IMG/VR virus record: IMGVR_UViG_3300044981_000180
Location: 1-32,096 of that record
Reading direction: 5' to 3' (one strand)
DNA: 32,096 nucleotides
Source of the DNA: a virus
Shown: positions 1 to 32,096 of the stretch, piece by piece
Layout of the letters: every line of letters starts with the position of its first letter
How positions within the stretch are numbered: the first letter of the stretch is position 1
Position numbers and translations under genes: made by a program
Notes under the pieces: model-generated
What the model was told of the DNA's origin: nothing
The model's database searches: none
What the model saw: only the letters and a program-made list of their open reading frames with translations

Positions 1-2
1 TC

Positions 3-3000
3 TTCATTCCGTTGCTTTTTGTGTGTCGATTAGTGGCACAGACAGTCTCCCCATCTCCATTTGCGGCTTATTCTTCGGGAAATGATACGACGCGCTACCA
101 ATCCCCCGGAGCGGCCACCAGTAATCCCTCGCTGATCATGTACCCCAAGACACCGGGCGGCACGATAGGTGGCACGAACAATTGCCTGCTGGTGCCGATC
201 TACAGTGCGGTGGGACTCACACAAAGCGCCCCTACGGACAATCTTAGCGACACGTATACGGCGGGACCATCAGTAACAGCAAGTGGCAAGATTGAACTGA
301 AGCTCTGGTATCTTCTGAGTGCTCCGGCAGGGATTAAGACGATCACCGAAGCCACGACCGGCACTCCATCTGGAACCGGGAATGAGCCGATCACATCCCT
401 TGGCGGCTGGATCGTCGAAGTAGCGAATTGCGCAAGTTCTGTTGGCGGCAATGGCACGCTCGACACCACGGCGACGGGATCAGCGCTGACGCTGACGCTT
501 TCTGCTGCTCCTTCTTCGGGTGACATGCCCATCGGGTTCTTCGTCGATGCGAGCGTCGTTGCGACTTTCGACAGTTTTTTCCCGATTACGCTTCTCACGT
601 CACTCACTCCCGGAACTGGATACACATCACGCACGAACTCATTGACAATGGGGAAGCTCGCCGAATACTCGACCACCAGCACCAGCACTTCGATGCAATT
701 TACTCCTTCCGGGACCGATACGTGGGTTGGCGTGGGCATTGACATTAAGGCCGGTTCGGTAGGGAACATCCCATCGGGAGCTTTTATCGACACGTGGCAG
801 GAAGAGCAGTTTCCCAGCGCCACGTCTGCCACCTTCAATTTCCCGTGCCAAGGGACCACGCTCGCTGTCGAAATGACTGCTCCGCCGCAGTGTTTCTCAT
901 CGATCACCGGCAGCACTGGGACATGGAACAGTGGAGTATGTTCGACTACCGGAGGTCAGACGGGTGCCCAGATCGCTTACGCAACTGGCGCATCCTGCTC
1001 ATCAACCGCTACAGTCACCCCCCACTTTAGCCCAGCCGCATCGTCGCCCGGTTTCAGCACAACGCTAATTTCGATGTCGAACACTTTAGGGGTTGATACG
1101 AGTGCAACGACGAGCCTCAGCGGATGCTCAGCTTCATCTGGCCTTGTTAGCTGCTCAGGCGCTTCGGGCGCGACGACAGTCATTGATTTTGTTGGCATCA
1201 AGCCATCTGCGCCGAACGAGATTGTGCTCGCGGTGGGCTCGCAGGATCAGCACACGTCGAACACGATTTCGACTGACTCAAATGGCCACACACCGCAGGC
1301 TGGATACGCGGTCGACAATAAAGCTGACGATGCCCAAGATACCTGCAACGGGTCGACGCCGCCCAATACTCTGTCCGAGGACAATCCCTTCGGGATCATT
1401 TACAACACCGACATCCTCGAAGAAACGTTCATCTTCGGCGGGACTTGGGTAACGGCTGGGGGGCTCGGAAATTGCTTGAATGATCCGACTGGAGCGCAAA
1501 GTTGGACGGCGGTAGGGGTGGCTTTCACGCCTTCGCAGAAGTGGTCCGGAGTTCTTGCGTCGAGCCGCGCGATCAATTGGTCGAACGCCGGACTCCCACC
1601 GACGTTGCCAGACGGAGAGACGACTCCAAATCCATGGACCCCGCCCACAAGAACGCAATGCGTGACTTCGGCCTGCAACACGGTCTCGGGCGGAACGGTC
1701 ACGGCTTCCTCGATCAACACGGCTTTGGCTTCTGCCTCGCATGGCCAGTATGTTCTGATCCCTGCGGGCAACTTCACCATTTCCAGCGCCATGATCGATA
1801 TGTACGCGCAAAACGGCGTGACGTTAAGAGGATCAGGTCCGCAATCGACAACGTTGACTCTTTCGGGGAACTCATGGATCGCGTTCTCATACTCGGCCTA
1901 TGGGAATGGCTTCTGCACGAACGCGGCGGCGACCAATGCCACTATCGCCGCAGGCACGACTTCGATTTCAGCGACCGGCTGTTCCGGCAACGCTCCCCAA
2001 GTGGGCGAGTTGATGAACATCCAGCAGTGCGATTCGGGGTTTACGGGAGTCTCGACCAATCCCATCACGACGGGCACGGGCTGCGCGACCGGCTCTTCGT
2101 ATGACGATGGTGGACTCTATGTCTGCGGCAATACGGATGCGTGCCAGAGATCGGGTGAAGGGATTGGAACACCTTACGTCCAGCAGCAGACGGTTTACAT
2201 CACAGCGGTGAGTGGGAGCGGAAGCGCTTACACCATCACCTTTTCACCCGGTTTGTACATGCCCAACTGGGGAGCAACGCTCAACAGCGAGTGGGCCTAT
2301 CCGTTGGCGAGTTGGAATCAGGGCGCGACTGGTCCGGCTCCTTATGGAAATGGCTTGGAGGACATGACAGTCTATGAAACTTCTGATTCGCCCGGTGGAC
2401 CGGGGGTCATTGCTTTAACCAACAGCTATGCTTCGTGGGTGAAAGGAGTGAGGGAAATTGTCACAGATTCAACCGCCTTCCCTCCTGCACTGTACGTCGT
2501 TGGCGATAAGAACTCGCTAGTCTTCAATAACTACATTCGGACGACTCTCTCAATGAGCAGCCAGTACGGTCCGGTAATCTACCAAGAGGGAGACTCTGAC
2601 GATCTGACGCTTAATAATCTTACCGACGCTTCCCCCGGTTGGGTAGGCTACGGCTCAATGGAAGGCGATGTTGTTGCTTATAACTACGTGCGTGATGCCT
2701 TTACCTTCGACACCAACGGCTTCTTCGAACACGGTCCCGCTGGAATCTTCATGCTCTATGAAGGAAACGACAATGACAGCGATGAAGATGATGACACTCA
2801 CGGAACGCATGATCTGAACACGCGCTTTCGCAATCATATGCGAGGAACTTATCCGCCATACTATGGTGCGCCCCACGCCTCGGGATTAACCTTATCCGCT
2901 TTCTCACGCTTCGGGAATTCGATTGGCAATTCAATCGGTTCTACCGATGCCAATTCCGTAGTCCAACTTACGAATTATCTGGTTACATCATCGGGCACAT

Positions 3001-3833
3001 ACAACTATTCGTATGCGATGGGATTTGGAGGTCACACAGATGCGCTAGTACAAGAAACAGCGATGCTTTGGGGGAATTGGGATCAGGCGACATTCATCAG
3101 TTTCGGAACCGGCACACGTTTTTGCGGTAACTCTTCCAATCCAAATTGGGGCACGATCTGTGCAAACACGTCGGAAGTTCCCACTTCACTACCCGGCGCT
3201 GCGGCACCATTCGAGAATCCTGTGCCTGCAACGACCGCTCTGTCTCCGTCATTTTATTTGCCGGTGACCGCCCACCCGAGCGGCGGGACAGGACTTTCAT
3301 GGTGGAAGGTTTGCACAGTGTGGATAACCTTCCCAACGTCCTGCGGCACATCGCAGACGCAGCCATTTCCACCCATCGGACCTGACGTGACGACCGGCTA
3401 CATCAATCAGGGCACCGTAAACTATATTCCTGCGGCGATTGCATGGCAGCATCTTCCAGTCGATACAATATATCAGCTTTCGTACACGATCACCGGATCA
3501 AGCTGGTCGGGCGGGACTGAAACTCTGACCATTTCAAGCTTTCCAAACGTCGCGCACCTTATGGGCGGCTTTCAGGAGTCAGGCTTAAATTCGGCCTGCT
3601 TGCCAACGAGCGGCGTCTCGTATACCGGGCGCTCGGATGGCGAAATCCTGATAACAAATTCTACGAGCACCACAGTAAGTTACGCATTAGCTTCAAATCC
3701 GGGTGTAAGCTGTACAGGAACTTTCAAGTTTCCAGATTTGCGCGAATTCGATGAGCGCGTTTATGAAAGCGATTCGGGCAGTGTAGCTACTCCCGGATCA
3801 CCACTCAACCTTTTAGGAACCGTATCGCCGTAG
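3..3833 (+). CDS. Secreted/tail-associated right-handed beta-helix protein (5' end probably outside window)
   Basis: The frame is open to the left edge. TTG at 12 is the first possible start, but residues encoded before it (FIP then LLFVCRLVAQ) read like the end of a signal peptide, so the true start is probably upstream. Residues ~15-510 (counted from 12) are Ser/Thr/Gly-rich beta sequence in two similar units, each ending in a related strand (WVGVGIDIK near 240, WTAVGVAF near 505). From ~570 to ~1000 the pattern fits a pectate-lyase-like parallel beta-helix (QYVLIPAGNF, GVTLRGSG, then repeated short strands with Asn turns). An acidic loop (NDNDSDEDDD) lies near residue 919. The stop TAG is part of the Shine-Dalgarno of the next gene. 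Such folds are typical of phage tailspikes/depolymerases and of secreted bacterial carbohydrate-active proteins. No catalytic residues can be assigned. Confidence 0.75.
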   Translation, partial: FIPLLFVCRLVAQTVSPSPFAAYSSGNDTTRYQSPGAATSNPSLIMYPKTPGGTIGGTNNCLLVPIYSAVGLTQSAPTDNLSDTYTAGPSVTASGKIELKLWYLLSAPAGIKTITEATTGTPSGTGNEPITSLGGWIVEVANCASSVGGNGTLDTTATGSALTLTLSAAPSSGDMPIGFFVDASVVATFDSFFPITLLTSLTPGTGYTSRTNSLTMGKLAEYSTTSTSTSMQFTPSGTDTWVGVGIDIKAGSVGNIPSGAFIDTWQEEQFPSATSATFNFPCQGTTLAVEMTAPPQCFSSITGSTGTWNSGVCSTTGGQTGAQIAYATGASCSSTATVTPHFSPAASSPGFSTTLISMSNTLGVDTSATTSLSGCSASSGLVSCSGASGATTVIDFVGIKPSAPNEIVLAVGSQDQHTSNTISTDSNGHTPQAGYAVDNKADDAQDTCNGSTPPNTLSEDNPFGIIYNTDILEETFIFGGTWVTAGGLGNCLNDPTGAQSWTAVGVAFTPSQKWSGVLASSRAINWSNAGLPPTLPDGETTPNPWTPPTRTQCVTSACNTVSGGTVTASSINTALASASHGQYVLIPAGNFTISSAMIDMYAQNGVTLRGSGPQSTTLTLSGNSWIAFSYSAYGNGFCTNAAATNATIAAGTTSISATGCSGNAPQVGELMNIQQCDSGFTGVSTNPITTGTGCATGSSYDDGGLYVCGNTDACQRSGEGIGTPYVQQQTVYITAVSGSGSAYTITFSPGLYMPNWGATLNSEWAYPLASWNQGATGPAPYGNGLEDMTVYETSDSPGGPGVIALTNSYASWVKGVREIVTDSTAFPPALYVVGDKNSLVFNNYIRTTLSMSSQYGPVIYQEGDSDDLTLNNLTDASPGWVGYGSMEGDVVAYNYVRDAFTFDTNGFFEHGPAGIFMLYEGNDNDSDEDDDTHGTHDLNTRFRNHMRGTYPPYYGAPHASGLTLSAFSRFGNSIGNSIGSTDANSVVQLTNYLVTSSGTYNYSYAMGFGGHTDALVQETAMLWGNWDQATFISFGTGTRFCGNSSNPNWGTICANTSEVPTSLPGAAAPFENPVPATTALSPSFYLPVTAHPSGGTGLSWWKVCTVWITFPTSCGTSQTQPFPPIGPDVTTGYINQGTVNYIPAAIAWQHLPVDTIYQLSYTITGSSWSGGTETLTISSFPNVAHLMGGFQESGLNSACLPTSGVSYTGRSDGEILITNSTSTTVSYALASNPGVSCTGTFKFPDLREFDERVYESDSGSVATPGSPLNLLGTVSP

Positions 3834-3840
3834 GAGGACT

Positions 3841-4356
3841 ATGAAAAACCGCATCATCACTTTACTCGTGGCTCTCGCATTTCCCGTCATGGGATGTACG
3901 CAAGTCCCGCAGCCATCACCGCAGCCGACCGTGAGCCTCACCTGCACACCGTCGAAAGATGCCACGTCAAGTTACCTATACGTTTTTGCCCGCGCGGTGT
4001 GCTCCAGCGCAACCAGTTGCCCAGCCAATACCGCAGGGAACACTGCCTACTCGGCGATCAACCCATCCGGGAGCGCGACGTGCGCCATTACAGACCCCAC
4101 TCCTCCAAGCGGATTTGTGACCTACACGGTCAGCGAAGTGAATGCGGGTATTACCGGTCAGCCATCTGGACAGGTGAACAGCGGCGTGCCGCTGACTGTC
4201 CCCTCGTACCCCGGAACCCCCGGAACCCTCAACGGCACGCAAAGCGCAGCTTTAGCACCACCTCTAAAGCCTGATGAGAAGCCGTTGCCGCAAGTGGCGT
4301 CGAGCAAGATCGGTACAGCGACCAACCTGAAAGGTAAAGCAAACGCCGGTATCTGA
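3841..4356 (+). CDS. Small secreted lipoprotein with Ig/Fn3-like beta sequence
   Basis: A 171-residue protein. MKNRIITLLVALAFPVMGC gives a basic N-terminus, a hydrophobic core and a lipobox-like end with Cys19 as the probable lipidated residue (VMGC is a loose match). The mature part starts with a Pro/Gln linker (QVPQPSPQP) and continues as one beta-sandwich-like domain with paired cysteines and a fibronectin-like rhythm (VTYTVSEVNAG). A strong AGGAGG lies 5-10 bases before the ATG and overlaps the upstream stop, so it is translated right after the beta-helix gene. The function is unknown. It may be an outer-membrane-anchored partner of the beta-helix protein or a lysis-related lipoprotein. 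The lipoprotein call is moderate; the gene call is firm. Confidence 0.75.
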   Translation: MKNRIITLLVALAFPVMGCTQVPQPSPQPTVSLTCTPSKDATSSYLYVFARAVCSSATSCPANTAGNTAYSAINPSGSATCAITDPTPPSGFVTYTVSEVNAGITGQPSGQVNSGVPLTVPSYPGTPGTLNGTQSAALAPPLKPDEKPLPQVASSKIGTATNLKGKANAGI

Positions 4357-4415
4357 TTACAAGAATGCAATAGGCGCGATGAAACGCTGATCCGATCACG
4401 TGGACGGAGGGACAA

Positions 4416-4859
4416 TTGGGACTCGAAGGCGAAGCGGCAGCGTTTACGCGTACTGACAAGAAAAATCTCGACAGACTCGTTCAGGATATGTGGATTGGAC
4501 GGGATACGAACAACCCATCGGTCACGACACGCCTCAAAATTCTTGAGGAGGATCGAGACAAAGTGATTACTGTCCACGTAGCACTTTTCGGTGACGAAGA
4601 CCACGAAGGATTCATCGTGAAGTTCGAGCGCGCGTTGGGAGTCTTTCGCGGAGGAATATGGGCGCTGACAATCTTCGGAATTGTGTTCATGGCGATATTC
4701 GGATATGCGCTGACGCTGATAGTTCCGGCAGCAAAACTGGTCATTGATGACTACTATGCCCACCATCCAACCGCGAAGCAGAGTATGATCCTTCCGTATA
4801 CGAATGCGCAGGATGCGGGCGCACCGCCACAGAACCAACGGTACGAAAACAGAAGGTGA
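4416..4859 (+). CDS. Single-pass membrane protein, holin/XhlA-like candidate
   Basis: A 147-residue protein starting with TTG behind GGAGGG at 4404-4409. The charged, helical N-terminal half (RLKILEEDRDK) is followed by one long hydrophobic segment (about residues 78-108, GGIWALTIFGIVFMAIFGYA) and a polar tail. One transmembrane helix, small size and proximity to two other small membrane proteins and two hydrolase-type proteins suggest a lysis role (holin or holin accessory). No family motif is diagnostic, so this is inferred from topology and context. The ~60 bases before it hold no obvious signal apart from the ribosome-binding site. Confidence 0.6.
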   Translation: MGLEGEAAAFTRTDKKNLDRLVQDMWIGRDTNNPSVTTRLKILEEDRDKVITVHVALFGDEDHEGFIVKFERALGVFRGGIWALTIFGIVFMAIFGYALTLIVPAAKLVIDDYYAHHPTAKQSMILPYTNAQDAGAPPQNQRYENRR

Positions 4860-4863
4860 ATAA

Positions 4864-5058
4864 ATGCCAGACGATCCTAATGGACCCAATCCTAATCCCA
4901 GCGGCCCCGATCCAACGGGGTGCGGCGGAACCGGCCAGCACGCCTGCAATCCAGACCCATCCATCGTCATCGACGGCGTGAAGTATTGGACCGAGGAGCA
5001 GATGACGGCACAGTCCAAGAAGAACTATGCCAAGGGCCGTGCGGAGGCAACGGCGTAA
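4864..5058 (+). CDS. Small Pro/Asn-rich hypothetical protein
   Basis: A 64-residue protein starting ATG four bases after the preceding stop, with AAGGTG just upstream. The first ~30 residues are a Pro/Asn/Gly-rich stretch with two cysteines (PNPNPSGPDPTGCGG); the rest is polar and probably helical (YWTEEQMTAQSKKNYAKGR). There is no membrane segment or known motif. Its place between two membrane-protein genes suggests the same transcript, but no function can be given. Confidence 0.55.
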   Translation: MPDDPNGPNPNPSGPDPTGCGGTGQHACNPDPSIVIDGVKYWTEEQMTAQSKKNYAKGRAEATA

Positions 5059-5067
5059 CCCCTTCCC

Positions 5068-5439
5068 ATGCCTAAACTCTCCAAGCTCATATCGCGCATC
5101 GTCCGATTGGAGACTCAGCGAGAGGACCACGAGAAGGTTCACGAGCTAGAAGAGAAGGCCCGCAATGTTGCAGTTGTTGAGATGAACCGCCGCCTCGATG
5201 ACCACAATGATGTGATCGCAAAATCGGAATCTGCACAAGCCAAGTTTGTAGAAATGGGCTGGTTTGAGCGTACCCACAAAGAACTCATAGACAGCACCAA
5301 CAACACATTTACTGATGTGGATAAACGCCTGACCTCACTTGAAGCATCTCGCAACAAGATCATCGCCGTGGTGGTTGCATCGATGGTATTCGGCGGATTC
5401 ATTGAATGGCTGCTGGGAATCTGGCTAAAAAAGCCGTGA
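5068..5439 (+). CDS. Coiled-coil protein with C-terminal membrane anchor (XhlA/holin-accessory type)
   Basis: A 123-residue protein. Residues ~5-95 are charged and heptad-like (LISRIVRLETQREDHEK, later VDKRLTSLEASRNK), consistent with a coiled coil. Residues ~97-118 form one transmembrane helix (IIAVVVASMVFGGFIEWLLG) followed by a short basic end (WLKKP). Coiled coil plus terminal membrane helix is the layout of XhlA-type haemolysin/holin accessory proteins and of some spanins. Nine bases separate it from the previous stop and no clear Shine-Dalgarno is seen, so translational coupling is likely. The function is inferred from topology and neighbours. Confidence 0.6.
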   Translation: MPKLSKLISRIVRLETQREDHEKVHELEEKARNVAVVEMNRRLDDHNDVIAKSESAQAKFVEMGWFERTHKELIDSTNNTFTDVDKRLTSLEASRNKIIAVVVASMVFGGFIEWLLGIWLKKP

Positions 5440-5487
5440 AAGAAATAGCTTGCGTTTGCCGGTAGCAAGCGCGAAACTGGAGGAACT

Positions 5488-5697
5488 ATGAAGAACTGGA
5501 AGACGACTGCGGCGGGCATCCTCAGCGCCCTACTCGGCATGTCCGGGCCAACAACAGCACTACTGGCCGCTCTTCAAGCGATGAAGACCACACCGGATTA
5601 CCGGCTCGCAATTTGGGGCGCAGTCCTCACATTCATTTTCGCAGTGCTGCGCGTGTGGCTCGGCTTGATCCAAAACGATGCACCGCCGAATCCATAA
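5488..5697 (+). CDS. Very small membrane protein, holin-like
   Basis: A 69-residue protein behind a good GGAGG. It has a basic start (MKNWKT), a weakly hydrophobic Ala/Gly/Leu segment (about 8-30) and a clear transmembrane segment (about 42-62, LAIWGAVLTFIFAVLRVWLG), and ends in a short polar tail. The size and two-helix pattern fit small phage holins, and it lies directly before the papain-like gene in the presumed lysis cluster. There is no sequence signature beyond topology. Confidence 0.6.
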   Translation: MKNWKTTAAGILSALLGMSGPTTALLAALQAMKTTPDYRLAIWGAVLTFIFAVLRVWLGLIQNDAPPNP

Positions 5698-5712
5698 CGG
5701 CGAAAGGCTGAA

Positions 5713-7236
5713 ATGGCACACTTCAAGCTTGGCCGCAAGGCACTCGTAACCGATTCTCGAACGCTGCGTCTCGCACGCTACTTTTCGCCGACTCTCGCTC
5801 CCCCGCCCGCCAGCGTCGATTGGACGAAGGGGATTACCCAGTGGGGCATGATGTTGAACGACACGCTTGGCGACTGCACAATTGCGGGAGTCGGCCACGC
5901 CATTCAGGTATTCACCGCCAACTCAGGCAGCGAAGTCACACTTCCAGACCAGACCATCCTCGACTACTACGAATGGTGGGACGGCTACGTGGATGGCGAC
6001 CCTTCGACTGACAACGGCGGGATCGAGCTGCAAGTTTTGAATAAATGGAAGAAGAAGAAATTCTGGGGACATCGGCTTAATGCCTACGCCGATCCGGATG
6101 TGTCGAACCTGACGGAACTCCAGCAGGCGATCAATTTATTTGGGGGCGTATATATTGGCCTAAATGTGCCCCAATCCGTGATGAACACGGACGACGATCC
6201 ATCTGTCCTGTGGGATGTGACGGGGGACGATTCGATTGTTGGCGGACACTGCTTATGCCCAGAGACGCGAGTTCTCACCGATGACCTTCAGTGGGTCCCA
6301 ATCGAGTCGATTAAAGTTGGTCAGGTATTGACTGGTTTTCAGGAACATTCGCGTACATCCAGCACTGGCGCGAAACGGAAATTTGAATCTTCTGTAGTCG
6401 AAGCAGTCGCCGAATTCTATTTGCCATGCTACGAATTAGAATTTGCTGACGGGACTGTCGTTCGCGCTTCGCATGACCATAAATGGCTCTGCGTAAATGG
6501 GAGCAAATTCAATTGGATAGAAACGGAAAAAATGCGCCCACAAGGCCCAAGCGGGAATTATAGTACATCAGTCTGGAAAATCTGCGAAGTATGGGACGAG
6601 GATGTGAGTAAGGAAGCTGGGTACCTAGCCGCAGCGTTTGATGGAGAAGGATGGATCGATAGGAATAACAGAGATGGCTTAGGGAACGTTACAAAACTAG
6701 GCTTTGCCCAGCGTCCGAATATTATGTGGGATGAAGTCACAAGCGTATTGCAGGAAAAGGGATTCAAATACCATTCTTGGGACAAGAAAGGCTCTTTTCA
6801 GAAGAGTGGGACGGTAAACCATTTGACAATATCGCGGCGAGCCCAGTTTCTTAAATTTCTTGGCGCTATACGCCCCAAGAGGCTGCTTAGTGGTTTTAGC
6901 CCTTCCAGACTCGGGGCTGTTTCCGGAATCCAAAACGCCCTGATCCGTAAGACTCCTATTGGCAACAAACGAGTGGTTGGACTACAAACGAGCAGCCGAA
7001 CCTTCATTGCCGAAGGTATGGCGTCACATAACTGCGTGTTCGTTCCAAAGTACACGCAGGAAACTTTCACATGTATCTCTTGGGGCCAGTTGTACACTAT
7101 GACCGAGGCGTTCTGGCTCAAGTTTGTCGATGAATCGCACGCGCTTTTGAGTCCTGATTTTTTGGGTGCCAACGGGCTCGATCCGCAGGGATTCAATCTC
7201 AAACAATTGCAGGCCGACCTCGCGGCCATCGTTTAA
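5713..7236 (+). CDS. Papain-like cysteine-peptidase-fold protein interrupted by an intein
   Basis: The precursor is 507 residues; removing the intein (180-440) leaves a 246-residue protein. The extein shows a papain-type layout: Q43 followed by TLGDC with Cys55 as candidate nucleophile, GGH with His179 as candidate general base, and a C-terminal ISWG motif like the papain NSWG, but with Ile where the usual Asn sits. The intein is inserted immediately after His179, so the enzyme should be inactive until splicing restores GGH-CVFV. GAAAGG precedes the ATG. Its position between a holin-like protein and a cell-wall hydrolase suggests peptidoglycan or host-protein cleavage, but the substrate is unknown and the missing Asn leaves activity uncertain. 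Confidence 0.8.
   Translation: MAHFKLGRKALVTDSRTLRLARYFSPTLAPPPASVDWTKGITQWGMMLNDTLGDCTIAGVGHAIQVFTANSGSEVTLPDQTILDYYEWWDGYVDGDPSTDNGGIELQVLNKWKKKKFWGHRLNAYADPDVSNLTELQQAINLFGGVYIGLNVPQSVMNTDDDPSVLWDVTGDDSIVGGHCLCPETRVLTDDLQWVPIESIKVGQVLTGFQEHSRTSSTGAKRKFESSVVEAVAEFYLPCYELEFADGTVVRASHDHKWLCVNGSKFNWIETEKMRPQGPSGNYSTSVWKICEVWDEDVSKEAGYLAAAFDGEGWIDRNNRDGLGNVTKLGFAQRPNIMWDEVTSVLQEKGFKYHSWDKKGSFQKSGTVNHLTISRRAQFLKFLGAIRPKRLLSGFSPSRLGAVSGIQNALIRKTPIGNKRVVGLQTSSRTFIAEGMASHNCVFVPKYTQETFTCISWGQLYTMTEAFWLKFVDESHALLSPDFLGANGLDPQGFNLKQLQADLAAIV
6250..7032 (+). other. Intein with LAGLIDADG-type homing endonuclease remnant
   Basis: Residues 180-440 of the host protein (261 aa). Block A is C180-L-C-P-E-T-R-V, matching the usual Cys1...Thr6-x-Val. 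A block-B-like SxxH (SHDH, 253-256) replaces the common TxxH. The C-terminal block reads TFIAEGMASHN with Asn440, followed by Cys441 as the +1 nucleophile. All residues for standard class-1 splicing are present, although the penultimate His and flanks have not been tested. Between the splicing blocks, LAAAFDGEGW (305-314) matches a LAGLIDADG helix; a second copy is not evident, so the endonuclease may act as a dimer or be decaying. The insert is in frame with no stop codons, consistent with a functional intein. Confidence 0.9.
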
Positions 7237-7245
7237 GGGAGCACT

Positions 7246-7791
7246 ATGAATCGCAGAATGTTTTTGAAGATGTCCAGTGGCGCGGCAGTCGCAGTGGTGA
7301 TTCCAGTGGTGATTCTGCCAACCACCGGTTGCGCTTTCTCGGTGGTCGACACGCTCGACACGATCATCGAAGCGGTGAGTGGAATTCTCAGCTACGTGGG
7401 CTCTTCCGAGCCTTGGGCCGTGACGCTCCAGAACGCGCTGACCAAGTTGGAGCAGGTTGCGGCGACATGGACGACAGGCAGCGATGCGGCCATCTTGATC
7501 GATGCGCTCAATGCCGTCGAAGCGGTGCTCGCAGTGATTCCTTTGACTGCTGTGTATTCGCCGCTGATCGATCTCGTTGTGGCTGGCGTGGAGGCAATCA
7601 TCAACTACTTCGCGAAGAACACGCCAGCGGTTGCGCTCAAGGTCGCGGCGCGTAACGCCAGACACAATCCGCGCATTGGCCGGGTCAAGATCATGGCTCC
7701 GCACGCTTTCCAGACGCCCGTGGGTGCGTTCAAGCAGCAGTACAACGATGCGGCCATTGGTTGCGGATGCCCGCAGTTGAAGTTGAAGTAG
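7246..7791 (+). CDS. Secreted lipoprotein with Tat-like signal
   Basis: A 181-residue protein behind GGGAG. The start MNRRMFLKMSSGAAVAVV has a twin-arginine-like RRMFLK motif, then a hydrophobic core and LPTTGC with Cys29 as a plausible lipidation site. The mature region is Ala/Val/Leu-rich and helical (about 35-125), with a basic C-terminal part and a GCGCP cluster near the end. It lies between the papain-like and cell-wall-hydrolase genes, so it may be a lysis-cluster lipoprotein (for instance an Rz1-like or protective partner), although no family is recognised. A Tat lipoprotein encoded by a phage is unusual. Confidence 0.7.
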   Translation: MNRRMFLKMSSGAAVAVVIPVVILPTTGCAFSVVDTLDTIIEAVSGILSYVGSSEPWAVTLQNALTKLEQVAATWTTGSDAAILIDALNAVEAVLAVIPLTAVYSPLIDLVVAGVEAIINYFAKNTPAVALKVAARNARHNPRIGRVKIMAPHAFQTPVGAFKQQYNDAAIGCGCPQLKLK

Positions 7792-7804
7792 TTCTGGGTG
7801 GTCG

Positions 7805-8107
7805 ATGATCCGCATCGACATGTTCGACGGTGCGCAGCCAAAACGCGGCGATCTCGTGCAGACCAACTGCGGGAATCGCCGCGAACGCACGTGGTTCGTC
7901 ATTCATGCGCGCAGAGTGAAACGGCGAGAAGAGTCCGTCCCGCGCTACGAGTTGCACATCGTTCGCTGGTACGACATTGAGCCGGAGATGCGGATGAAGC
8001 TTTTCCGGAGCGCTGAGCGCCGTGGTGGACAACTGGTAATCACCTTCAAGCGGTATCCAGCCAAGCGCAAGGCGAGAACCTTCGAGCAGTACATGGGAGC
8101 GCGATGA
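7805..8107 (+). CDS. Small basic hypothetical protein
   Basis: A 100-residue, Arg-rich protein (RRVKRREES, RYPAKRKARTF) with alternating beta-like strands (RTWFVIHARRV, YELHIVRWYDI). It overlaps the next gene by the ATGA quartet at 8104-8107, which indicates translational coupling to the cell-wall hydrolase. There is no signal peptide and no known motif. The compact beta fold with basic ends might bind nucleic acid or be a small virion component; no function is assigned. Confidence 0.65.
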   Translation: MIRIDMFDGAQPKRGDLVQTNCGNRRERTWFVIHARRVKRREESVPRYELHIVRWYDIEPEMRMKLFRSAERRGGQLVITFKRYPAKRKARTFEQYMGAR

Positions 8108-8556
8108 GTGTTCAGGATGTAGCAATCGGAGCGCTGTGCGCGTGGCGCGAGAATCGCGGCGGTCAGCCGCAACCTGACGCGATGCAGAGCGTCCTGAATG
8201 TACTTGTGAATCGCGCCAAGCAGCGTGGGACGGACATCTACACCGAGGCTACCCGCAAGCTACAATTTTCCTCCCTGACGGCACCCGGCGATCCGCAGCT
8301 TGACCTGTGGCCAAACGAGGCCGATCCGCATTGGCAGCAAGCACTCTTACTCGCTCAGGACGCCGAGACGGGAAATCTTGAGGACATCACCAACGGGAGC
8401 ACGATCTACTACGCCCCAGCGGCCATGGCGGCGAACGCGGTGGTTCCCTACACACTCCCGAATGGCACCCAGACTGTGTTTCCAAAGGACTGGAACCAGA
8501 GTGCGGTGAGCTACCAGTGCGAAATCGCGAATCAGTTGTTCTTTCGGAAGGCATGA
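8104..8556 (+). CDS. SleB/CwlJ-type cell-wall hydrolase (probable endolysin)
   Basis: A 150-residue protein with the features of the Hydrolase_2 family: an N-terminal helix with a Glu in a RENRG context (E16, matching the GEARGE helix of SleB), VLNVLVNRAK (31-39) matching the V-x-NR segment, and KLQFSS (52-57) matching the K-x-QFS motif. Known members cleave peptidoglycan, either as spore-cortex lytic enzymes or as phage endolysins. Its length fits a single catalytic domain without a binding module. It is coupled to the upstream gene by ATGA overlap, and holin-like proteins lie ~3 kb upstream. There is no signal peptide, so it would need a holin for release. Confidence 0.75.
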   Translation: MSVQDVAIGALCAWRENRGGQPQPDAMQSVLNVLVNRAKQRGTDIYTEATRKLQFSSLTAPGDPQLDLWPNEADPHWQQALLLAQDAETGNLEDITNGSTIYYAPAAMAANAVVPYTLPNGTQTVFPKDWNQSAVSYQCEIANQLFFRKA

Positions 8557-8557
8557 A

Positions 8558-8725
8558 TTGAGCGAGAAAGTGCAGGAGTCAAACGAAGAATTCCCTGATG
8601 AGTTAAAACCGTATCGTCATCTTGTCCCTGAATGGCAACTCTACAAGCACCTTTCCGAAGAGGAAAAGATGGAGTTTATCCAGTTTCTCGCGCGGACCAC
8701 AGGCGCATCGCAAAGCGTGCAATAA
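8558..8725 (+). CDS. Micro-ORF, acidic 55-residue protein
   Basis: A TTG start at 8558 follows the preceding stop by one base and is preceded by GGAAGG (about 8546-8551). The product starts MSEKVQESNEEFPDELKPYR and ends in EEEKMEFIQFLARTTGASQSVQ-like helix; it is acidic with an aromatic LVPEWQLYK centre. It leads directly into the next micro-ORF, whose ribosome-binding site immediately follows this stop. No known family; it is called from start/stop spacing and sensible amphipathic composition. Confidence 0.55.
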   Translation: MSEKVQESNEEFPDELKPYRHLVPEWQLYKHLSEEEKMEFIQFLARTTGASQSVQ

Positions 8726-8741
8726 GGGAGGAGTTGAGCCC

Positions 8742-8945
8742 GTGCCAGTCGAGACATTCAAATCCGAAGGCGCTTACGAGCGTTGGAATGCGTATCGCCA
8801 TATTCACGGCATCAAAGCTCCGGGGTTGAAAACTGTTTGCATCAAAGGTAAGGGTTGCCACAAAGTTAAGCACAGCGCCAAAAGCCACCCAAAACGCAGA
8901 GGGAAGAAGAAAGCGCAGAAAAAGAGAGTATCGTCAAAGCGCTGA
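8742..8945 (+). CDS. Lys/Arg-rich micro-protein
   Basis: A 67-residue protein. GTG at 8742 is chosen because GGGAGGAG (8726-8733) sits 8 bases upstream; a longer frame from 8622 lacks such a site and would overlap the previous gene. The first ~40 residues look folded (FKSEGAYERWNAYRHIHGIK, then two cysteines in CIKGKGC), and the rest is a very basic tail (KRRGKKKAQKKR). It is the first of four consecutive small proteins with lysine-rich tails, suggesting nucleic-acid binding such as a virion nucleoprotein, but this is inference. Confidence 0.6.
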   Translation: MPVETFKSEGAYERWNAYRHIHGIKAPGLKTVCIKGKGCHKVKHSAKSHPKRRGKKKAQKKRVSSKR

Positions 8946-9138
8946 TTTTCCGTGACAAGCAAGCTCTTTTCGGGTATAAATTCACCATCGAGAAACGTGC
9001 CTTTCTGATCTCTGGGGGGATCAGAAAGCCCGTGGCCGTCTGGCGATGCGCTTCGAGGGGAAGGCCAAGCATGGCAACATCAAGAAAGCGAAGGGCAAAA
9101 AGAAGCATCACCACAAGCGCGTGTCGGGCAAGGCATGA
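8942..9138 (+). CDS. Basic micro-protein that requires a frame change at a G-run
   Basis: From 8942 a coding-like frame runs LIFRDKQALFGYKFTIEK...ISGG up to six Gs (9014-9019), then continues sensibly only in the -1 frame (DQKARGRLAMRFEGKAK...) to a TGA at 9136-9138, giving 65 residues with a lysine-rich tail like its neighbours. No ATG/GTG/TTG exists in the first frame; CTG at 8942 overlaps the previous stop as CTGA, mirroring the ATGA overlap at 9135. Alternatives are a lost G (seven Gs would join the frames), a programmed -1 slip on GGGGGG, or a separate 30-residue ORF starting at ATG 9046, which lacks a ribosome-binding site. Confidence 0.4.
9001..9028 (+). promoter_or_regulatory. Perfect 10-bp hairpin around the G-run
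   Basis: CTTTCTGATC (9001-9010) and GATCAGAAAG (9019-9028) are exact reverse complements separated by TCTGGGGG. The last G of the six-G run opens the right arm. No U-tract follows, so it does not look like an intrinsic terminator. It lies at the point where the coding frame appears to change, so it could be a recoding, RNase III or translation-control element. Confidence 0.5.
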
Positions 9139-9266
9139 ACAGCGAAGTCTCATCGACGAATCTGGAGTCAGTCGGCAGGAAGAAAGTTTCGTGCGCCTGC
9201 GCTCCGAAGCGCACCGGAAAGAAGACGAAGAAGGGGCCGCGCAAGAGGATCGCAGTGAAGAGGTGA
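9135..9266 (+). CDS. Lys/Arg-rich micro-protein, 43 residues
   Basis: ATG at 9135 overlaps the preceding stop in ATGA. The product starts MNSEVSSTNLESVGRKK, has a CAC pair near the middle and a highly basic end (KRTGKKTKKGPRKR). About one third of residues are Lys or Arg. It is three bases from the next gene. The overlap, the frame integrity and the same basic-tail style as its neighbours support it as real. Likely nucleic-acid binding; no family recognised. Confidence 0.55.
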   Translation: MNSEVSSTNLESVGRKKVSCACAPKRTGKKTKKGPRKRIAVKR

Positions 9267-9269
9267 GAG

Positions 9270-9554
9270 ATGGCGAAGCGTAAAAAGTCACGGTCGAACC
9301 AAGCCAACGAAATAGCCGTTCCAAGCACCGGCAACAGCAGGATGCATCTCGGTATTGACACCGCTGAAAATGGATTTGTGATCCGCGTAAGCGGCGATAG
9401 CGGCGGGAAGAACCCGAAGTACACCGAGAAAACGATGGTCGCCACATCCCCAAACCACGCGCTCCGAGTGGCCGCATCGCATCTTCGCGGCGGCGTCAAG
9501 AAGGCCCACGGCAAAAAGGGCGGCAAGAAAAAATTCGCTGCAAAGAAAATGTAA
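9270..9554 (+). CDS. Basic small protein with folded core
   Basis: A 94-residue protein behind GTGAGAG. It has a basic start (MAKRKKSRSNQ), then a core of about 25-70 that looks like beta-strands plus a helix (MHLGIDTAENGFVIRVSG, TMVATSPNHALRVAASHL), and a lysine-rich tail (KKAHGKKGGKKKF). It is the last of the micro-ORF series before the large virion genes. It could be a DNA-condensing virion protein or a decoration protein; this is inferred from composition and position. Confidence 0.65.
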   Translation: MAKRKKSRSNQANEIAVPSTGNSRMHLGIDTAENGFVIRVSGDSGGKNPKYTEKTMVATSPNHALRVAASHLRGGVKKAHGKKGGKKKFAAKKM

Positions 9555-9562
9555 GATGACAA

Positions 9563-11068
9563 ATGGGAACATATTCTTGGCTTACGTTTCTCACCGCACG
9601 CCAGCAGCTTGCTGCGCGGCAGTACGACCCCAATAACCTCTTCTGGGCCGATGCCGAGAACGGGATTTCCATTCAGCAAGCGTTGAGGATGTTCAACGTT
9701 CTCACCTTCACGTGGAAAACCAACTTTGCTTTCTCCTCCGCAAATCTGTGGAACTCGCTCGGGCTGATTGCCGACTCGCCCCGCCTCCGGACCATCACCG
9801 ACACCTACTGCTACACCGACATGGAGTACAAGCTCCTCGAACCGCCAACGGGTGGAGTGTGGACGGGAACCACGCAGTTCTCGATCTCCGACCTCTCTCA
9901 GGCTCTCCAGCGGCGCAGAGACGAAATGCTTCAGGTATCGAACTGCAACCAGAGTTTGATGCCCAACATCCCGCTGACGCCGAACACGACCGTGACCAAC
10001 CTTCCCGACACGGTGATCGACGTCGCCCGGACCCGGTATTTGCCATTACAGACGAGCACCACCGGAACCGCCTTGCAGGGCGTGAATGTGGTCAACGTCG
10101 CATCGGTCACGGGGATCGCCATCGGTCAGCTTGTCGTCGGGAATGGAATACCTTATCCGACCACGGTCGCCGGAGTCGGAAGCGCCTCGATCACACTTTC
10201 GCAACTCACCACCGGGCCAGTCTCGGGTTCGCTGGGATTCTTCACCGCAAGCACTCTGTACCGGGACGACACCATTGCGCAGGAGTTCTACGAGGCACCG
10301 CTCTACCAGCAGGATGCCGGAACGCCGACAACCTTCAGTCTTTCGTCGGAGCCGCCTCTCTCGTGGCTGGTAGACATCCCGCCAGATCAGGCCGGGGTGT
10401 ACGAATCGGTCGTCCTTCAGTCAGGAGCAGCCTTTGCACCGCCCGCGAGCACGCTTATAGGCATCCCCGACGACTTCGCATGGGTTCTGGAGTGGGGAGC
10501 CCTCGCGGACCTGCTGGGGCGCGAATCTGAGGCCACGGACAGGGATCGTGCGGCATATTGCCTGCGTCGGTACCAAGACGGACTCAACCTGCTCGTGAAG
10601 ACCCCGTGGATCATGCTGGGCAAGGTGAACGGAGAAGCTGTCAACATCGATTCCATCGAGGCGACAGATCGGTACGATCCGGAGTGGGATTCAAACCCGA
10701 ATGGTTTCGGGCCGGTGATCGTGACGGGAGGAATCGACTTCCTCGCCGCTCCGGTAGGCTCCGGCGTAGGCGTGACCGTGCTGGGCAATGCCCCAGTCCC
10801 AGTAGCCGATGGGGATTTTGTGCAGGTGAGCCGCTCGGACTGGGACATCGTGCTCGATCTGGCTCAGTCGTTCAATGTTTTCAAGCAAGGCGGAGCGGAG
10901 TGGAAGGCTGCTCTTGAATTGGAGGCGAGAGCGATTCAGGCGTGCGCTGCTGAAAACACGCGGATCAAGAGCTACGGGTGCTTCTCCGACATCCTCGTCC
11001 AGCGCGGACAAGTGCAGGAACGCAACCAAGAGCGGTACAAAACGGCAAACGAGAAGAAGGCTCAGTAA
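9563..11068 (+). CDS. Virion structural protein, possible head-tail adaptor
   Basis: A 501-residue protein. The N-terminal ~150 residues are mixed helical (TARQQLAARQYDP, ALQRRRDEMLQ), the middle contains a beta-rich module (about 170-235: VNVASVTGIAIGQLVVGNGI, ITLSQLTTG) of a type common in phage tail and fibre proteins, and the C-terminal half has helices (WGALADLLGRESEATDRDRA, FKQGGAEWKAALELEARA). It is coupled to the next gene by TAATG overlap. Its place directly before a nozzle-like protein suggests the adaptor position of podovirus tails, but it is much longer than T7 gp11 and no family motif is certain. Confidence 0.6.
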   Translation: MGTYSWLTFLTARQQLAARQYDPNNLFWADAENGISIQQALRMFNVLTFTWKTNFAFSSANLWNSLGLIADSPRLRTITDTYCYTDMEYKLLEPPTGGVWTGTTQFSISDLSQALQRRRDEMLQVSNCNQSLMPNIPLTPNTTVTNLPDTVIDVARTRYLPLQTSTTGTALQGVNVVNVASVTGIAIGQLVVGNGIPYPTTVAGVGSASITLSQLTTGPVSGSLGFFTASTLYRDDTIAQEFYEAPLYQQDAGTPTTFSLSSEPPLSWLVDIPPDQAGVYESVVLQSGAAFAPPASTLIGIPDDFAWVLEWGALADLLGRESEATDRDRAAYCLRRYQDGLNLLVKTPWIMLGKVNGEAVNIDSIEATDRYDPEWDSNPNGFGPVIVTGGIDFLAAPVGSGVGVTVLGNAPVPVADGDFVQVSRSDWDIVLDLAQSFNVFKQGGAEWKAALELEARAIQACAAENTRIKSYGCFSDILVQRGQVQERNQERYKTANEKKAQ

Positions 11069-14000
11069 TGGCGCTAAATTTCAAAGGCATGAATTTAAGC
11101 GCACCAATCAATAGATTGGCGGCGAGCGTGTGCGCTTTAGCCGTGAACATCAGAGCGTACCTTTTTGGTGGTTTTGCTCTGCGCAATTCGCTGACTCCGC
11201 CGCTGGTCCTGATGAATGCAGGATCAAATCAGGTCGACGCAGGCACCACCGCATTGAGCGGCTCCGGGGCCGCGTGGGGGAACCCGGCGAATATCTTCGA
11301 CACAGGATTTGTCAATTACACAAGCCTTCTTCTCGGCGGAGGCAATCCTACTGTATCGCAGACGCTCAACGTCACCGACTTGGGATTTGCAATTCCCGGC
11401 AGTGCGACAATCACAGGGATTCAATTCTCACTTCAAAGCCTTCCGGCAATCGGGCACGGCGTCGCAGTTACATTTCAGCCGACACAGAATGGTGTGAACG
11501 CTGGAACCCCTACAACTCAAACGCTCGGTACCGCTCCGGGGGGACCGGTAACAATCGGAGGACCGGGGAACCTCTTAGGTTTTGCATGGACACCAGCACT
11601 CATCAACGGAGCGACAGGTTTGGGGCTCAATATCTCCGGGTCTGGAGGAGCGGCCCACACCTATGCGGCCTGCGAGCTAAACTCACTCGTCATCACGGTT
11701 TTCTACACCACCAACATGACGATGATTCTGCCCGCGCCTCCGCATTCGATTCGCAGGTTGAATGACTCAACACCAAACGGTCCGTCGTCCGGATACGCGT
11801 TGGTCGTCGGGGCGGGAACGGACATATACCTCAACTCGACACAGGTTGCTTCCGGACTCTCCGGCAATCAGATTTCGCTCATTCCTTTCCGCCCGAATGC
11901 TTCAGTCCAGCCGTGGATGTACTGGGCTGATTCGGCAGCGATGGGCAACGTCACTCTGAATACGAAATACCTCATCAATGGCAAGCCAGTGAACTTCGTC
12001 TCAAACGGCATGGGCAAGACACGCTCCGATGGGTTGACGTACAAAATGGGAATCGAGGAGCCGCAACTCGCTCCTATTATCTCTACCGCCCCCTCAAGCG
12101 TTTCAGTTGGTGGTCTGTTGCAGGCGACTGACATTCCATGGACCAATTATCTCGGGCAGAACCCCGGATATGACTACGGCGAAACAAATGGGGCTCCAAA
12201 TCCGGGTAGCCCAAATCCGATTGACGGCACTCCGCCATTCATTGTCGATGTGGCCAACGCTTCCACAGTGACAGTGACGTCCATCACTGGCACGGCGACA
12301 ATCAATGGTGCATCGGCTGTTCCTACCAGTCCGGGACCAACGCCGGGATCGACGAACCCCGGTGGGTACGTGCAAGTCGGAGGAGTGGTTCCCGGCACAG
12401 TCTCCGTTGTCGTCGGGGCATTCACAGATGGAGATGGTAACGTAGTCGCCCTCGGCGTAGCGCCGCTCTACATCACATCGGTCGTCGACGTCGGTGGCAA
12501 CATCGGCGTGGCGATCCCAGTTCCTTACGGCGCGCAACAATTCCAAATCGGCATCAACTCCACAGGAAACACGTTCAATGCAAACTCGGGCTCTTTCCAG
12601 ATCGAAGTTACAGTGACGACGAATGCGCTCCCCACAGTCACGTCGATTCTCGGCGATTTGACTTGCGCATATTTTGACGATTCGCCAACCTCCGGTCCAG
12701 TAGCTTCGTATATCTGGAAGAATCCGGATGATCCCGGAGGCTCGGGACCAACGCGCTCTGTCTCTGATGCGGTAGGCACAACGACAGGTGACTCCTTCAT
12801 CTTCGATGCCACATTCACGGCTGGAATTCCCGGACTACCGGGAATCGGCTCGCCCACTGTACCGATGCTGTGGACAGACCTCAATCCTGATTCTGTCGCC
12901 GTAGGTTCAAATCCGATCTTTGCCGCACCACTGACGAAAACAAATCCGACGAACACACAGTTCGCCAACTTCAACTTTTGTCTTACAGGGAATATCTACT
13001 TCCCGTCTGCCGGTCTATTCACGCTCGTCCTCACGAGCCACGATGATGTGATATGGGGAATCGGCGGCGGCGTGTCGCTGGTATCCGCCGTGGCGTCCGG
13101 CGTAGGCGAGGGTGGTGGCGTGGCCATCTCTGGATACGGCCAGACGATCACCGTGGTTGGTGGTTATCCGCTCCTTCCGAGACAAATCTACACGAGCGGG
13201 TTGGGAGGAAATTACGCACAGACAACGGTAGTCGTGAGCGTTCCAGCGGCAGGCATTTACCCAATCGAACTCGACTTTGACTACTGGTTTCACTCAGGAA
13301 GAATTCTTCTGCTTGAGGGATCGGCTACTGCGGGTGGTCCGCCAACGATCATCCCGCCGCTTCCCGCGAGCGTAAGGCAGGAGACGCAATATCGGTACGT
13401 GTACAGGTCCTCGGCCACAGGAGCATTGTCGAATCCATCTCCGGAGTCAGCAGCCGAGACCGTGCCTGTCACGGCGAACACTGTCACATCCTATTGGTCG
13501 CCCGATCCGCAGGTAGATGTTGTCGACTACTACCGCATCGATTCAGTGACCTCGGATTTCACTTACGTCGCCACAGGACCTAACGACAATCTAGGACCGG
13601 GTGGAACGAATACGCCGATCACTGATTCCTTGCTCGATACTGAGCTTGGATCACAGTTGCTCGAATATGACAATTTCGAGCCATTCCCATCCATTGATCT
13701 GCCTCAGAAGGGAATATGTAATGTATCTGGCGGTGTCATCACATGGGTCTCAGGCGGAGCTATCGGTGGAGCGTTCACAGGATTCAATATCCGCTGGCTG
13801 GGTGGAACAGTCATCCTCATCGGCTCCCCTACATCGCTTGCATATACACTGATCGCGCGACCAACATCGACGACGACGATCACGATCCCAGATGTTCCGG
13901 ATGGAACGAATCTGGCTTACGAGATTCCCGAACCAATTCTCGCCGCACAACCACTGCCCTATGTTGACGGGCCTACGGACAATATCCCGTTCGCAAATGC

Positions 14001-15078
14001 CGTTGGCGATCCGCTCAGAGGAGGAACTTTCTATTGGTCGAAGGGGAATAACCTCGACTCCGCTCCGGATACGAATCAGCAAGACATCACCGATCCGTCC
14101 GAAACTCTGAACAACTTGGCGATCACCACAGGCAAGGTGCTCTTGGGATCGATCAAGCGTTTCTGGGCCATCCTGCCTAACTTCTTCAACGCGCTGGCAA
14201 CAGCTACCGGAACTTCAGGATCAACATGGAGCACAAGGCTCACTTCAATCGACCGTGGCCTCTTTATCCCACGCTGCATCTGCGTCTCTGGCGGTGGAGG
14301 CGTGTTCTTCCGTGTCGATGATGGGATTCATTACTCGCCATCGGGCATCTCGTCAAAGTCGATAACCGATGAAACGCTCTATCCGTTATTCCCGCATGAA
14401 TCGCCCGGAGCGGGCGCTTCTTCCCCGCAGCCAATCACACGCAATGGAATCACAATCTATCCTCCCGACGATACGAAGCCGCAGCTACAGAAGATGGCAT
14501 TTGTAAACGGGTACATGACGTATAAATATTCCGGAACGGACGGCAATCCGCACACGCTGGTTTTCGATGAAGCTGCGATGGGGTGGATATGGGACATCAA
14601 GAATCCAGAAGCCACATGCTACGCGGCTAATGAGGGCGAGAGCATCCAAGGTACTCTGGTAGGATGTTTTGACGGATCGGTAAGACTTCTTTCGAGTGCT
14701 GGAACTGAGGTAGTGACGGGCACGGCTCTCACTGCCGCCATCGGCGGCGTGGGATGGAATCACATGTACGAGATAACCATCGAGTACGAATCCAAAGCAG
14801 CAGTGACATTGAGCTTCATCGCCGCCGATGTGAATAACGGAAGCTATGCCCCAAATCCGATTGTGCTTCCAGCAACAGCCGGTGGTCCGACGAAGTTCAC
14901 CACGAAAGTGACTGCGAATAAGTGGCAACTACTACAGGCACAATTTCAGTCTGCCGACCCAGCCATGGCCATCTACCTAGAGGGTGTTTTCGGCAACGTA
15001 AAGGATTGGGGAACTACGGCAGGATACAGACCGGTGAATTTCTTCATCCCTGCGGGAGGGGCCGGGGGTCAGCCATGA
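11068..15078 (+). CDS. Large tail protein, nozzle/tubular-B-like with PA14-like domain
   Basis: ATG at 11068 overlaps the preceding stop (TAATG) and has AGAAGG upstream; an earlier in-frame start at 10978 lies inside the previous gene and is rejected. The product is 1336 residues, almost entirely beta. Residues ~45-215 form a jelly-roll-like region. About 530-765 resembles a PA14 domain (FPSAGLFTLVLTSHDD...WGI, then YPIELDFDYWFHSG with a terminal IIPPLP). From ~770 to ~1210 repeated strands (RFWAILPNFF, GVFFRVDDGIHY) recall the beta-propeller of podovirus tail tubular protein B. A membrane role is unlikely. It probably forms the tail nozzle, with an embedded carbohydrate-binding module. Function is inferred from fold pattern and position. 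Confidence 0.7.
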   Translation: MALNFKGMNLSAPINRLAASVCALAVNIRAYLFGGFALRNSLTPPLVLMNAGSNQVDAGTTALSGSGAAWGNPANIFDTGFVNYTSLLLGGGNPTVSQTLNVTDLGFAIPGSATITGIQFSLQSLPAIGHGVAVTFQPTQNGVNAGTPTTQTLGTAPGGPVTIGGPGNLLGFAWTPALINGATGLGLNISGSGGAAHTYAACELNSLVITVFYTTNMTMILPAPPHSIRRLNDSTPNGPSSGYALVVGAGTDIYLNSTQVASGLSGNQISLIPFRPNASVQPWMYWADSAAMGNVTLNTKYLINGKPVNFVSNGMGKTRSDGLTYKMGIEEPQLAPIISTAPSSVSVGGLLQATDIPWTNYLGQNPGYDYGETNGAPNPGSPNPIDGTPPFIVDVANASTVTVTSITGTATINGASAVPTSPGPTPGSTNPGGYVQVGGVVPGTVSVVVGAFTDGDGNVVALGVAPLYITSVVDVGGNIGVAIPVPYGAQQFQIGINSTGNTFNANSGSFQIEVTVTTNALPTVTSILGDLTCAYFDDSPTSGPVASYIWKNPDDPGGSGPTRSVSDAVGTTTGDSFIFDATFTAGIPGLPGIGSPTVPMLWTDLNPDSVAVGSNPIFAAPLTKTNPTNTQFANFNFCLTGNIYFPSAGLFTLVLTSHDDVIWGIGGGVSLVSAVASGVGEGGGVAISGYGQTITVVGGYPLLPRQIYTSGLGGNYAQTTVVVSVPAAGIYPIELDFDYWFHSGRILLLEGSATAGGPPTIIPPLPASVRQETQYRYVYRSSATGALSNPSPESAAETVPVTANTVTSYWSPDPQVDVVDYYRIDSVTSDFTYVATGPNDNLGPGGTNTPITDSLLDTELGSQLLEYDNFEPFPSIDLPQKGICNVSGGVITWVSGGAIGGAFTGFNIRWLGGTVILIGSPTSLAYTLIARPTSTTTITIPDVPDGTNLAYEIPEPILAAQPLPYVDGPTDNIPFANAVGDPLRGGTFYWSKGNNLDSAPDTNQQDITDPSETLNNLAITTGKVLLGSIKRFWAILPNFFNALATATGTSGSTWSTRLTSIDRGLFIPRCICVSGGGGVFFRVDDGIHYSPSGISSKSITDETLYPLFPHESPGAGASSPQPITRNGITIYPPDDTKPQLQKMAFVNGYMTYKYSGTDGNPHTLVFDEAAMGWIWDIKNPEATCYAANEGESIQGTLVGCFDGSVRLLSSAGTEVVTGTALTAAIGGVGWNHMYEITIEYESKAAVTLSFIAADVNNGSYAPNPIVLPATAGGPTKFTTKVTANKWQLLQAQFQSADPAMAIYLEGVFGNVKDWGTTAGYRPVNFFIPAGGAGGQP

Positions 15079-15242
15079 AATTCGGTTCGATCACATCGCG
15101 GCGTTGCAGGAGGTGTGGCGTAGTCGGTACGTCACAACTTCCCGACACTCCCCTGCACAGGGAGAAGAATAGTCATCGCCTCTGCGTGGGTTGCACCAAC
15201 TGGCAGAGGAAGAATCCGAAAAAGGGAATCAGGAATAAATGA
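15075..15242 (+). CDS. Zinc-ribbon micro-protein, 55 residues
   Basis: It starts ATG at 15075 inside the stop of the tail gene (ATGA) and ends in the start of the next gene (AATGA overlap at 15239-15242). The product has CRRC (11-14) and CVGC (about 37-40), a classic two-knuckle zinc site, with a basic end (WQRKNPKKGIRNK). Its composition resembles the zinc fingers that begin phage HNH proteins, so it may be a nucleic-acid-binding protein or a leftover HNH N-terminus. It is the only apparently cytosolic gene inside the tail block. Confidence 0.65.
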   Translation: MKFGSITSRRCRRCGVVGTSQLPDTPLHREKNSHRLCVGCTNWQRKNPKKGIRNK

Positions 15243-16027
15243 GCACCAATATTCCAAGTTTTCGATTGCCGGTAAACGTGCGCGGCCTCGTGGACGATAA
15301 GGTAGCGGAGGCTATCGAGAACCATGACGACGCGATCACCGATTTGCAGCAGGCGATCTCTCCTCTTGCCACCCAGATTACTGCTCTCAAGAGCGGAACC
15401 TCTTCATCGACCGGCACAGGGACGACAACTATAGAGAATGTATCGACCGAGCAGATCACTAATAACTTCGTCAACAATATCGGCTTCGTCAATAACCAGA
15501 CGGGTGTAACTTCCTACGCGACTCAGCAATCCGATCTCGGGAAAATAGTCGTGCTTGATGACGCGTCGGCTATCGCGGTATCGTTGACTTCGGCTCCCGT
15601 GATCACCCTACCTTGGTATGCCACATTCATGAACCTTGGCGCTGGTACAGCTACACTCACTCCGGTCTCCGGAACGATCAGTTACGCAGGACATATAGGG
15701 GCAAGTTCTATGCCTATCGCCACAGGGCAGTTCGCGTTTGTATACTTTGATGGGACTAACTTTTGGGCGGTTCTAGGTATTTCTTCTGGCGGTGGAACAG
15801 TCCCTAATTTCGCAGATAGCGAAGTTGTTGCGGGAAGTGGTACGGCATGGACGCTGGCCCATACCCCGGTAGGTGGATGTGTTCCATTGGTCGTGGTTAT
15901 GCTTCCTGCCTTCGGCGGCACCACTTTGCTTTTGGGGCAAACTCCGGGATTTACTATATCCGGTTCCAACATCACAACAACTAACAGTTACTCGGCAGGA
16001 GGGGTATTCGCGTGGTACAGGTATTGA
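15239..16027 (+). CDS. Tail fibre protein
   Basis: A 262-residue protein. The N-terminus has a short beta segment and a coiled coil (about 18-50, VAEAIENHDDAITDLQQA), as in trimeric fibres. Residues ~90-190 match a domain common in phage fibres (a DLGKIVVLDDASAI strand pair, then WYATFMNLGAGTATLTP and FAFVYFDGTNFWAV). The C-terminal 70 residues are Gly/Thr-rich beta. It is joined by ATG overlap to the zinc-ribbon micro-ORF and its end overlaps the next gene by 16 bases. Host recognition is likely but the receptor is unknown. Confidence 0.75.
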   Translation: MSTNIPSFRLPVNVRGLVDDKVAEAIENHDDAITDLQQAISPLATQITALKSGTSSSTGTGTTTIENVSTEQITNNFVNNIGFVNNQTGVTSYATQQSDLGKIVVLDDASAIAVSLTSAPVITLPWYATFMNLGAGTATLTPVSGTISYAGHIGASSMPIATGQFAFVYFDGTNFWAVLGISSGGGTVPNFADSEVVAGSGTAWTLAHTPVGGCVPLVVVMLPAFGGTTLLLGQTPGFTISGSNITTTNSYSAGGVFAWYRY

Positions 16028-17268
16028 GACTGGTATTCCTATTCGCTTTATTGTCGGGCATCGCCAGCGCACAGGTTCTTGCTCCAACTAACGGCGGCAC
16101 AGGAACGAACACTCCACCCACTTCTGGGCAGGTGCTTGTCGGACAACCAAGCGGGGATTACTTGCCACTAACTGCCTCGGGAGACTGCACAATCAATTCA
16201 TCGTTTGTATTCGCGTGCAGCGGAGGTAGCGCATCGCAGTTTGCTGTTGATGTAACCCAACCTCCATATAACGCGGCCTGCGATGGTTCCACAGATGACC
16301 ACGTGGCGATCCAAACGGCGTTGAATGAAAACCCGGCAGTGTTCATCCCGGCAGCGTCAGGCGGCACGACGTGCAACGTTGGTACGGTAGGCGTCACTCT
16401 TTGCGCCAGTGGATTTCTGTCATACAACGCGATATACGGCAATGGTGTATTTCTAAAGTATTCTGGGTCAGGAGTGGGAGTTACGCAGAGCCCAAACTGT
16501 CTCGGCTGGCTAATTGATTCGACGTTCGTGGAGATAGCAGCGGCGAGCGGATCACCAACCGCATTTCTCCTCGGAAATAGCACAGACCTTGGCATCATAA
16601 ACAACTCTGGTGACTTTGCGGATACATTGGCCGAGGGCGATTACACGTCGATTGAGTTCTTGGGTGGTCAGGTTGGGGTAAACATACACACAGGTAACGG
16701 AAGTGTGATTTTTGGCTTAGCGTCTGCACAAATACGATTGCAAGGTTCGGTGTTCGAAGGAACCATCAGTGGCACGACAATCAATAGTTCGATTGCTGAA
16801 ACCATCATCGGAGGAAATGGAACAGGTACCAACACAATTACGGGCGGTAGCATCACTATCGAAAACAGTGCCTTCCAGTCGGTTGGATTGACGATCAGCG
16901 GCGCGGCTCGGGTGAAGGCGAGCAACGCATTATTTAACAGTCTGACGTTTTCGGGCAGTAGCGTAGTATTCAACGGTGACGCGGTGTTCTCCGCGCCCGG
17001 ACGGCCCGCGATCACTGGAACATTCAACGGGTTGTTTTCTGCGGCGGATAGCTCTGGCATTCCGTATACCTATGTAAACGGTATTCTTGCCGGGTCGTTT
17101 CTGTACTCCGTAGCTGGAACCGCGTTGCCATCATGCACGTCCGCTCTGGCAGGTACGCAATTACAGGTATCAGACGCGACCGCTCCAACCTTTCTTGGAA
17201 CCTACACCGGTTCCGGGACGGTCACATCTCCCGTCCTCTGCAATGGCGCGAATTGGGTAACGTATTGA
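16012..17268 (+). CDS. Fibre/tailspike-like beta-helix protein with a signal peptide
   Basis: A 418-residue protein. GTG at 16012 is chosen for the AGGAGG upstream; it overlaps the previous gene by 16 bases. MVQVLRLVFLFALLSGIASA is a clean signal peptide followed by Gln. A fibre-type repeat follows (NGGTGTNTPPTSGQVLVGQ), then a pectate-lyase-3-like entry motif (ACDGSTDDHVAIQTALN, ~85-101) and a parallel beta-helix of short strands (about 105-350, with GNGTGTNTITGGSITIENS-like turns). Such spikes often bind or degrade surface polysaccharide. A Sec signal is unexpected for a virion spike and may mean that the protein is secreted or assembled differently. Confidence 0.75.
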   Translation: MVQVLRLVFLFALLSGIASAQVLAPTNGGTGTNTPPTSGQVLVGQPSGDYLPLTASGDCTINSSFVFACSGGSASQFAVDVTQPPYNAACDGSTDDHVAIQTALNENPAVFIPAASGGTTCNVGTVGVTLCASGFLSYNAIYGNGVFLKYSGSGVGVTQSPNCLGWLIDSTFVEIAAASGSPTAFLLGNSTDLGIINNSGDFADTLAEGDYTSIEFLGGQVGVNIHTGNGSVIFGLASAQIRLQGSVFEGTISGTTINSSIAETIIGGNGTGTNTITGGSITIENSAFQSVGLTISGAARVKASNALFNSLTFSGSSVVFNGDAVFSAPGRPAITGTFNGLFSAADSSGIPYTYVNGILAGSFLYSVAGTALPSCTSALAGTQLQVSDATAPTFLGTYTGSGTVTSPVLCNGANWVTY

Positions 17269-17332
17269 GTAAGGCATCAAACCGAAATTTTATAGGCTTT
17301 GTGGATTGAAATCGGTGTAGAATGGCGCTGTG

Positions 17333-17348
17333 CCGTCCGGGAGCGCGC
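17333..17348. repeat. 16-bp direct repeat, left copy
   Basis: CCGTCCGGGAGCGCGC, identical to 18337-18352. It lies 65 bases after the stop of the beta-helix gene and 7 bases before the 3' end of the endonuclease VII gene. The two copies bracket that gene (period 1004 bp). Confidence 0.85.
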
Positions 17349-17354
17349 GCCGAG

Positions 17355-18257
17355 TCAATCAAAGAGAGACGGCTGTTGGTTCCCAGATTCGTCCGTGCGT
17401 TTGTACTTTGCGAGATACGCTTTCGCCTGCTTGGCCCAAACTTCGTTTTCGATGATGCCAAGTTTGAGGTTGCATCTGTTGCACAGAATCCCTCTACGGC
17501 ATAAATCGCATCCTTTCTCCGGTGGACAGCAGTTATGGTTATGATCTATGTGAAATCTCTTCCCACTTATTCCAGATTCCTTGGTTCCGCAGATAGCGCA
17601 TCCGCCGCCCTGTGCGGCAAGTGTCGTGTTGTACCAATTTTCGTCTACGCGGTAGTTTTTGAATCCATGTATTCGCCCATGTATTCGGTTATATCCGGGA
17701 CGCTCAGCTAGCCATTTTTCGTGTTTTTGTCTAGCATATTCCGCGTTTTTTTCACGCCATTTTCTCATAGTTTCTTTGTGTGTCCCGCTAACGCGCGCCT
17801 TGGCTAGAATAGCTTCTTTGTTTTCCTGATAGTATTTTCGTTTGCTCGCTGATCGACATTTCTTGCACTGGGCACGGCGACCACCGCGACCACCCGGATT
17901 TATTTCAAAATCTATGAGGTGTTGTGGAATTTTACACTTCGTGCAGATTTTGAGAATCTCGCTTTCGGTGAGCACACCGATACAAGACGATGATCCTTCC
18001 ACCGCCTTGAACCTCTCAGTTCTCTCTTCTGACCATGAACGGGAATAGGCATTAACGCAATCTTTGCACCACAAAGCCAACCCATCTTTGCTCTTCTTAT
18101 TTTTATGGAAGTCGTCTACTGATTTCCGTTTTTCACAACGAGAGCAGTGCTTCTCGTCGGTGACATTTCCAGAAGCATCTGTGATGCTATCGGCGACGGA
18201 ACATTCCGCTTGAGTTTCAGTCTCTTGGGGGTATAATGCGTGGTATGGGGGTGTCAT
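17355..18257 (-). CDS. Recombination endonuclease VII-like HNH nuclease with two zinc fingers
   Basis: A 300-residue protein on the strand opposite its neighbours. ATG at 18257 is chosen over 18323 because AGGAGG (complement of 18268-18273) precedes it. Two four-cysteine fingers come first (C38/C41/C64/C67 and C105/C108/C131/C134), then a basic helical linker. The catalytic domain matches the T4 endonuclease VII family: AAQGGGCAICG (C220, C223), FHIDHNHN (His/Asp, 236-241), and GILCNRCNLKLG (C259, C262). Known members cut branched DNA or act as free-standing homing nucleases. The opposite orientation, flanking direct repeats and more AT-rich local composition point to a mobile gene. It ends at the left repeat. 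Confidence 0.85.
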   Translation of the reverse strand: MTPPYHALYPQETETQAECSVADSITDASGNVTDEKHCSRCEKRKSVDDFHKNKKSKDGLALWCKDCVNAYSRSWSEERTERFKAVEGSSSCIGVLTESEILKICTKCKIPQHLIDFEINPGGRGGRRAQCKKCRSASKRKYYQENKEAILAKARVSGTHKETMRKWREKNAEYARQKHEKWLAERPGYNRIHGRIHGFKNYRVDENWYNTTLAAQGGGCAICGTKESGISGKRFHIDHNHNCCPPEKGCDLCRRGILCNRCNLKLGIIENEVWAKQAKAYLAKYKRTDESGNQQPSLFD

Positions 18258-18336
18258 GCAGGAATAGCCTCCTGTGTGGTCAGAAATGGCCGGGGCGCGA
18301 ACCCCGACATCCTCAGTATACACTAGCTGAATTTGC

Positions 18337-18352
18337 CCGTCCGGGAGCGCGC
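18337..18352. repeat. 16-bp direct repeat, right copy
   Basis: This is the second exact copy of CCGTCCGGGAGCGCGC. It lies in the leader of the following virion gene, ~37 bases before its ATG. If the 1004 bp between equivalent points is removed, an ordinary short intergenic region with one copy remains. Confidence 0.85.
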
Positions 18353-18389
18353 AAACTTCTGTTGGGTATTTTTATCCAAAGGAGTTTAC

Positions 18390-18974
18390 ATGTCTTTTTG
18401 GGGTAGCCTCTTTGGGGGAAGTTCACCCCAACTAAACACGCTGATTGGTCAGTACGGGCAAATTGGTGGGAACCTAACTGGTCAGGGCCAAAAGTACACG
18501 AATCAATCTGGCGACTTTTTCTCTAGTATATTGTCGGGCGATGCCAGTAAACAGGCTCAAGTTCTGGCTCCAGAGATAAGTTCCGCTAAGACTTCAGCGC
18601 AGCAGCAAAACAAGACTAACGCTGAGTTTGGCACACGCTCGGGCGGAACTACCGCGTCCACAGCGGCAACAAATGATCGCGTCCATAGCGACATCACAAA
18701 CTTGATTGGGAGCCTCACCGGTTCTTCTGCAAGCAATCTAGCCAGTCTAGGAACAACCCTCACTGGTCAAGGTCTTGGCGCATTAGGCCAAGAACAAGGA
18801 GCAGTAGCCCAGCAGATGGCCAACTGGCAAAATTCCATCCTCGGAAAAGGAATCACCGGAGCGGTGCAGGGGGCGGAAGCACTCGGTATGGGAGCGGCAG
18901 GAGGCGCGTTGCCGGGTGGTCCGGGAGCGGCGGCTGGTGCGCAAGGCGCGTTCGCATCATTTCTGAACGGTTAG
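18390..18974 (+). CDS. Small internal virion/ejection-type protein
   Basis: ATG at 18390 follows AAGGAG; the longer frame from 18333 would read through the direct repeat and is rejected. The 194-residue product starts MSFWGSLFGGSSPQLNTLIG and is rich in Ala, Gly, Gln, Ser and Thr, with long weakly amphipathic helices (AKTSAQQQNKTNAEFG, QGLGALGQEQGAVAQQMANW) and an Ala/Gly-rich end. Such composition is common in phage internal virion proteins that leave the capsid with the DNA. It opens a block of four such genes. No enzyme motif is seen. Confidence 0.65.
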   Translation: MSFWGSLFGGSSPQLNTLIGQYGQIGGNLTGQGQKYTNQSGDFFSSILSGDASKQAQVLAPEISSAKTSAQQQNKTNAEFGTRSGGTTASTAATNDRVHSDITNLIGSLTGSSASNLASLGTTLTGQGLGALGQEQGAVAQQMANWQNSILGKGITGAVQGAEALGMGAAGGALPGGPGAAAGAQGAFASFLNG

Positions 18975-18986
18975 TGAGGGGAGAAA

Positions 18987-20519
18987 ATGGGAAGCTACGC
19001 GCAGGCACTTGAGCACAAGCAAGCTCTGTCTGATGAAGAGCACGAGCAGAAAGTCACCGATCTGATCGAGAACCGGAAGGCTATCCAAGCCAAACTCCCC
19101 ACTCTCCTCGACGAAAAAGGAAATCCTACTCCCGAGTACGATCAGGCGATCAGCGACCTGACCGCGAACGCCCGCGATCTGAGGGAGCTTTACCATCCCG
19201 ACAACCATCCGGGTGCGATTGAGCGCGTGGGTCATTTGCTGACCGACGCACTCCACATCACCAATCCGAAAGAGCGAATCGAAAAGGAAGGAGCGAAGCG
19301 AGCCGCTGGCGCTGCTGCTGACGAGCATTCAGCATTGTCGTGGGCCGGGGCTGCGCCGATCTCTCCGGGGCAGGCAACAATCGCGAACGCAAAGACCGAG
19401 AGCGCTGCTCAGTTGCAAATGATTCAAGGTAAGATGGCGAACTTAAAAAAACTCTTTCCGGATGCATCGCCGGAACAGGTCAAGGAGTGGCAGACCGAGC
19501 TTGCCGCCAGCATCACTGGCGTAAAAGACCCGACCGAGAAGTATTTCAAAGACCTCGTGACGACAAAGGACGCGCAGGGAAATGATCACTATTGGCGCGT
19601 GCCGCTCGCTGACGAACCGCCAGAGGAAGTGGATTTCAATGGCGAAAAGATGCAGCCGAAGAACCCGCCGCATCCGAGCCATTCGAAATTCAGTGAGACC
19701 GAGGCGGCGTATCGCCATGACTACGGCATTCCAGATGATCAGCCGTTGTCGATGGCGGACATCATGTTCATCAACCAGCAGACCGCGCTGTCGAGCGGAA
19801 CTCCGTCTTCAACGACGACCAATACGCTGAAACAGGACATCAACGGGTGGTGGGTTCCAATCACCGAGACCAATCGGCGCGTCCCCGGTTTTGGTGTAAT
19901 CCTGTCGCCTCCGCGCGGGCCACTACCACACGAGGACGCAGCGGCGCGATCAGGACAAGGCGAAAAGGCGACTCCTCCAAATTCTTCAGGTCAACCGACG
20001 ACTCTCAGCGGAGTGAAAAAAAAGGCAGAAGCAATAGCTCCAAAATCTGGAGCATCGAGTGGTGGAACGCATGTTGGGAAACCGCTGTTTCCGGGACGCA
20101 CGCCGGAATACACGAAGGCGATGAACGACTACGAAACGGCTGTCAAGGCAGATTCGATGGCGAAAGAGGCGCTCACATCGCATGAAGCTGTTCAGCAACG
20201 CAACTTGGCGATCAACCTGATTCGCACGATGGCTGGTCGCGTCAATATGCAGGAATACCAGCAATACACAACCAAGATGGGTGTCGAGAATACGATTGAA
20301 GGGTTGATCCTCGGCATTCAGAATGGTCAAATGCCTCCGGGAATCGTAAAACAACTCGCTGACACCGCAGCAGCCAATCTGAAGGCTTCAAAGGTTGCCC
20401 TCGACACTTTGAAGAACATGCAGGGACAGCAAGGCTCAGGGGATCAAACGAACCCAGACATCGACGCGATCATCAACTCGCTAAACAAAGCACACACTCC
20501 GGCACCGGCAAATCACTAA
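18987..20519 (+). CDS. Internal virion-like protein, helical
   Basis: A 510-residue protein starting 12 bases after the previous stop, with GGGGAG. Its N-terminal ~110 residues are charged helices (EEHEQKVTDLIENRKAIQAK, NPKERIEKEGAKR). The middle (about 115-300) contains Gln/Lys helices and a beta/Pro region, and the C-terminal part is helical (EALTSHEAVQQRNLAINLIR) with a Gln/Gly-rich end. It overlaps the next gene by TAATG. There is no signal peptide or catalytic signature. Gene order after the nozzle and fibres resembles the T7 14-15-16 segment, which is the main reason for the call. Confidence 0.6.
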   Translation: MGSYAQALEHKQALSDEEHEQKVTDLIENRKAIQAKLPTLLDEKGNPTPEYDQAISDLTANARDLRELYHPDNHPGAIERVGHLLTDALHITNPKERIEKEGAKRAAGAAADEHSALSWAGAAPISPGQATIANAKTESAAQLQMIQGKMANLKKLFPDASPEQVKEWQTELAASITGVKDPTEKYFKDLVTTKDAQGNDHYWRVPLADEPPEEVDFNGEKMQPKNPPHPSHSKFSETEAAYRHDYGIPDDQPLSMADIMFINQQTALSSGTPSSTTTNTLKQDINGWWVPITETNRRVPGFGVILSPPRGPLPHEDAAARSGQGEKATPPNSSGQPTTLSGVKKKAEAIAPKSGASSGGTHVGKPLFPGRTPEYTKAMNDYETAVKADSMAKEALTSHEAVQQRNLAINLIRTMAGRVNMQEYQQYTTKMGVENTIEGLILGIQNGQMPPGIVKQLADTAAANLKASKVALDTLKNMQGQQGSGDQTNPDIDAIINSLNKAHTPAPANH

Positions 20520-23233
20520 TGGCACAAGACCTCACTCCCGATCAGGCAATCGAACAGCTTCGGAAACTTCCCGAGGATCAGCAGAGGCTCGTTCTCGGTA
20601 AGTTGACGCCTGACGCCCTCAAGGCCGTTCGCCAGAAACTCGAAGGTCCTCCCGTCGACTGGACTGCAAATCCAAAAAGTGAAGGCACGTACAAGATGAC
20701 TACGAATGGCACAGACTTTATCGGTGTGCCGTATTCGAAAGTTCTTGATGCGTGGAAGGCCGGATACAAGATCGACGATGAAGATCAAATGCGGTTTGGA
20801 AAAGACAAGAACGAAGAGACGATGAAGCAGCGGAGAGAGCATCCGATGAATGAATCGCACTTCGCTCCTGCTCCCGTCGCTACCGCTCCGCCTGCGCCCG
20901 GTACACCGCTTCCGAAAGCAGACTTCCCAGAATCAGTCAGCGGCGATCAGCATGTCTTACCGGCAGCGGGTTTCTGGGAAACGGCGCGTAACGGTGTCGG
21001 TACATGGAGCCAGCCAGAAGAAAATGCCAAGTGGACCAACTTCGCCAAGCGGCTCGGTGCGGACCTGTTCGGCATAGCAGACTTTCCTGTTGAAGCTACA
21101 CAAGCTTTGATGGATTCGATGTCGGACAATCCCAATGTGAGCGCTCCTGCAATGGATCAGCTTGCGCAGATGTTTACGCCGGAGATGGCGGTACAGCGCG
21201 TTCAGGAGTTCAAACAGGAGTGGAAGAAGAACAAAAACGATGCGATGAATAATGCAGCGGCGGATTCTCTCGCGTTGTTTCTTGCCCACAAACTCGGAAA
21301 GGCTGCGGGCGCGGCCAAGTCGCTCGCGGTTGGCGACGAAGCGGCCAGAACGGCGATCCGCGATCAGCTTGATATGCCGCAGAGGATCGAGAGGACCGTC
21401 AAGAAATTCGGCGATGAGTCCGAAAAGGCGCGGAATGATCTGCGCGCGGCGCGGCAGGCTACCGCTCAGGAAAATGTCGAGACGATCCGAAAGCACAATG
21501 AGGCGAAGCAAGAGATAGAAGAGAAGAATGAGGCCACGCTGCGCGAAGAGAAGAACCGAGTAGATACTCAGCAAAAACTCGATACCGCGTCGAAGGAACT
21601 CGACGAAAAGATCAACGCCGCAGAGAAGAAAGCAGAAGACGAGGACAACGCTGCGTGGGAACCTGTTCATTCCACTCTCGACGCGAGGGAAGGCGACATA
21701 AGTGAACTGAGGCAAACTGTCGAGCGAGAGAAAAAGAACGCCGATCCAGCTACTTCAGCTATTTTTAATAGTATTCTTCGTGAAGATGAACCGGAAACGG
21801 GTGGCGGTACTGGCGGCATACAGAGGGACGTGAATGGAAACCCGATCATCAACGGCCAAGTCCGAAAAGTTGTCTCCCAAGGTTATGAGTTACCGGTTAC
21901 AAACCCGCAGTACGCGAAAGCTTACAAAGCTTTATATGGAGAGGAGCCGCCTCCGTTAGGAGAAGCACAGCCAGCGGTAGGACAGAAACTCATTGTCAAT
22001 GGGAAGGAAGTTCCCACTTCAGACCCGAATTACGCCGCTCTCTACGAAAAGCAATACGGCCATCCTCCTCCGCTCAATGCAGGCGGGGGAACAAAAGGCG
22101 TTTTCTCCAGATTGCAGCGGTGGTATACATTCATCTCCAATCAGCTTTACTCCGGAGGTGGCAGGATGGAAGCGGGGAAATACAACGCCCTGCGCTCCGT
22201 TCTCAACTCCATCGACGGAGCCATGCAAAAAATCGCCAAGGACGCGGGGGATGTTCCCGATCCGTCCGATCCGAATAAGAAGGTACCAGCGACAAGCCTT
22301 CTCGAAAATGCCCGGAAAGTTCACCAGCAGAGGATGGAGGCATTCTCTGACAGGCCGACCGAACCGGGCACTGTGGCTAACTATGTCAGGTCCAAGGTGA
22401 CTCCGAGCTTCACGAAGAATGTGAGGCTGGAGGCATATTTGACGAAACTCGGCGCATACGATCCATCGATTCCAAAATTGGCGAATCACATCGACAATCT
22501 GGGGCAGGGATTGAAGAAACTCCCTGATAAGGGACCTGTGCGCGACAGGCTTCAAACCCCGCCGCCATCGCCGACAGCAATGGGAGGCACCGGCCCTGAG
22601 CACCCGGTCGCCGCAGCCGCGAACATCCCGAGCAACCCACTGCCAAAGGAAGGTGGGCCGGTGCCGTTCGGAGAAAAGAAGGCGGTAGGGGAAAAGCCGG
22701 ACATCGCAAAAATCAATCAAGAGAATATCGATTATCTTAACGATGCTCTGCGCCGCTACGGTAGGGTGGGTCCGTGGGTGGTGCGCTTGCTTTCCGGTGG
22801 GCTCGTCCAGCATCTTCTCCACGGCGAGACGAGTTCATTCAGCGGTGGTCTGATGTTTGGGCAGGCCGTAGTCACCTTGGTGACGAGCATTCTTCGCCGA
22901 GAAAGTGCTTTGGAGTGGCTGGCTCGCCCATCTGAAGAAGATTTGAAAGTGATCGCGAAACTGCCCCCAGAGGACGCGGCGAGATTGAGAGAAGCATTCA
23001 AGGCTCTTGCGCGCGAGGAGATCAATCAGGACCCAAAGAAGGCGTCGATCAAGATCGCCCCAGCAGCAGCGGTGTTCCTCGGCACGCAGAGCATTCAGCA
23101 GCAGTCGTTAGATCAGATCAAGAAGGAAGCCGAGCAGCTACAGTCACAAGAGGCTCCCGGCCCGCAGTCATCGGCTAAGCCGGTTTGGAGCCACGAATTC
23201 GATCCCGTGTCTGGTAACATCGTGGCAGTTTAG
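20519..23233 (+). CDS. Large internal virion-like protein with coiled coil
   Basis: A 904-residue protein. An N-terminal helical segment comes first (DLTPDQAIEQLRKLPEDQQR). Residues ~166-262 form a segment also present in the next protein (AKRLGADLFGIADFP through FLAHKLGKAAG). Residues ~288-395 are a long Lys/Glu coiled coil (EEKNEATLREEKNRVDTQQK). Two tandem motifs of YxxLYGxxPPPL type lie near 454-480 and 491-518. A hydrophobic stretch at ~753-793 (VVRLLSGGLVQHLL, MFGQAVVTLVTSIL) may enter a membrane, as expected for an ejection-pore protein. The layout suits a DNA-ejection protein; no lytic motif is recognised. Confidence 0.65.
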   Translation: MAQDLTPDQAIEQLRKLPEDQQRLVLGKLTPDALKAVRQKLEGPPVDWTANPKSEGTYKMTTNGTDFIGVPYSKVLDAWKAGYKIDDEDQMRFGKDKNEETMKQRREHPMNESHFAPAPVATAPPAPGTPLPKADFPESVSGDQHVLPAAGFWETARNGVGTWSQPEENAKWTNFAKRLGADLFGIADFPVEATQALMDSMSDNPNVSAPAMDQLAQMFTPEMAVQRVQEFKQEWKKNKNDAMNNAAADSLALFLAHKLGKAAGAAKSLAVGDEAARTAIRDQLDMPQRIERTVKKFGDESEKARNDLRAARQATAQENVETIRKHNEAKQEIEEKNEATLREEKNRVDTQQKLDTASKELDEKINAAEKKAEDEDNAAWEPVHSTLDAREGDISELRQTVEREKKNADPATSAIFNSILREDEPETGGGTGGIQRDVNGNPIINGQVRKVVSQGYELPVTNPQYAKAYKALYGEEPPPLGEAQPAVGQKLIVNGKEVPTSDPNYAALYEKQYGHPPPLNAGGGTKGVFSRLQRWYTFISNQLYSGGGRMEAGKYNALRSVLNSIDGAMQKIAKDAGDVPDPSDPNKKVPATSLLENARKVHQQRMEAFSDRPTEPGTVANYVRSKVTPSFTKNVRLEAYLTKLGAYDPSIPKLANHIDNLGQGLKKLPDKGPVRDRLQTPPPSPTAMGGTGPEHPVAAAANIPSNPLPKEGGPVPFGEKKAVGEKPDIAKINQENIDYLNDALRRYGRVGPWVVRLLSGGLVQHLLHGETSSFSGGLMFGQAVVTLVTSILRRESALEWLARPSEEDLKVIAKLPPEDAARLREAFKALAREEINQDPKKASIKIAPAAAVFLGTQSIQQQSLDQIKKEAEQLQSQEAPGPQSSAKPVWSHEFDPVSGNIVAV

Positions 23234-23235
23234 CC

Positions 23236-25398
23236 ATGCCCGATCCTCAGCACAAACTCGTCAAGGTAGACGACTCGATCATCAAGTTTCCGGGTGACAT
23301 GCCCGACGCTGATGTGGCTGCGGTCATCAAGAAATTTACCTCCTCTCCCGACTACAAAAAGCAGACACACACCAAAAACCAGATGCCATCGGGGATCACG
23401 ACGGAGGAGTCTGAGCACAAAAGACTCACCGGCAACGTGCCGACCGTCACGCCGGACTGGAACACGGTGCGTCAGGCCGTCTACAAGGCCACAGAGCCCA
23501 CTCTTCCGAACCCGAATACCAAGCCGGTCGACAACAGCGTAAAAGCGAACGTAGACGCCGCGTGGAACGCAGGAGCAAACGCAGCGAACGTGGGAGGAAA
23601 CATCGCCAAGCGCGCGGGGCGCGTGATCTTTGGCGCGGTGGATATGGCTCCGCAGATGTTCTCGATCCTGTCGAAGCTGGGATCGCCGGACGACAAGGTT
23701 TCACAGCAGGCCGAGACGGACTTGCTCAACTTCCATCCGGGCGCACAGATCGCGGACCGTCTGAAAGAGGCTGTCCACGACTGGCGGAAGTCGAAGAGTC
23801 TTGCGGCAGAGAACGCGTTGGGGGATGTGCTTGGATTCTTCCTGCTCGACAAAGCAGGAAAGGTTCTGCCGGAAGAGAGGATCAAGCAACTCAACGCGGA
23901 AGGCGTGGTGCTTCCTCCGGAGGCAAAGCCAAAAGCTCCAGCATCGATGCCGGGACAGCCACCGACGATTGAGGGAACATTTGAGCGCGCCGCGCCGAAG
24001 CAGGTTGTGCCGGTCGAAGCGGCTGCAAAGCAAACAAGAAACACGCCGCCCAATCTGGAGGATGTGAAGGCGGCGGCGGAGAAACTCAAGCTGCCTGAGA
24101 CGAATCCTCCAGCCGCGCCGCCGTCACTCGCCGACATCAAAGCCAAGGCAGAAGCGGTAAAGGCATCCAAGCCGGAGATCGCGCCGAAGCCTGCACCGCA
24201 GCCAGTGGCGGCTCAACCTGCCACAGCGCCGCCCAAAGTCGAAACTCCGAAGCCAGCGCCAAAAGAGGAACCTAAAACTACCAAGTACAAATACGGCAAC
24301 ACGCAAGCCGACATCCCGCAAGACTCCGACGCAGGTAAAGCTCTCGCGACCGCCCGCACCCAGATCGACAAGAACGACCTGATGCCGTCAACCAACACGA
24401 CAGATGGAAGCGGTCTTGAAGAAAACGCGCACATCACCGTGCGCTATGGAATTGACGGCGAGGACACGGCAGGAATCAAGGCATATTTGGAAAAGCAGGC
24501 ACCGTTTGAGGCCACATTGGGCAAGACGACTGCCTTCCCGCCAAGCGAGCACAGCGATGGTGGAGCGCCCATCGTGGTGAACATCGAATCTCCAGAACTG
24601 CACAGGATGGAGAAGGAGATTGACGCACATGGCAACTTCACCGAGCGGTCGTTCCCCGAATATAAGCCACATGCAACGCTCGCATACGTGAAACCGGAGG
24701 CCGCGCAAAAGTATGTGGGCATGAAGGATACGGAGGGAAAGAAGTTCACCGTCAACTCCGTCTCGATCAGCAACAAGGATGGGTCTATCGAGGAAGTGCC
24801 GCTCAAGGGAACTCCAGATCGAAGAGGCTCGGTAAGAGAAACGCAGGATCGCCGTCAGGATGCTGGGCAGCGCAAGCGCATCGCGGAAATGAATGCCGAC
24901 GAGATGCGAAAAATTCTCTTGACAAGCGATGTGGTCGATCTTCCAAATAGAAGAGCGTTCAACGAAGCTGAGCTTGACCATCCTTCCCCAGCCGTCGCCA
25001 GATCAGACGCCGATGCTCTAAAGGCATTTAACGACAAGTTCGGATATGCCAATGGAGATGCGCTGCTCAGAGCAAAAGCTGATGCACTGAAGCAGGCTGG
25101 GCTCGAAGCCTACCACGAAAAAGGTGATGAGTTTCTTTTCCGTGGGCAGTCTGGTGAAGAGTTGCAAAATAAGCTCGATGCCGCACGTGATATTCTCCGG
25201 AACACCGTATTCGATGTGACCTTGGATGATGGGACAAAGCTACAACTGAAGGGAGTAGATTTCAGCTATGGAACAGGAAAAGACCTCAGCGAAGCCGAAT
25301 CCAACCAGCACGCCCACAAACAGCAGCGAGAGGAAGCTGGAGAACGGAAGCGTGGTGAGCTTGTCGGACTTACTGAAGTTGGAGCCGGGAAGAATTAA
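23236..25398 (+). CDS. Virion-type fusion protein: shared ejection domain, 2H phosphoesterase, GGDEF-like domain
   Basis: A 720-residue protein. Residues 1-35 are a short FPGDMPDADVAAVIKKF-type module. About 118-212 shares its pattern with the preceding protein (NIAKRAGRVIFGAVDMAP through LLDKAGKVL). A long Ala/Pro/Lys linker follows (~215-350). About 355-515 is a 2H phosphoesterase (LigT/2'-5' RNA-ligase fold) with both signatures: HITV at 399-402 and HATL at 479-482 in the usual FPEYKPHATLAYVKP context. About 560-660 matches a GGDEF domain: DLPNRRAF (568-575), SDADALKAFNDKFGYANGD (metal Asp 591/593) and KGDEF (629-633) in place of GGDEF. It ends in a basic/acidic helix. The altered first Gly makes cyclase activity uncertain. 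Confidence 0.8.
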   Translation: MPDPQHKLVKVDDSIIKFPGDMPDADVAAVIKKFTSSPDYKKQTHTKNQMPSGITTEESEHKRLTGNVPTVTPDWNTVRQAVYKATEPTLPNPNTKPVDNSVKANVDAAWNAGANAANVGGNIAKRAGRVIFGAVDMAPQMFSILSKLGSPDDKVSQQAETDLLNFHPGAQIADRLKEAVHDWRKSKSLAAENALGDVLGFFLLDKAGKVLPEERIKQLNAEGVVLPPEAKPKAPASMPGQPPTIEGTFERAAPKQVVPVEAAAKQTRNTPPNLEDVKAAAEKLKLPETNPPAAPPSLADIKAKAEAVKASKPEIAPKPAPQPVAAQPATAPPKVETPKPAPKEEPKTTKYKYGNTQADIPQDSDAGKALATARTQIDKNDLMPSTNTTDGSGLEENAHITVRYGIDGEDTAGIKAYLEKQAPFEATLGKTTAFPPSEHSDGGAPIVVNIESPELHRMEKEIDAHGNFTERSFPEYKPHATLAYVKPEAAQKYVGMKDTEGKKFTVNSVSISNKDGSIEEVPLKGTPDRRGSVRETQDRRQDAGQRKRIAEMNADEMRKILLTSDVVDLPNRRAFNEAELDHPSPAVARSDADALKAFNDKFGYANGDALLRAKADALKQAGLEAYHEKGDEFLFRGQSGEELQNKLDAARDILRNTVFDVTLDDGTKLQLKGVDFSYGTGKDLSEAESNQHAHKQQREEAGERKRGELVGLTEVGAGKN

Positions 25399-25427
25399 GA
25401 GTGTGACCTTGCACACGGAGACGCCAC

Positions 25428-25670
25428 ATGCTTGAAATCGACACTGGACTCTTCGTTGATCCTTGGGAGGTAGCGGTGGTGAAGGCGGTTGGCAAAGGAC
25501 AGTGCGCGATCTTCATGAAAGGCGCGTCGCCGGTCGATGGCGGGTTCCTCATCGAAAAGGATGCTTTGGAAGCGGCGACGGACGTGGTTGAGGCTCGTCG
25601 CGATGACGATGACGAAGAGCCTGACGAGGACCAAGACGAAGAGACCGAAGAAGAGGATGATGACGACTAG
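25428..25670 (+). CDS. Small acidic-tailed protein
   Basis: An 80-residue protein; ATG at 25428 has GGAG eight bases upstream. The first ~55 residues look like a small beta/alpha domain (VAVVKAVGKGQCAIFMKG, GFLIEKDALEAATDVVEAR). The last ~23 are almost all Asp and Glu (DDDDEEPDEDQDEETEEE). Acidic tails of this kind occur in DNA-mimic and chaperone-like phage proteins, but the role here is unknown. Its stop overlaps the next gene's GTG. Confidence 0.65.
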   Translation: MLEIDTGLFVDPWEVAVVKAVGKGQCAIFMKGASPVDGGFLIEKDALEAATDVVEARRDDDDEEPDEDQDEETEEEDDDD

Positions 25671-26590
25671 TGGACAGTCCCACCCTGCTGACCCATTATG
25701 AGCATTGTCGTTTGGATGGCTGGTGGAGCCGCGACTGGGAGCGACGGAAACTCGAACCGAACCAAATGCTTCGGGTTGGTCTCAGAATCGGGTTGACTTC
25801 GACACGACCCGATTTTGGCCAACATGCCGGTGAGCACTGCTATACCCTCGGTGCCGATCCCGGACTCGAATCCAAGGAATACGATTTGCACGCTCAAACG
25901 GTCCACGTCGCTGCTCTGGCGGACGTGATTTCTCATGCCGTGCGCCGCGCCACAGAACCGCCATGGAGCGTAGCGGAGCCGGTTAGGCTAGGAGATGGCC
26001 CATACTGGCATCCAGCGGCCTTCCTAAGCCCTACTAACGATTTTCTGAGACGCGTGGTGCTCGTTACCGCATGGAACGATGACCGGCACTACCACGAGGC
26101 GAGGAGCTTCTTTTCACTCGGCGAAGTGTGCGTCTACGGACTCCCTCTACAAGAGGCCGTGATCGTTTTGGGAGCCAGCAGGGATGGCAAACGCCACGGC
26201 CCACTCTCAAAAGGAATCCTCCACCCCAGAAGCAAGCAACTACGCTTCCGAAAAAAGAACGACGTGAAGGTGCCATTCAAGGACTCTTGGGTCCCGATCT
26301 GGAGAGAGGATCGGGACGAAATCAGCACGCATGATTGGCTTCAGGCGATGCACGATGACGGAATTCTGGCCGACCATTGTTTCAGTGTGACCATTCCAGT
26401 TCCGGAGCGGCAGGCGAGACAGAAGATCGTCGATCTTATCGGAAGAAAACTCGATACTTTGATGGAAATGAGGGAACAACCGGAAGGTTGTCTTTCAGTC
26501 TGCGACTGGCCTACGCCGTGCTCGCATCGAGGGCACTGCCACTCCGGTAACCAGCCAAGCGGAAAGTATGGGTTCGTGCAGATAGGCTAA
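25670..26590 (+). CDS. Cys-rich protein, possible Cas4/RecB-like nuclease relative
   Basis: A 306-residue protein starting GTG within the previous stop (TAGTG). An N-terminal HYEHCRLDGWW and a C-terminal cysteine group (CLSVCDWPTPCSHRGHC, about 278-294) recall the one-plus-three cysteine Fe-S arrangement of Cas4/AddB-type nucleases. The middle has alternating strands and helices (VYGLPLQEAVIVLGASRDGK, HPRSKQLRFRK), but I cannot point to a convincing D...ExK active site, so it may be a degenerate or unrelated metal-binding protein. It ends tail-to-tail with peptide deformylase, overlapping by four bases with no terminator between. Confidence 0.5.
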   Translation: MDSPTLLTHYEHCRLDGWWSRDWERRKLEPNQMLRVGLRIGLTSTRPDFGQHAGEHCYTLGADPGLESKEYDLHAQTVHVAALADVISHAVRRATEPPWSVAEPVRLGDGPYWHPAAFLSPTNDFLRRVVLVTAWNDDRHYHEARSFFSLGEVCVYGLPLQEAVIVLGASRDGKRHGPLSKGILHPRSKQLRFRKKNDVKVPFKDSWVPIWREDRDEISTHDWLQAMHDDGILADHCFSVTIPVPERQARQKIVDLIGRKLDTLMEMREQPEGCLSVCDWPTPCSHRGHCHSGNQPSGKYGFVQIG

Positions 26591-27048
26591 CCGAGAAAAG
26601 CTTTGGAGTTGATCAGCACGCCGTCTAAGTGGTCATTTTCGTGCAGAAAGACTCTCGCCAGCCAGCCGGTCAGTTCGCACTCAAACTTGGTTCCGTCCTC
26701 TTTCTGAGCAATAAAGGAAACCTTTGAGGGACGCACCACGCGCGCGAAGAATCCCGGCAAGCTGAGGCATCCTTCTTCCGCTATGCGAACGTCGCATGTC
26801 TCCGCGATCCCTTCAGGATTGATGAACACCATAGGATCGTTCGGATCATCTTCTCTATGGAAGCCGATGACGAAGACGCGCTTGTTGACGCCGATCTGTG
26901 GAGCAGCGAGGCCAACTCCCTGCGCGGCGTACATCGTTTCGAACATGTCAGCGATCAAAGTTCTCAGATCATCGTCGAATGCGGTGACGGGCTCGCACAC
27001 CGTGCTCAGGATCGAATTGGGATAGGTGACGATTTCTCGGATGCTCAT
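26587..27048 (-). CDS. def: Peptide deformylase
   Basis: A 153-residue protein that removes the formyl group from the N-terminal Met of new proteins, using a bound metal. All three family motifs are present: GVGLAAPQIG (44-53), EEGCLSLPG (91-99, metal ligand Cys94) and HENDH (136-140, metal ligands His136 and His140, catalytic Glu137). ATG at 27048 is used because it overlaps the upstream stop (ATGA) and begins at the usual family start; the longer frame to 27330 adds a low-complexity arginine-rich leader. It is the last gene of a six-gene minus-strand operon. Its length is at the short end for the family. Phage-encoded deformylases are known, notably in cyanophages. Confidence 0.93.
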   Translation of the reverse strand: MSIREIVTYPNSILSTVCEPVTAFDDDLRTLIADMFETMYAAQGVGLAAPQIGVNKRVFVIGFHREDDPNDPMVFINPEGIAETCDVRIAEEGCLSLPGFFARVVRPSKVSFIAQKEDGTKFECELTGWLARVFLHENDHLDGVLINSKAFLG

Positions 27049-27260
27049 GCCAGCGGCTCGTCTCCGGGTCTCATAATTTTCGTTCCATCCAGCACCGATA
27101 AGACGCCGTTTCGCTTCGCCAATTCCTGATTGATCAGAGCCACGACGATCTTCCAAAAGCGCTTTACCGAGTGAGATGCCATCGTTTCGTGACGCAGGTC
27201 GTGAGCGTAGGCTTCTCGCAGGTGGACAAGTTCGTCGTCGGTGACTTCGGAGAGGTTCAT
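27045..27260 (-). CDS. Small helical protein
   Basis: A 71-residue protein, mostly helical and charged (LSEVTDDELVHLREAYAHDL, FWKIVVALINQELAKR). Both ends overlap neighbours as ATGA, at 27045-27048 with peptide deformylase and at 27257-27260 with the upstream gene, so it is firmly part of the operon. There are no cysteines and no membrane segment. It could be a small regulator or structural adaptor; no family is recognised. Confidence 0.65.
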   Translation of the reverse strand: MNLSEVTDDELVHLREAYAHDLRHETMASHSVKRFWKIVVALINQELAKRNGVLSVLDGTKIMRPGDEPLA

Positions 27261-27538
27261 TCCTTGTCTCCGGTTTCATCTTTCGGCGAGGCGTTCGGCT
27301 GCGGTTCGAAGAAATATTTTCCCGCCGCATCGGCGCACGATTTCATCGCCTTATACGCCTGCTTCGCCTTTTCAGTGTTCATCATGTCGAGATGGGCATG
27401 GAGGTCTCGTTCGAATAGTGTGTGGTGCATCGTCATGAGCGCGACTCGGGCGTAATCCTCCGGCGTTGGGGGAGAACCACGATGCGGTCCAGTGTCGTCC
27501 ACGTAGCCTCCGGGAAGTAAGCGGTAGCGGTAGGTCAT
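27257..27538 (-). CDS. Small hypothetical protein
   Basis: A 93-residue protein. A short aromatic N-terminus (MTYRYRLLPGGY) leads into a helical middle (YARVALMTMHHTLFERDLHA, EKAKQAYKAMKSCADAAGKY) and a polar tail (NASPKDETGDKE). It overlaps the next gene by ATGA and begins one base after the upstream stop. It may interact with the other small operon proteins; function unknown. Confidence 0.6.
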   Translation of the reverse strand: MTYRYRLLPGGYVDDTGPHRGSPPTPEDYARVALMTMHHTLFERDLHAHLDMMNTEKAKQAYKAMKSCADAAGKYFFEPQPNASPKDETGDKE

Positions 27539-27539
27539 C

Positions 27540-27821
27540 TCAAAATCCTTCGATCAAGACAGGTGCCTCGTCGGGCATCACGATTTGCAGGTTGCTCGGC
27601 GTCAAGAAAGCGCCGCGCGGCATCAGGAGTTGCATTACCACATCTGCGCCCGCAGCCACAGATGCCCTTTCCGCGTCATCTAGTCGCCACCGGCTCACCA
27701 CGGTGCGCGAGTTGGCGTTGTCAACGTACACCGCTGGCAATGGAACGTATTCTTTTTGTTCCTTTGCGTAGACCACTTCAATCGGCTCACTTCCCGGCAT
27801 CACAGGGCTAACGGGTTCCAT
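27540..27821 (-). CDS. Small hypothetical protein, beta-rich
   Basis: A 93-residue protein using ATG at 27821, which overlaps the end of the upstream gene by 14 bases; the longer frame to 27917 is mostly antisense overlap and starts with an unlikely Arg/Cys-rich leader. The product has beta-like strands (EYVPLPAVYVDNANSRTVVS, ADVVMQLLMPRGAFL). There is no signal peptide or motif. It is kept as a gene for its operon spacing. Confidence 0.55.
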   Translation of the reverse strand: MEPVSPVMPGSEPIEVVYAKEQKEYVPLPAVYVDNANSRTVVSRWRLDDAERASVAAGADVVMQLLMPRGAFLTPSNLQIVMPDEAPVLIEGF

Positions 27822-28227
27822 CGGCCACCTTCCGTCTCTCCTCGCATGAGCACTCTTCCACCTTTCCAAATGGCATACCCGGCACCAGATGCACCTCGAC
27901 TCCGATGACCGGCGCAATGTGAGGATCGATGAACGTTCTGCCGCCGTCTGTCGTGTAGAGATTGATCCCGAGCGCGTTCAATGTCTCCGGGCTCATATCT
28001 GCGCCGTGCAGGAATTTGAGAGGCTCAGAAAACAAAATATCGAACTTGATCTTCGCCTGTTGTAGGTCCGCGAGCGTGAGGGGCGCGAGCACCTCCCCGA
28101 CAAGAGCATTACTGGCCACGGCCCCGTTGAACAGCCCCGTCATGGCGTCTTGGCTGGCGAAGAACTCCTCGCGCTCGGCAATCGTCCACCCGCGCTCGCT
28201 GGGCGGGTTCTGGTTTGGCTCCGTCAT
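27808..28227 (-). CDS. Hypothetical protein with C-terminal cysteine pair
   Basis: About 139 residues from ATG at 28227, which forms an ATGA overlap with the upstream stop; a GTG at 28233 is an alternative start two codons earlier. GGGGAG lies upstream. Sequence features are a helical N-terminal half (AEREEFFASQDAMTGLF, LADLQQAKIKFDILF), a middle with strand-loop pattern (DPHIAPVIGVEVHLVPGMPF) and a CSC motif near the end (EECSCEERRK). No enzyme family recognised. Confidence 0.6.
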   Translation of the reverse strand: MTEPNQNPPSERGWTIAEREEFFASQDAMTGLFNGAVASNALVGEVLAPLTLADLQQAKIKFDILFSEPLKFLHGADMSPETLNALGINLYTTDGGRTFIDPHIAPVIGVEVHLVPGMPFGKVEECSCEERRKVADGTR

Positions 28228-28883
28228 CGCCACTCCCCATCTCCGCTAGGACGTCTTGGCTGATCCTCGGTGGGAACGTAGTCAAGGTCCGCCGCTCCGC
28301 CCATGGCTGTGTTTGGAATCAGCGGACCCGGCGCAGGCATCGTTCCCGGCACCGGAGCCCCGTTGGTTCGAAACAGCGCCGGATCGATGCTGGGCGGGAG
28401 CGCGGGATCGCCCCCCGGCTGCATGGGCACAGGAGTCATCACTGGATAGGTTGACCCGTCCTGTAGGGGGTAGCTCTGCATGGATGCCGGATCGATCATT
28501 GGATTCCCGCCGAGCGCCCGGATCACGCTGACCAGCGATGGAATCTCGGCATTCAACGCGGCCACGCGGCCCATGTACTCCGCCCGCTGTTTGATCGCCT
28601 CCGCGAGGCGTTTCTCCGCGTAGGAACTGGCTCCTTTGAAGGCCTTCGGCATCGGTACGGTGCTCTGGCGTCTCCGGGTGAGTGCTGGCCGGGGAGCGGG
28701 CTCAGGAGCGACTGGAGCGGGCGGATCGACGGGGGGAACCGGAGCGGCTGCGGCGACTTCTTTGGCCTTCTTCGCCTTGTCCCACCGTGCCTTTGAAGCG
28801 GCGGCGGCAATGCTTTTGCGTTGTTCCGGGGTCAGCTTTTCTTTTCTAGCTCGCCCACCCTCCGAACCGTGATTCTCATCCAT
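28224..28883 (-). CDS. Low-complexity Ala/Pro-rich protein with basic N-terminus
   Basis: A 219-residue protein and the first gene of the minus operon; ATG at 28883 has GAGGA upstream. A basic helix (KLTPEQRKSIAAAASKARW) leads into an Ala/Pro linker (APVPPVDPPAPVAPEPAPRP), then a helix (YAEKRLAEAIKQRAEYMGRV) and a Pro/Gly-rich C-terminus. The N-terminal pattern resembles histone-H1/DUF-type basic phage proteins, hinting at DNA binding, but scaffolding is equally possible. It overlaps the next gene by ATGA. Confidence 0.6.
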   Translation of the reverse strand: MDENHGSEGGRARKEKLTPEQRKSIAAAASKARWDKAKKAKEVAAAAPVPPVDPPAPVAPEPAPRPALTRRRQSTVPMPKAFKGASSYAEKRLAEAIKQRAEYMGRVAALNAEIPSLVSVIRALGGNPMIDPASMQSYPLQDGSTYPVMTPVPMQPGGDPALPPSIDPALFRTNGAPVPGTMPAPGPLIPNTAMGGAADLDYVPTEDQPRRPSGDGEWR

Positions 28884-28908
28884 GGGGATTCCTCAAGTGC
28901 AAGCATCG

Positions 28909-28937
28909 AATCTAGCACTGCAAGCATGAAAGTGCAA
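28909..28937 (-). promoter_or_regulatory. Candidate promoter of the minus-strand operon with TTGCA repeats
   Basis: Read on the minus strand, TTGCAC (28937-28932), a 17-base spacer and TAGATT (28914-28909) fit a weak sigma70-type promoter ending 26 bases before the first ATG. TTGCA occurs three times here (complement at 28897-28902, 28918-28923 and 28932-28937), so it could also be an operator. Matches to consensus are 3/6 and 4/6. Confidence 0.35.
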
Positions 28938-28946
28938 GGATTGATT

Positions 28947-29591
28947 TTAGCGGTTGAAAGGGGTGAGGAACTTTTCGCGCCCAACGTCGCCGCCCCATTT
29001 TTGGGAATAGTAGTAAAGATATAGCGGGAATGTCACTGAATTCACAAACTTTCGCATTGGATCGCTGTTAATCGTCGCGCTGCCTTCGTGCTTCACGTCT
29101 GTCAGGTTCGTGTCGATACATTCCCATCCTGCCAACCTGACGCGACGATAGTAGTCGTTATCCGTTGCGTACTGCGGCAAATTCACATCCCACTCTCCCA
29201 CCACATCGATCAGATCGGTGTTGAGCGCGCACATGGTGTCGTAGTGCGTGAACAAGACTCCCCATTTGCGGCCATCTGCTGTGGACTTTCGCGCGAAGTC
29301 GAGTAGCCCTTGAGCCACACCGGGTCCAGCTTCGGCATCATTGTGCATCCAAATGCATACTTTCTGGCTGCGCTCTCGGGTGAGCCGCATGATCCAGTTG
29401 AAGGTTTGTGAGCAGGAGAGCGGAACAGGAGGACGTAAAACGTCGCCCCACCAATAAGAACCTTTTTGTAGTCCGTTTGGAGAGTTGTCGATGATTGTCA
29501 GATTCTCGTGATATTCGGGAATCGAATCGACCGCTTTAGCTAACAGGTCTTCGCGTACCACGTGCGGAACGAATGCGCTGAAATCGCTCAT
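28947..29591 (-). CDS. Glycosyltransferase family 2-like protein
   Basis: A 214-residue protein; ATG at 29591 has a strong GGAGG upstream. It shows the GT-A pattern: an N-terminal LTIIDNSPNG strand-loop (about 31-40), the acidic motif MHNDAEA (about 82-88), and near 140-155 TDNDYYRRVRLAGW, which resembles the acceptor-site (D)xxxRxxxxG region of rhamnosyl-type GT2 enzymes. It would transfer a sugar from a nucleotide-sugar, possibly to surface glycan, DNA or protein. It is short (typical GT2 domains are 230-300), so it may be a minimal catalytic domain. The gene lies downstream of a radical SAM and a methyltransferase gene, interrupted by an HNH gene. Confidence 0.65.
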   Translation of the reverse strand: MSDFSAFVPHVVREDLLAKAVDSIPEYHENLTIIDNSPNGLQKGSYWWGDVLRPPVPLSCSQTFNWIMRLTRERSQKVCIWMHNDAEAGPGVAQGLLDFARKSTADGRKWGVLFTHYDTMCALNTDLIDVVGEWDVNLPQYATDNDYYRRVRLAGWECIDTNLTDVKHEGSATINSDPMRKFVNSVTFPLYLYYYSQKWGGDVGREKFLTPFNR

Positions 29592-29633
29592 TATTGCCTC
29601 CTTACGGTGTGTTTGGCGTGCTAACATTAGATA

Positions 29634-30305
29634 ATGACAAACGACAAAAAGCACTGCTCGAAATGCCGTCAAGAAAAATCACTGGGGAACGACTTTTATC
29701 GATCCGCCAAGAGCCCTGATGGTAGATCGAGCCAATGCAAAATTTGCTCAAATGAGACAACAAAAGCATGGAACGCGAAAAATCGAAGCAAGGTTGCGGA
29801 GAAATGTGCGCGCTATAGAAAAAGACATCCGGAGCGCGTAAAAGCATCCCAAAAAAAATTCAAAGAGGCACACCCAGAAAGATCGGAAGAAATAAAGAGA
29901 CGTTCTTACCAAAAGCACCGTGCGAAAAACAAAGAAAGATTGAGATTGGTCTACCAAGAAAACCGCGAAAAGATAGTGGAGCGTGCTTGCCAATGGCAAC
30001 GAGATAATCCCGATAAGGTGGCTGATCGTCAACGTCGTAGACATGCCCGTCTGTTGATGGCTCCAGTGAATGATCTTACCCACGCGCAGTGGCTCGATAT
30101 ACAACTTGCCTACGATCACCGCTGCGCATATTGCGGTAAAAAGAGAAAAGGGAAACTTACACAGGAGCACATCACGCCTCTCAGTAAAGGCGGGAGTCAC
30201 ACACTGTCTAATGTCGTACCAGCTTGTCAATCGTGCAACTCCAAGAAACACACGGGGCCACCCCTGTGCCCTGTGCAGCCGCTCCTCATTACGGTTTCGA
30301 CGTGA
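29634..30305 (+). CDS. Free-standing HNH endonuclease with zinc-finger N-terminus
   Basis: A 223-residue protein on the plus strand between two minus-strand genes. The N-terminal finger is C8/C11/C35/C38 (HCSKCRQEKS then QCKIC), followed by a long basic helical linker. The HNH domain reads CAYCGKK (C164, C167), LTQEHITPLSKGG (His179) and SNVVPACQSCNSKKH (Asn193, C198, C201). It is a complete McrA-type HNH with zinc knuckles. It ends two bases from the stop of the radical SAM gene, tail-to-tail. Such genes typically home into new sites; strand and AT-rich composition support later insertion. Confidence 0.88.
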   Translation: MTNDKKHCSKCRQEKSLGNDFYRSAKSPDGRSSQCKICSNETTKAWNAKNRSKVAEKCARYRKRHPERVKASQKKFKEAHPERSEEIKRRSYQKHRAKNKERLRLVYQENREKIVERACQWQRDNPDKVADRQRRRHARLLMAPVNDLTHAQWLDIQLAYDHRCAYCGKKRKGKLTQEHITPLSKGGSHTLSNVVPACQSCNSKKHTGPPLCPVQPLLITVST

Positions 30306-30307
30306 GT

Positions 30308-31726
30308 TCACTTGCTGCTCCTCAAGATGTTTGCTGGTAATCGCTGGCCCATAGAGTGCTCAAAGTTTATCGCAGCGGCGGAAGTTGGATATGGGATACC
30401 GAGTTTCGATCTTACATCCGCCTCCACATCATCCCGTAAGGAGACGAGTTTCTGGCGATCAATATAGTCTGTCCATACAAAGGCATGATATTCGCCGGGT
30501 ATGCCTTTATAGTAGGCAAGTTCTTTCGTGTAATCTACATTCTCGGAGTACAGTTTGTCGCCGTGAGTCTCGTAGACGTACACAGGCTCTTCAAGACAAA
30601 CCGATTCATCAAAATAAGGCGTGCCGGGGAACAGGGTGATGATAGTACAGTCAAAATCGTCTGGCTTCTCGTCGAGTAGCCAATCGCGAGTCGCTATGAT
30701 CGTCTCCTCGCTCTCCGCTGGGTGCCCGAAACTCATCAATGCTTTTACTTTCAGTCCGTGCTTATGAGCGGTTCGGAGCATTCGCGTGTTATCTTCGCGC
30801 GTAGCGACCTTGGCAATGTTTCTAAGTATACGGGGATGTGCAGATTCAAAGCCGCAAAGCAGCCAACGGAACCCAGCCGCGTACATTGCTTCTGCTTGCT
30901 CTTCATTGAATAACTCCGCCTTGACAAAACCACGTAGTCTCCAGTCGATGCCGGTATCTTTGATTTTCTTGCAGAGCGCGACGAGACCACGATTGACATT
31001 AAGCTCATCGTCATAATTCATTAGCCCAGTAATACCGTATGTCTTATTGAGGTATAGCATTTCGGCAATCACGTTATCGGCTGTGCGCGTTCTAATCTGA
31101 CGCAGCATAGGAGAGTTTCTCCCACCACAGAACGAACAATGGTATGGGCAACCCAACTGGTTTATTATTGATGTACTTACACGGCCATCTATCTGGTAGT
31201 GATAACTCCAGAAATCGATTAGATGCCTAGCTGGCCACGGACTCTCAGTGAAGTCTTTGGATGTTTGCCAGAGAGGAGATTTGGGATCGTCGGCGTCCAC
31301 TAATCCTTTTGGTACGTGGAGAGCTTCGAAGATGGCTTTTTCTCCGTCGCCAGCGACGACGACATCGAAATTGTTTAGGAGTTCAGCCAAAGCCTTCTTA
31401 GCTCGTTCGTTTCCGCGCTTCGCCGCCGCATGGACGAGAGTTGCATGAGGACCGCCAAGAATTGTCTTGCTCGCCGATGACAACACTCTTCGCACACGAA
31501 TCGCTGCCGGTATCTGCGGGGTCGTGGATGTAAAGCAGAAAACGGCATGTTGCTCGGAGTAATCCTTGGCTGCTTCCTCATAATTTTTGACTCCAGTCAA
31601 ATCCAAGTGGTCAACGACGTACCCAGCGCCCTCCAGAACCGCACCGACTTTCAGAATCCCGAGCGAGCAAAAAATTCTCTCGTCTATGAGAAAGTTTGAT
31701 GGCGGAGTTACGAGGCAGACGCGCAT
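30308..31726 (-). CDS. Cobalamin-binding-type radical SAM enzyme
   Basis: A 472-residue protein; ATG at 31726 has a strong GGAGGA. An N-terminal B12-binding-like Rossmann region (about 1-140: SLGILKVGAVLEGAG, ILGGPHAT at 89-96, VVAGDGEKA) lacks the usual DxHxxG cobalamin ligand, as in some BchE/QueE-type relatives. The radical SAM domain carries CPYHCSFC (C193, C197, C200), then MNYDDE and GFESAHPRILRNIAK, and a GHPAESEETI motif typical of this family. Such enzymes methylate, rearrange or couple carbon centres. It overlaps an upstream methyltransferase gene by 19 bases, so they probably act together. The substrate is unknown. Confidence 0.85.
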   Translation of the reverse strand: MRVCLVTPPSNFLIDERIFCSLGILKVGAVLEGAGYVVDHLDLTGVKNYEEAAKDYSEQHAVFCFTSTTPQIPAAIRVRRVLSSASKTILGGPHATLVHAAAKRGNERAKKALAELLNNFDVVVAGDGEKAIFEALHVPKGLVDADDPKSPLWQTSKDFTESPWPARHLIDFWSYHYQIDGRVSTSIINQLGCPYHCSFCGGRNSPMLRQIRTRTADNVIAEMLYLNKTYGITGLMNYDDELNVNRGLVALCKKIKDTGIDWRLRGFVKAELFNEEQAEAMYAAGFRWLLCGFESAHPRILRNIAKVATREDNTRMLRTAHKHGLKVKALMSFGHPAESEETIIATRDWLLDEKPDDFDCTIITLFPGTPYFDESVCLEEPVYVYETHGDKLYSENVDYTKELAYYKGIPGEYHAFVWTDYIDRQKLVSLRDDVEADVRSKLGIPYPTSAAAINFEHSMGQRLPANILRSSK

Positions 31727-32096
31727 GGCTTCCTCCAAACAGTCATTCGCTCTGCTTCTGAAAGCAGTTTCCAATTCGCTGACTTCACGAATTGATCAAG
31801 ACATGCGGCGACTTCGTGGTAGTCACTGTCGTGGACCGCGAGCACTCCGCTGGGCTTCAGGAATGGAATCCAATTTGCAAAATCGCGGCCTACCTGCGGA
31901 GCGTAATGCCACCCATCGATGTAGAGAAAATCGATAGGAAGATTCCACTTTGACGCCACCAAGTCGGTAGGCATTTTGTGATAGGTGAACGGGACTTCGA
32001 GGAAATGATTCACGATGAGGTTCCAAAACGCATACGTCGCATGTTTCGGTTCCCAGAGGAGAGCGTCAACGAGGTGAATATCGAGGTCGAGGTCTT
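31708..32096 (-). CDS. SAM-dependent methyltransferase, C-terminal part (runs off the right edge)
   Basis: The frame is open to the window edge, so the N-terminus is missing (start not visible). The visible part has the class I pattern: DFLYIDGWHYAPQVGRDFAN (acidic end of strand 4) and FLKPSGVLAVHDSDYH (strand 5 and metal/substrate loop), as in Methyltransf_24-type O- or N-methyltransferases. Upstream residues (LDLDIHLVDALLW) read as another strand. It overlaps the radical SAM gene by 19 bases, suggesting coupled modification steps, perhaps on a glycan, since a GT2-like gene lies downstream. The exact substrate is unknown. Confidence 0.7.
   Translation of the reverse strand, partial: DLDLDIHLVDALLWEPKHATYAFWNLIVNHFLEVPFTYHKMPTDLVASKWNLPIDFLYIDGWHYAPQVGRDFANWIPFLKPSGVLAVHDSDYHEVAACLDQFVKSANWKLLSEAERMTVWRKPCASAS

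What the first reader, a model, noticed from the sequence alone, without database searches (positions are those of the whole stretch)
24298..25290. Virion-type protein joining a 2H phosphoesterase to a GGDEF-like domain
The sequence shows a full 2H pair (HITV 399-402, HATL 479-482) and, ~90 residues later, a recognisable GGDEF layout with DLPNRRAF, metal-binding Asp591/Asp593 and KGDEF. From established knowledge, 2H enzymes include phage Acb1, which destroys CBASS cyclic-nucleotide signals, and GGDEF domains make c-di-GMP. One protein carrying both in an ejection-gene block could enter the host with the DNA and alter cyclic-nucleotide signalling at infection. This is inference; the K in KGDEF may mean binding without synthesis.
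Basis: partly seen in the sequence, partly recalled or inferred. Interest (0 to 1): 0.78.

Follow-up and report, generated by a model that had tools for sequence, protein, structure and literature searches.

The report
Phage protein joining two nucleotide-signal enzymes
A gene at the end of the virion-protein block of a soil phage encodes one protein with a 2H phosphoesterase domain (the fold of the anti-CBASS enzyme Acb1) followed by a diguanylate-cyclase-like GGDEF domain; it is a new domain combination of a known kind of phage 'polyvalent' protein that is thought, but not shown here, to be injected with the DNA to tamper with nucleotide signals in the host.

Summary
The 720-aa protein at 23236-25398 carries a 2H phosphoesterase domain (Pfam E 2.8e-9; AlphaFold pLDDT 94; matches LigT-type 2H enzymes and Acb1) and, adjoining it, a GGDEF domain (model matches diguanylate cyclases at Z 17, 1.6 A; metal and guanine residues and the GDEF core invariant in 19 phage sequences). 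Only the first Gly of GGDEF is replaced (Lys).

It is the last gene of a packed block of ejection-like genes, in the same place in three related 134-143-kb phage contigs. There its C-terminal half is swapped: against a 91%-identical phage the DNA identity ends exactly at the 2H/GGDEF border. Relatives are giant polyvalent proteins with ART, N6-methylase, SNF2 and RelA/SpoT-like domains. 2H+GGDEF pairing changed at least five times on both domain trees, so it recurs.

Iyer et al. 2017 (PMC5512222) already described polyvalent proteins as injected effectors and listed 2H, GGDEF and RelA/SpoT domains with these functions; I did not find the 2H+GGDEF combination in the main text passages read. Packaging, activity and substrates are untested. 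The 2H domain keeps Acb1's catalytic tetrad but not clearly its adenine-reading residue or lid.

The parts
23236..25398 (+). 720-aa two-enzyme (2H + GGDEF) phage polyvalent-type protein, the subject of the finding
23236..23385 (+). N-terminal segment (res 1-50, KLVKVDDSIIKFPGDMPDADVAAVIKKF) kept in the same-locus proteins of three related phages although the rest is swapped
23593..23871 (+). module (res 120-212) shared at 31-33% identity with the neighbouring 904-aa gene and also found in the G003 protein
24262..24810 (+). 2H phosphoesterase domain (res 343-525)
   Evidence: Pfam; model; fold matches; profile vs PDB
24430..24441 (+). first HxT motif, HITV 399-402
   Evidence: H in 51/51, T in 50/51 sequences
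24670..24681 (+). second HxT motif, HATL 479-482, within FPEYKPHATLAY
   Evidence: H in 51/51, T in 49/51 sequences
24810..24815 (+). recombination border: 91.5% DNA identity to phage G001 ends at 24812 and resumes at 25689
24904..25332 (+). GGDEF domain fold (res 557-699)
   Evidence: model; fold matches; profile vs PDB
25006..25014 (+). D591-x-D593, first metal-binding motif
   Evidence: invariant in 19 sequences
25120..25134 (+). KGDEF 629-633 (signature motif; GDEF invariant, first position variable)
25318..25329 (+). K695 / R698, likely counterparts of PleD K442/R446 phosphate-binding residues (register not certain)
   Evidence: invariant; helix matched
20519..23233 (+). 904-aa gene directly upstream, ejection-protein-like by position; ends 2 bases before the start of the 720-aa gene
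18987..20519 (+). 510-aa gene, part of the same packed block, syntenic in related phages
18333..18974 (+). 213-aa gene (SFWGSLFGGS...), start of the block, syntenic in related phages

Best explanation
A phage-type polyvalent protein, made late, packaged in the particle and delivered with the DNA, that acts on nucleotide signals in the first minutes of infection. Its 2H domain cuts a cyclic or 2'-5'-linked (oligo)nucleotide alarm signal by the metal-independent two-histidine mechanism of Acb1/LigT enzymes; its GGDEF domain binds GTP and makes a cyclic dinucleotide, most likely c-di-GMP, pushing host signalling the phage's way. Shown here (by computation): both folds, conservation of both active sites, position behind virion genes, cassette exchange at the domain border, repeated pairing of the two domains with each other and with RelA/SpoT-like synthetases. 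Inferred: packaging, injection, catalytic activity, substrates and the benefit to the phage.
For: 2H: PF13563 E 2.8e-9; model pLDDT 94.4; Z 15.5 TT0787, 14.3 LigT, 12.6 Acb1; family profile finds Acb1 entries 9q2g E 3e-7 and 7t26 E 5e-6 ahead of a LigT-like protein; H44/T46/H113/T115 of T4 Acb1 map to H399/T401/H479/T481, and the stacking F107 and W74 positions are Phe in 51/51; dN/dS 0.07 against G001. GGDEF: Z 17.0 over 138 residues; D591, D593, N599, GDEF, K695, R698 invariant in 19/19 sequences. Context: same locus in G001/G002/G003 after syntenic late genes; G001 has terminase and major head protein genes; a polyvalent protein of cultured phage Tunturi_5 with the same 2H family (SprT-like, 2H, ART, GNAT, ART) lies between head-tail connector and minor tail genes. 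Pairing: 2H+GGDEF in six architectures, at least five changes on each domain tree, one-clade hypothesis rejected (p-AU 6e-77 and 0.0018). Published precedent: PMC5512222.
Against: No activity, ligand or virion proteomics data exist. The first Gly of GGDEF is Lys, and in one cyclase tested by systematic mutation most substitutions there abolished activity. Acb1's E141 and W147 (adenine contact, lid) and Y12 are not found by alignment. No packaging signal was identified. 2H+GGDEF association by simple counts is weak (4 of 16 GGDEF contigs against 5 of 69 helicase-scan contigs).
Confidence: 0.5

Rival explanations
1. The 2H domain works on RNA, not on signals: a ribonuclease or 2',3'-cyclic-end processing enzyme (Usb1/ThpR-like), for instance to counter tRNA-cutting defences; the GGDEF domain is a separate function.
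For: Best structural matches by Z are ThpR/LigT-type enzymes (15.5-14.1) and Usb1 is the top Foldseek hit; Pfam's best match is the RNA ligase-like PF13563; Iyer et al. offered the RNase reading as one of two.
Against: Among solved sequences the family profile is closest to Acb1; the domain is repeatedly joined to signal-synthetase folds (GGDEF, RelA/SpoT-like).
Confidence: 0.25
2. The GGDEF domain is not a synthase: with Lys in the first motif position it only binds GTP or c-di-GMP and serves as a sensor or clamp for the 2H domain.
For: Lys at the first position in most of the family; most substitutions there killed VCA0965; no RxxD inhibition site in this sequence.
Against: All catalytic and phosphate-binding positions are invariant, which a pure sensor would not need; the first position varies (K, S, G, Q, H) within the family, and His is tolerated in VCA0965.
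Confidence: 0.3
3. The protein is not delivered: it is expressed late in the infected cell, or is only a structural part of the particle with decayed enzyme domains.
For: No proteomics; the N-terminal half has no recognised packaging function; phage GGDEF relatives in Yuavirus are small solo proteins outside the virion genes.
Against: Strong conservation of both active sites; synteny at the end of the ejection-like block in four phages; polyvalent relative next to virion genes.
Confidence: 0.12

Closest known systems
Phage-type polyvalent proteins (Iyer et al. 2017, PMC5512222)
   Same: Several unrelated enzyme domains in one polypeptide next to virion genes; domains exchanged as cassettes; 2H, GGDEF and RelA/SpoT domains already listed there with counter-signalling or signal-making roles
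   Different: The 2H+GGDEF (and RelA/SpoT+2H+GGDEF) combination was not found in the main-text passages read; the window protein is small and lacks the usual MPTase/ART hubs
Acb1, anti-CBASS 2H nuclease (T4 57B; PMC9117128)
   Same: 2H fold, HxT/HxT tetrad, aromatic positions 74 and 107, profile similarity
   Different: Solo 152-aa enzyme; its E141, W147 and Y12 not found here; this one is a domain of a larger protein
GGDEF diguanylate cyclases (PleD, WspR, DgcR)
   Same: Fold, DxD, Asn, G(D/E)EF core, Lys/Arg helix
   Different: First Gly of GGDEF is Lys, a conserved His stands where Arg is usual, no I-site, no sensor domain
Yuavirus / Vojvodinavirus 'diguanylate-cyclase GGDEF' proteins
   Same: Phage-encoded GGDEF, about 30-36% identical
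   Different: Small solo proteins (156 aa in PaSz-4) with an RVSGDEF motif beside an antirestriction gene, not in the virion block

Membership tests
2H phosphoesterase superfamily | two HxT/S motifs | tested here: met
   HITV 399-402 and HATL 479-482; conserved in 51 sequences
2H phosphoesterase superfamily | 2H fold | tested here: met
   model pLDDT 94.4; Z 15.5-12.6 to ThpR, LigT, Usb1, Acb1
Acb1 (anti-CBASS) | HxT/HxT tetrad (H44,T46,H113,T115) | tested here: met
Acb1 (anti-CBASS) | aromatic stacking residues Y12, W74, F107, W147 | tested here: inconclusive
   74 and 107 are Phe in 51/51; 12 and 147 not aromatic, C-terminal alignment unsure
Acb1 (anti-CBASS) | E141 adenine contact and C-terminal lid | tested here: inconclusive
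   E141 aligns with N/D/S; the lid region could not be aligned with confidence
Acb1 (anti-CBASS) | PF23474 above its gathering score | tested here: not met
   24.9 bits against 27; 26.6 in G001
Acb1 (anti-CBASS) | cleaves CBASS cyclic oligonucleotides | not testable with these tools
   no bench work
GGDEF diguanylate cyclase | GGDEF fold | tested here: met
   Z 17.0, 1.6 A, 138 residues to DgcR
GGDEF diguanylate cyclase | metal/guanine residues (PleD D327, N335, D344, E370) and K442/R446 | tested here: met
   counterparts invariant or nearly so in 19 sequences; PleD numbering from own knowledge; K/R register not certain
GGDEF diguanylate cyclase | intact GG(D/E)EF signature | tested here: not met
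   KGDEF; active xGDEF cyclases are known with A, S, H, M at the first place
GGDEF diguanylate cyclase | synthesis of c-di-GMP | not testable with these tools
   no bench work
phage-type polyvalent protein | two or more unrelated enzyme domains in one polypeptide | tested here: met
   2H + GGDEF
phage-type polyvalent protein | encoded with virion genes of a portal-terminase phage | tested here: met
   terminase, major head protein, weak portal match in near-identical phage G001; same gene order
phage-type polyvalent protein | exchanges domains with other polyvalent proteins | tested here: met
   same locus holds ART-PolyVal + GGDEF in G002; relatives with N6-methylase, SNF2, RelA/SpoT-like
phage-type polyvalent protein | packaged and injected | not testable with these tools
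   needs virion proteomics

The most novel reading that the evidence does not exclude
Soil phages carry in their particles a second-messenger 'reset kit': one injected polypeptide that erases the host's alarm nucleotides (2H) and at once imposes phage-chosen signals (c-di-GMP by GGDEF, and in relatives (p)ppGpp by a RelA/SpoT-like domain). That would be a virion-delivered cyclic-dinucleotide synthase coupled to a signal-degrading enzyme, assembled repeatedly in evolution.
Probability: 0.25. Interest if true: 0.8.

Novelty: new variant of a known kind. Interest (0 to 1): 0.52.

Why it matters
If the domains are active and delivered, phages would be countering nucleotide-based immunity before any phage gene is expressed, and would be supplying their own signal. 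The repeated joining of a signal-degrading fold with signal-making folds (GGDEF, RelA/SpoT-like) points to joint action and gives defined, testable enzymes; a cultured acidobacterial phage (Tunturi_5) carries the same 2H family in a polyvalent protein.

Tried and rejected
Single ancestral 2H-GGDEF fusion: rejected by both domain trees. Simple count of association (GGDEF scan 4/16 with 2H against 5/69 in the helicase scan): few cases, relatedness not corrected, so the argument rests on recurrence. PHROGs for the neighbouring genes: almost nothing recognised in the window, so virion context was taken from the 91%-identical phage G001. Proteomics of Tunturi phages: none in the paper's main text. 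Paper search for the BCSR5 phosphodiesterase structures (9q2g/9q2y): nothing held. I-site RxxD before KGDEF: absent by inspection. A peptidase-like (MPTase) reading of the swapped G001 C-terminus was considered from local motifs; Pfam gave no support.

Full report
What is there. The gene at 23236-25398 (+ strand, 720 aa) starts two bases after the stop of a 904-aa gene and is the last of a packed run 18333-25398. The window is a 32-kb virus fragment. Pfam finds a 2H domain (PF13563, E 2.8e-9, above the curated cut-off) and, below cut-off, Acb1 (E 1.8e-5) and GGDEF (E 3.9e-4). PHROGs gives phrog_755 (RNA ligase, over the 2H part) and phrog_5594 (unknown, over the GGDEF part).

The 2H domain. 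An alignment of 51 phage sequences gives a model with mean pLDDT 94.4. VIA-align places it with 2H enzymes: TT0787 Z 15.5 (3.1 A, 155 residues), LigT 14.3, human Usb1 14.0, Acb1 7t26 12.6 (2.8 A, 135 residues), phage BCSR5 PDE 11.8. As a sequence profile the family's best solved relatives are Acb1 entries (9q2g E 3e-7; 7t26 E 5e-6), then a LigT-like protein. Mapping T4 Acb1 (fetched): H44, T46, H113, T115 fall on H399, T401, H479, T481 (51, 50, 51, 49 of 51 sequences); the F107 and W74 positions are Phe in all 51; Y12, E141 and W147 are not kept, with the C-terminal part aligned poorly (roles of these residues from PMC9117128). So it works like a 2H enzyme of the Acb1/LigT kind; that it is an Acb1 is not established.

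The GGDEF domain. Nineteen phage sequences give a model with core pLDDT above 90. It matches diguanylate cyclases: DgcR Z 17.0 (1.6 A, 138 residues), SiaD 16.5, WspR 16.4, PleD 15.7. D591, D593, N599, G603, H627, GDEF 630-633, K695 and R698 are invariant; K629 is not: K, S, G, Q and H occur there across the family and in bacterial genome relatives. Relatives exceed Pfam's cut-off (L016 36.4 bits). In VCA0965 the first motif residue tolerated A, G, H and M; most others killed activity (PMC3974145). Activity of KGDEF is therefore open.

Locus and lineage. The 1366-aa protein of the window has relatives in three contigs of 138.5, 134.3 and 142.8 kb (G001, G002, G003), with similar gene order up to and including this locus. 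G001 has terminase (phrog_5989 E 1.2e-13), major head protein (phrog_9953 E 4.5e-7) and a weak portal match. Window and G001 share 91.5% DNA identity over 23149-24812; it stops at the end of the 2H domain and returns at 25689, in the next gene. In G001 the 2H domain is followed by a different C-terminus; in G002 the same locus encodes ART-PolyVal and a GGDEF domain 72% identical to this one; in G003 an 1875-aa protein with a 68%-identical GGDEF. The N-terminal 30-50 residues persist in all four. dN/dS between window and G001 is 0.16 for the N-terminal part and 0.07 for the 2H domain; for the GGDEF domain synonymous sites are saturated in the comparisons with G002 and G003 while dN is about 0.2.

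Pairing in other phages. Scans of viral contigs with the two domain alignments and a profile search of all frames found 2H and GGDEF in one polypeptide in six architectures: window; L016/L023 (RelA/SpoT-like, 2H, GGDEF); L018; L054 (RelA/SpoT-like, 2H, GGDEF, methylase); L009 (GGDEF, 2H, helicase); L049 (RelA/SpoT-like, GGDEF, 2H, methylase, SNF2). In L016, L023 and L018 the 2H domain is followed at once by GGDEF through a similar linker, as in the window. On each domain tree the pairing needs at least five changes, and holding the paired proteins together as one clade is rejected (p-AU 6e-77 on 2H, 0.0018 on GGDEF). A helicase-domain scan as background gave 2H in 5 and GGDEF in 1 of 69 giant proteins; simple counts of 2H-GGDEF association are small, whereas RelA/SpoT-like domains are clearly frequent among 2H proteins (about 18 distinct proteins, against 2 of 69).

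Host. Best bacterial-genome matches of the GGDEF family include acidobacterial MAGs, and the best cultured-phage match of the 2H domain is Tunturi_5 of Tunturiibacter (37%), whose gp321 has SprT-like, 2H, ART-PolyVal, GNAT and ART-PolyVal domains and lies between head-tail connector and minor tail genes. An acidobacterial host is likely but not shown.

Comparison with the known. Iyer et al. 2017 defined polyvalent proteins, predicted injection, and proposed that 2H domains degrade defence nucleotides or act as RNases and that GGDEF and RelA/SpoT domains make signals (PMC5512222). This finding fits that frame. What I add: the 2H+GGDEF combination, its repeated assembly, the cassette exchange at the exact domain border, and the conservation analysis of both active sites. 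I could not read that paper's supplement, so the combination may be listed there.

Shown and inferred. Shown by computation: folds, motif conservation, synteny, exchange, recurrence. Inferred: packaging, injection, catalysis, substrates, effect on host defence.

Noticed in passing
window 5713-7236 (residues 180-440, about 6250-7032): A 261-aa intein (starts Cys, ends His-Asn before Cys, weak LAGLIDADG match) sits right after a GGH motif in a protein with a GDC...GGH layout (papain-like peptidase by eye); the 257-aa G001 homologue lacks it precisely.
   Followed up: partly
L016, L023, L049, L054: RelA/SpoT-like, 2H and GGDEF domains together in one giant phage protein.
   Followed up: partly
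window 26587-27330 (-): Phage-encoded peptide deformylase (PF01327 E 1.7e-49).
   Followed up: no
window 30308-31774 (-): Radical SAM protein with a B12-binding-like domain; related DNA also in G002 and G003.
   Followed up: no
window 17355-18323 (-) and 29634-30305 (+): The second is an HNH endonuclease; the first, inside the late block on the opposite strand, looks HNH-like by eye, and other opposite-strand genes occupy that place in G001 and G003.
   Followed up: no
L188:1953-2411: In T4 the acb1 gene (57B) lies beside ipI, annotated as an internal virion protein gene.
   Followed up: no
L022: A phage with separate 2H (379-aa frame) and solo GGDEF (201-aa frame) genes within 8 kb.
   Followed up: no
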